Positions 1 to 44,323 of a DNA stretch of 44,323 nt are shown here, piece after piece (position 1 is the stretch's first letter; every line of letters starts with the position of its first letter). The position numbers and the translations under genes were made by a program. Under the pieces are notes generated by a model that saw nothing but the letters and a program-made list of their open reading frames with translations, did not search any database and was not told the origin of the DNA. The DNA is taken from NCBI GenBank assembly GCA_902812445.1, contig CADDZF010000009.1:1-44323 (forward strand). The letters run 5' to 3'. The stretch is from Methylococcaceae bacterium (lineage in GTDB: Bacteria; Pseudomonadota; Gammaproteobacteria; Methylococcales; Methylococcaceae).

Positions 1-2
1 CG

Positions 3-1844
3 AACGATCCGACCCCGTACTTTTATGAGGCCATCAAAAAGCAGACCGAGAACCGGCCGATCGAGGCCCTGCACAACCTCCAGCAAGCCATCGAACGCAA
101 CGACAACCGGGCGGTGTACCGCTCGCGGCAGATGCTGGATGAGGACCTGGCGGCACGAAGCGCCGCCCTCGGCCGCATCTACAACGACTTGGGCTTTGGC
201 CAGCGGGCGTTGGTGGAGGGTTGGAAGTCGGTCAACACCGATCCGGGCGATTACTCGGCCCATCGGTTTCTGGCGGACAGTTACGCCGTCCTGCCGCGGC
301 ACGAGGTAGCCCGGATAAGCGAACTGTTGCAGTCGCAGTTCTTGCAGCCACTGAATATCACGCCGGTGCAGCCGCACTTGGCGGAACGGAATCTGTTGGC
401 GTTCAACGCCTTTGGGCCCTCCGCGCTGTCGTTCAACGAGTTTAACCCCTTGTTCCAGCGCAACCGCTTCACGCTGCAAACCTCCGGAATTGTGGGCAGT
501 AACGATACCTATGGCGATGAAGTCACTCACGCCGGCCTCTGGGAGAAGTTTTCCTACAGCCTAGGACAGTTTCATTACCAGACGGAGGGATTTCGAGAGA
601 ATAACGACATACGCTCCGATATCTATAATGCTTATTTCCAAGCTCGTCTAATACCGAATGTGACAGCACTAATCGAATTCCGTCATCAGGATATAGAACA
701 TGGGGATCTCGACCTGGAATTCGATTCAAAACCAATCTCCACCTTTCGTAGCGATATCACATCCGATCTCTATCGTACCGGACTTCACCTTCAGACGTCA
801 CAAAATGGGTATTTTCTGGCATCTTTTACGCATCAAGACGCAAACTTTTTGGAAGGTTCCAAAATCCCTCGGACACGCACGGTTGCACGCGGTGATATTG
901 CGGAAGTTACTTATGGATATAAACTACCCCTCTACGACGTTTTTACAGGAGGAGGATACTATGCATTAAATCAATCGTTTAAGGGAACCGATGACCTACA
1001 GAGGCAGTCAATAAGGCATAGTAATGCGTACATCTATACCCATATTCGCTATCCGGAAACATGGATTTGGAATTTTGGTTTAAGTGCTGATTGGCGCGAT
1101 GATACAGAAATCGCGGATATCAGTGCGATCAACCCGAAGGTCGGAATTCTATGGAATGCTACACCGAATACCACGTTAAGAATTGCCGCTTTCAAAACCA
1201 TTAGACGGAGCTTGATCGCCGGAGGAACCTTGGAGCCCACTCAGGTTGCCGGATTCAATCAGTTCTTCGACGATCTAAATGGAACCAGGTCTGAGCGTTA
1301 TGGCTTCGGTATAGATCATCGGTTTTCTCTGAATATCACCGGTGGACTGGAATTATCAGAACGACAGTTACGTGTTCCGAATTGCGCCGACAGATGGAGA
1401 GAAACCTCCTATAGAGGATATCTCAATTGGACTCCAAACAGCCGCTGGGCAAATTTGATTGAATATTTCGGGGAGGATTTTGACAACTTAGGGCAGGGCT
1501 CACCTCGCGACACCATGACGCAAAGATTTTCATTGGGCACGTCTTACTTTGACCCATCGGGCTTATTCGCAAAGCTTAAGGCGAGTTACTTTGTTCAAAA
1601 AGTTCGCTTGGACGGAGGTTTTGGTCAGGATAGCGCTCCTTTTCTTGACCTTGCTTTAGGCTATCGCTTGCCAAAACGCTACGGCATCTTTCAGTTGAGT
1701 CTGGAAAATTTGCTTGATCAGCGCTACCGATATGAAGGCTTGCAGAACAGAGCAGTGAATTCGGCGATAGATGGCCTACCATCGTCGGGTCTTCCTTTTC
1801 CACAAGGATTTACAGTATCTGCGAGGTTAATACTGGCTCTCTAG
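3..1844 (+). CDS. Outer-membrane beta-barrel protein with TPR-like N-terminal part (5' end outside window)
   Basis: The reading frame is already open at base 3 and has no stop before 1842-1844, so the true start lies upstream; the ATG at 114 is internal. The first ~90 visible residues are helical and resemble tetratricopeptide-type repeats, for example ALHNLQQAIERND and a second helix pair ending in PGDYSAHRFLADSYAV. From about residue 130 the protein becomes alternating aromatic and polar strands typical of an outer-membrane barrel. The end, FTVSARLILAL, has the alternating pattern of a terminal strand, and SLENLLDQRYRYEGLQNR resembles the last strands of TonB-dependent receptors. No plug domain or TonB box is visible, so receptor versus export channel is open. 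Base composition falls inside the gene: hand counts give 38 of 60 G+C at 61-120 but 23 of 60 at 601-660. A Cys-rich lipoprotein gene follows 54 bases downstream. Confidence 0.7.
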   Translation, partial: NDPTPYFYEAIKKQTENRPIEALHNLQQAIERNDNRAVYRSRQMLDEDLAARSAALGRIYNDLGFGQRALVEGWKSVNTDPGDYSAHRFLADSYAVLPRHEVARISELLQSQFLQPLNITPVQPHLAERNLLAFNAFGPSALSFNEFNPLFQRNRFTLQTSGIVGSNDTYGDEVTHAGLWEKFSYSLGQFHYQTEGFRENNDIRSDIYNAYFQARLIPNVTALIEFRHQDIEHGDLDLEFDSKPISTFRSDITSDLYRTGLHLQTSQNGYFLASFTHQDANFLEGSKIPRTRTVARGDIAEVTYGYKLPLYDVFTGGGYYALNQSFKGTDDLQRQSIRHSNAYIYTHIRYPETWIWNFGLSADWRDDTEIADISAINPKVGILWNATPNTTLRIAAFKTIRRSLIAGGTLEPTQVAGFNQFFDDLNGTRSERYGFGIDHRFSLNITGGLELSERQLRVPNCADRWRETSYRGYLNWTPNSRWANLIEYFGEDFDNLGQGSPRDTMTQRFSLGTSYFDPSGLFAKLKASYFVQKVRLDGGFGQDSAPFLDLALGYRLPKRYGIFQLSLENLLDQRYRYEGLQNRAVNSAIDGLPSSGLPFPQGFTVSARLILAL

Positions 1845-1898
1845 ATCGAGCAAATAACAAGCAGCCGTTTTTATTCAATAACAGAGGAGAAACAGCCA

Positions 1899-2435
1899 AT
1901 GAATCGTAAAACCGCTAAGCACAGATTGAATAGCTCCTTTCGATTGATTACCCTCATTACCTCTCTAGGAATAGCGCTTCTAACTCTGGACTCTTGCTCC
2001 GATGCGAACAAGGGGGAAAATACGACGTCAACAAATCCAGATTATGAAAGCAATTACGTTGATATTATTGTCGAGAAAGAACCCCTTAATCTTCAGGATC
2101 TTCAGCAATTTCAAGACTTTCTGAAGCGGGCCAATATCTCATCGATTGGGTTTGTTGATCGTGACGGAAAGTTTAGAGCCTTCACCGTTCAAGGACTACC
2201 GATAGACCTGTGCGGATCCGATGAGCCATCGAAACAGTCTGCTAGCGCACCCCGCACCTGCCGGGATAACATCCCTTCGGGCGATTTCATGTTGAGGATG
2301 CAGAACCAACAGAATTGTCCTCATCATTGCAACGACGCTGTCGGCAACCGTCACCATTGCGTAAAGGTTGAAAATACGAAAGGGAAGTGGAGTTGCAGTA
2401 AGCCGACTAACGAATGTAGCGTTCAATGCGGATAA
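1899..2435 (+). CDS. Cysteine-rich putative lipoprotein, function unknown
   Basis: The 178-residue protein begins with a basic n-region and a hydrophobic segment (FRLITLITSLGIALLTL) ending in LDSC, a plausible lipobox with Cys33 as the lipid-attachment residue. Asp at -2 of the lipobox is unusual, so an ordinary cleaved signal peptide is possible. The mature part has an acidic stretch, then a C-terminal half with eight further cysteines. These include CPHHC and RHHC, which could form disulfides or bind a metal. A strong ribosome site (GAGGAGA) precedes the ATG. The gene is AT-rich like the 3' half of the barrel gene 54 bases upstream and lies in the same direction, so the two may be co-transcribed and act together at the outer membrane. 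I do not recognise the family. Confidence 0.65.
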   Translation: MNRKTAKHRLNSSFRLITLITSLGIALLTLDSCSDANKGENTTSTNPDYESNYVDIIVEKEPLNLQDLQQFQDFLKRANISSIGFVDRDGKFRAFTVQGLPIDLCGSDEPSKQSASAPRTCRDNIPSGDFMLRMQNQQNCPHHCNDAVGNRHHCVKVENTKGKWSCSKPTNECSVQCG

Positions 2436-3120
2436 CCACCTAATTGAAGCAACATAGCCCAGGTTAATCGTGCCAAGTGGCATAACCACGGGAATCGTGG
2501 AATGTAGTCGGGCCGACAGGCAGCATAGCGAGCATACCCCGCGTAGATACTGTCTTTCCTATCAAGCGGGAAATGCATAATCGGCTTAAAAAGGCGTACG
2601 GGTTTCGTGACACCAAAGCACAGATGGACGGGTTTTCCCAGGACAGCGCCAAGTGCGGCCCATTTTGTCTTGTCCCGCGCCAACCTGTCGGTCTGTATGA
2701 CCGACAGGTTGGGCTGCGCTCCGCTTCTCCGTTGAGGGGATTGTCAGCCCAGCCCGCCTATAGAAGTTTACCAACAAGGCACTGGACTTTGTTGCGCTCC
2801 TACACTCGCACGAGAATCAAAGGCGGTTGTTATTTCTTCACGGGGAATCTCGCGAAGCGTAGACATAATCTCCTGCTTATCGAACGGATCGATGCGCCGC
2901 GCGATGCGGATAATTAACTGGCGTCGTACCGATGTTTCAAGGGGCAGTTCTTTCATTAACCGTCAACCTTGGCGTCGCACTTTCAGGCGTCGAAGGGGCG
3001 ATCCAGATCGCGTCGCGACGGGCCGACGTGCATCCGATGGGGCCTCGGGAGCGCGTCTAGGCAAACGCAACGCTTTCCGGTGAGCGCCTTTTCGCATAAC
3101 AATAAACTTTGGTGTACGGA
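2436..3120. other. Gene-poor region with small palindromes, likely decayed DNA
   Basis: No convincing gene is visible on either strand; the open frames here have no recognisable domain and no ribosome site. The stretch holds several small inverted repeats: TGCCAAGTGGCA at 2471-2482, CCAC/GTGG at 2487-2501, and the long palindrome at 2680-2712. Together with the truncated dehydrogenase downstream, it looks like a scar of past rearrangement or a small interspersed repeat element. Confidence 0.5.
2680..2712. repeat. Perfect 14-bp inverted repeat (hairpin)
   Basis: The left arm at 2680-2693 (CCAACCTGTCGGTC) and right arm at 2699-2712 (GACCGACAGGTTGG) are exact reverse complements around the 5-base loop TGTAT. 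There is no T-run on either side, so it is not a textbook terminator. It could be the core of a REP/MITE-like element or a protein-binding palindrome. Confidence 0.75.
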
Positions 3121-3492
3121 ATGACAGTAGATAGATCAGCCTCAAAGCGACCCAGAATCGTCATCGTCGGGGGCGGCGCCGGAGGACTTGAGCTCGCCAC
3201 CCGCCTCGGCAAGTCATTGGGCGGCCAGAAGGCCGATGTCGCATTGATCGATTACAGCCGGACGCATATCTGGAAGCCTTTGTTGCACGAGGTCGCAGCC
3301 GGAACCCTGGACTCATACGAAGATCAGGTCGCATACCTGGCGCAGGCAAGCAGCAACCGGTTTCAGTTTGTACTCGGCCGCATGATTGGCCGCCGCCTAT
3401 CGAATACGGCTATCTCGCCGAGCAAACCACCGGGCGCAAGCGTATCTGGACGCTTTCGGACATGGCCAGCGCAGTGGCCCTCGCCGCCTTGA
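3121..3492 (+). pseudogene. Truncated NDH-2-type NADH:quinone oxidoreductase (N-terminal fragment)
   Basis: The first ~85 residues are clearly the FAD-binding N-terminus of a type II NADH dehydrogenase: RIVIVGGGAGGLELATRLG is the Rossmann GxGxxG motif, followed by the family-typical THIWKPLLHEVAAGTLD. Similarity stops after about residue 88 (VLGRMIG, near base 3385). The frame then turns into low-complexity sequence and stops at 3490-3492, while intact members have over 400 residues and a second NADH-binding domain. The frame beginning PIEYGYLAEQTTG near 3396 is open for a while but does not resemble the rest of NDH-2, so a deletion or junction seems likelier than a simple frameshift. The ATG at 3121 is taken as the original start; a TTG at 3109 is also in frame. 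It is very unlikely to make an active enzyme. Confidence 0.7.
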
Positions 3493-3630
3493 CAGGCGAT
3501 GAGGCTGGCACGGGCCGTGATTGTCTCGAGCCGGCGATTGCGCGCTGGAGGATCGACGCCTCCGAGAAGTCGAGCTCAAAGGTGACTGCTGCTTGGGGTT
3601 GTGCAAAGATGGAGAGAATCGATCAAGCTC

Positions 3631-5802
3631 ATGAGGACAAAAACGGTTTCGCGCCTGATCTGCGTGCTACTAGGTTTGGGAATGCTGTTCGGCTGTGGCG
3701 AGAGACCGCTGAACGATCCTTATCCTCGTGAGGATGACGGGAAGAACGTTCTTTACTCATCGTTCAACGAGCGGCCCAAGCACCTCGATCCGGCGATCTC
3801 GTATAGCGAGAATGAGTATTCGATCATTTCACAGATCTATGAGCCGCCTCTGCAATACCATTATCTGAAACGCCCTTATACGCTGGAGCCGAACATCGCT
3901 GAGCAGTTGCCCAGCGTCGTGTATCTCGATGCGAATGGACAAGCGTTGCCCGAGGACGCCAGAGAAGAGGACATCGCTTACAGCGACTACGTGATACGGA
4001 TCAAGCAAGGCGTTTTATTTCAGCCGCACCCCGCTTTTGCGCAGAATGCCGATGGTACCTATCGCTATCACGCCTTGACCGCGCAGCAGTTGAAACGGAT
4101 TTCGACGATCGCCGATTTTGCCAAGACCGGCGAGCGCGAATTGACCGCCGAGGACTATATCTATCAGATCAAACGGCTGGTCCATCCGCAAATCCATTCG
4201 CCCATCGCCGAATTGATGAAGCACTATATCGTCGGCATGCAGGCATTCGCCGATCAGGTGGAGCAGCGCTACCGCTCGCGGCCCCAAGGCGGCACGGCGT
4301 TTTTCGACCTGCGGGGGGTCGCCTTGCCGGGCGTTGAAGCGCTCGACCGCTATGCCTATAAAGTTCGCATTCGCGGCAAGTATCCGCAATTCCGGTTTTG
4401 GCTGGCCATGCCTTTTTTTGCGCCCATGCCCTGGGAGGCGGACGCATTTTATGCCCAGCCGGGGCTGATCGAAAAAAATGTTACCCTGGACTGGTATCCG
4501 GTCGGCACGGGCGCGTATATGCTGACAGAAAATAATCCCAACCGCCGCATCGTATTGATGAAAAATCCGCGCTTTCATGATGAGGCTTATCCTGCCGAAG
4601 GCGAGCCGGCGGATGCGGCCAACGGCTACCTACAGGATGCGGGAAAGAAGCTGCCATTCATCGACAAGATCGTGTTTACCCTGGAGAGAGAAATCATTCC
4701 CTACTGGAACAAGTTCCTGCAGGGCTATTATGATGCCTCCAGCATCGCTTCGGACAACTTTGATCAGGCGATTCAATTTACCGGCCAGGGCGATATCGAG
4801 CTGACGCCCGCCATGCGAGAAAAGCATGTCAAGCTGCAGACCGCCGTGACGACCTCCATTTTTTACATGGGGTTCAATATGCTCGACCCTGTCGTCGGCG
4901 GCTATGGCGAGAAAGCGCGCAAGCTGCGACAAGCGGTTTCCATCGCGGTGGACTATGAGGAATACATCTCGATTTTCCAGAACGGGCGCGGTATCCCCGC
5001 CCAGGGAATCCTTCCGCCGGATATTTCCGGCCATGTCGATGGCCAGGCTGGCATCAATCCGTATGTATACGACTGGGCCGACGGTGCGCCGCGCCGCAAA
5101 AGCATCGAAGCAGCCAAAAAGCTGCTGGCGGAAGCGGGTTATCCGGAGGGGCGAGAGCCTGCCGGCGGCAAGCCGCTCGTGCTGTACCTCGATACCGTGG
5201 CCCGCGGACCGGACGACAAGGCGATGCTCGACTGGTACCGCAAGCAGTTCGCCAAGCTCGGCATCCAGCTCGTTCTAAGAACCACCGATTACAACCAGTT
5301 TCAGCAGAAAATGCTGGCCGGCAACGCACAGATCTTCATGTGGGGCTGGAACGCCGATTATCCGGATCCGGAAAATTTTTTCTTCCTGCTCTACGGGCCC
5401 AACGCCAAGGTGGAAAAGGGCGGCGAAAACGCGGTGAATTACAAGAACCGGGAATTCGATCGTTTGTTCGAAAAAATGCGCAACATGGATGATGGCGTCG
5501 AGCGGCTCGGGCTGATCCAGGAGCTACAGGAAATCATCCGCCGCGATGCGCCGTGGATCTTCGGCTTTCATCCCAAAAGCTTTGCCCTCTATCACGACTG
5601 GTATTACAACCTGAAGCCTAATCTGATGGCGAACAACGAAACGAAATATCTGCGTATCGATGCGGCGCGCCGGGAGGCTCGGCAAAAAGCTTGGAATCGG
5701 CCGGTTTACTGGCCCATTCCGCTGGCGGTTGTTTTATTCTTCATCTTTCTCTTGCCCGCCTGGTTGAGCTATCGCCAAAGGATGAGGGCTACCGCCTTAT
5801 GA
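3631..5802 (+). CDS. Peptide-type ABC transporter substrate-binding lipoprotein (family 5, YejA/OppA-like) with C-terminal membrane anchor
   Basis: This family 5 solute-binding protein has 723 residues from the ATG at 3631. That start is chosen because it opens directly into a lipoprotein signal, MRTKTVSRLICVLLGLGMLFGC, with Cys22 as lipid site. NVLYSSFNERPKHLDPAISY and QIYEPPLQYHY are the family-typical N-terminal motifs, and the C-terminal lobe carries GWNADYPDPENFFFLLYG. It would capture oligopeptides or similar solutes in the periplasm. Two oddities stand out. It is longer than usual, and it ends in a hydrophobic helix followed by basic residues (PIPLAVVLFFIFLLPAW then SYRQRMR), a probable transmembrane anchor in addition to the lipid. 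Its stop overlaps the start of the first permease gene (ATGA), so translation is probably coupled. Confidence 0.88.
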   Translation: MRTKTVSRLICVLLGLGMLFGCGERPLNDPYPREDDGKNVLYSSFNERPKHLDPAISYSENEYSIISQIYEPPLQYHYLKRPYTLEPNIAEQLPSVVYLDANGQALPEDAREEDIAYSDYVIRIKQGVLFQPHPAFAQNADGTYRYHALTAQQLKRISTIADFAKTGERELTAEDYIYQIKRLVHPQIHSPIAELMKHYIVGMQAFADQVEQRYRSRPQGGTAFFDLRGVALPGVEALDRYAYKVRIRGKYPQFRFWLAMPFFAPMPWEADAFYAQPGLIEKNVTLDWYPVGTGAYMLTENNPNRRIVLMKNPRFHDEAYPAEGEPADAANGYLQDAGKKLPFIDKIVFTLEREIIPYWNKFLQGYYDASSIASDNFDQAIQFTGQGDIELTPAMREKHVKLQTAVTTSIFYMGFNMLDPVVGGYGEKARKLRQAVSIAVDYEEYISIFQNGRGIPAQGILPPDISGHVDGQAGINPYVYDWADGAPRRKSIEAAKKLLAEAGYPEGREPAGGKPLVLYLDTVARGPDDKAMLDWYRKQFAKLGIQLVLRTTDYNQFQQKMLAGNAQIFMWGWNADYPDPENFFFLLYGPNAKVEKGGENAVNYKNREFDRLFEKMRNMDDGVERLGLIQELQEIIRRDAPWIFGFHPKSFALYHDWYYNLKPNLMANNETKYLRIDAARREARQKAWNRPVYWPIPLAVVLFFIFLLPAWLSYRQRMRATAL

Positions 5803-6776
5803 TGCAGTATGTCGTCCGCCGCATCCTGTACGCCGTACCCCTTCTGCTGGGTGTCAATGTCCTCACCTTTGTGCTGTTTTTCATCGTCAATAGCCCGGAC
5901 GATATGGCGCGCATGAACTTGGGACAAAAGCACGTGACGCCGGAGGCGATCGAAAAATGGAAGCGCGAACGCGGGTACGACCGTCCCTTGTTCTGGAACG
6001 AGCGATCCCCTGGAGCGGCGAAATTGACCGATACCATTTTCTACGACAAATCGGTGGGCTTGTTCCTGCTGCGTTTCGGCCGCTCGGACAACGGTCGCAA
6101 TATTGGGGCGGATATCCGTCAACGCATGTGGCCATCTTTGGCTATCGCCGCGCCGGCCTTGTTGGTGGGTCTTCTGGTCCACGTCAGTCTCGCCCTGATG
6201 TTGGTTTTTTTCCGGCTCACCTATCTGGAGTTCTGGGGCGTCGCCCTGTGCGTCGTACTGATGTCGATCTCTTCGCTGTTCTATATCATCGGCGGCCAGT
6301 TTGTCGTCGGAAAGCTCCTGCAGTGGGTGCCGATCTCGGGCTATGACACCGGATTGGAAGCGATCAAGTTCATCATTTTGCCCATTCTGATCAGCGTCGC
6401 GGCGGGCATCGGTTCGGGCGTGCGCTGGTATCGCACGCTGTTTCTCGAGGAAGTCGAGAAAGATTACGTCCGCACGGCGCGCGCCAAAGGCTTGACCGAA
6501 CCCCGCGTGTTGTTCACGCATGTTTTGAAAAACGCCATGATTCCCATTTTGACCGGGGTGGTGGTCATCCTGCCGCAGCTTTTCATGGGAAGCCTCATCC
6601 TGGAATCTTTTTTCAGCATTCCGGGGCTCGGCAGCTACACCATCGACGCCATTAGCCAGCAGGATTTCGCCATCGTCCGCGCGATGGTGTTTCTGGGCTC
6701 GGCGCTCTATATCCTAGGTCTTCTGCTGACCGATATTTCTTACACGCTGGTAGACCCGCGGGTAAGATTGTCCTGA
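5799..6776 (+). CDS. Peptide-type ABC transporter permease (YejB/OppB-like)
   Basis: This inner-membrane permease has 325 residues. The start is the ATG at 5799, overlapping the substrate-binding gene's stop; a second ATG follows at once at 5802. YVVRRILYAVPLLLGVNVLTFVLFF is the typical first helix of OppB/DppB proteins. The long loop after it includes QKHVTPEAIEKWKRERGYD, as in YejB/OppB. The EAA loop that contacts the ATPase is present (VEKDYVRTARAKGLTEPRVLFTHVLKNA), followed by the usual FFSIPGLGSYTIDAI. It pairs with the OppC-like permease 8 bases downstream to form the channel. Confidence 0.9.
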   Translation: MMQYVVRRILYAVPLLLGVNVLTFVLFFIVNSPDDMARMNLGQKHVTPEAIEKWKRERGYDRPLFWNERSPGAAKLTDTIFYDKSVGLFLLRFGRSDNGRNIGADIRQRMWPSLAIAAPALLVGLLVHVSLALMLVFFRLTYLEFWGVALCVVLMSISSLFYIIGGQFVVGKLLQWVPISGYDTGLEAIKFIILPILISVAAGIGSGVRWYRTLFLEEVEKDYVRTARAKGLTEPRVLFTHVLKNAMIPILTGVVVILPQLFMGSLILESFFSIPGLGSYTIDAISQQDFAIVRAMVFLGSALYILGLLLTDISYTLVDPRVRLS

Positions 6777-6784
6777 TCGTCTCC

Positions 6785-8188
6785 ATGCCCGCGTTGTTCT
6801 GGACCGACGTGCTGTTTTTCTTGCTGCTCGCCATGCTGGCCGCGCTGCTCGTCTATGCAAGAGATAAGGAGCACCTGCGCCGTCCGTGGCATAAAGTCGC
6901 GACTAACCGGAGCGGCATGGTGTCTTTGGTTGTGCTGCTGGCGTTCTTGCTGGTCGGCGTGCTGGACTGCCTTCATTTTTATCCGGCTTTCCGTGATGCG
7001 GACGGCAGACTTGAGTATAAAACCGAAGCGATCAGCGTGTTCGACTGGTGCACGATGACGCTCAGCACGCGAGATGAAAAGACGTATTCGGCGCCGTTTG
7101 CAGCCTATGCCTACGCTCGGGAATACGTTCGCCGTGAGGACGGCAGCCAGCGCTGGGAGTATCCGCGCCTGCAGTATGGCGGCGCCCATCTTGAAAATCC
7201 GCAGAGTCAGAAGCTCGGCGATATTGTGGCGACCGCAACGAGCGGCGCCGGCAAAGGACTTTTGCTGTGGAGCGCGCTTTGCGCTGTCCTCGTAGGATTG
7301 CTCGTCCGGCAACACCGGCTGCCGTGGAACGTCTGTCTGCGCCGGATCGCGCAAGACCGGACGCAGGTACCCTGGCGAGCCATGCTGATTACCCTGCTGA
7401 TCGTCGTCATGGCCGCCTGCGTGCTGGCCGAGCTGAGCGTCAAATATCACGTCCTGGGCACCGACAAGGTGGGTCAGGACGTGTTCTACCAGAGTCTGAA
7501 AAGCGTGCGCACCGGCCTCATCATCGGTACCTTGACGACCATGATCATGCTGCCCTTCGCGCTACTGCTGGGTATACTGGCCGGCTATTTCAGGGGCTGG
7601 GTCGACGATGTCATCCAGTATGTCTACACCACGCTGAACTCGATTCCTGACGTACTGTTGATAGCGGCGGCCATCCTGATGATGCAGGTCTACATGGCCA
7701 AGCACGAGGACGAATTCGCCAGTCTCGCGTTACGCGCCGATTTGCGCCTGCTGTTTCTCTGCTTGATCCTCGGCATCACGCGCTGGACCGGTCTGTGCCG
7801 CCTGCTGCGGGCGGAAACCTTGAAGCTGCGCGAGATGGAATACATCCAGGCCGCCAAAGCGCTGGGCGTTGGGCAGTGGGGCATTCTCGTGCGGCATATC
7901 CTGCCCAACGTCTTTCACATCGTCCTGATCACGGTCACGCTGGATTTCAGCGCACTGGTTCTGGCCGAAGCGGTGCTGTCTTATATCAACATCGGCGTTG
8001 ATCCGACCACCCCGAGCTGGGGCAACATGATCAACAGCGCACGCCTGGAAATGGCGCGCGAGCCCATTGTCTGGTGGTCGTTGACGGCGGCGTTCCTGTT
8101 CATGTTCACCCTTGTGTTGGCGGCGAATCTGTTTGCCGATGTGGTCCGTGATGCGCTCGACCCACGGCGGGAAGCGAACAATCGATGA
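6785..8188 (+). CDS. Peptide-type ABC transporter permease (YejE/OppC-like) with enlarged N-terminal region
   Basis: The C-terminal ~260 residues are a standard OppC/DppC permease: HVLGTDKVGQDVFYQSL at the entry to the core, then the EAA loop EMEYIQAAKALGVGQWGIL, then the VLAEAVLSYINIGVDPTTPSWG motif. The protein is 467 residues, well above the usual 280-350. The excess is at the N-terminus: helices near residues 7-24 and 46-64, a ~95-residue hydrophilic segment (about 65-160), then helices near 158-178 and 199-217 before the core. Part of the arrangement may be YejE-like, but the inserted segment is not recognised; by topology it may face the periplasm and contact the anchored binding protein. 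It sits 8 bases after the first permease gene and 9 bases before serB. Confidence 0.88.
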   Translation: MPALFWTDVLFFLLLAMLAALLVYARDKEHLRRPWHKVATNRSGMVSLVVLLAFLLVGVLDCLHFYPAFRDADGRLEYKTEAISVFDWCTMTLSTRDEKTYSAPFAAYAYAREYVRREDGSQRWEYPRLQYGGAHLENPQSQKLGDIVATATSGAGKGLLLWSALCAVLVGLLVRQHRLPWNVCLRRIAQDRTQVPWRAMLITLLIVVMAACVLAELSVKYHVLGTDKVGQDVFYQSLKSVRTGLIIGTLTTMIMLPFALLLGILAGYFRGWVDDVIQYVYTTLNSIPDVLLIAAAILMMQVYMAKHEDEFASLALRADLRLLFLCLILGITRWTGLCRLLRAETLKLREMEYIQAAKALGVGQWGILVRHILPNVFHIVLITVTLDFSALVLAEAVLSYINIGVDPTTPSWGNMINSARLEMAREPIVWWSLTAAFLFMFTLVLAANLFADVVRDALDPRREANNR

Positions 8189-8197
8189 GGTTCATCC

Positions 8198-9040
8198 ATG
8201 CCCTGCAGGATCATTCTTCATAAAAGCGCGCTCACCGCAGACGAGAAGGCTTTAATCGGCGAGAAGCTTCCAGGCGAGCTTCGCCAATGCGGTGGCTATT
8301 ACCGCCTGGATCGCCAGGAAGCCGCCGCGCCTGCGGCACTGGAAGACTTGCGAACACGGCTTGCGCTGGATATCAATGGGCTGCCGGCGGATTTCCGGGC
8401 CGATCAGCTCGGCCTGTTCGTGAGCGACATGGATTCGACCTTTATCGCCATCGAATGTATCGACGAGCTGGCCGATCTCTGCGATCTGAAGCCGCAAGTG
8501 GCCGCCATCACGCAGGCGGCGATGCGGGGCGAGATCGATTTTCCGACCGCCTTGAAAAAGCGCGTCTCACTCTTGAGAGGCTTGCCGATCAGCTATTTCC
8601 AGGACGTTTACGAGAAACGCCTGAAGCTCAATCCCGGCGCGCAAGAACTCCTCATCGAACTCAGAAAACGCGGCATCAAGACGGCTCTGGTATCCGGCGG
8701 TTTCACCTATTTTACCGACCGCCTGAAGCAGCGTCTCGATTTTGATTTTACCTTGGCGAATGAATTGGAAATCATCGCGGGACGGCTCACTGGCAATACG
8801 CGGGGTGCCATCGTTGACGCTGCAGGCAAGGCGCAGTTTCTGCGCACGCTTTGCCGGAAACTGGGCCTCGAGCCCCGCCAGACTATCGCCGCCGGAGATG
8901 GCGCAAACGATCTTAAGATGCTCGCACAAGCGGGTTTGAGCGTTGCCTACCATGCCAAGCCGATCGTCCGCTCCGCCTGTTCCATCGTGCTCGATCACAG
9001 CGGTCTGGACGCCGTGTGCCATATCCTCGATGCGGCATGA
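8198..9040 (+). CDS. serB: Phosphoserine phosphatase
   Basis: SerB removes phosphate from O-phospho-L-serine in the last step of serine synthesis, in the cytoplasm. The 280-residue protein has a ~75-residue N-terminal part lacking a clear ACT motif, followed by a complete HAD phosphatase core. Visible parts are the DMDST nucleophile motif near residue 85, the helical cap with IECIDELADL, the SGGF serine motif near 167, a conserved lysine region, and GDGANDLKML near residue 231. It lies inside an ABC importer operon: 9 bases after the permease gene, with its TGA overlapping the ATG of the ATPase gene. That position is unusual for serB, and translation with the transporter is probably coupled. 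Confidence 0.93.
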   Translation: MPCRIILHKSALTADEKALIGEKLPGELRQCGGYYRLDRQEAAAPAALEDLRTRLALDINGLPADFRADQLGLFVSDMDSTFIAIECIDELADLCDLKPQVAAITQAAMRGEIDFPTALKKRVSLLRGLPISYFQDVYEKRLKLNPGAQELLIELRKRGIKTALVSGGFTYFTDRLKQRLDFDFTLANELEIIAGRLTGNTRGAIVDAAGKAQFLRTLCRKLGLEPRQTIAAGDGANDLKMLAQAGLSVAYHAKPIVRSACSIVLDHSGLDAVCHILDAA

Positions 9041-10674
9041 GTACGCCGCTGCTCTCAGTCGAACGCTTGAGCGTCGGTTTTGGTGGCGGTAGTTTTGGTG
9101 GCGGTAAAGATGCAACGCTCGCCGTTGACGATATCAGTTTCGAGATACAGCCGGGAACCACTTTTGCCCTGGTGGGTGAATCGGGCTCCGGAAAAACGGT
9201 CTCGGCATTAGCAGTGTTGCGCCTGTTGCCGCCGTCGGCCCGCATCTTGAGTGGCCGGGTGATGCTGGGTGGGGCCGATTTATTCGCCTTTACCGAAGCT
9301 GCCATGTGCAGGATTCGCGGGCGGCGCATCGGCATCATCTTTCAGGATCCCATGACCTCACTGAATCCGGTCATGACCATAGGCCGCCAGCTGGGCGAGA
9401 CACTGCGGCGCCAGGGGCGTCCTGAAAAAAGCACGCTCGAGACGAAGACCGAGCTGTTGCGGCGTGTCGGTTTGCCGCACCCCGAGCGGCACGTGAACGA
9501 GTACCCCCATCAGCTATCCGGCGGCATGCGGCAACGGGCGATGATCGCCCTAGCGCTGGCCGGGGAACCAGAATTGCTAGTCGCGGACGAGCCGACCACC
9601 GCGCTCGACGTGACGATTCAGGCGCAAATTCTGAGTCTCCTGAAAACCTTGCAGCGGGAGAACGGCATGGCGCTGTGGCTGATCACGCACGACCTGGGGA
9701 TCGTGGCCGAGATGGCGGATCAGGTGGCTGTCATGCGCAGGGGACAGATCGTCGAACAGGCACCGCGCCAGCGTTTCTTTGCGCGGCCCGAACATGCGTA
9801 CAGCAAACAGTTGTTTGCCGCCTTGCCGTCGATGGACAGTTGTCTCCAGCGCCGGCTTACTCAGAAGGCCCGGCCGCCTCTTCTCGAAGTCCTTGATTTC
9901 AAGGTTTATTACCCGATTCGCGAAGGCTTGTTGCGACGCGTGGTCGACTACGTACGCGCCGTGGACGGGGTTTCGTTTTCTCTTGCCAGAGGTCAGACCC
10001 TGGCTTTGGTGGGCGAATCCGGCTGTGGCAAGACGACGCTGGGCAAGGGATTATTGAATCTGCTTCCGAGTTCGGGCGGACGGCTCGTATTTGCGGGAAA
10101 CCGGCTGGAAGGCATGAATGGCGCAGCGCTTCGCAGGTTGTATGCCGGCATGCAGATCGTCTTTCAGGACCCTTTTTCGTCCATGAATCCGCGCATGCTG
10201 ATCGGTGACATCATCGAGGAAGGTCTCCGCGCGCTAAGACCCGACATGCCGGCCCCCAAAAAGCGGGCGCGCGTCGAAGAGTTGCTGGCCCGCGTCGGCT
10301 TGCCGAAGGAAGCGCGCCTGCGCTACCCGCACGAATTTTCCGGCGGCCAGCGGCAGCGAATCTGTATCGCCCGGGCGCTCGCCGTCAATCCGAAGCTGAT
10401 CGTCTGCGATGAGCCCACCAGTTCTCTGGACGTCTCGGTACAGGCACAGATCCTGGCGCTATTGAAAGAGCTGCAACAACGCGATGGCATCAGCTATCTG
10501 TTCATCAGCCACGACTTGGCGGTCGTCGCTGAGCTTGCCGATGAAGTGGCCGTCATGTACCAGGGAAAGATCGTCGAGGCAGGAGAAACAGCGCACGTGC
10601 TTCAGCGGCCGGCCCATCCCTACACCATCAAGCTGCTGAGCGCCGTTCCCAAACTAGAGCAACGCCCAGAGTGA
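9037..10674 (+). CDS. Peptide-type ABC transporter ATPase with two fused nucleotide-binding domains (YejF-like)
   Basis: The protein drives the importer encoded upstream. The ATG at 9037 overlaps the serB stop (ATGA) and gives 545 residues. Both ABC domains are intact. Domain 1 has Walker A GESGSGKT, signature LSGGMRQR and Walker B ELLVADEPTTALD. Domain 2 has Walker A GESGCGKT, signature FSGGQRQR and Walker B LIVCDEPTSSLD. Each is followed by the switch His (ITHDLG and ISHDLA). OppD and OppF are normally separate proteins; a single fused ATPase is the YejF/GsiA-type arrangement. The N-terminus contains a short glycine-rich stretch (GFGGGSFGGGKD). The gene ends the operon and converges on mltD. 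Confidence 0.93.
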   Translation: MSTPLLSVERLSVGFGGGSFGGGKDATLAVDDISFEIQPGTTFALVGESGSGKTVSALAVLRLLPPSARILSGRVMLGGADLFAFTEAAMCRIRGRRIGIIFQDPMTSLNPVMTIGRQLGETLRRQGRPEKSTLETKTELLRRVGLPHPERHVNEYPHQLSGGMRQRAMIALALAGEPELLVADEPTTALDVTIQAQILSLLKTLQRENGMALWLITHDLGIVAEMADQVAVMRRGQIVEQAPRQRFFARPEHAYSKQLFAALPSMDSCLQRRLTQKARPPLLEVLDFKVYYPIREGLLRRVVDYVRAVDGVSFSLARGQTLALVGESGCGKTTLGKGLLNLLPSSGGRLVFAGNRLEGMNGAALRRLYAGMQIVFQDPFSSMNPRMLIGDIIEEGLRALRPDMPAPKKRARVEELLARVGLPKEARLRYPHEFSGGQRQRICIARALAVNPKLIVCDEPTSSLDVSVQAQILALLKELQQRDGISYLFISHDLAVVAELADEVAVMYQGKIVEAGETAHVLQRPAHPYTIKLLSAVPKLEQRPE

Positions 10675-10725
10675 GTACCCTCAAGTCATTCTGGGCGGCA
10701 GGGCGCCAAGGAGAGAGATCAGGCC

Positions 10726-12486
10726 TCAATCGCGACCATCGGTTACCTTGAGGTTTTGACCCGCCTGTAGCTGTTTATCTGACTTGATGCCATTCCATCT
10801 CTTCAGGTCGGTGATGCTAACCCGAAAGCGGCGCGATATGCCGAATATCGAATCGCCTTCGCGAACGGTGTATTTGATGGACTGGGAAGGCTTGAAGCCC
10901 GCTCCTGTCTTTGCAAGGGAGAGTTTTTTGGCGGCTTCTCGATTCCAAAGAATCAGCTTTTCTCCCGTTTTGACGCTCGCCTGCTTGGATACGCCATTCC
11001 ATTTCGCCAGTTGCTCCACGGCGATGGAATGCTCTCTGGCAATGCCGAACAAGGTCTCGCCGGCACGCACGGTGTGGGTACCCTTACTCACATCGGTTCG
11101 TTCACTCCCCCTTGATGTGAATGGGGACTTAGGAAGTCTTGACTCGGCCAGCCGGCGGGCTCTCGGCTCCATGGCGTCGTTTTGCAATCGATCCTGCGTG
11201 CTCGCGATGGCGGATGTGCGAGTGAAAGAGGGCTCGGTACTTTGCTTGCGCGTTTGAATAAACGTGTTGTTATTCAACATGAGCTTGCTTGGCTGAATCA
11301 CCGTGATGTCGTCGCCGGCATCCCTGACGTCCGCTATGTTGATATTTTCCAGTCGGCTCGCCAAGCGGCTCCTGGTTGCGCCGCGGCCTTCACTGGCGAG
11401 CCTGGTAAGCTCCCTCTTGAATGATTCGCTCTTTTCGACCGGAATCAGCAGCCGATGAGGGCCTTCGGGATCCGTCGTGGAGTGCTTGAATCCGGGGTTC
11501 AAGGCATACAGTTGCTGCAAGGGAATATCCGCCATGTCAGCAGCGAGAGCAAGATCGAGTGGCGAGTCTATTTCGATGGGCTCGAAAACGGCTTGATTGG
11601 GTATGCGGTGTAAATCGATGCCATATAGATTGGACTCTGCGAACAGTTTGGCGACCGCCAGCAAGCGCGGCACATAGCAGCGCGTTTCCTCGGGTAGGTC
11701 CAAGGACCAGAAGTCGGTGGGCTGATTTCTGAACAAATTCTTCTCGATGGCTCTTTCAACGGCGCCTTCCCCCGCGTTATAAGCCGCCAGCGCCAACAGC
11801 CAATCGCCGTTAAATTCCGCGTGGAGCTTCTTCAGGTACCTGATCGCCGCTTCGGTCGAAGCATAAATATCGCGCCGCCCGTCGTACCAGCGGCTTTGTT
11901 TCAGCCCGTACAGACGACCGGTGGAGGGGATGAATTGCCAAATGCCCGCCGCCTTGGCGGAGGACAGGGCGTGGGGCTGAAAGGCGCTCTCGATGACCGG
12001 AAGCAGCGCGATTTCACCGGGTAGTTCATGTTTTTCGAGCTGCTCGACGATTGAATACAGATAGGGCTCTGCGCGGGTTTGCACTCTGTCCACGTAGTCG
12101 GGATGATTGACGAACCATTCGAGCTCGCGGTCTATATCCCCATGTTCGATAGGGGGTAGATCATACATGCCGAAGAGCCTTTCCCAGAGATTATCGTAGC
12201 TGACCGGTCTGTGGTTTTTCTTATAGTTGGGGCTGCGCTCCTTCCATGACGTTCGGGTGAGCTGACCCGTCTTGGTGCGGTCGCTTTGGCTTAATCTATC
12301 TTTACTGTTGGTCCATACGTGAAAGGTTTTCTTGGGCGGGGTGCTTGCCGGCGGCATTGACGAGAGCTGCTTTTTACCGGATAAATGGGCCGTCGGCTTG
12401 AGCTTGCTGTGGGAACATGCAGAAAGAAATATCACGACGATTGATGTGCAGCAGATGAGCCGGGGGTAAGATTTGCGCTGTTTCAT
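10726..12486 (-). CDS. mltD: Membrane-bound lytic murein transglycosylase D, LysM-containing
   Basis: MltD cleaves peptidoglycan glycan strands, forming 1,6-anhydro ends. The 586-residue protein has a lipoprotein signal ending in FLSAC (Cys24), placing it at the outer membrane facing the wall. The SLT domain spans about residues 130-280 and shows the catalytic Glu in LLPVIESAF, then KAAGIWQFIPSTGR, DIYASTEAAIRYL and AYNAGEG. Two well-preserved LysM domains lie at the C-terminus: HTVRAGETLFGIAREHS with AKWNG, and YTVREGDSIFGISRRF with KRWNG. The linker between SLT and LysM is long and low in complexity. It is divergent from the yafS-like gene with a 63-base intergenic region that must hold both promoters. 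In enterobacteria gloB lies between mltD and yafS; it is missing here. Confidence 0.92.
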   Translation of the reverse strand: MKQRKSYPRLICCTSIVVIFLSACSHSKLKPTAHLSGKKQLSSMPPASTPPKKTFHVWTNSKDRLSQSDRTKTGQLTRTSWKERSPNYKKNHRPVSYDNLWERLFGMYDLPPIEHGDIDRELEWFVNHPDYVDRVQTRAEPYLYSIVEQLEKHELPGEIALLPVIESAFQPHALSSAKAAGIWQFIPSTGRLYGLKQSRWYDGRRDIYASTEAAIRYLKKLHAEFNGDWLLALAAYNAGEGAVERAIEKNLFRNQPTDFWSLDLPEETRCYVPRLLAVAKLFAESNLYGIDLHRIPNQAVFEPIEIDSPLDLALAADMADIPLQQLYALNPGFKHSTTDPEGPHRLLIPVEKSESFKRELTRLASEGRGATRSRLASRLENINIADVRDAGDDITVIQPSKLMLNNNTFIQTRKQSTEPSFTRTSAIASTQDRLQNDAMEPRARRLAESRLPKSPFTSRGSERTDVSKGTHTVRAGETLFGIAREHSIAVEQLAKWNGVSKQASVKTGEKLILWNREAAKKLSLAKTGAGFKPSQSIKYTVREGDSIFGISRRFRVSITDLKRWNGIKSDKQLQAGQNLKVTDGRD

Positions 12487-12549
12487 TCTTGTTCGTCCTC
12501 AGGATATTAGTCTGGCTCAGTCATTGCACCTAACCAACCGCCCAATACA

Positions 12550-13302
12550 ATGAAGTCAATTCAAAGAAAAACGCCCGCGATTAATGCCCGCCGCTCGTTT
12601 TTAGACTGGTATCACACCACGTCCCTGGGGCAGTCCTTACAGCGTATTGAAGCGTCTTACCTATCGGCGTCGGTGCAGCTTACTTACAATCAGCTGATAT
12701 TACAAGTTGGTTTGTTGGGCTCGGAAGATTCTTTTCTCAAGGAAGAGTTCTCGAGCAATTTTTTCATCGTGACCGAGGAATCGCCTGGTCCTGGTAAGTT
12801 TGGTCTTGTGCGGGGCAAATTTGATGATCTGCCGGTGGCGAGCGGGAGTATCGATGTCTTGATCTTGCCGCACGTGCTTGATTTCGAAGCCAACGCACAC
12901 CAGGCGCTACGGGAAATCGAGCGCGTTCTTAAGCCTGAAGGCCAACTTTACATTATCGGCTTTAACCCCTGGTGTCTACGTCTGGTTTTTCAATTCATGC
13001 TGAGGGAGAGATCGACCGTGCCGGTAGCGGGAACTTTTATCAGTTCTACCAGAATCCTCGATTGGTTGAGTTTGTTAAAGTTCGATGCAGAATTAAGCGC
13101 AGGCTTTAGCGCCGGTTCCGGTCGAGTTATTCTCGAGCCTGAGACCCTGCTCAGCCTGGCGCAGGCTCATTTATCGCTCGCTTATGCGGTAAGGGCGGTC
13201 AAGCGCCGGTATACCCTAATTCCCATCAGGGAGACGTGGGCGCCGCAAAACAGTCTGATTTCAGGCCAAGTACTCGATACGCCGACCTGCAATCGAACAT
13301 GA
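12550..13302 (+). CDS. YafS-like class I SAM-dependent methyltransferase
   Basis: This 250-residue methyltransferase-like protein has a recognisable second half of a Rossmann methyltransferase fold: [22 protein letters not shown] (motif around the acidic strand) and [23 protein letters not shown] (motif III). The glycine-rich SAM motif expected near residue 55 is weak ([12 protein letters not shown]). The position between mltD and rnhA matches E. coli yafS, supporting orthology by synteny, but the substrate is unknown. Its stop overlaps the rnhA start (ATGA at 13299-13302), so the two are likely translated together. Confidence 0.8.
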
Positions 13303-13754
13303 GCGAAACCGTTCACATTTTTACCGACGGCGCCTGCCGAGGCAACCCGGGTCCCGGCGGCTGGGGAGTTTTATTGCAATGGAAAGGCAAGGAAAAAGAA
13401 CTCTACGGGGCCGAGTCGGAAACGACCAACAACAGGATGGAGCTCACCGCGGCCATACGCGGGCTGGAGGCCCTGAAATGGCCCAGCAAGGTGTGCGTGG
13501 TGAGCGATTCGCAATACCTGTCGAAGGGTATCTGCGAATGGGCGCCGGCATGGATTGAACGAGGCTGGAGAACGGCCGCCAAAAAACTCGTCAAAAACGC
13601 CGATCTCTGGCAGTGCTTGTTGGTCGAAATGAAAAGACACCAGGTTCAATGGCAATGGGTCAAAGGTCATTCCGGCCACCTCGGCAACGAGCGAGCCGAC
13701 CGGCTGGCCAATAAAGCCATTGACGAGATGCTCAGCATGATGAGGGCCGATTAG
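13299..13754 (+). CDS. rnhA: Ribonuclease HI
   Basis: RNase HI cuts the RNA strand of RNA-DNA hybrids. The ATG at 13299 overlaps the preceding stop and gives 151 residues, close to the E. coli length. The catalytic acids are where expected: Asp10 in [16 protein letters not shown], Glu48 in [10 protein letters not shown], Asp70 in VVSDSQYL, and the last Asp in [12 protein letters not shown]; the [15 protein letters not shown] motif is intact. dnaQ begins one base after its stop in the same direction. In enterobacteria rnhA and dnaQ are adjacent but divergent, so the co-directional arrangement differs. Confidence 0.96.
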
Positions 13755-13755
13755 C

Positions 13756-14460
13756 ATGCGCCAGATCATTCTTGACACCGAAACAACCGGTCTCAATCCC
13801 GACGAAGGTCATCGCATCATCGAGATTGGCTGCGTTGAGATCGTCGATCGCAGACTGACCGAAAACCGATTTCATGTTTATCTGAACCCGGAGCGCGATA
13901 TCGATGAGGGCGCCATCGGCGTACATGGATTGAGCAATGCATTTCTCGCCGACAAACCGCGCTTTGCCGACATCATCGGCGACTTTATAGAATTCATCAA
14001 AGGCGCCGAAGTGATCATCCATAATGCACCGTTCGACGTGGGTTTCCTGAATTACGAGCTCAAGCTGCTGGAACGGGACTACGGAGAGATCACCGACTTC
14101 TGTTCGGTGCTCGATACCCTGGCGATGGCCAGAAAGAAACATCCCGGCCAACGCAACAGTCTGGATGCTCTGTGCAGGCGTTACGCTATCGACAACAGCC
14201 ATCGCGAACTGCATGGCGCCCTACTGGATGCCGAAATCCTGGCCTCTGTCTTTCTCGCCATGACCGGCGGACAATCATCCCTGGTACTCGAGCAAGAAGA
14301 CAGAGAGACGGTCTTGTTCCAGGCCGATGTACCGGCTGATCGAGCGAGCCGGCCGCAGCTCAAGGTCATTGCCTGCAGTGCAGAAGAACTGGCCGACCAC
14401 GAACGCTATCTCTCGCGTATCGAGCAGATCAATGGTGGCCGCTGTCTCTGGAAGCAATAG
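13756..14460 (+). CDS. dnaQ: DNA polymerase III epsilon subunit (3'-5' proofreading exonuclease)
   Basis: This is the proofreading exonuclease of the replicative polymerase. The 234-residue protein begins with the ExoI motif LDTETTGLNPDEGHRIIEIG (Asp7 and Glu9). ExoII is in HNAPFDVGFLNYEL and ExoIII in HGALLDAEILASVFLAMTGG, with the catalytic His and Asp. The C-terminal ~60 residues would bind the alpha subunit. It begins one base after rnhA and probably ends the yafS-rnhA-dnaQ operon, since a series of hairpins follows. Confidence 0.95.
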   Translation: MRQIILDTETTGLNPDEGHRIIEIGCVEIVDRRLTENRFHVYLNPERDIDEGAIGVHGLSNAFLADKPRFADIIGDFIEFIKGAEVIIHNAPFDVGFLNYELKLLERDYGEITDFCSVLDTLAMARKKHPGQRNSLDALCRRYAIDNSHRELHGALLDAEILASVFLAMTGGQSSLVLEQEDRETVLFQADVPADRASRPQLKVIACSAEELADHERYLSRIEQINGGRCLWKQ

Positions 14461-14762
14461 AAAATTCTGGCCTAGCGGAGCCAGGTTCGAACTGAAAGCT
14501 CAGGCCGCGGGGTCTAAAGGCGGCAGGAAAGCTCGATTTTTCAGGCTGGCGCTCTCACCCAGAATCCGTTCATCCGAATACTCAAAGCGGCGGGTTTCAA
14601 TTAAACTATTATTCCGGCCCGAAAATACCCTCCTGGTATTTCGGGCCATCGCCAAGGCCGGTACACGCCCGGCCTTGGCTCACGCGGCTTGGCGCCGCGC
14701 ATTCGGCTCCCTGGCCCGGATTAACCCGGCCTATTTAGGAGCCGGGTTAAATAATGGCCTTT
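14461..14762. other. Intergenic region between dnaQ and tRNA-Ser
   Basis: No gene is visible in these ~300 bases. The first half (14461-14612) is unremarkable. The second half is dominated by consecutive hairpins, listed separately. An AT-rich patch at 14598-14612 just before the hairpins could supply a -10 element for the tRNA, but I see no matching -35. Confidence 0.5.
14616..14750. repeat. Cluster of four consecutive hairpins upstream of tRNA-Ser
   Basis: Four stem-loops follow one another. 14616-14629 pairs with 14635-14647 (13 bp, one bulged A, loop CTCCT). 14651-14661 pairs with 14669-14679 (GCCAAGGCCGG, perfect 11 bp). 14683-14688 pairs with 14694-14699 (6 bp). 14721-14730 pairs with 14741-14750 (TTAACCCGGC, perfect 10 bp). 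None is followed by a clear T-run, so none is a classical intrinsic terminator, although the first could stop dnaQ transcription. The spacing suggests a structured RNA or a compound palindromic element. Confidence 0.7.
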
Positions 14763-14852
14763 GGAGAGGTGGCTGAGCGGTTTAAAGCGGCGGTCTTGAA
14801 AACCGTTGACGGTTGATCCCGTCCGGGGGTTCGAATCCCTCCCTCTCCGCCA
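14763..14852 (+). tRNA. tRNA-Ser (anticodon UGA)
   Basis: The 90-base gene folds as a class II tRNA. The acceptor arms GGAGAGG (14763-14769) and CCTCTCC pair, followed by discriminator G and an encoded CCA ending at 14852. The D-arm has GGCTGAGCGGTTTAAAGC, the anticodon loop CTTGAAA gives UGA, a long variable arm follows, and the T-arm GGGGGTTCGAATCCC is canonical. pdxA starts only 17 bases downstream, so the tRNA may be processed from a transcript that continues into pdxA. Confidence 0.97.
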
Positions 14853-14868
14853 GTACCGCAGATCTCAG

Positions 14869-15867
14869 ATGATTCCTCGCATCCTGCTCACGACCGGCGA
14901 GCCCGCCGGGATTGGCCCCGATCTCTGCATCTTGATCGCACAGCGCGCGTTTCCCTGCGAACTGGTTATTGCAGGCGATGCCGATCTCTTGGCCACAAGA
15001 GCCGCTAGGCTGGGCATCAGAATGCAATTTACGCACTACGACCCTGTTCGGCCCGCGGCGGGGAGCTTACCCGGCACAATGACGATTCTTCCGGTCGCAG
15101 CGTCGGTTACGCCGGTCTGTGGTGCTCCCGATCCTGTCAACGCCGCCTATGTCCTCGAGCTGATCACCGTCGGCGCCAAAGCGTGCCTGGAAAAGCGTTT
15201 CGACGCCCTAGTCACCGCTCCCGTGCATAAAGGCGTAATAAACGAGGCGGGCATCGCATTTACCGGTCACACCGAATTCATCGCCAAGGTGACCGGCGGC
15301 TTCCCGGTCATGCTGCTGGCGTGCCCGGGCCTGCGCGTCGCGCTGACGACGACCCACCTGCCGCTCCGGGAAGTGAGCAGAGCGATTACGCCGCAGCGGC
15401 TGGAAAGGGTGCTCCGAGTGCTCCATCGCGATTTGATTGCGCGCTTCGCCATCGAAAGACCGCGAATTCTGGTCGCCGGGCTCAATCCGCACGCCGGTGA
15501 GGGCGGCCATCTGGGGCGCGAAGAGTTGGAAATCATCGCGCCCGTGCTGGAAAAACTCAGGCGCGAGGGACTCGAGCTTGAAGGCCCGCTGCCCGCCGAC
15601 ACGCTGTTCTTGCCCAAGTATCTGGAAACAGCCGACGCCGTCCTCGCCATGTATCACGACCAAGGCTTGCCAGTGCTCAAATACGCCGGCTTCGGGCGGG
15701 CGGTGAATATCACACTGGGTCTGCCGATCATTCGTACCTCGGTCGATCACGGCACGGCCGTGGATTTGGCGGGCAGCGGGAAAGTCGATACGGGCAGCCT
15801 CGAAGCTGCAATTCGGACTGCCATCGAGCTCGTCGGCAACCGCATCAGCCGACCCGGACTGGTTTAG
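14869..15867 (+). CDS. pdxA: 4-hydroxythreonine-4-phosphate dehydrogenase
   Basis: PdxA oxidises 4-phosphohydroxy-L-threonine in the DXP-dependent pathway to pyridoxal phosphate. The ATG at 14869 gives 332 residues, normal for the family. It begins with IPRILLTTGEPAGIGPDLC, the family signature. Metal-binding and active-site residues lie in TGHTEFIAKVTGG, GLNPHAGEGGHLG and MYHDQGLPVLKY, and the C-terminus has TSVDHGTAVDLAGSGKVDTGS. It is followed by rsmA, as in surA-pdxA-rsmA clusters, but surA is absent here and a tRNA gene takes its place. Confidence 0.95.
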   Translation: MIPRILLTTGEPAGIGPDLCILIAQRAFPCELVIAGDADLLATRAARLGIRMQFTHYDPVRPAAGSLPGTMTILPVAASVTPVCGAPDPVNAAYVLELITVGAKACLEKRFDALVTAPVHKGVINEAGIAFTGHTEFIAKVTGGFPVMLLACPGLRVALTTTHLPLREVSRAITPQRLERVLRVLHRDLIARFAIERPRILVAGLNPHAGEGGHLGREELEIIAPVLEKLRREGLELEGPLPADTLFLPKYLETADAVLAMYHDQGLPVLKYAGFGRAVNITLGLPIIRTSVDHGTAVDLAGSGKVDTGSLEAAIRTAIELVGNRISRPGLV

Positions 15868-15896
15868 GGCAAGGCTTTGAAGGACGACATTGGCCC

Positions 15897-16679
15897 GTGA
15901 GCCATTATCCCCGCAGGCGCTTCAGCCAGAATTTCCTGCGCGACGAGCACGTGATCACCGCCCTTGTATCCGTCATAAACGCACACCCGGATCAGCATCT
16001 GGTGGAGATTGGGCCGGGTCGGGGCGCGCTGACGCGGGCGCTCATCCGAGTCTGCCGGCGCCTCGATGTCATCGAAATCGACCGCGATCTGGTCGCTCTG
16101 CTCGGACAGAGTTTCGCCGGGTACGATAAACTGCATGTTCATCAGGCGGATGCCCTCAAGTTCGATTTCCGAGTGCTCGTCCAGGGCGAGAAGCTCAGAA
16201 TCATCGGCAATCTGCCTTACAACATCTCGACGCCCCTGTTGTTCCACCTGTTCGAGCAGACGGACGGCATCGACGACATGCATTTCATGCTGCAGAAGGA
16301 AGTCGTCGACCGGCTTTCGGCAACTCCGGGTGGAAAGGACTATGGCCGGCTCAGCATCATGACGCAATGCCACTGCCGCGTGGATAAACTATTTGACGTC
16401 TATCCCGAAAGCTTTTATCCGCAGCCGCAGGTCATCTCATCGGTCGTCCGGCTGATTCCGCACGCCATCAAGCCGGTCGCCCCCGAACAACTGAATAGCT
16501 TGAGCCGCATCGTCAGCGATGCGTTCTCGCAACGCCGGAAAACACTGCGCAATTCCTTGGGAAACCTGTTTACGGCTTCCGAGATCGCGCGCCTCGGTAT
16601 CGATGCGAAGGCCCGCGCGGAGATGCTCAGCCTTGAGGACTATGTCACCTTGAGCCAGTATCTGACCGGAAAATCTTGA
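15897..16679 (+). CDS. rsmA: 16S rRNA (adenine(1518)-N6/adenine(1519)-N6)-dimethyltransferase
   Basis: RsmA (KsgA) dimethylates two adjacent adenines near the 3' end of 16S rRNA late in small-subunit assembly. The 260-residue protein has RRRFSQNFLRDE at the N-terminus, the SAM motif VEIGPGRGALT near residue 37, VIEIDRDL, and the catalytic NLPYNIS near residue 105. The C-terminal domain has QPQVISSVVRL and DAFSQRRKTLRNSLG. The start is a GTG at 15897, preceded by an AAGGA about 12 bases upstream; no ATG is available nearby in frame. It follows pdxA by 29 bases. Confidence 0.96.
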   Translation: MSHYPRRRFSQNFLRDEHVITALVSVINAHPDQHLVEIGPGRGALTRALIRVCRRLDVIEIDRDLVALLGQSFAGYDKLHVHQADALKFDFRVLVQGEKLRIIGNLPYNISTPLLFHLFEQTDGIDDMHFMLQKEVVDRLSATPGGKDYGRLSIMTQCHCRVDKLFDVYPESFYPQPQVISSVVRLIPHAIKPVAPEQLNSLSRIVSDAFSQRRKTLRNSLGNLFTASEIARLGIDAKARAEMLSLEDYVTLSQYLTGKS

Positions 16680-16924
16680 TGAACCCCTCCTGCGCCAAGG
16701 GCGGACCCCTACATCGCCATGCGCGGCTGCGGGCGATATTTCTCCTGACAGAGACACCGCCATTTGCTCGAGAGAGAGTGATGAGCCGCTCGGCCCGCGC
16801 CCGCAGTCGGCTTCCGTAGAGGCTCGGCATTCCCGCAATTGTGCTTGCCGCTCAAGGGTATCGGCGTTAGAGTCGTGTTATCCCCTGCAACCGTTTCGAG
16901 AGAGCTGTCAATCTCAATCCGACC

Positions 16925-18358
16925 ATGTTAATGAAGTCCAATGAAAGCTATAGCTTTACCCTTAGGGTTAAGATCGCGAGCCGCGCCGGCATGCTCGGCG
17001 CCGTGGCCACCGCCATCGGCCGGGCGGGCGGCGATATCGGTGCGATCGATATTGTCGGCGTCGGCAGTGATTTTGTCATCCGCGACATCACCATAGACGC
17101 TGCTTCCAGCCAGCACGGCGAGGCGATCGTCGCGGCGCTGCGAGACGTCGACGGCATCGAAGTGATGAACGTCTCGGATCGCACGTTCCTCATGCACCTC
17201 GGCGGGAAAATCGAGGTGGTCTCGAAGATTCCCTTGAAGACGCGCGCCGACCTTTCGATGGCCTATACGCCGGGGGTCGCACGAGTTTGCGAGGCGATAC
17301 ATGAGGCCCCCGAGAAAGTCTTTACCTTGACGATCAAAAAAAACACCGTGGCCATTGTCACCGACGGGACTGCAGTGCTCGGCCTCGGCGACATCGGCCC
17401 GGCGGCGGCCATGCCAGTCATGGAAGGCAAAGCCATGCTGTTCAAGGAATTCGGCGGCGTGGATGCGTTTCCGATCTGTCTGGATACCCAGGATGCCGAC
17501 GAGATCGTACGCACCGTCAAGGCCATCGCGACGGGGTTTGGCGGCATCAATCTGGAAGATATCTCTGCTCCGCGTTGCTTCGAGATCGAAGCGCGGCTGC
17601 AGAAGGAGCTGGACATTCCGGTTTTTCATGACGACCAGCACGGCACTGCCGTGGTCGTACTGGCGGCATTGATCAATGCACTGAAACTCACGGGCAAGCA
17701 GATGGACCAGATTAAGATCGTGGTCAACGGCGTCGGTGCGGCGGGCGTGGCTTGCACGAAAATCATCATGGCCGCCGGTGTCCGCAACGTCATTGGCTGT
17801 GATCAAAGAGGCGCCCTCTATCGTGGCCGCCGAGAACACATGAACCCGATCAAGGAGTGGTACGCGGAAAACACCAATCCTTGGCAGGCGCGGGGTAGCG
17901 TTCATGACGTGATCGCGGGAGCCGACGTTTTTCTCGGCCTTTCAATTCCCGGAATCCTGACCGTGGAAGATTTGCGCCGCATGGCTGACCAGCCGATCAT
18001 CTTTGCTATGGCCAATCCCACGCCCGAAATCCTGCCCGAGGAAGCGATCCCACACGTCGCCGTGATGGCCACCGGACGCTCCGACTATCCCAACCAGATC
18101 AACAACGTTCTCTGCTTTCCCGGCATTTTCCACGGCGCGCTTGCCTGCCGCGCCGCGCGCATCAACGAGGAAATGAAACTCGCGGCAGCCACCGCCATCG
18201 CTGGCCTCATCTCCGAGCACGAGCTCCACCCCGAATACATCATCCCGTCGGTGTTCGACAAGCGGGTCGCAGAAGCGGTCGCCCGAGACGTTGAAGAGGC
18301 GGCTTTTCGAACGGGCGTCGCGCGACGCGATCGGGCGCATTCGGAGGCCGGATTCTGA
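16925..18358 (+). CDS. NAD(P)-dependent malic enzyme with N-terminal ACT domain
   Basis: The enzyme converts malate to pyruvate and CO2 with reduction of NAD(P). Residues ~8-85 form an ACT-like regulatory domain (LRVKIASRAGMLGAVATAI, then DIGAIDIVGVGSDFVIRDITIDA). The malic enzyme proper begins near residue 95 with KIPLKTRADLSMAYTPGVARV. Visible parts include KKNTVAIVTDGTAVLGLGDIGP, the metal and substrate site GGINLEDISAPRCFEIE with HDDQHGTA, and the nucleotide site VVNGVGAAGVACTKII. The ACT domain suggests allosteric control by an amino acid or other small ligand. ATG codons at 16925 and 16931 are both possible starts. The 245 bases upstream hold no gene, and the next gene (hflC) is convergent. 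Confidence 0.92.
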   Translation: MLMKSNESYSFTLRVKIASRAGMLGAVATAIGRAGGDIGAIDIVGVGSDFVIRDITIDAASSQHGEAIVAALRDVDGIEVMNVSDRTFLMHLGGKIEVVSKIPLKTRADLSMAYTPGVARVCEAIHEAPEKVFTLTIKKNTVAIVTDGTAVLGLGDIGPAAAMPVMEGKAMLFKEFGGVDAFPICLDTQDADEIVRTVKAIATGFGGINLEDISAPRCFEIEARLQKELDIPVFHDDQHGTAVVVLAALINALKLTGKQMDQIKIVVNGVGAAGVACTKIIMAAGVRNVIGCDQRGALYRGRREHMNPIKEWYAENTNPWQARGSVHDVIAGADVFLGLSIPGILTVEDLRRMADQPIIFAMANPTPEILPEEAIPHVAVMATGRSDYPNQINNVLCFPGIFHGALACRAARINEEMKLAAATAIAGLISEHELHPEYIIPSVFDKRVAEAVARDVEEAAFRTGVARRDRAHSEAGF

Positions 18359-18429
18359 CGACATGTCATGGACGCGCACGGCGATCGCGGTCACTGGATT
18401 TTGGCTCGCTGATCAGTGCGCAAAGTGTC

Positions 18430-19416
18430 TCAACGCGCCGGGCGCTGCGGGTTCGTCTGCTCAAAGCGCTTGAGCAGGGTGAAGAGATCACTGTCGGTTG
18501 AAAGGACGATGGTGGCCTCGCCATTGATCACCTTTCGATAGGTCTCCATGCTCTTCAGAAACCGGTAGAATTCAGCCGCTTCGGGTTTCTGGGTGTACGC
18601 TTTCGCATAAATCTCGGTGGCTTTGGCGTCCGCTTCGCCACGGATTTCCTGAAAGCGCTTGTAGGCCGTCGATGCAATCTCGTTGATATCCCGCTCCTTT
18701 TTGCCCGAGATGCGCGCGGCTTCGCCTTCGCCTTCGGAGCGAAATCGCTGAGCGATCTGCAGCCGCTCGCTGATCATGCGCTGATAGATGCGTTCGAGCA
18801 CCTCGGGGTTGTAATTGATCCGCTTGAAACGGATGTCGAGGAGCTCGATGCCGAATTCCGCCAGCTTCGGAGCGGCGGCCTCGAAGACGCCCTTCTCGAT
18901 TTCGACTCGTCCATACTGGATCGGACGCAATACGCCGAGCGTGCCGACGCCCGACAGCGCCGCCGTGACGGCTTCATCCTGCAGAGGCTGGCGATTCTTG
19001 TCGGTGCGCACGACTTCGATCAGCTCGTGCCTGGCGATTGCCGTGCGGGCTTCGCTGCCCAAAATGTCCTCTAGCCGGGACTGAGCGCTGCGCTCGTCCC
19101 GCAGTCTCAGAAAGTAGCGCATCGGGTCCGTAATGCGCCAGCGGGCGAAGGTATCCACCTGGACATAGGTCTTGTCCTTGGTCGACATCTCAACCATCGG
19201 GCCGTCCCACGCCAGATAACGCTTGTCGATGCGGATCACTTGCTGGATCAGGGGCAGCTTGAAGTGCAGGCCGGGATCAGCGACGGGCTCGCCGACCGGC
19301 CTTCCGAACTGCGTAATGATCGCCTGCTCGGTTTGATTGACGGTGAATGCAGACAGCAACAACACCATGCCGGCCAGGGCAAAGCCCGCTATCACAAGCC
19401 ATTTCAGCGAGATCAT
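18430..19416 (-). CDS. hflC: HflC, FtsH protease modulator (SPFH/band 7 family)
   Basis: HflC forms with HflK a large periplasm-facing membrane complex that surrounds and modulates the FtsH protease. The 328-residue protein has one N-terminal membrane helix (WLVIAGFALAGMVLLLSAF), then a band 7 domain (TEQAIITQFGRPVGE, PGLHFKLPLIQQVIRIDKR). A long helical region contains QMISERLQIAQRF-type and EGEGEAARISGKKERDINEI sequences. The start overlaps the hflK stop (ATGA at 19413-19416), so the two are one translational unit. Confidence 0.95.
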   Translation of the reverse strand: MISLKWLVIAGFALAGMVLLLSAFTVNQTEQAIITQFGRPVGEPVADPGLHFKLPLIQQVIRIDKRYLAWDGPMVEMSTKDKTYVQVDTFARWRITDPMRYFLRLRDERSAQSRLEDILGSEARTAIARHELIEVVRTDKNRQPLQDEAVTAALSGVGTLGVLRPIQYGRVEIEKGVFEAAAPKLAEFGIELLDIRFKRINYNPEVLERIYQRMISERLQIAQRFRSEGEGEAARISGKKERDINEIASTAYKRFQEIRGEADAKATEIYAKAYTQKPEAAEFYRFLKSMETYRKVINGEATIVLSTDSDLFTLLKRFEQTNPQRPAR

Positions 19417-20393
19417 CGGGTTTCCTCCGGCGGCCGGGTGGGTAAAGGCAGCATGGGCAGGATCTGCTGCACCGATTGATCCACGATAATGTCTTGTTTT
19501 GCCTGGGGCAAAACTTCCCCCAGCGTTTCGAGGTAGATACGGGTGCGAGTGACCTCCGGCGCCTTGACGTATTGCTCGAGCACGGCACCGAATGCGGCGG
19601 CATCGCCTTCGGCCTCATTGATGCGCTTGAACCGGTAGCCCTCCGCCGCGCGCACTTTTTGATCGGCCTCGCCACGCGCGCGCGGCACCGCCTTGTTGTA
19701 CTCCCCGTTGGCCAGATTGATGGCGTTCTCGCGGTCCTGCTGCGCCCGATTCACTTCATTAAACGAAGACTGCACCGGTTCCGGCGGATTGACGTTTTTC
19801 AATTGCACCTGATTGATGGAAACGCCGAGGCGATAGCGCTTCGCCAGCTCGCGCATGCGGCTGAGGACGGTTTCCTCGATCTCCTGCCGGCCGATGGTGA
19901 TGATCTCATCGACCGTGCGATCACCGATGATCTCGCGCATGACCGACTCGGAGAGATCGCGCAGCGTCTGTCCCGGCTCGCGCACCGCGAAGAGATAAGT
20001 CTCGGGCTCGGTGATGCGATACTGGACGACCCACTCGACCAGCGCCGAATTGAGATCGCCCGTGACCATGGACTTTTCTTTTTCGGGATCGCCGCCGACT
20101 TGATCCGGGTTGGTGCGGCCGGGAGTGGCCAAGCCGAATTCCAGCTTGAGCTGTCGTTGCGTCGGTACCTCGATGACCTCATCGATTCCGAATGGCAGTT
20201 TGAAGTGCAGCCCGGGCGGCACTTTCAGGATGAATTTGCCGAAGCGGAGCACCACACCCTCTGATTCGGCAGCAATGGTGTAGTAAGACGTCCACAAACC
20301 GATACCAGCCAACACGATGACAAGGACGATCGGCGTTGAAAGAGGTTGTGAGCCGGAGAACCATCGCCACCACAGTGCTTTCAAACGATTCAT
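19413..20393 (-). CDS. hflK: HflK, FtsH protease modulator (SPFH/band 7 family)
   Basis: HflK is the partner of HflC. The start is taken as the ATG at 20393 (MNRLKALWWRWFSGSQPL), giving 326 residues; an ATG eight codons upstream is less likely because its extra residues are not family-like. A membrane helix (PIVLVIVLAGIGLWTSYYTI) is followed by SEGVVLRFGKFILKVPPGLHFKLPFGI, GDLNSALVEWVVQYRI and INQVQLKNVNPPEPVQSSFNEV, all typical of HflK. The glycine-rich N-terminal tail of E. coli HflK is absent. In E. coli the pair follows hfq-hflX; here neither is present, and the gene appears to have its own promoter in the divergent region upstream. Confidence 0.95.
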   Translation of the reverse strand: MNRLKALWWRWFSGSQPLSTPIVLVIVLAGIGLWTSYYTIAAESEGVVLRFGKFILKVPPGLHFKLPFGIDEVIEVPTQRQLKLEFGLATPGRTNPDQVGGDPEKEKSMVTGDLNSALVEWVVQYRITEPETYLFAVREPGQTLRDLSESVMREIIGDRTVDEIITIGRQEIEETVLSRMRELAKRYRLGVSINQVQLKNVNPPEPVQSSFNEVNRAQQDRENAINLANGEYNKAVPRARGEADQKVRAAEGYRFKRINEAEGDAAAFGAVLEQYVKAPEVTRTRIYLETLGEVLPQAKQDIIVDQSVQQILPMLPLPTRPPEETR

Positions 20394-20756
20394 AGCTTGG
20401 CCTGTAAAGATCAACAATCAGCAAATGGTGGGAAGGAAGCGCTGGGCGCTGCCCTTGCAGTGCAAGAGCGGGACGCAACCGACCGGCGTTAGATTATCCT
20501 GGATCGCTCATCGATTCTATTTTCCTTGCCGACGGCTTGGGTGCGTATGGCGGGATGTTTATCCGCGTGACGGGGAATGTCAAATTTGCTATCATGCCAG
20601 CTGTCTACACAGGGACGTTGGTTCGACTCGTAAGTCTTGGGTAGCTTTGAATTCTGGACCGATACGGCGCCATGTGACGCGAGCTATCAAGCAGAAGCCG
20701 TCAGCAACGATTTATTGATTTTTTGCCGCAAGGCGAACACGAAACACGAGAAATTT
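20394..20756. other. Divergent intergenic region between hflK and the SmbP-like gene
   Basis: These ~360 bases carry no convincing gene. They must hold the minus-strand promoter for hflK-hflC and the plus-strand promoter for the small secreted protein. A candidate for the latter is listed at 20567-20595, which would leave a long leader of about 150 bases. Confidence 0.5.
20567..20595 (+). promoter_or_regulatory. Candidate sigma70-type promoter
   Basis: GTGACG (20567-20572) matches four of six -35 consensus bases. It is spaced 17 bases from TATCAT (20590-20595), which matches five of six -10 bases. It points toward the SmbP-like gene. The call is from sequence match only. Confidence 0.35.
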
Positions 20757-21125
20757 ATGAACATGAAAACTATATTCGCGGCCATGCTGCTCGCTGTCTT
20801 TTCTCTGAGTGTGGCTTATGCCGCCGGGGGTGGGTTGAATGAGGATTTCACAGACCTTCTTGCGCTTTCCCAAAAAGCGGTTGCGACCGGCAAGCAGGGT
20901 AATGCCGACGCGTTCCTACAGGACGTCGAGGCAGCGTTAAATCAGGCGAAGACTCAGAACGACCTACATAATTCTGTTTCGTTGGACCGGATTATCAGCC
21001 GATTAAAATCCGCTAAGGCCGCCGGCAAGGCCGGCAATCTCCCCGAAGGCACGGCGAAAGTCGAAGAAGCCATAAGCTATATGGGTAAAAAGCCAGCCCC
21101 CAAATTCGGCGGCGGATCGGAATAA
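20757..21125 (+). CDS. SmbP-like small secreted helical repeat protein
   Basis: The 122-residue protein starts with a clear signal peptide, MKTIFAAMLLAVFSLSVAYA followed by AGGG. The mature part is helical and built from two related units: one with ATGKQGNADAFLQDVEAAL, the other with AAGKAGNLPEGTAKVEEAI. The pattern of a helix, then GKxGN, then another helix is that of the SmbP small metal-binding family described from Nitrosomonas, where histidines repeat along the helices and bind metal. Here almost all those histidines are replaced; only one His is present in the mature protein. A periplasmic location is likely and metal binding is doubtful. A probable terminator follows at 21177. Confidence 0.7.
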   Translation: MNMKTIFAAMLLAVFSLSVAYAAGGGLNEDFTDLLALSQKAVATGKQGNADAFLQDVEAALNQAKTQNDLHNSVSLDRIISRLKSAKAAGKAGNLPEGTAKVEEAISYMGKKPAPKFGGGSE

Positions 21126-21176
21126 GCTGAGCCTGACTAAAGATTTTGGCGGGGCATGCCCCCCACAGTGTTAGCA

Positions 21177-21210
21177 AGAAACAGGCGGGCATGAGGTCCG
21201 CTTGTTTTCT
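21177..21210 (+). terminator. Probable rho-independent terminator of the SmbP-like gene
   Basis: AGAAACAGGCGG (21177-21188) pairs with CCGCTTGTTTTCT (21198-21210) with one G-U pair and one bulge. The 3' side is T-rich. It lies about 50 bases after the stop codon. Confidence 0.5.
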
Positions 21211-21809
21211 GGAAGGACCGATACCCGCGTGAAGGAATACCCAAGCGTTCGCTCTACGTAATCCCGCACTCCCCAAGCGAGCGCAGCCTGTTCATCAAAC
21301 TATGCGGCAAGGATCGATAACAGCCATTCCTTCGCCCGCCTCATCGGGCTGCATCTTTAAGCCAGCCCAACGAGCGAGTGGCGGCCTTCCGCAGCAGAGC
21401 GATGGCGCATGCGGCACGTCGAAAGCCACACGCTGGCGGCGATGTCACCGAAAAGGCGCAACGCTCTCGCCACTCGATGATGCCAAACGAGCTGCATAAC
21501 GCTCGGGACAAAACGCCTCGTCGAGCTTTCCGGGAGGTCCTGGCTGGAGCCTCGCAGGAGGCGCGTTCCCATCTATTGCCGATCTTCAAATCCCGCTGCG
21601 ATGGCGATCGCGTACCGAGCAGGCGTCGCTGGTGCGTCCTTGCCAATCAGCATCAGGATCGCCGGCGCCGGCTCTACCGGGCGCGAGCAGCGGATGGCGA
21701 CGGGATGGGCGGTTTCTGTTCTAGACTATAACTGCCGAGCAGCGAGCTGCCGCGCGGAAGCCGGACCCTCTCGCCCCCATCCTGGCATGGCAATCGATCG
21801 AGGAAATAT
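21211..21809. other. Gene-poor stretch upstream of the EamA transporter
   Basis: About 600 bases without a supported gene. Short frames on both strands lack ribosome sites and recognisable motifs. The only clear signal is the ribosome site GAGGAAA at its end, before the transporter start. Confidence 0.5.
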
Positions 21810-22733
21810 ATGTGGCTGATTTATGGCGCGTATCTGGGCGTGATCGCCATATGGTCGACGACGCCGCTGGCGATCAAATGGAGCAGCGAAGGCGCCGGTT
21901 TTCTGTTCGGCGTGTCATCGAGAATGGCCATCGGCGCGCTGCTGGCATTCGCGTTGACGCTGCTGATCTATAAACGGCTGGCCTTTTTCCGCAGCGCCGC
22001 GCTGACCTATTGCGCCGCCGCCGTCGGCATTTATGGTGGCATGATCTTTATCTACTGGGGCGCCCAGTTCATTCCTTCGGGCCTGATTTCCATTATTTAC
22101 GGTCTGTCGCCCATGATAATGAGCGTGCTGGCGCTCGCCTGTCTTGGCGAGCGCGGCCTGAGCGTGGTGAGAATACTGGCCATGTGCATCGGCTTGTGCG
22201 GCCTTGCGCTGGTTTTCGGCCAGCAGCTTCAGGTAAGCCAGAGCGCGGCTCTGGGCGTATTGGCGGTGCTGCTGTCGGTCATCCTGAATTGTGTCAGCGC
22301 GGTTTCGATCAAGAGGATCAATGCGAAATTGCCGGCGCTGATGGTGACTTCCGGCGGCCTGCTATTCGCCTTGCCGGCCTTTTTGTTCACCTGTTATATT
22401 GGCGAAGACACCTGGCCCGCCACCCTGCCGGAACGCGCTTTGGGGTCTATCCTCTACCTCGGCGTGATGGGTTCGGTCGTGGGATTCATGTTGTATTACT
22501 TTGTCCTGGCTCGTTTAACCGCCACGCAGGTCGCCTTGATTACTCTGATCACGCCGGTGACTGCTCTGTGGCTGGGCTGCTGGCTGAATCACGAGCAGAT
22601 CTCTGCTCTCGCCTGGTACGGCATCGCCTGCATCGTGGTGAGCCTGATCGTCTACCAATGGGGCGGTTGGATCGTCTGGCGCGACCGTCTGGCCGCTCGG
22701 AAATCATCGCTCAAGCTCGGCAACGCGCCTTGA
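21810..22733 (+). CDS. EamA/DMT-family inner-membrane transporter
   Basis: The 307-residue protein is almost entirely hydrophobic, with about ten predicted membrane helices in two EamA repeats, as in drug/metabolite exporters such as RhtA and YdcZ-type proteins. Typical features are the first helix with TTPLAIKWSSEG, FIPSGLISIIYGLSPMIMSVLA in the first repeat, and ATQVALITLITPVTALWLGCWL in the second. The substrate cannot be told from sequence. The ATG at 21810 follows a good ribosome site (GAGGAAATAT). Its 3' end overlaps the convergent kinase gene by 23 bases. Confidence 0.85.
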   Translation: MWLIYGAYLGVIAIWSTTPLAIKWSSEGAGFLFGVSSRMAIGALLAFALTLLIYKRLAFFRSAALTYCAAAVGIYGGMIFIYWGAQFIPSGLISIIYGLSPMIMSVLALACLGERGLSVVRILAMCIGLCGLALVFGQQLQVSQSAALGVLAVLLSVILNCVSAVSIKRINAKLPALMVTSGGLLFALPAFLFTCYIGEDTWPATLPERALGSILYLGVMGSVVGFMLYYFVLARLTATQVALITLITPVTALWLGCWLNHEQISALAWYGIACIVVSLIVYQWGGWIVWRDRLAARKSSLKLGNAP

Positions 22734-24282
22734 TGCGGGCGATCAAAGCGTCCCACTGCAGTTTCTGGCCGGTGTCGACAGCAATCGTAAATTCCCCTTC
22801 CTCCTCGGTCAAAGGCTCGCCAGTCCGCAGCTGGTGATCCAGCACTGCGAGATTCGCTTCGGAGGGATCCAGGCGTTTCGACAGGCGCTGCCTGATCCGC
22901 TCGCGCAAAACATCCTCGGAAGCCCGCACATCCAGCACGCAATAGGGTGCCCGCAAACGCTCCGCCAGACGCCTCTGCGCCAGACGCTCGCTCCGCCGCA
23001 AAAAACTGGCGTCGACGATGACCGACAGTCCGGACGCGATCAACAGGCGAGCCGTGTCCTCCAACTGCCGATAGGTGGCCCGGCTGATGGCGGCGCTATA
23101 AACGCCATCGCCGATGCCCGATCGCGTGTCGGCATCGCCAGTCAGCCCGCACAGCCGCTTGCGTTCCACGTCAGAGCGCAGACGAATGAGCTGCAGGGAT
23201 TCTGCAAGGCGCGCCGAGAGGTAGGATTTGCCGCTGCCGGAAAAGCCGTGAGTGATGAGAAGCAGGGGCTTGTCGCGGCGGATCAGGCCGAGCGCGTAAT
23301 CGACATAGCATCGATACTCGGTCATCAGCGATGCGCGCCTTGCCAGCTCGACGAGTTGTGCTTGGGCCAGCATGGCGATCTTCGCTCGCACCATCGCTCG
23401 GTAGCTTCGGTAGAAGTCGAAGAGCGCGAGCCCCGCGTAATCGCCCGTGATCTCGAGATAGCGGTTCAGCAGCCGGAAGGCGAGTTCCGGATGCCGCCTC
23501 ACTGAAAGATCCATGGCGGTGAACGCCAGTTCGCTGATGACATCGATCCAGCGCAAGTCTTCGTTGAACTCGATGCAATCGAACAAGGTGGGGCGGTCCT
23601 CGATCAATACGATGTTGCCCAAGTGTAAGTCGCCGTGGCACTCGCGGACAAAGCCGTCGCGCTTGCGCTGGCGAAGACGCGCCTCCAAGTTTTGGCAGGC
23701 CTTGACGCTCCAGCTCTGCAGCGCCTTCAGGTCATTGCTATCCGAGGACTGTTCGAGCAAGGGGCCGATCTGCGCAAAGTTCTCCGCCACCGCAGCGCGG
23801 ATGTTCTCGGGCAGGCCATGAGGGTCTTCCGCGGTCGATCGCGCGATGGCGGCGTGAAACGCTGCGACAGTTTCGGCCAGCCGGTCGATGTGCTGCGATT
23901 CGAGCCGGTTCGCTGCGATCAGGCGAGTGAACAGCCGCCCATCGTCAAATTGGCGCATTTTGATGGCATATTCGACCACCTCGCCCGTACCGTCCATGCG
24001 GGGCTGGCGAGGGCTGCCGGTAATCGCCAGGACGTCGAGATAGAGTTCTGCCGCGAACCGCCGATTCAGCCGAAGTTCTTCCAGACAGAAAAAGTGGCGT
24101 TTCTCCAGCGTCGAGAAATCGAGAAAACCGAAATCGACCGGTTTTTTTATCTTGTAGGCGTAGGTACCGGTCAGCAGCAGCCAGGAGATATGCGTCTCGA
24201 TCAGCCGCACCTCGGCCACCGGATGGTCATAAGCGTCAGGGCGCTTCAGCGCATCGATCAACGGAGGGGCGTGTTCAGGCAC
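22711..24282 (-). CDS. Fusion of aminoglycoside-phosphotransferase-like kinase and P-loop kinase domains
   Basis: The 523-residue protein has two parts. Residues ~30-310 resemble the APH/choline kinase fold: YAYKIKKPVDFGFLDFS near the ATP-binding lysine, the catalytic loop RECHGDLHLGNIVL, and the metal-binding CIEFNEDLRWIDV. Residues ~340-520 are a zeta-toxin/gluconate-kinase-like P-loop NTPase with HGFSGSGKSYLS as Walker A, then DASFLRRSERLAQRR. Such fusions are widespread in proteobacteria but poorly characterised, and the substrate is unknown. It overlaps the end of rnd by 8 bases and is likely co-transcribed after it. Its 3' end overlaps the convergent EamA gene. Confidence 0.85.
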   Translation of the reverse strand: MPEHAPPLIDALKRPDAYDHPVAEVRLIETHISWLLLTGTYAYKIKKPVDFGFLDFSTLEKRHFFCLEELRLNRRFAAELYLDVLAITGSPRQPRMDGTGEVVEYAIKMRQFDDGRLFTRLIAANRLESQHIDRLAETVAAFHAAIARSTAEDPHGLPENIRAAVAENFAQIGPLLEQSSDSNDLKALQSWSVKACQNLEARLRQRKRDGFVRECHGDLHLGNIVLIEDRPTLFDCIEFNEDLRWIDVISELAFTAMDLSVRRHPELAFRLLNRYLEITGDYAGLALFDFYRSYRAMVRAKIAMLAQAQLVELARRASLMTEYRCYVDYALGLIRRDKPLLLITHGFSGSGKSYLSARLAESLQLIRLRSDVERKRLCGLTGDADTRSGIGDGVYSAAISRATYRQLEDTARLLIASGLSVIVDASFLRRSERLAQRRLAERLRAPYCVLDVRASEDVLRERIRQRLSKRLDPSEANLAVLDHQLRTGEPLTEEEGEFTIAVDTGQKLQWDALIARIKARCRA

Positions 24283-25438
24283 GTTCGTTCACCTGCAATT
24301 GGCCGCGTACGACGCTGAGACTGCGCGCTCCCTGCAAGATCGCGTCGAGCTCATCGCCGACCAGATTCTTGCGCCAGCCGGTTCGCAGCCTACAGTGCTC
24401 CGGGTCGTCCAGTAACTGCTCCAGCTCCTTCCTGCCGCCGATGACCGCCGGGTGCAACCGATTCCGGTCGGCAATGAGCCGGACGACACCCATGAGCACA
24501 TCCAGCAGAGCCTCCTGCTCGACGCTTCTGCGCACCGGCTTCGGCCGGGCTGCCACGTCGTTCGGCAGCCGGCTTTGCGCTTCCCGAATCAGCTGGCAGA
24601 GCTGGTTGCCATGACGCCTCACCACGCGTTCGCTCAAGCCACGCAGCGAGGAAAGTGCTTCCACGGAATTCGGCTGCATGCGCGCGAGGTCTACGATCAC
24701 ATCGTCGCGCAACAGCCAATTGCGTGGCAAGTCCTGCTTGCGCGCCACCTCCTCGCGCCAGGCCGCCAGAGCCTGCAGGACCGAGAGCTGGGCGCCTTTT
24801 AGCTGATACGCCGCAGTGATGCGCTGCCAAGCCAGCTCGGGCCGGTTCTCGTACAGAGAGGAACTGATGAGCTTGTTAAAATCATCCTCGAGCCACTCGA
24901 GCCGCGCCAGCTCTCCTAACTGTTCGCTCAGTTTCTGGTAGATCATGCCGAGATAGATCACATCGTCCGCCGCGTAGCGCAACTGCTCCTGCGACAAGGG
25001 ACGCCGCGACCAGTCGGTGCGCGAGTGAGCCTTGTTCAATTGCCTGCCAAGCAGTTCATAGACCAGCGCGGCATAGCTGATCTGCTCGGGATATCCGAGC
25101 AGAGGCGCGGCGATCTGCGTGTCGAAGATGGGGAACGGCAGCTTACCCCACAGATGGTAAAAAATTTCCAGATCCTGCCGACCGGCGTGAAATACTTTGA
25201 CGATGTCTGGAGCATAAATGAGCTCGAGCAGGGGCGTCAGGGTGGTGATCGCCAATGGGTCGATGCAAATCACGCGGGTGTCGGTCGCGATCTGCAGCAG
25301 ACAGAATTTGGGAAAGTAGGTTTTTTCGCGCAGAAACTCCGTATCCAGCGCCAGCCAGCCGCTGTGCGTCAGCGAATGGCATAACTCTGCAAGCTGCTCG
25401 GAGGTGTCGATATAGTCGACGGAATAATGGATATTCAT
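24275..25438 (-). CDS. rnd: Ribonuclease D
   Basis: RNase D is a 3'-5' exoribonuclease acting in tRNA 3' maturation. The 387-residue protein has the DEDD exonuclease core: LALDTEFLREKTYFPKFCLLQI (ExoI), FHAGRQDLEIFYHLWG (ExoII) and YAADDVIYLGMIYQKL (ExoIII). A first HRDC-type domain lies near residues 210-290 (QALAAWREEVARKQDLPRNWL) and a second, weaker helical region lies near the end. It is divergent from the etf operon across a 112-base region. Confidence 0.93.
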   Translation of the reverse strand: MNIHYSVDYIDTSEQLAELCHSLTHSGWLALDTEFLREKTYFPKFCLLQIATDTRVICIDPLAITTLTPLLELIYAPDIVKVFHAGRQDLEIFYHLWGKLPFPIFDTQIAAPLLGYPEQISYAALVYELLGRQLNKAHSRTDWSRRPLSQEQLRYAADDVIYLGMIYQKLSEQLGELARLEWLEDDFNKLISSSLYENRPELAWQRITAAYQLKGAQLSVLQALAAWREEVARKQDLPRNWLLRDDVIVDLARMQPNSVEALSSLRGLSERVVRRHGNQLCQLIREAQSRLPNDVAARPKPVRRSVEQEALLDVLMGVVRLIADRNRLHPAVIGGRKELEQLLDDPEHCRLRTGWRKNLVGDELDAILQGARSLSVVRGQLQVNERA

Positions 25439-25446
25439 GGCCGGTG

Positions 25447-25476
25447 TTGGGCTCGCAATGGCAAGAACGGTATGAT
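25447..25476 (+). promoter_or_regulatory. Candidate promoter of the etf operon
   Basis: TTGGGC (25447-25452), an 18-base spacer and TATGAT (25471-25476), the last matching five of six -10 bases. It lies 75 bases before the etfB start in the divergent gap to rnd. The match is moderate and based on sequence only. Confidence 0.3.
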
Positions 25477-25550
25477 AGCCCGATAATCAACCGAGCTTAC
25501 AGAAGATTGGCGAAACGGCCGCAGAGGCGCTGAGGTAGCGAGGAGCAAGC

Positions 25551-26297
25551 ATGAAGATACTGGTGAGCGTGAAGCGCGTGGTGGATTATAACGTCCGCAT
25601 CCAGCTCAAGCCGGATGGATCGGGCGTGCTGACCGAAGGGGTGAAGATGAGCACTAACCCTTTTGATGAGATCGCCTTGGAGGAGGCCATTCGCCTGAAG
25701 GAGCGAGGCATGGCCTCCGAAATTGTCGCCGTTACCATCGGTAACCCCGCAGCGCAAGAGCAGTTGCGCAGTGCACTCGCGATGGGCGCCGAGCGCGCCG
25801 TTCATGTCGTCACGCCCATTGCCGTACAGCCGCTCAACGCGGCCAAAATACTGACCGCCCTGGTCAAGCGCGAGGCGCCTGATCTGGTCCTGATGGGCAA
25901 GCAGGCGATCGATGACGACTGTGGCCAGACGCCCCAGATGCTCGCGGCATTGCTCGCCTGGCCGCAAGCGACATTTGCCTCCCGGATCGAGCTCGCTGGG
26001 CGAACCGCCACGGTGACGCGCGAGATCGACGCCGGGCTCGAGCGCTTGGCGGTCGATTTGCCGGCAGTGATTTCCACTGATCTGAGGCTCAACGAGCCTC
26101 GCTATATAAAATTGCCCGACATCATGAAAGCGCGCAAGAAAACGATCGAGACGCTAACCATTGCCGAGCTGGGAGTTGAACTGTCGGAGGAGCTCAATGT
26201 CTTGGCAGTGAGCGCGCCAGCGGCGCGTAGGAAGGGTAAGCGAGTCGGGACGGTCAGCGAGCTGGTCATGGCATTGAAAGAGAAGGGAGCGCTGTGA
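25551..26297 (+). CDS. etfB: Electron transfer flavoprotein, beta subunit
   Basis: EtfB is one half of the soluble FAD/AMP flavoprotein that takes electrons from acyl-CoA and related dehydrogenases. The 248-residue protein begins KILVSVKRVVDYNVRIQLKPDG, and has MSTNPFDEIALEEAIRLKE, RSALAMGAERAVHV and the signature GKQAIDDDCGQTPQMLAALLAWPQ. The ribosome site GAGGAG lies a few bases before the ATG. It overlaps etfA by one base (TGATG). Confidence 0.96.
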   Translation: MKILVSVKRVVDYNVRIQLKPDGSGVLTEGVKMSTNPFDEIALEEAIRLKERGMASEIVAVTIGNPAAQEQLRSALAMGAERAVHVVTPIAVQPLNAAKILTALVKREAPDLVLMGKQAIDDDCGQTPQMLAALLAWPQATFASRIELAGRTATVTREIDAGLERLAVDLPAVISTDLRLNEPRYIKLPDIMKARKKTIETLTIAELGVELSEELNVLAVSAPAARRKGKRVGTVSELVMALKEKGAL

Positions 26298-27238
26298 TGA
26301 GTAGAGTGTTGATCATCGCCGAACATGATGGCCGGCAACTGAGCCTCTCGACCGCGCGCGCGGTCGCTTGCGCCACGGCGCTCGAGGCGGAGGCGGTCGA
26401 GGTGGCCGTTCTCGCCGGCGCCGCAGATGACCTGGCGCAGAGGGCAGCCAAGCTGGAAGGCGTCACCCACGTCATTGTCATCGAACACCCTGCCAATCAG
26501 TACCCTATCGCCGCCGTCTGGGCGCCGCAGATCGTCGCCCTAGCCGAGGGCTACAGCCACATCCTCGCGCCCAGCACGACTTTCGGCAAGGATCTTTTGC
26601 CACGCATCGCGGCTTGTCTGGGCGTGCCGCAGATCAGCGATCTCATGAAGGTGATCACTGCAACCCGCTTCGAGCGCCCCATCTATGCCGGCAATGCCAT
26701 CGAGACCGTGGAAGCGCACGGTATTATCGTCGCCACGGTGCGCAGCGCCTCGTTTAAAGCGGTCGGCGAGAGTGGCGCCGCTCCCATCGAAAGAAAAACG
26801 CTCTCGGTCGAGCTGCCGGGCCATACGCGCTTTCTCGGCGTCCAGGCAAGCAGTGCCGGCGGCCGTCCGGATCTGCAATCGGCGCGAATAGTCGTCTCCG
26901 GTGGCCGCGGAGTGGGCTCGAAGGAAAATTTCGAGCGCCTTTACGCCTTGGCAGAGCGGCTCGGTGCGGCGGTGGGCGCCTCGCGGGCTGCCGTCGACGC
27001 CGGCTATGTGCCGAACGACATGCAGGTGGGGCAGACCGGAAAGATCATCGCGCCCGACCTGTATCTCGCCTTCGGCGTATCCGGCGCGATCCAGCACCTG
27101 GCCGGCATCAAGGACGCCGGCACCATCGTCGCGGTGAACAAGGACCCGGATGCGCCGATCTTCGAAGTGGCGGATATTGGACTGGTTGGCGATCTGTTCG
27201 AGGTGATTCCCGAATTGCAGAGGCAACTTCAGGCATGA
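26297..27238 (+). CDS. etfA: Electron transfer flavoprotein, alpha subunit
   Basis: EtfA binds FAD and completes the heterodimer with EtfB. The ATG at 26297 is chosen because it directly overlaps the etfB stop; a GTG one codon earlier is possible. The 313-residue protein has the variable N-terminal domain ([18 protein letters not shown]). Its conserved C-terminal FAD domain has [59 protein letters not shown] and [21 protein letters not shown]. It overlaps the ETF-QO gene (ATGA at 27235-27238), so all three genes are translationally linked. Confidence 0.96.
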
Positions 27239-28878
27239 GCGACATCAGCGAGGTCATGGAATTCGACGTCGTCATCGTTGGCGCCGGGCCCGCCGGCCTT
27301 GCCGCCGCCTGCCGTCTGATGCAACTGGCCGAGGCCGCGGACGAGGAATTGAACGTCTGTGTCTTGGAAAAAGGCGCCGAAGTGGGGGCGCACATTATCT
27401 CCGGCGCCGTGTTCGAGCCCTCGGCGCTGAACGAGCTGTTCCCCGGCTGGGAAGCTCGGGGCGCACCGCTACATACGCCGGTCAGCCGTGACGAGCTGCA
27501 TTTTCTGCTCAGCTCGACGCGCGCTTTCAAGGTGCCCCATGTCCTGGTTCCGAAGTCGATGCATAATCAGGCCAATTATGTGATCAGCCTGGAAAACCTG
27601 TGTCGCTGGCTGGGACAACAGGCGGAAGCCATGGACGTCAATGTGTTCGCTGGCTTTCCGGCTGTGGCCGTGCTGTACAATGAAGCGGGCGAAGTGATAG
27701 GCGTCCGTACGGGCGCCATGGGTGTCGACCGGAAGGGCAATCCCAAGCCGAACTACCAGCCAGGCATCGACGTTCATGCCAGATACACGATTTTTGCCGA
27801 AGGTTGCCGCGGCCATCTCGGCAAGCTGTTGATGGAGAAGTTCAACCTGCAGGCGAAAGCCGATCCGCAGCACTACGGCATCGGCATCAAGGAGATCTGG
27901 CGCATCGATGCGGCTCAGCACCAGCCAGGCCTCGTGGTGCATACGCTCGGCTGGCCTCTGGATGATCACACCGAAGGCGGCGGCTTTTTATACCACGCTG
28001 AAAACCAAACGGTGTCGCTGGGATTCATCGTGGCGCTGAATTACCGAAATCCTTATCTCGACCCATTCGAGGAAATGCAGCGCTGGAAGCAGCACCCGCG
28101 AATCCGCCGTTATCTAGAAGGTGCGAGCCGGCTCGCCTACGGCGCCAGAGCGCTGACCAAGGGCGGTTTCCAATCAGTGCCCGGGCTGAGCTTTCCGGGC
28201 GGCGTACTGGCGGGTTGCGAGGCGGGATTTCTGAATGGGGCGAAGATCAAGGGCAATCACACTGCCATGAAAACCGGCATGCTGGCGGCAGAGGCGGTTT
28301 TCGGCGCGCTGCACGGCGAGAGCCTTGCGACGCTGAACGAGCGCTACCGAAACTCCTGGGTATTCGATGAGCTCCAGCGCGCACGAAATTTCAGCCCGGC
28401 CCTGGCCAGATTCGGCACCCTGCTCGGTAGCGCATTCATCTGGCTGGATCAGAACCTGTTCGCCGGCAAGCTGCCGTTCACGCTGCACAACCGGATTCCC
28501 GATCACGCGTGCCTCGACTTGGCAAAAGCTGCAAGGCCGATAAACTATCCGCGGCCCGATGGAACGATCAGCTTTGACCGGCTGTCGTCGGTTTATCTTT
28601 CCAACACCAACCACGAGGAAGACCAACCCTGCCATTTGCTGCTGGCCGATCCTTCCATACCGATCGCGCAAAATCTACCGCTCTACGCAGAGCCTGCTCA
28701 GCGCTATTGCCCGGCGGCGGTGTATGAAGTGATTCAAGCCGGCAACGGAGAAAACCGGTTTCAGATCAATGCGCAGAATTGCGTGCATTGCAAGACCTGC
28801 GATATCAAGGATCCGGCGCAGAACATCACTTGGGTGGAGCCAGAAGGGGGCGGCGGGCCGCATTACGCGAACATGTAG
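27235..28878 (+). CDS. Electron-transferring-flavoprotein:ubiquinone oxidoreductase
   Basis: ETF-QO passes electrons from reduced ETF to the membrane quinone pool. The 547-residue length is typical. The N-terminus has the FAD Rossmann motif VVIVGAGPAGLAAACRL; the middle has DVHARYTIFAEGCRGHLGKLL and the membrane-associated segment with PGLSFPGGVLAGCEAGFLN. The C-terminus holds the 4Fe-4S cluster site with CVHCKTCDIKDPAQNITWV. It closes the etfB-etfA-ETF-QO operon and converges on the debranching enzyme gene with 34 bases between. No acyl-CoA dehydrogenase or other ETF partner lies nearby. Confidence 0.96.
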   Translation: MSDISEVMEFDVVIVGAGPAGLAAACRLMQLAEAADEELNVCVLEKGAEVGAHIISGAVFEPSALNELFPGWEARGAPLHTPVSRDELHFLLSSTRAFKVPHVLVPKSMHNQANYVISLENLCRWLGQQAEAMDVNVFAGFPAVAVLYNEAGEVIGVRTGAMGVDRKGNPKPNYQPGIDVHARYTIFAEGCRGHLGKLLMEKFNLQAKADPQHYGIGIKEIWRIDAAQHQPGLVVHTLGWPLDDHTEGGGFLYHAENQTVSLGFIVALNYRNPYLDPFEEMQRWKQHPRIRRYLEGASRLAYGARALTKGGFQSVPGLSFPGGVLAGCEAGFLNGAKIKGNHTAMKTGMLAAEAVFGALHGESLATLNERYRNSWVFDELQRARNFSPALARFGTLLGSAFIWLDQNLFAGKLPFTLHNRIPDHACLDLAKAARPINYPRPDGTISFDRLSSVYLSNTNHEEDQPCHLLLADPSIPIAQNLPLYAEPAQRYCPAAVYEVIQAGNGENRFQINAQNCVHCKTCDIKDPAQNITWVEPEGGGGPHYANM

Positions 28879-28912
28879 CGGGAAAACTCTTGACGCTGCC
28901 CACATTACACCA

Positions 28913-30979
28913 TTAGGCCCCGTGTGGCGTGCTCTGGTCCACCGATGCGCCCGAGGGACTTGCGGCACGCTGCAGCCGCCACCACGCTTCCAGCACGCAA
29001 GCCACCGACCAGGCCTGGGACGGTGCGCCGCGCGGTGTATGCGGTACGCCGCCGTCAAAGATCTCGCTGACCGTGCCGAGCCCTGCATCCGAAAGGTGAT
29101 CACGGATCGGTTCCAATACGGACAGCGCCGCCTCGATATCGCCGTGCACGCGGTAGCTGGCCAGCGCGTAATGGCCCAATAGCCAGGCCCATACGGGGCC
29201 TTGGTGATAAGCGCCGTCGCGCTGCAATACACCACCTAGGTAATGAGGTCTGAACGCGGCGTCCATCGGAGTCAACGAGCGCAGGCCATAGGATGTCAGG
29301 AGCTCGCGGCCGCAGCAACGCACCACGGCCTGTTGCTCTCGGTCTGTCAGCGGACTATGGGGCAGACTGACCGCGAGAATCTGATTCGGCCGGATCGCAT
29401 CGTCGTCCCCTTCCGGCCCGTCGAGCACATCGAACAGGCCCTCGGCGTCTGGCCGGACGAACCGTGAGAAGCTGTGCCGGACTTGCTCTGCGGCTTCGCA
29501 GAAAGGGGTAGCGGGTTGACCGAGCAACCCGGCAAACTGCGCCATGCTGCCCAGGGCGTTGAACCACAGCGCGTTGATCTCGACCGGCTTGCCGATGCGC
29601 GGCGTCACTACCCAATCGCCTACCTTGGCGTCCATCCAAGTCACTTGAACGCCCGGCTCTCCTGCCTTCAGCAATCCGTCGCTGGCGTCCACGGCGATGC
29701 CGTGCCGCGTGCCTCGGCGATAGCCTTCGATGATCCTGGCCAAGGCCGGGAAGACCGTCTGCAGCGCTCTCCTGTCACCCGTTACCTCGACATAGGCCCG
29801 CCATGCCTCGATATACCAAAGCGCGGCATCGGCGCTGTTGTATTCAGGCGTCTGGCCGCTGCCAGTGAAGACGTTGGGCAGCATGCCGCGATCGATGAAG
29901 CGGGCGAACGTCTGCAGAATCCGCCGTGCGCTCTCGTACCGGCCGGTCGCCAGAGTCAGGCCCGGCAACGCGATCATCGTATCGCGTCCCCAGTCGCCGA
30001 ACCAGGGATAACCGGCGATGACCGACTCACCGTCCGCAGCGTCCGCCAGCGGCCTCGCGAACAGGAAACTGTCCGCAGCGAGCGCCAGTTGCTCTATCCA
30101 GTCCGGCGCTGCACGCAGTTGTCCCCGCGCACGGGTCAGAATATCGGCGTCATGGGCTTGAAAGCGGCGCATGGCTTCTTCCAGATCAGGCGAGGCGCCC
30201 TCGTGCAGGCTCGCCACCAGACCGCTCCACTGGCCGTGCTGGAGCTCGATGAGCGCCTGCCCAATGCATAAATGGCGATCTCGGTCCGGCAAGCCGCGCT
30301 CGCGCTCGAGCGGCAGGTCGAAGTTCTCATACCAGGTGCAATCGGGCGCAATCTCGCCGCGGCACACCTGGAATCGCAAGGTGAACGGCAAATATCGCTC
30401 GGACACCGCCGCGCCGCGCACCGCCAAACCGGTGCGGTCCGGTTCGATGATCGGGTTGAAATGCCGCAGCTCCGCGCTGCCGTGGTGATCGCGCGCATTG
30501 ATCAGCAATCGGATCTTGAGGTCGAGCCGGGACCGTGCGCTGCTGTGACCGTGCAGGGGGCGGTACGCCAGATAGACGGTATGCGCACCGGGTTCCAGCC
30601 AGATGCGAAGCTCCAGCCGCAAATCGCCGAAGGCGAAGCGCCACACCGGCATGCGTCCGTCGAGATGAAACGACTCGATATGGCAGTGGCCCTGCGGCAT
30701 CAGTGTGCCGTCGGCCCAGCGATTACTGAACAAAGGCCATTCGCGGCCATCCTCCAGCAGCACCGCATCGGCCTTGGCGAACAGTAGAAAGCGCCCCAGT
30801 GTTGGCTCCAACGGCGCGATCAGGAGGCCATGATAGCGCCGTGTCAGCGTGCCCGCCAGCGTGCCCAGGGCATACGCGCCGAGACCATTGGCGAGCCACC
30901 ATTCGCGGCGTTCGGCCTGGCCGAGACTGCCACAGACTGCGCGGCCGAAACGGATGAAAGGGGATTTTGCGTTATTCAC
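28913..30979 (-). CDS. Glycogen debranching enzyme (amylo-alpha-1,6-glucosidase, GH133-like)
   Basis: The 688-residue protein resembles archaeal/bacterial GDE. The N-terminal domain has REWWLANGLGAYALGTLAG and RRYHGLLIAPLEP, and it is followed by a (alpha/alpha)6 catalytic barrel. Catalytic-domain motifs are GYPWFGDWGRDTMIALPGL, MLPNVFTGSGQTPEYNSADAALW and VTWMDAKVGDWVVTPRIGKPVEINALWFNAL. It would remove alpha-1,6-linked glucose at glycogen branch points. No glycogen synthase or phosphorylase is in the window. Upstream on the same strand is the gap-pyk-fbp operon, but a terminator and 338 bases separate them. Confidence 0.9.
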   Translation of the reverse strand: MNNAKSPFIRFGRAVCGSLGQAERREWWLANGLGAYALGTLAGTLTRRYHGLLIAPLEPTLGRFLLFAKADAVLLEDGREWPLFSNRWADGTLMPQGHCHIESFHLDGRMPVWRFAFGDLRLELRIWLEPGAHTVYLAYRPLHGHSSARSRLDLKIRLLINARDHHGSAELRHFNPIIEPDRTGLAVRGAAVSERYLPFTLRFQVCRGEIAPDCTWYENFDLPLERERGLPDRDRHLCIGQALIELQHGQWSGLVASLHEGASPDLEEAMRRFQAHDADILTRARGQLRAAPDWIEQLALAADSFLFARPLADAADGESVIAGYPWFGDWGRDTMIALPGLTLATGRYESARRILQTFARFIDRGMLPNVFTGSGQTPEYNSADAALWYIEAWRAYVEVTGDRRALQTVFPALARIIEGYRRGTRHGIAVDASDGLLKAGEPGVQVTWMDAKVGDWVVTPRIGKPVEINALWFNALGSMAQFAGLLGQPATPFCEAAEQVRHSFSRFVRPDAEGLFDVLDGPEGDDDAIRPNQILAVSLPHSPLTDREQQAVVRCCGRELLTSYGLRSLTPMDAAFRPHYLGGVLQRDGAYHQGPVWAWLLGHYALASYRVHGDIEAALSVLEPIRDHLSDAGLGTVSEIFDGGVPHTPRGAPSQAWSVACVLEAWWRLQRAASPSGASVDQSTPHGA

Positions 30980-31280
30980 GTCCGTTCGTTTCCAGAATCC
31001 GACCGAGATCGATCTCGATTGCTTATCTGGAACAGTGCCGCAGCGGCGCGCGTTGCGGCTCGGCGCAGGTGATCATCGCGATGACGGCGCAGCCGAACAG
31101 CGCGTAGGAAAAACGACTCGGAGCGGCCAAGGGACAGCGATTGCGGCGACCGCCGCGTCGCGGCAAGGTAGCTAGGACAGCGACATCGCTTTGTCCCATG
31201 TGGCATCGCCTGATCAGGCCAAACTTCCAGCAGGCGCCGGAGACCCGGAGGCACACGGCGAAGTGGGCGATGGAGGCAGG
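30980..31280. other. Intergenic region between the debranching enzyme and fbp
   Basis: About 300 bases with no supported gene. It must hold the promoter of the debranching gene (minus strand). I see no clear -35/-10 pair. Confidence 0.45.
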
Positions 31281-31311
31281 AAAATGAGGCGGCTCCGGCG
31301 TAACCGCCTCA
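31281..31311 (-). terminator. Rho-independent terminator of the gap-pyk-fbp operon
   Basis: On the minus strand TTGAGGCGG... closes on ...CCGCCTCA with an 8-bp stem (31304-31311 with 31285-31292) and an 11-base loop. It is followed by TTTT (31281-31284). It lies 6 bases after the fbp stop. Confidence 0.65.
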
Positions 31312-31317
31312 AGACCA

Positions 31318-32313
31318 TCAATGGTAGGAGGCCACCCGCTCGACCTCGTTTTTCGAGCCCAGTATCACCGGGACACGCTGGTGGATGCTCTCCGGCTGAA
31401 TCTCAAGGATACGCTGGCGGCCCGTGGAGCTGGCGCCGCCGGCCTGTTCAATGATGAAACTCATCGGATTGGCTTCGTACATGAGCCTCAGCTTGCCGGG
31501 CCTGGCTGCATCCTTGGTATCAAAGGGATACATGAAAATGCCGCCACGAGTAAGGATACGGTAGACTTCGGCCACCATCGAGGCGATCCAGCGCATATTG
31601 AAGTTTTTCTCCCGCCCGCCGTCCTTGCCTTGCACGCACTCGTCGACATAGCGCTGCACCGGTGGCTCCCAATAGCGCCGGTTCGACATATTGATGGCGA
31701 ATTCGGCGGTATCGGCCGGGACGCGCATGTGAGGATGGGTGAGGATAAACTCGCCGTGATCCTGATCCAGCGTGAAGCCGTTGACGCCGTTGCCGGTGGT
31801 CAGCACCATGACCGTCGACGGCCCATAGACGCAGAAGCCGGCGCCCACTTGCTTCACACCCGGTTGCAGGAAATCCGCTTCGCGCGGAAGCTCGACGGCA
31901 TCGGGTCGGCGCAGGATGGAAAAGATGGTGCCGACCGACAGGTTGACGTCGATGTTGGACGAGCCATCCAGGGGATCGAAACAGATCAGGTATTTACCTT
32001 TCGGATATTCGGCCGGAATCGGGATGATGTCGTCGTTTTCCTCCGAGGCCATGGCGGCCAGGTGGCCCGTCCAGTTCATCGCCTCGATGAAAAGCTCATT
32101 GGTAATGACGTCCAGCTTTTTTTGTACTTCGCCCTGGACGTTCTCGGAGCCCGCGGCGCCCAGCACGCCGGCTAGGGCGCCGCGATGAACGGCGTGTGAA
32201 ATGCATTTACACGCGCTGGCGATATCGTTCAGGAGCAGGGTCAATTCACCGGTCGCCGTGGGTGTCTTGCGCTGTTCTTGAATGATGAATTGAGTTAAGG
32301 ACACGCCTTTCAT
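31318..32313 (-). CDS. fbp: Fructose-1,6-bisphosphatase, class 1
   Basis: The enzyme hydrolyses fructose-1,6-bisphosphate to fructose-6-phosphate, in gluconeogenesis or C1-assimilation cycles. The 331-residue protein has the family's metal site: [12 protein letters not shown], then [25 protein letters not shown]. The substrate-binding region contains [19 protein letters not shown] and [37 protein letters not shown]. It starts 45 bases after pyk on the same strand and ends at a good terminator, so it is probably the last gene of gap-pyk-fbp. Pairing a glycolytic and a gluconeogenic enzyme in one operon fits a cycle that needs both, such as the RuMP or Calvin cycle, but that is inference. Confidence 0.95.
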
Positions 32314-32358
32314 GATGGATTTTTGCCGTTGTTTTGAATTGAAAACACACGTTGTGGG

Positions 32359-33816
32359 TTATGAAAAATTGTAGGCGGAGCTGACGATCGGATTAACGCG
32401 GGCGATCTTCATCTGGTTAGTGCCTCCTCGCATGCCAGTTAAATCGCCTTCGGTAATGATGATCAGGTCGCCCATACTGACGATCTTGCGGTTCAGAAAT
32501 TCCTCGACGACCGCCCGGTTCAGCTCGGCGTGATTCGAGGTATCCTTATAGAAAGTGAGCGGGTAGACGCCGCGGTACAGCGTCACTTTGCGGCAAGTCT
32601 TCTCGTGACTGGTCATCGCGTAAATCGGAATACTGGAACTGATGCGAGACATGCAGATCGGCGTCGCGCCGGACTCGGTCAACGCCGCGATCGCCTTTAC
32701 CGGCAGATGATTGGCGGCGTACATGGCGGATATGGCGATAGTCTCGTCCACCCGCGTGAACCGTTCATCTATGCAGTTGTCCGGCTTACGCACGTGCGGA
32801 TGCTTCTCGGCCTCCAGGCATACCCGGTGCATGGCGGCGACCGCCCGGTCGGGATACTTGCCGGTCGCCGTTTCCGCCGACAGCATGACGGCATCGGTGC
32901 CATCGATGACCGCATTGGCGACGTCGAAAACTTCCGCCCGCGTGGGCAGTGGGCTCTGGATCATGGATTCCATCATCTGCGTGGCGGTAATGACGGCCCG
33001 GTTTTTGGCACGCGCCCGCTTGATGATCTCTTTCTGCCACTTCGGCAGGTTGGCATCGCCGATCTCCACCCCCAAATCACCGCGCGCGACCATGACCGCA
33101 TCGGACGCTTCGATGATTTCATCCAGTGCCTCCAGCGCTTCGGCACGCTCGATCTTGGCAATGACGCCCGCATCGCCGCCCGCCGCCCGCAGCAGGGCTC
33201 TGGCCTCGTGTATGTCGGCCGCGGTACGCGGAAACGATACCGCGATATAGTCGGCGTCGATGGCGACGGCGGTTTTGATGTCTTCCCGATCCTTGTCCGA
33301 CAGCGCCTCGGCGGAAAGGCCCCCGCCCTGCTTGTTGATGCCTTTGTGATCGGATAATTCGCCACCGATCGCGACCTGGCAGACGATGCGTGAACCATCG
33401 ATGTGAACGACTTTCAACACGATGCGTCCATCGTCCAGCAATAACACATCACCCGACTTGACATCGCGCGGAAGCTCGCGATAGCAAACGCCTACCTGGG
33501 TGTTGTCGCCGCTTTCAGGCGGCAGGTCGACGTCCAGGTCGAAACGGGCGCCTTCCTCCAGATAGACTTTGCCGCTGCCCCCGAAGCGGGCGATGCGGAT
33601 TTTAGGCCCCTGCAGGTCGGCCAGAATACCGACATGGCGTCCAAACTGGCGAGAACACTCGCGAATGGCCTCCGCTCTGCCGCGGTGAGCGTCCGCATCG
33701 CCATGGGAAAAATTGAGGCGGACGACATCGACGCCCGCCTCGACCATCTTTTCCAACACGCCAGGAACATCTGTCGCTGGTCCGAGCGTCGCAACGATCT
33801 TCGTTCTTCTACCCAT
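32359..33816 (-). CDS. pyk: Pyruvate kinase
   Basis: Pyruvate kinase makes pyruvate and ATP from phosphoenolpyruvate. The 485-residue protein starts GRRTKIVATLGPATD. It has VVRLNFSHGDADAHRGRAE (K+ and substrate residues), GPKIRIARFG, the catalytic-lysine region VIAKIERAEALEALDEII, MVARGDLGVEIG and the ATP-site signature ITATQMMESMI. The C-terminal allosteric domain is present. It starts 6 bases after gap and is followed by fbp. Paralogue type (PykA or PykF-like) cannot be settled from sequence alone. Confidence 0.95.
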   Translation of the reverse strand: MGRRTKIVATLGPATDVPGVLEKMVEAGVDVVRLNFSHGDADAHRGRAEAIRECSRQFGRHVGILADLQGPKIRIARFGGSGKVYLEEGARFDLDVDLPPESGDNTQVGVCYRELPRDVKSGDVLLLDDGRIVLKVVHIDGSRIVCQVAIGGELSDHKGINKQGGGLSAEALSDKDREDIKTAVAIDADYIAVSFPRTAADIHEARALLRAAGGDAGVIAKIERAEALEALDEIIEASDAVMVARGDLGVEIGDANLPKWQKEIIKRARAKNRAVITATQMMESMIQSPLPTRAEVFDVANAVIDGTDAVMLSAETATGKYPDRAVAAMHRVCLEAEKHPHVRKPDNCIDERFTRVDETIAISAMYAANHLPVKAIAALTESGATPICMSRISSSIPIYAMTSHEKTCRKVTLYRGVYPLTFYKDTSNHAELNRAVVEEFLNRKIVSMGDLIIITEGDLTGMRGGTNQMKIARVNPIVSSAYNFS

Positions 33817-33822
33817 GGGATA

Positions 33823-34836
33823 TCATCTAGCCTTCATCAAAGCAGCCGTCGTATCCAGCATGCGGTTCGAAAAGCCCCATTCATTGTCATACCAGGCCAG
33901 CACCTTGACAAACTTGCCCTGCATCACTTTGGTCAGCGTTGCTTCATAGGTGGAGGATGCCGGATCATGATTGAAATCCATCGACACCAGCGGTTTGTCG
34001 TTATAGGCCAGAATGCCCTTTAGGGAGCCCTCAGACGCCTTCAGCATGATTTGATCAATCTCATCCTTCGATGTCGTGCGGGACGCCACAATGGTCAAGT
34101 CCACCAGCGAAACGTTGATCGTCGGCACGCGAATCGCAAAACCGTCCAGCTTTCCTGCCAATTCGGGCAGGACCTGGCCGACTGCGGAGGCAGCGCCCGT
34201 TTTGGTCGGAATCATCGACTGGGTGGCGGCGCGCGCACGGCGCAGGTCCTTATGATAGACGTCGATCAGTACCTGGTCATTGGTATAGGAATGAATCGTC
34301 GTCATCAAGCCGTGCTCGATGCCGATGCTGTCGGCCAATACCTTCACTAGCGGGGCAAGGCAGTTGGTGGTGCAGGATGCGTTGGAGATGACCGTATCGG
34401 ACGCTTTGAGCGTCTGGTCATTCACGCCGTAAACGATGGTGGCGTCGACGTCTTCCTTGCCCGGAGCGGAAATGATCACTTTCTTCGCGCCTGCGCTAAG
34501 GTGGGCGGACGCTTTTGCTTTGGACGTGAAAATGCCGGTACATTCATGGACGACGTCGATTCCCAAGCGATCCCACGGCAGCTTCGCCGGATCACGCTCG
34601 GCCAGAACGCGAATTTTATCGCCATTGACCACCATGTAATCGCCATCGACCGACACTGTGCCCGGAAATTTGCCGTGAACGGTGTCGTACTTGGTCAAAT
34701 GAGCGTTGGTGTTCGCATCGCCCAAGTCATTGATGGCAACGATTTGAAATTCGTCCGTGCGTCCGTTCTCATAGAGGGCGCGCAACACGTTACGCCCGAT
34801 ACGGCCATATCCATTGATTGCAATTTTGATCGCCAT
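33823..34836 (-). CDS. gap: Glyceraldehyde-3-phosphate dehydrogenase, type I
   Basis: GAPDH converts glyceraldehyde-3-phosphate to 1,3-bisphosphoglycerate. The 337-residue protein has the NAD motif [15 protein letters not shown], the active-site signature [13 protein letters not shown] with its nucleophilic Cys, the catalytic-His region [11 protein letters not shown], and [14 protein letters not shown] at the end. The ribosome site GGGAG precedes the ATG at 34836. It leads the gap-pyk-fbp operon. pgk, often found between gap and pyk in proteobacteria, is absent from the cluster. Confidence 0.96.
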
Positions 34837-34872
34837 AGATTGTCTCCCAATCCAGAAATAATCATTTTACCG

Positions 34873-34898
34873 GCAAGCACGCGATGTGCGGTGCTTGC
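34873..34898. repeat. Inverted repeat upstream of gap
   Basis: GCAAGCAC (34873-34880) and GTGCTTGC (34891-34898) are exact reverse complements with a 10-base spacer, 37-62 bases upstream of the gap start codon. On the minus strand it precedes TAAAAT, a possible -10. It could be an operator, but no -35 was identified. Confidence 0.45.
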
Positions 34899-35092
34899 TT
34901 GGTGATGAAGGCCTGCCCTGCCGAGGCCACCCGTTCCGAAGAGGCAGATGTATCTTGTGCATTCTCTCAATCCGGCGAGCCGGAATAGCCGGCGTCTGTA
35001 CGTTCGCAACGCTGATAGGTAAGAGAAGCGTCTTTGGTCGGACTATAGCAAATTCGCTGATCAATAGTCCAGTTATTGAAACCGCCCCTCCA

Positions 35093-35572
35093 ATGCTGTA
35101 CCGTCGCGCTAAACTGCTTCTCGGAGTTCGAATCGTGCATGCCAAAGAAACCTTCCAGCGCTGCCGGGAGATCGGGCGGGAAAAACGCATGCTTCCCGCC
35201 GCCACTTACAAGCTGCTGACGCTGATGCGCCGGCGCCATCCGGAGCGGGACTTGTTCATACCGATGCGCAATATGCTGTTCCTGGCCGTCGTCGATGATG
35301 AAGAAATCATATTTATTGATGGCGCCGTCTCGCGCAGTCGCATCGAGCTCGCCTGGCAGAACTTCAAGCCGCAGCAACGCAAGGGTCTCGACGACCCGAT
35401 TGCCTATGAAATCGCTTACTACACGCGCGCATCATTAGCGCTCATGCAACGCCTGCAGGGTGAATTTCAGCGCGCCCTGATGTCGCTCTGCGATAAGCAG
35501 AAACAGGTGATGGCAGGACGTGTCATCCCTTTTGGAGCAAGCGGCGCCCGCCGTAGCATCCTGCCGAAATAA
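35093..35572 (+). CDS. Conserved-looking hypothetical protein, unknown function
   Basis: I do not recognise this 159-residue protein. The ATG at 35093 is preferred because the sequence upstream in the same frame is low in quality; it opens with MLYRRAKLLLGVRIVHAKETF. The protein is basic and helix-rich. It has a clear hydrophobic beta segment in the middle (PMRNMLFLAVVDDEEIIFIDGAV), then long amphipathic helices (SRSRIELAWQNFKPQQRKG and YTRASLALMQRLQGEFQRALMSL). It has no signal peptide or membrane helix and is probably cytoplasmic. It is divergent from gap and convergent with the terpene synthase (36-base gap). Codon use looks normal for the window. Confidence 0.6.
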   Translation: MLYRRAKLLLGVRIVHAKETFQRCREIGREKRMLPAATYKLLTLMRRRHPERDLFIPMRNMLFLAVVDDEEIIFIDGAVSRSRIELAWQNFKPQQRKGLDDPIAYEIAYYTRASLALMQRLQGEFQRALMSLCDKQKQVMAGRVIPFGASGARRSILPK

Positions 35573-35608
35573 GCCTGTTCGACGACAGGAAGGCGGCCGA
35601 TCTCCTTG

Positions 35609-36682
35609 TCAAGCTCGTGGCAAGGTGCGGCAGCTGTTACGCGACGGCGTGCGGAGCTGAGGAAACGGCGAGTTCGGAGATGCATAGCGGCCGGTCTCGA
35701 GCGACCACAGAAGATTGCCCCGCACCCAGGCCTTGAGGCCGCGAACATAGCCGAATAGCGCGTTGTCTTGGCTGATCTCGGGCAGCAACTCACGTTCCTG
35801 GCGTATGAAGGCTCCGACATCGTCATTGATGAGCATAACGGCGCAGGTGGTGGCCTCTTCCAAAGAAAGCGCTCGATGCCTCATCAGTACATGCAGGAGG
35901 TTATTTGGATTTTTATGCAGCAACACCTCTTTCTCATACGAGAAAATGTCATTCGTAAAAGCAACGACATTGGTGCACAGCTCGCGGAGTTTTTGCAATC
36001 GCGGATTCGCGCATACCGCATCGGACAGTTCGAGCCTGTCTGCGCTAATTTCGATGAGGTCCTCACAGGTGTATACAGACGAATCAAAGCGCCTCTGCGC
36101 CAGATACGATTCGACGTCTGGAACAACATTGTTCGTCCAGTTTGCTACCGCTTTCAGCGTGCCGCGAAGGAGATAATCGCTGACATCGTCCGTAAAGCGG
36201 GCAAGCCATGCCTCGCTGGCGCAGTGCAGCATTCGGCGTCGAATGTGCTCTGTGAGACGCTCCAGGCCCGTTGGGCGTGAGCGCAGGTGCCCGGTCCTGA
36301 GGATGGCCAAACATTCGTGCATATACGCCTCAAGGTTCAGCGCTGAATGGCCAAGCTTTGTTTGTTCATCCGCCTGGTCATCGAAGAAGAAGAGCCAGGA
36401 ATGCCAATCATTGAAAACCTTGAGGCGATCAATCGGAGCATCGGGACAAATATAGCCTGACAACCGGGCAAATGCGCTTTCGTCGAATCTGCGCACCTGG
36501 GGCGCAGTGATCAGCTTGAATTCCAGCGCCAGTTGCTTGGTGGCCTCGTGTGCCGCTGCCACGTGCGCATTGAGCCTGGAGGGCCAAGAGGCGGGAACAA
36601 ACAGATCTGAAATCCCTAGTTGGGTCGTTCTGCAGGGCGCGAGCTCGGCACATAAGGGCAGGTTAGTTTCTTGCACCAACAT
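35609..36682 (-). CDS. Class I terpene synthase (terpene cyclase)
   Basis: The 357-residue protein has all the landmarks of a bacterial class I terpene synthase. The first metal motif is DDQADE at residues 101-106, preceded by WHSWLFFF. The pyrophosphate-sensor arginine is in YLAQRRFDSS (Arg197/198). The NSE motif is NDIFSYEKE at 244-252, and the C-terminal RY pair is in ETGRYA (332-333). It should bind an isoprenyl diphosphate through Mg2+ and cyclise it in the cytoplasm; chain length and product cannot be read from sequence. An AAGGAG ribosome site directly abuts the ATG at 36682, so a GTG two codons later (36676) may be the real start. The gene lies 34 bases after the GGDEF-EAL gene with no terminator between. 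No prenyl transferase or modifying P450 is nearby. Confidence 0.88.
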   Translation of the reverse strand: MLVQETNLPLCAELAPCRTTQLGISDLFVPASWPSRLNAHVAAAHEATKQLALEFKLITAPQVRRFDESAFARLSGYICPDAPIDRLKVFNDWHSWLFFFDDQADEQTKLGHSALNLEAYMHECLAILRTGHLRSRPTGLERLTEHIRRRMLHCASEAWLARFTDDVSDYLLRGTLKAVANWTNNVVPDVESYLAQRRFDSSVYTCEDLIEISADRLELSDAVCANPRLQKLRELCTNVVAFTNDIFSYEKEVLLHKNPNNLLHVLMRHRALSLEEATTCAVMLINDDVGAFIRQERELLPEISQDNALFGYVRGLKAWVRGNLLWSLETGRYASPNSPFPQLRTPSRNSCRTLPRA

Positions 36683-36716
36683 CTCCTTGATGAAACAGCA
36701 TTAAAGCCGATTCGAT

Positions 36717-39584
36717 TTAGTTCTTGACACTACGCGCGGCTTCTTGCTGAAGGACATAGGGCCGGGGCAGCTTGTCATCGGCGAACGCCGCTTGGTCGAT
36801 GAACGCCGAACTGGGGCGGCCGATGAAGTAACCTTGGACAAAATCGACACCCAGTGAACGCAAGATGGCCAAGGTCTTCGCATCTTCCACGCCCTCTGCG
36901 ATCACTTTCTGCTCATAGCCATGAGCCAAGATGGTCAGCGCGGTGACAAATGCCCGGTCACCCTTTTCGCCGGACAACTCGCTGACGAACGATTGATCGA
37001 TCTTCACGTATTTGACGGGCAGATTCTTCAGGTAATAGAACGAAGCGAAGCCGGCGCCAAAATCATCCAGCGCAAAGGCGAAACCCAAAGCCGAGAGCTC
37101 CTCCATAATTCGCCGAGCGGCTTCCAGATCGGCGATCGCTGCAGCTTCGGTGATCTCAAACAGGAGCCGGCTGGGTTCGAGTATGCCGCGATGAACCGCT
37201 TTCCTCAGCGGCTCAGCCCAATGGGGATCCGCGAGCGCGGCACTGGAAAGATTGATGGATAACCGCCTCGTCTTATCGTGCGTGAGAATGCGCAAGGCCT
37301 CGTCGGTGACGAAGGAATCGATGGCATCCATGAGCTGAGATCGTGAAGCAGCCTCCAAAAAATCACCCGGAAGCGCGAGACGCCCGTCTTCCAGCTTTAA
37401 TCGAATCAGCGCCTCGTGGTAAAAAATTTCCCCCGTTATCGCGTGTGCAATCGGCTGAAAATGCAGTAGCGCGCCGCCTTCTTTCTCCAGCGATCGGGTA
37501 ATCACACCGCGCCAGTACACCCGCTGCGCCGCTCCGATATGTCCGCCTTCGGAATCCGAAAAAAAGTGCCAGCGTCCCCGCCCCGCCTTTTTCGCCTGGT
37601 ACATGGCAATATCTGCATTGGCCATTACCTCTTCCACCGTCTTGCCATGTTCGGGAATTAACGCGATTCCCATGCTGCTCGATATCCGGTAGCTGCGGCC
37701 ATTGAACTGAAACATCCTTGCCTCGAGGCGCTGGATCAGGTCTTGGGCAAACGTTGCAGAACCATGCCTGTTGGCCCCCGGCATGAGGACGGCAAATTCA
37801 TCTCCGCCCAAACGGGCGAGTACATCGGATTTACGCGCGCGCTCCCGTAATTCATCGGCCAGGAGAATCAGCAAGGCATCACCCGCTGCATGCCCGCTGC
37901 TATCGTTGATGTCCTTGAAGTGATCGAGATCGAGCAGCACTAATGCAGCCGCCGTGCTGCTGCGTTCTGCCTCAGCGAAGCTGCGCTCCAGCTCCTCCCG
38001 GAACCTCGCCCTGTTGACCAAGCCGGTCAAAGGATCATGATTCGCCAGCCAGCGCATTTTCGATTCGGCTTCGATACGCGCCGTAACGTCGAGACCGACG
38101 GACAACACGGCGACTCCATCGGCGTGCGCTTGGCGTAGCCGGGTATGCACCCAAACGATGTGCCGCTTGCCGCCCTCCCGGCACACCAGGCCGGCTTCAT
38201 GTTCCAGCCGGTGTTGAGGAGCGACAAAGAGGGTTTCTAGCTGTTCGCTGATCTGACCTTTCTCATCATTGCCCTCGATCAGCTCGACAAATAGCCTGCC
38301 GGACAACTCGCTTAGCATGAGCCCAGTGAGCTGGCTGGTGAACTCATTGGCCGTATGGATCTTGCCGTCGCGGGTCTGCGTTAGAATAAGGACTTGCGCG
38401 GTATCGAACAGGCCCTGAATAAAGTCTCGATCGGCAATAAGCGCACGTTGGTTTTCCTCCAGTTGATACGCGAGCCTGACCGATGTTTCTTCGAGAATGC
38501 CGATCTCATCACGTGACGTCCTATGGGTGTTATTCCTCGCCAAGCGCTGGCGCGCCTCGCGATAGCGCCCTTGCGCCAGCAGCGGCAGGGTTTCGGCGAG
38601 CCGCTGCAAATGGCGCAAGGGCGCACGCACGAGCGCCAGCAGGAAAAGCTCGGCTATTGCGAGAGCGAACCCTATAATCAGCAGGCCCTCGTGGGTACCC
38701 CGCTGGACCTCCGCCACCGCGCGGCTGACATCCGCAACGAAAAGTATATTTCCGCTTCCGCCTTTGACGATGTCTCGCAACGGCAGTACGTGCAGGCTGT
38801 AGTTCTTTCCCTGCCATGCCAGCCAATCACCGTCGTTGAGGGCGCTCAAGGTCGGCTCCTGGTCAGCGAGCCGTGTCAGTAAAGGGCGAAGTTCATGGGC
38901 GTTGGACAATGCGGCAATCCGGAGCTGCCAACGGGAGAGATCCGTCTTGTCGTTCGGGCGGGCCGGCACCAGAATTGCGAGGTCGGTGCCGGTGATGGCC
39001 TGGAAACCGATGATAAGGTCGGCGATTCCTTGGCCCAGTTCGACGATCGCCAGATTGCGGCCGTCCTTCAAAATAGGCACGAACACATGCAGGTTACATA
39101 TCGGTTGGCAGGCAAGAATGGATACCGGGTGCTCCGCTTCACGAACCTGCTTCAGGGCCGCTCGCTCGAGGGCCTCAGGCAAGGTGCTAAAGGTGGTCGG
39201 AGTCCACTTCCAGAGCGACTTCCCCTCGAGCGTAAAAAGTTCCACGCGTTCGACGTCTAATTCATAGCGCAGGCTGGCATAACGGTGCTGCTGCTTCTGG
39301 GTAAACGCGAGGACATTTCGCGTCGTCAGGAATTGCTCGAGGTCGCCGAGGGCGGCGAGAACCACGCCAAGATGCTGAAGACGATCTGCCGACCGTTCAA
39401 TCAATTCGCCAAACTGCGACTGCAGAGTATGGAACGTTATGGCCTGTTGGGTACGAAACTGACTTTTAAGATGCAGATGATTGAGCACAGCGAAGCTGGC
39501 GCTAAGGCCTGTCAGCAGCAGGCTTAGAAGGATCAATCCTTTCCAGTGTAAGCTGAAGAAGGGCGTTCTCCCATCTTGCGCCAT
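36717..39584 (-). CDS. Membrane-bound PAS-GGDEF-EAL c-di-GMP signalling protein
   Basis: The 955-residue protein (ATG at 39584) has a membrane helix near residues 12-35, a ~260-residue periplasmic sensor region, and a second helix near 300-320. A HAMP-like helical linker, a PAS domain (~385-510), GGDEF (~515-680) and EAL (~700-940) follow. The cyclase signature LARLGGDEFAVL is intact, with inhibitory site RKSD exactly five residues before it. The phosphodiesterase motifs EALIR, NLS, FEITE, DDFGAG, KIDQSFV and AEGVE are all present. Both activities are therefore possible, with net direction set by the sensor. It lies 22 bases after the porin gene and 34 before the terpene synthase, all on one strand. 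An upstream in-frame ATG would add 42 unlikely residues. Confidence 0.9.
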   Translation of the reverse strand: MAQDGRTPFFSLHWKGLILLSLLLTGLSASFAVLNHLHLKSQFRTQQAITFHTLQSQFGELIERSADRLQHLGVVLAALGDLEQFLTTRNVLAFTQKQQHRYASLRYELDVERVELFTLEGKSLWKWTPTTFSTLPEALERAALKQVREAEHPVSILACQPICNLHVFVPILKDGRNLAIVELGQGIADLIIGFQAITGTDLAILVPARPNDKTDLSRWQLRIAALSNAHELRPLLTRLADQEPTLSALNDGDWLAWQGKNYSLHVLPLRDIVKGGSGNILFVADVSRAVAEVQRGTHEGLLIIGFALAIAELFLLALVRAPLRHLQRLAETLPLLAQGRYREARQRLARNNTHRTSRDEIGILEETSVRLAYQLEENQRALIADRDFIQGLFDTAQVLILTQTRDGKIHTANEFTSQLTGLMLSELSGRLFVELIEGNDEKGQISEQLETLFVAPQHRLEHEAGLVCREGGKRHIVWVHTRLRQAHADGVAVLSVGLDVTARIEAESKMRWLANHDPLTGLVNRARFREELERSFAEAERSSTAAALVLLDLDHFKDINDSSGHAAGDALLILLADELRERARKSDVLARLGGDEFAVLMPGANRHGSATFAQDLIQRLEARMFQFNGRSYRISSSMGIALIPEHGKTVEEVMANADIAMYQAKKAGRGRWHFFSDSEGGHIGAAQRVYWRGVITRSLEKEGGALLHFQPIAHAITGEIFYHEALIRLKLEDGRLALPGDFLEAASRSQLMDAIDSFVTDEALRILTHDKTRRLSINLSSAALADPHWAEPLRKAVHRGILEPSRLLFEITEAAAIADLEAARRIMEELSALGFAFALDDFGAGFASFYYLKNLPVKYVKIDQSFVSELSGEKGDRAFVTALTILAHGYEQKVIAEGVEDAKTLAILRSLGVDFVQGYFIGRPSSAFIDQAAFADDKLPRPYVLQQEAARSVKN

Positions 39585-39606
39585 GGCCGCTGATCCGATC
39601 CGAGCT

Positions 39607-40851
39607 CTAGAAGCGGTAAGACAGCATGAGGGCAAACAAATCCCAGTTGGGCTCTCCTCCGCCCTGGAGAAGATCCGGATTGTCTCGAGTCGACAGCCAT
39701 GCGGTCCCATTAATCCTGTGATATTCCGCCGCGATCAGGCAGTTCCGCAAAAACTCCCATCGGGCTCCGAGCATGAGGTCCTCGGTATAAAAGCGATGGC
39801 GCGGCAGACCGGTCAATGCAGCGGAATCCCGACCGTTAGCATCGTTACGATTGGCGTGAAAAACATCGTAGCGCAGCACTGCGGTCCAGCGGGCGGCGAA
39901 CCGGTATTCGCCTTGCACATAGAAACTCTCGGACGTATTTTTCAGGGGCCTCGGGACAAAGCCGCTGCGCCGGCTATCGATCCAGCCATACTCCGCCGTG
40001 ACGGAGAACCGCTCCGCGTTGTATTGCGCCGAAAACAAAGGATAGAAGGCCTTTATTTTGCCCGAAGGAATCAAAGGCGAGGTGGACTTGAAATCGAGGT
40101 CGAGGTCAACGGCCGAGAACATGAGCCGTCCGCGACCGCCCATCCATTCATAGACGGCCCGACCGATCAATGCAGGGCGTCCGCCGACCGAGCCTGGTGC
40201 GTCCTGGATGCCGGTGAGAAATTCGGTAGCGCCTCCCGTATTGTATTGCGGGTGTGCCGCCAGGAACTCAGCGCTAAATCGATGATTTCCATATTTGTAG
40301 CGGCCATAAACGATGCCTCCATCCGCGGAGATCATCGCTTGGCGCAGTCCCAAGGTATCGAAATAAATCGACTGCGGTAACAGCACCGAGGGCCGTGTCC
40401 AGATCACGTCTCGAGTATCGTTATAGAGTCCCAGGGGAACTTTTACCCGCCCGGCTCGCACCCCGAGGGTTGCGGCGGCATCCAGCAAGGAGATGCTATA
40501 GTCGGCTTGGGCAAAATCGAGCCGCAATCCCTGCCGATCCGATTCGCCCGCTCTTCGATAGAGCCCTTGCGCCGAGATCAGTAAACTGGGTAACAAGCGT
40601 ACCGATCCTGTCATCCCGATCTCAGTAAAATCGACGCTGCCGTTACGGCTATCTCCAAATACCTGATTATCAGAAGTATAAGTAAAACCTTGACTTAAAA
40701 AGCCATGTAGCTGCCAGTCGTCGGAGCCTATCTTGAGCGCCACCGAGGATTCTGGAGCGGTGCACAAGGTGGCTGTCACCAGCAGCCAAATAAGCTTTCG
40801 CAACGGCGATCGCTCAACTCCCAAGTCCGCCGTCCTCTTATTGAGCGACAT
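39607..40851 (-). CDS. Outer-membrane porin-like beta-barrel protein
   Basis: The protein has 414 residues from the ATG at 40851, with a signal peptide (LRKLIWLLVTATLCTAPESSVA) and a barrel of alternating strands. It ends in LFALMLSYRF, with the terminal Phe typical of outer-membrane proteins. DWQLHGFLSQGFTYTSDN at the mature N-terminus resembles porins paired with small periplasmic binding proteins. The start overlaps the upstream gene by 14 bases. An alternative TTG at 40824, well spaced after GAGG, would remove the overlap and give a shorter, cleaner signal peptide. It would serve as an uptake pore or a structural partner of the periplasmic protein. Confidence 0.8.
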   Translation of the reverse strand: MSLNKRTADLGVERSPLRKLIWLLVTATLCTAPESSVALKIGSDDWQLHGFLSQGFTYTSDNQVFGDSRNGSVDFTEIGMTGSVRLLPSLLISAQGLYRRAGESDRQGLRLDFAQADYSISLLDAAATLGVRAGRVKVPLGLYNDTRDVIWTRPSVLLPQSIYFDTLGLRQAMISADGGIVYGRYKYGNHRFSAEFLAAHPQYNTGGATEFLTGIQDAPGSVGGRPALIGRAVYEWMGGRGRLMFSAVDLDLDFKSTSPLIPSGKIKAFYPLFSAQYNAERFSVTAEYGWIDSRRSGFVPRPLKNTSESFYVQGEYRFAARWTAVLRYDVFHANRNDANGRDSAALTGLPRHRFYTEDLMLGARWEFLRNCLIAAEYHRINGTAWLSTRDNPDLLQGGGEPNWDLFALMLSYRF

Positions 40852-41218
40852 ACCCGATGCTCCCTGGCGTGGTCTCGAGCCGATTGCGCATTTCTTCAAC
40901 CGTTTCAACGATCGTAGGAGCAAGGCCGGTCCCTGAGTAGATCAGGCGGTCCCACGCCGAACGTAGCTGGAACGGATATACCCCGAGTACCTCTTTGGCG
41001 AAGCGGACATGCAGCGGGTGGTTGTCCGGTAAAACGAAGACGTGGATAGGCGAGCCGCCCGGCCAAGTGGTCAGCCGCATGAAGAAGATCTCCTGCAGCA
41101 TCTCACGCGAAAAGTGGGCGGCATAACCATTCGTATCGTATACGCGTGGATGAGCTTCGCCTGCCCAGACCAGCCCAACGAGTCTTAGCAACAAGAGAAT
41201 CAACAGCAAGGATCGCAT
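40838..41218 (-). CDS. Small periplasmic phosphate-binding-type (PBP-like) protein
   Basis: The 126-residue protein has a signal peptide (SLLLILLLLRLVGLVWA). The mature domain has the features of the short PstS-like proteins often annotated as phosphate ABC transporter substrate-binding: SREMLQEIFFMRLTTWPGGSPIHVFVLPD, HPLHVRFAKEVLGVYPFQLRSAWDRLIYSG, and the end TTPGSIGYVAQ. It is half the size of full PstS and no ABC permease or ATPase is nearby, so a sensor or accessory role is more likely than transport. It begins the run with the porin, GGDEF-EAL and terpene synthase genes. Confidence 0.78.
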   Translation of the reverse strand: MRSLLLILLLLRLVGLVWAGEAHPRVYDTNGYAAHFSREMLQEIFFMRLTTWPGGSPIHVFVLPDNHPLHVRFAKEVLGVYPFQLRSAWDRLIYSGTGLAPTIVETVEEMRNRLETTPGSIGYVAQ

Positions 41219-41730
41219 CGGCTATGTGCGCAACAGGTAAAGGTTGAATACTGCGCGTCGTTCAATCAGGAGACCGCCCGTTACCGGTCACCGGCGGCGA
41301 TCAGGGTGTGTAATGGTGTTGTTAAAGCATAGTCGAAATAGTTTTGTCTTCGGCGATGAAACGCGATGGTCGGCATTCCCTAACCGTTTGTATCTTATGG
41401 CGGCGCGGTTTCCTGACGTCAGCGCGGCGTCTGCGCTGGAGCGTTCAGAGGCGGGGGAAAATCTGCCATGCGAGTTGAGAAAAAGCCGGCTCCAGGGCCG
41501 GAAGCTTAGCGCTCAGGGGGCTTGCATGCGGGCAGTGATCGGATGCCTAGCCGAAGCTTTCGCTGCGCGAAGCTCTGCGCGATGCATCCGGCGTGCAACC
41601 GGCCCTTGCGCCTGGGTAATAGGCGGAAAACGGCGAATGATGGCTGGCTCTTTGAGCGATCGCACGCCATAAGACGCCGGCCCGGCCAGCAGAGATCCGT
41701 CTAATCGACGTCGCTGGCCGCCGGTTTTGC
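41219..41730. other. Intergenic region with a long nested inverted repeat
   Basis: About 510 bases without a supported gene; the open frames have no motifs. The main structure is an imperfect hairpin over 41522-41598. TTGCATGC (41522-41529) pairs with GCGTGCAA (41591-41598, one G-U pair), GGATGC (41541-41546) with GCATCC (41584-41589), and an inner AGCTT/AAGCT stem completes it. It could be a structured RNA or the end of the upstream PAS transcript. Confidence 0.5.
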
Positions 41731-42531
41731 TCAATCGGCCTGCATCGGACTTGGCGAGGCCAGGCGTTCCAGCAGCTTTCGAACGTCATCTCCCTTGCGC
41801 CAGCAAGTCACGGCATAGCTAAAGCGCCAACCTTCCGTTTCGTGCGCCAGCGCCACCCGCTCCCGCGCCAGTTTAGCCGCCAGCCTTTCGGCATCGGCTA
41901 GCGGCGTTTCGGGCAAAATCAACAAGAATCGAGCCGGCTCCAAGTGGCCTATCTGGTCGGCCCAGCGTAGATGGTCCTTAAATTCCTGCGCGACCGTGAG
42001 CAAGGTGTGGCTCACTTCGCCGGCACCCACACGTTCGGGCGGCACGAGACTCAGTTGGATGACCGACAGCGGATTGTAATAGCGCCGGCTGCGGGTGAGC
42101 TCGCTATCCAGGGCGTGCAGAATGGCGTTTCTCTTTAGCAGGCCGGTGGTGCCGTCTCGGGTCTCCAGCGCATTGACCGTGGCCTGCAGACGGTCGCGTT
42201 GCCGCTCAAGCTCAATCACCGGGCTGACATCCTGAAAAAAGTAAGCTTCTGCCGTGCTACCTTCCAGGCGTTTATGTTCGCGCCTCAGCCACCGAGTTTC
42301 ACCATCGCCTCGGGTCAGACACAGTTCGGGCGAATCCTCGAACAGCGCATCAAGACCTCTGGCCGCGGCTTGAAGGGCGTCGAGACCTAGCAGATCCTCG
42401 CGGGAGGCCGACAAAATCCGGGCGCAGGAATCGTTGATCCATTTGATTTCGCGCTCCTGTACGATCATCACGCCCAAAGGCACCTCCTCCAGGGCGCTGA
42501 TCGCGGTCGAAAGGTCTAGAAATTCGGGCAT
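41731..42531 (-). CDS. PAS domain protein with degenerate GGDEF domain
   Basis: The 266-residue cytoplasmic protein has an N-terminal PAS domain (residues ~10-110, with VPLGVMIVQEREIKWINDSCARIL), a short coiled linker (ELERQRDRLQATVNALETRD) and a GGDEF-fold domain. Its first motif is TTGLLKRNAIL. Where GGDEF should be the sequence is EPARF (HLEPARFLLILPE), so cyclase activity is not expected. The RxxD inhibitory-site motif (RWAD) is kept exactly five residues before that position, which suggests that it may still bind c-di-GMP as a receptor. It lies upstream of the porin / GGDEF-EAL / terpene synthase run on the same strand, but 512 bases separate them. Confidence 0.82.
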   Translation of the reverse strand: MPEFLDLSTAISALEEVPLGVMIVQEREIKWINDSCARILSASREDLLGLDALQAAARGLDALFEDSPELCLTRGDGETRWLRREHKRLEGSTAEAYFFQDVSPVIELERQRDRLQATVNALETRDGTTGLLKRNAILHALDSELTRSRRYYNPLSVIQLSLVPPERVGAGEVSHTLLTVAQEFKDHLRWADQIGHLEPARFLLILPETPLADAERLAAKLARERVALAHETEGWRFSYAVTCWRKGDDVRKLLERLASPSPMQAD

Positions 42532-43060
42532 AGTGGTTTTTTCACTCCAAATGTCTCGGTCATTCAGCGATGTTACAGTGGTATTTTAGACTTCAAGTCG
42601 ATAGTTCATTCCAGGACCCGTCTATTTACAACTCTGCACTCAATCTGGTATTAAACGAAGGCGTCACGAGTATTGGTGCGCCTTGGAGCGGGATTTCGCA
42701 ACTTGCGGTTTCCGAAAAGCCGCTAGCACTGTGAGTGTAACCCGCTCGAGACTAAAACCGGCCATGAACGGTAAGGCTTACAAGCAAACCGTAATCTTTA
42801 CCGAAATCGTGCGGGCAGCACCTGTTCAGCTCGCAGTGGGTTCTTTAAGAACTCTGCTTGAAAAGCTCGCCTGCGCCATGGTATGGACGTTGCTTCCGGA
42901 AATCGGTGATTGTCCGGGTTACCAAGGCCGAGCCATAGGGCTTTGGCGAGAATACGCCCGCGACCTGGAAGGCCGCCGGGCGGTTGCGCTGAACAGGAGC
43001 TTGCGGCTGATCGAGGTGTCATCCTTGGCAATCTTGAATAACTCATATGGAGGCAATACG
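42532..43060. other. Divergent intergenic region upstream of the DUF3015 gene
   Basis: About 530 bases with no convincing gene. The frame of the downstream DUF3015 gene stays open back to 42683, but the residues are not signal-like or conserved-looking, and the good ribosome site and signal peptide at 43061 mark the true start. An AT-rich part at 42535-42660 probably holds the promoter of the PAS gene. Confidence 0.5.
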
Positions 43061-43570
43061 ATGAAGAAAATAATCGCGTTGAGTTTGCTGCTCGCCACGC
43101 CGGCGCTGGTTTCCGCTGCGCCGCCAACGCGAGGCGGCAGTAGCGCTAGAGGCGATGGGGCCGGCGGATGCGGCTGGGGCTCGTATCTGTTCAACGGCAA
43201 TTCAGGCGTCGGCGCGCACGTGCTGGCGGTAACGACCAACGGTAGTTTCGGTAATAACACCTTTGGCTTATCGTCTGGAACCAATGGTTGCGATGCCAAC
43301 CAGGCGATCAAGTATAAAGGCGGTCAGATCTATATGAGCGCCAACATGACCAAACTCGCGGAGGACATGTCGCGCGGCCAAGGCGAAACGCTGGCAGGAC
43401 TGGCTGAAACACTCGGCATCGCCGATCCGGATAAACCGCTTTTCTATTCGCAGGTGAAGAACCACTTCGCTGACATTTACCCGCATGAATCCGTAAGCGG
43501 CGTTGAAGCAATGAATGCGCTGATCGTTGTCATGAAGTCGGACCCGGCGCTCGCCAAATACGTCAGTTAA
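43061..43570 (+). CDS. DUF3015 family secreted protein
   Basis: The 169-residue protein starts with a signal peptide, KKIIALSLLLATPALVSAAP, after a strong GGAGG ribosome site. The mature protein has the DUF3015 pattern: CGWGSYLFNGNSG near the N-terminus, VTTNGSFGNNTFGLSSGTNGCD, then FADIYPHESVSGVEAM. The two cysteines in these conserved positions may form a disulfide. The family is periplasmic or outer-membrane associated and uncharacterised. It often lies next to DUF4105 genes, as here (65 bases downstream), so the two may work together. Confidence 0.85.
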   Translation: MKKIIALSLLLATPALVSAAPPTRGGSSARGDGAGGCGWGSYLFNGNSGVGAHVLAVTTNGSFGNNTFGLSSGTNGCDANQAIKYKGGQIYMSANMTKLAEDMSRGQGETLAGLAETLGIADPDKPLFYSQVKNHFADIYPHESVSGVEAMNALIVVMKSDPALAKYVS

Positions 43571-43579
43571 ACGTTTCTG

Positions 43580-43619
43580 AACCGGCGCTCCATGACGTTT
43601 ACGACCGAGCGCCGGTTTT
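43580..43619 (+). terminator. Rho-independent terminator after DUF3015
   Basis: AACCGGCGCTC (43580-43590) and GAGCGCCGGTT (43607-43617) form a perfect 11-bp stem with a 16-base loop, followed by TT and C-rich sequence (a run of four T at 43616-43619). It separates the DUF3015 and DUF4105 genes, perhaps only partly. Confidence 0.65.
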
Positions 43620-43635
43620 CCCTCCAAGCTCCCCG

Positions 43636-44323
43636 ATGAGATCCGCGGTACTGGTACTCGCCTGCATCGCGTGGCAGAGCGTGTGGCCGGCGCAGTCTCC
43701 CAGCGGCTATTTAGCGGAATTACAGCAGCGAGCACTGAGCAGGCGGCTCGATGAGGAAAACGCCTGGCTGGCGCTTGGCCACTATCATGCACCCGCTCTA
43801 GGCCGTGGCCCGGTCAGTGAGGCAGATGATGAGAGGTTTTTTTTGGCGGCAACCGGCAAACGCGATCCGCGAGCAGAATTGCTCGCCACTCTGGCGAGTT
43901 TTTTCAGCGACGAAGCCGGCGACAACCACCCACAATGCCGGTTTCCGGCCCGCTATCACTGGCTGAAACAGCAGCTCGAATTCGATGGCAGACGTTTGAC
44001 CGAGCAATCCTGTCCTGCCTTTCAAAGCTGGCAAGCAGAACTGCGGGCGCACACCGCCAGCCTGATTTTCCCCAGCGCCTATTTGAACAGCCCCTCGTCG
44101 CTGTTTGGCCATACCTTTCTCAGACTAGATCGGGCGAACCAGACCGAAGACAACCGCCTGCTCGCCTATACCGTAAATTATGCGGCTGACGCGCGGGTAG
44201 CGGACAACGAGCTGTTTTTTGCCTATAAAGGCATTTTCGGTGGTTATCCCGGCATTATCACTGTCCAGCCCTATTACGAGAAGGTCAGGGAGTACAGCGA
44301 CTGGGAAAACCGCGATATATGGG
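43636..44323 (+). CDS. DUF4105 (Lnb-like periplasmic domain) protein, 3' end outside window
   Basis: The frame is open from the ATG at 43636 to the window end (229 residues visible). It starts with a signal peptide (RSAVLVLACIAWQSVWPAQS). It then shows the DUF4105/Lnb N-terminal periplasmic domain: FPSAYLNSPSSLFGHTFLRLD, TVNYAADARVADNELFFAYKGIFGGYPGIITVQPYYEKVREYSDWENRDIW. The Asn-Ser-Pro-Ser-x-x-Phe-Gly-His motif is the hallmark, and the Ser and His could act in catalysis. Full family members have about 600 residues, with a second part outside this window. The ribosome site is weak, and the gene follows DUF3015 and its terminator. Confidence 0.88.
   Translation, partial: MRSAVLVLACIAWQSVWPAQSPSGYLAELQQRALSRRLDEENAWLALGHYHAPALGRGPVSEADDERFFLAATGKRDPRAELLATLASFFSDEAGDNHPQCRFPARYHWLKQQLEFDGRRLTEQSCPAFQSWQAELRAHTASLIFPSAYLNSPSSLFGHTFLRLDRANQTEDNRLLAYTVNYAADARVADNELFFAYKGIFGGYPGIITVQPYYEKVREYSDWENRDIW

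Follow-up and report, generated by a model that had tools for sequence, protein, structure and literature searches.

Bacterial terpene synthases (TSs) are many, and to our knowledge their control and the sensing of their volatiles are mostly unknown. The locus analysed here raises the question of whether a TS gene found at the end of a c-di-GMP sensor unit belongs to that unit and, if so, what it does there. The window, that is the whole 44,323-nucleotide stretch of Methylococcaceae DNA analysed (contig CADDZF010000009.1), contains a unit of four intact minus-strand genes running from 41218 to 35609, which code for a small periplasmic binding-protein-like protein (PBP), a porin, a dCache_3-PAS-GGDEF-EAL protein and the TS (Table 1). 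Genes coding for GAPDH, pyruvate kinase and GGDEF proteins are its neighbours in the window. The first-pass annotation had described the four genes as arranged head to tail, and we found the same positions, strand and junctions, with an overlap of 14 bases between the PBP and porin genes and gaps of 22 bases between the porin and GGDEF-EAL genes and of 34 bases between the GGDEF-EAL and TS genes.

Table 1 Features of the four-gene unit and its flanks in the window.
Feature	Coordinates	Strand	Evidence
Small PstS-like periplasmic protein (PBP), 126 aa, N-terminal signal-like helix, single lobe	40838..41218	(-)	ORF and weak PF12849 match
Outer-membrane porin, 414 aa, start ATG 40851	39607..40851	(-)	ORF and weak Porin_4 match
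dCache_3-PAS-GGDEF-EAL protein, 955 aa	36717..39584	(-)	Pfam, motifs, alignment, tree
Class I terpene synthase (TS), lineage TS-II, 357 aa	35609..36682	(-)	PF19086, motifs, fold
Upstream terminator-like hairpin, which would close off the transcript before the unit	41486..41501	(-)	Consensus scan, weak evidence
Terminator-like hairpin, 20 bases beyond the TS stop	35574..35589	(-)	Consensus scan, weak evidence

The earlier reading that no terminator separates the genes agrees with a consensus scan, which gave no terminator-like site in the intergenic gaps of the unit; the scan as a whole was barely above chance level (9 sites found against 6.6 ± 2.6 expected). Besides the two flanking hairpins, two minus-strand matches were intragenic, one in the porin gene (40331) and one in the GGDEF-EAL gene (39090). 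No sigma-70-like promoter was recognised by scan upstream of the PBP gene, and no riboswitch or other known RNA matched Rfam in the region to an E value of 0.1. On the basis of the spacing, the common strand and the absence of intergenic terminators, the four genes are probably co-transcribed. Further upstream, a separate minus-strand gene (41731-42531) codes for an N-terminal region followed by a GGDEF-like domain lacking the GGDEF motif (weak Pfam match); it is probably degenerate and is not kept beside other TS units.

The TS of the window matched PF19086 (class I terpene synthase, family 2) with an E value of 8e-36 and is the sole TS found in its genome. The aspartate-rich metal motif DDxxD/E (FFDDQAD) and the NSE triad ND(L/I/V)xSxxxE (NDIFSYEKE) are both present, and the alignment showed an invariant diphosphate-sensor arginine, R197, together with the C-terminal RY pair R332-Y333. 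The translation start may be GTG 36676 instead of ATG 36682, since an AAGGAG sequence abuts the ATG. The AlphaFold model exhibited an alpha-helical class I fold, with TMq of 0.76-0.79 and TMt of 0.86-0.92 to the T-muurolol and 1-epi-cubenol synthases, which are also the closest structures by sequence. The window TS thus has the same fold and catalytic motifs as the T-muurolol (9HQD), 1-epi-cubenol (9HQ2) and 10-epi-cubebol (7ZRN) synthases, but shares about 25-32% identity with them, and its gene belongs to a c-di-GMP sensor unit where tailoring enzymes were not recognised. Unlike in a classical terpene cluster, neither a tailoring enzyme nor a prenyl transferase was recognised beside the window TS, and no tailoring gene was recognised beside the related units in the part of their neighbours that was profile-scanned. 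The nearest structures of the window TS are thus cadinane-type synthases, enzymes that pass through germacradienyl-type cations. Sequence and model together predict that the window TS is a sesquiterpene cyclase, with a sesquiterpene as the likely product. Two other kinds of synthase were considered and rejected: an encapsulin-cargo synthase, as the NCBIfam cargo3 match reached 134 of 1200 bits, far under the cut-off, and a geosmin synthase, as the two-domain synthases seen elsewhere in the order have a different place in the TS tree. These two-domain proteins, of about 780-800 residues and thus of geosmin-synthase-like size (G029:C279, G162:C2 and G201:C13), are unlinked to the PBP-porin-GGDEF-EAL triad in the two loci read.

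The GGDEF-EAL protein carries GGDEF (2.7e-46), EAL (9.9e-65), dCache_3 (1e-25) and PAS_4 (2e-8) domains by Pfam. Its GGDEF active site and RxxD inhibitory site are intact (RKSD-x5-GGDEF, within RKSDVLARLGGDEF), and so are the phosphodiesterase residues of the EAL domain (YHEALIR, DDFGAG, VKIDQS, AEGVED and VQGY). In related units the GGDEF motif and the inhibitory site were intact in 19 of the 19 GGDEF proteins read, whereas the EAL domain is absent from six units belonging to two lineages (G143, G244, G286, G102, G139 and G338), and one EAL catalytic glutamate is replaced in G131 and G119. As the EAL domain was lost in several units while the GGDEF domain was retained, c-di-GMP synthesis, or binding by the GGDEF domain, would be the kept function, and in vivo the change would be towards more c-di-GMP. 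The c-di-GMP turnover proposed in the first-pass annotation is therefore better read as synthesis.

The same annotation had called the first protein PstS-like. Of the four proteins, the PBP was the only one without a Pfam match at 0.001. It and each of its ten relatives do match PF12849 (PBP_like_2) weakly, the window protein covering just the latter half of that profile (positions 104-185 of 267). The best PDB matches of its AlphaFold model (pLDDT 91.5) are indeed PstS proteins, at a TMq of about 0.5; these matches are weak, the best having an E value of 3.5e-3 and none passing 0.001. The two-lobed periplasmic binding fold of PstS was not found in this 126-residue protein, whose structural match covers about half the length, and the region aligned by eye to the RSDGSGT-type phosphate loop reads LPDNHPLH. 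Judged from the model, the PBP is one lobe of a PstS-type fold and not a phosphate-binding protein of known type; the name PstS-like is not to be taken as a sign of phosphate sensing. The PBPs of TS units stop right after a GY(I/V) strand, whereas most plain-triad PBPs extend about 14 residues further.

The porin matched Porin_4 at 7e-4, below the cut-off, and no relative of solved structure was found by sequence search. It belongs to a well-conserved, 414-residue, barrel-type family ending in YRF, and is 54-69% identical to the porins of other TS units. The PBP-porin pair is found ahead of other signalling genes in Solimonas, Sorangium, Bdellovibrionales and Methylomirabilis, namely those for a dCache histidine kinase, further kinases or a chemoreceptor (loci L119, L155, L159 and L161). 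This speaks for an input role of PBP and porin, as a modular and apparently undescribed sensory front end. The genome of the window (G000) also has a plain PBP-porin pair, paralogous to that of the TS unit, at C38:8048-9596 (porin 358 bits, PBP 90 bits).

We then asked whether the arrangement recurs in other genomes. The slot at the end of the unit holds three TS lineages, TS-I, TS-II (that of the window) and a third, TS-III, of about 506 residues. Among 201 genomes, the window's own included and some of them drafts, the TS query matched 16, and 12 of these 16 loci, again counting the window, adjoin the same triad. Ten loci besides the window have the order PBP-porin-GGDEF(EAL)-TS; in one of the related units, that of G038, the unit spans two contigs with the break at the PBP-porin junction, and in G058 the gene order has changed, the TS coming first yet still adjacent to the triad. 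The closest TS to that of the window (50-53% identity), a TS-II in genome G013, lies about 435 kb from its triad. Distances between genes in related units are mostly -40 to 125 bases. When named genomes were scanned for the porin, the unit turned up in Methylocaldum sp. 14B, Methylobacter luteus, M. marinus, Ca. M. favarea, Methyloglobulus morosus and MAGs. Complete or reduced versions of it also occur in Nitrosomonadaceae-type genomes, as G338 and G483 were classed from their family code (f36), an AMO-family gene and their position in the porin tree. Nitrosomonas aestuarii has a reduced PBP-porin-TS form, in two N. marina genomes about 8-10 kb of a single contig separates the porin from the TS, the PBP and GGDEF genes proper to the unit being absent, and G680 keeps porin and TS on different contigs, the unit's PBP and GGDEF genes being gone. 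The same gene order across families rules out chance neighbours. The synteny survey suggested by the first-pass annotation thus found the TS repeatedly beside the triad, the opposite of a TS that never associates with the other three genes.

Two side observations concern the genomes surveyed. In Nitrosomonas-type genomes, a similar protein of about 520 residues is encoded directly 3' of the TS (L097 10493-12067, L207 14219-15772 and L208 5310-6863), of which the L207 copy matches an M10 peptidase and RTX repeats. The genome of the window, 99.9% complete, has no match to PF02461 (pmoA/amoA), whereas most relatives tested have one; the assembly could have a gap there, or the organism could lack particulate methane monooxygenase.

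The co-occurrence of porin and TS was then counted. The TS-type porin was found in 19 of 311 genomes of the order, scoring 594-770 bits against at most 361 for the rest; this gap, noticed in the scores themselves, was what defined the group, so that the contingency figures serve as description. The 19 include every one of the 16 genomes with TS-I or TS-II. The remaining three are G102 and G139, with TS-III in the slot, and G069, whose triad has no TS of any kind. A PF19086 TS is thus present in 18 of the 19, inside the unit in 17 (one split over two contigs), giving a Fisher p of about 2e-24 for co-occurrence over genomes with relatedness ignored. In six genera some genomes have the porin and others do not, and in six out of six the presence of the TS goes with that of the porin (sign test, 0.016).

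In the porin tree, TS-linked porins form one clade (support 100/99, 25 rows), with the window and G013 inside a supported group of ten that includes Methylocaldum and Methyloglobulus, and G102 and G139 beside Methyloglobulus. The sensor-GGDEF tree agrees, as TS-linked triads again make one clade (20 rows, 100/100) with the same ten at 100/99. In the TS trees, TS-I is one clade (99/97-98) and the TS-II proteins of the window and G013 fall outside it. Forcing TS-II to its porin-tree position cost 29 log units and was rejected (AU p=0.008), whereas TS-I and TS-II as one clade was not (AU p=0.10). TS and triad histories therefore differ in the lineage of the window: by these trees TS-II did not follow the phylogeny of the triad itself, which is not to claim that it is wholly unrelated to TS-I. 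The third lineage, which occupies the TS slot of G102 and G139 (genus g33), is a PF19086 protein bearing the motifs DDLLD and NDVLS. Its N-terminus is extended by about 200 residues, and the canonical C-terminal RY is missing (L202 11111-12631, L203 11191-12735). It thus appears that one TS was exchanged for another in a slot that persisted; replacement is the simplest reading of the trees, and strong acceleration of TS-II a less likely alternative. Conserved synteny, co-occurrence, congruent trees and replacement within the slot all bear out the suspicion that the TS belongs to the unit.

A possible product comes from one of the species carrying the unit. Methylobacter luteus emits germacrene in liquid and on plates, while the other three methanotrophs tested did not (PMC11964084); the paper ties the emission to a terpene gene cluster in general terms, and its text mentions neither c-di-GMP nor a porin. 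As the one PF19086 match in the M. luteus genome record lies inside the unit, this TS-I is the leading candidate for the germacrene synthase, paper and genome being matched at species level. The product of the window TS-II may differ from it.

How does the unit compare with known systems? The first-pass annotation had referred to a known association of the first three genes. Plain triads without a TS are indeed common in other Gammaproteobacteria (Halomonadaceae, Thiocapsa, Thioalkalivibrio and others) and also occur in Methylococcales, with the same three genes, order and domain architecture as the unit; however, they have no adjoining TS, their porins, which reach no more than 361 bits where those of the TS-linked clade score 594-770 within the order, are not part of that clade, and our literature search found no published description of such a triad. 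Nor did it find one of a TS-carrying c-di-GMP sensor unit, the one paper to mention terpene synthases along with c-di-GMP or GGDEF operons being an unrelated review. The nearest characterised signalling logic is NspS-MbaA, a polyamine periplasmic binding protein with a GGDEF-EAL sensor in Vibrio cholerae and Sinorhizobium (PMC5646818, PMC8967002, PMC9993111). As in that system, a periplasmic binding-protein-type component is encoded beside a membrane GGDEF-EAL protein (41218-36717), and NspS-MbaA is a precedent for sensing a self-made metabolite. Unlike it, with its PotD-like polyamine binder and neither porin nor TS, the unit combines a porin and a TS with a PstS-like protein of one lobe; it resembles the plan and is not a member. 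The unit is a variant of known c-di-GMP sensor operons with a TS added, not previously described as far as we found.

Some functional coupling between TS and triad is, in our judgement, highly probable. As for its direction, we infer that an envelope cue would pass the porin; the one-lobe PBP would then hand it on to the dCache domain that the GGDEF(-EAL) protein exposes to the periplasm, and through this contact the protein would raise c-di-GMP; the same transcript would supply the sesquiterpene cyclase, and a germacrene/cadinane-type volatile would be emitted in the same state, attached and with high c-di-GMP. The unit would then be a horizontally mobile, co-inherited and probably co-transcribed module with the TS as co-output, a reading that we favour over the others and hold tentatively, at somewhat short of an even chance. 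The lack of a recognised promoter or riboswitch at the unit counts against it, and coupling in cis is not obligatory, since G069 has the triad without a TS and G013 has its TS-II about 435 kb from the triad.

The evidence does not separate the terpene as output from the terpene as signal. It is conceivable, if somewhat unlikely, that signalling is autocrine, the TS product of the cell or of a neighbour re-entering via the porin, binding the PBP or the dCache domain and switching the GGDEF protein, in such a way that the genes for synthase and receptor move as a pair, after the manner of a luxI/luxR-type cassette, comparable to the sensing of self-made norspermidine by NspS-MbaA in Vibrio cholerae. 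Producer and sensor do move together between Methylococcales and Nitrosomonadaceae-type genomes, the specialised triad clade sits on a long stem and is often kept beside the plain triad of the same genome, and the missing C-terminal stretch of TS-unit PBPs may point to an altered pocket; there is also the precedent cited (PMC5646818), in which a PBP and a GGDEF-EAL protein sense a metabolite that the cell itself makes. Against this, no obviously corresponding change in the sensor accompanied the swap of the TS for other lineages, G069 retains its triad without a TS, and the ligand is not readable from sequence. We also know of no PBP-fold protein that binds sesquiterpenes. The swap and the loss in G069 mildly favour output, while a dedicated paralogue clade travelling with the synthase mildly favours signal. 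We consider it unlikely that bacteria use a volatile sesquiterpene as a signal and have a receptor devoted to it, TS and porin/PBP/dCache-GGDEF making up one cassette that moves among methanotrophs and ammonia oxidisers and through which an airborne or self-made terpene would be translated into c-di-GMP.

Two further explanations seem to us improbable, to an equal degree. The porin could be the functional partner of the TS, letting the hydrophobic product out (or in), with the sensor genes having come along from an ancestral triad. The accompaniment of the porin by a TS in 18 of 19 genomes of the order speaks for such a pair, and N. marina and G680, where porin and TS persist though the PBP and GGDEF genes of the unit are gone, fit a porin-TS link better than a c-di-GMP link; these losses, however, may be one or two events, small sesquiterpenes are expected to cross membranes unaided, and G069 and G013 weaken the pairing. 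Alternatively, the TS could have hitchhiked once beside a mobile triad, the block then spreading by transfer without any working link, in keeping with the patchy distribution, the apparent transfer between orders and the unlinked TS of G013. Neutral clustering of this kind would not lead one to expect that the slot holds three TS lineages, that the TS stays adjacent after the change of order in G058, or that joint presence or absence recurs within genera.

Read as a module with the TS as co-output, the synthase on the same strand as a c-di-GMP sensor would be a concrete link between surface sensing and scent. The unit is a gene-level candidate for the germacrene of M. luteus, for which roles in the methane cycle and in protist grazing have been suggested and are still open; it also offers a candidate receptor for terpenes made by bacteria. 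These data suggest that some methane oxidisers and related ammonia oxidisers inherit a block in which scent production is tied to a sensed change at the cell surface.
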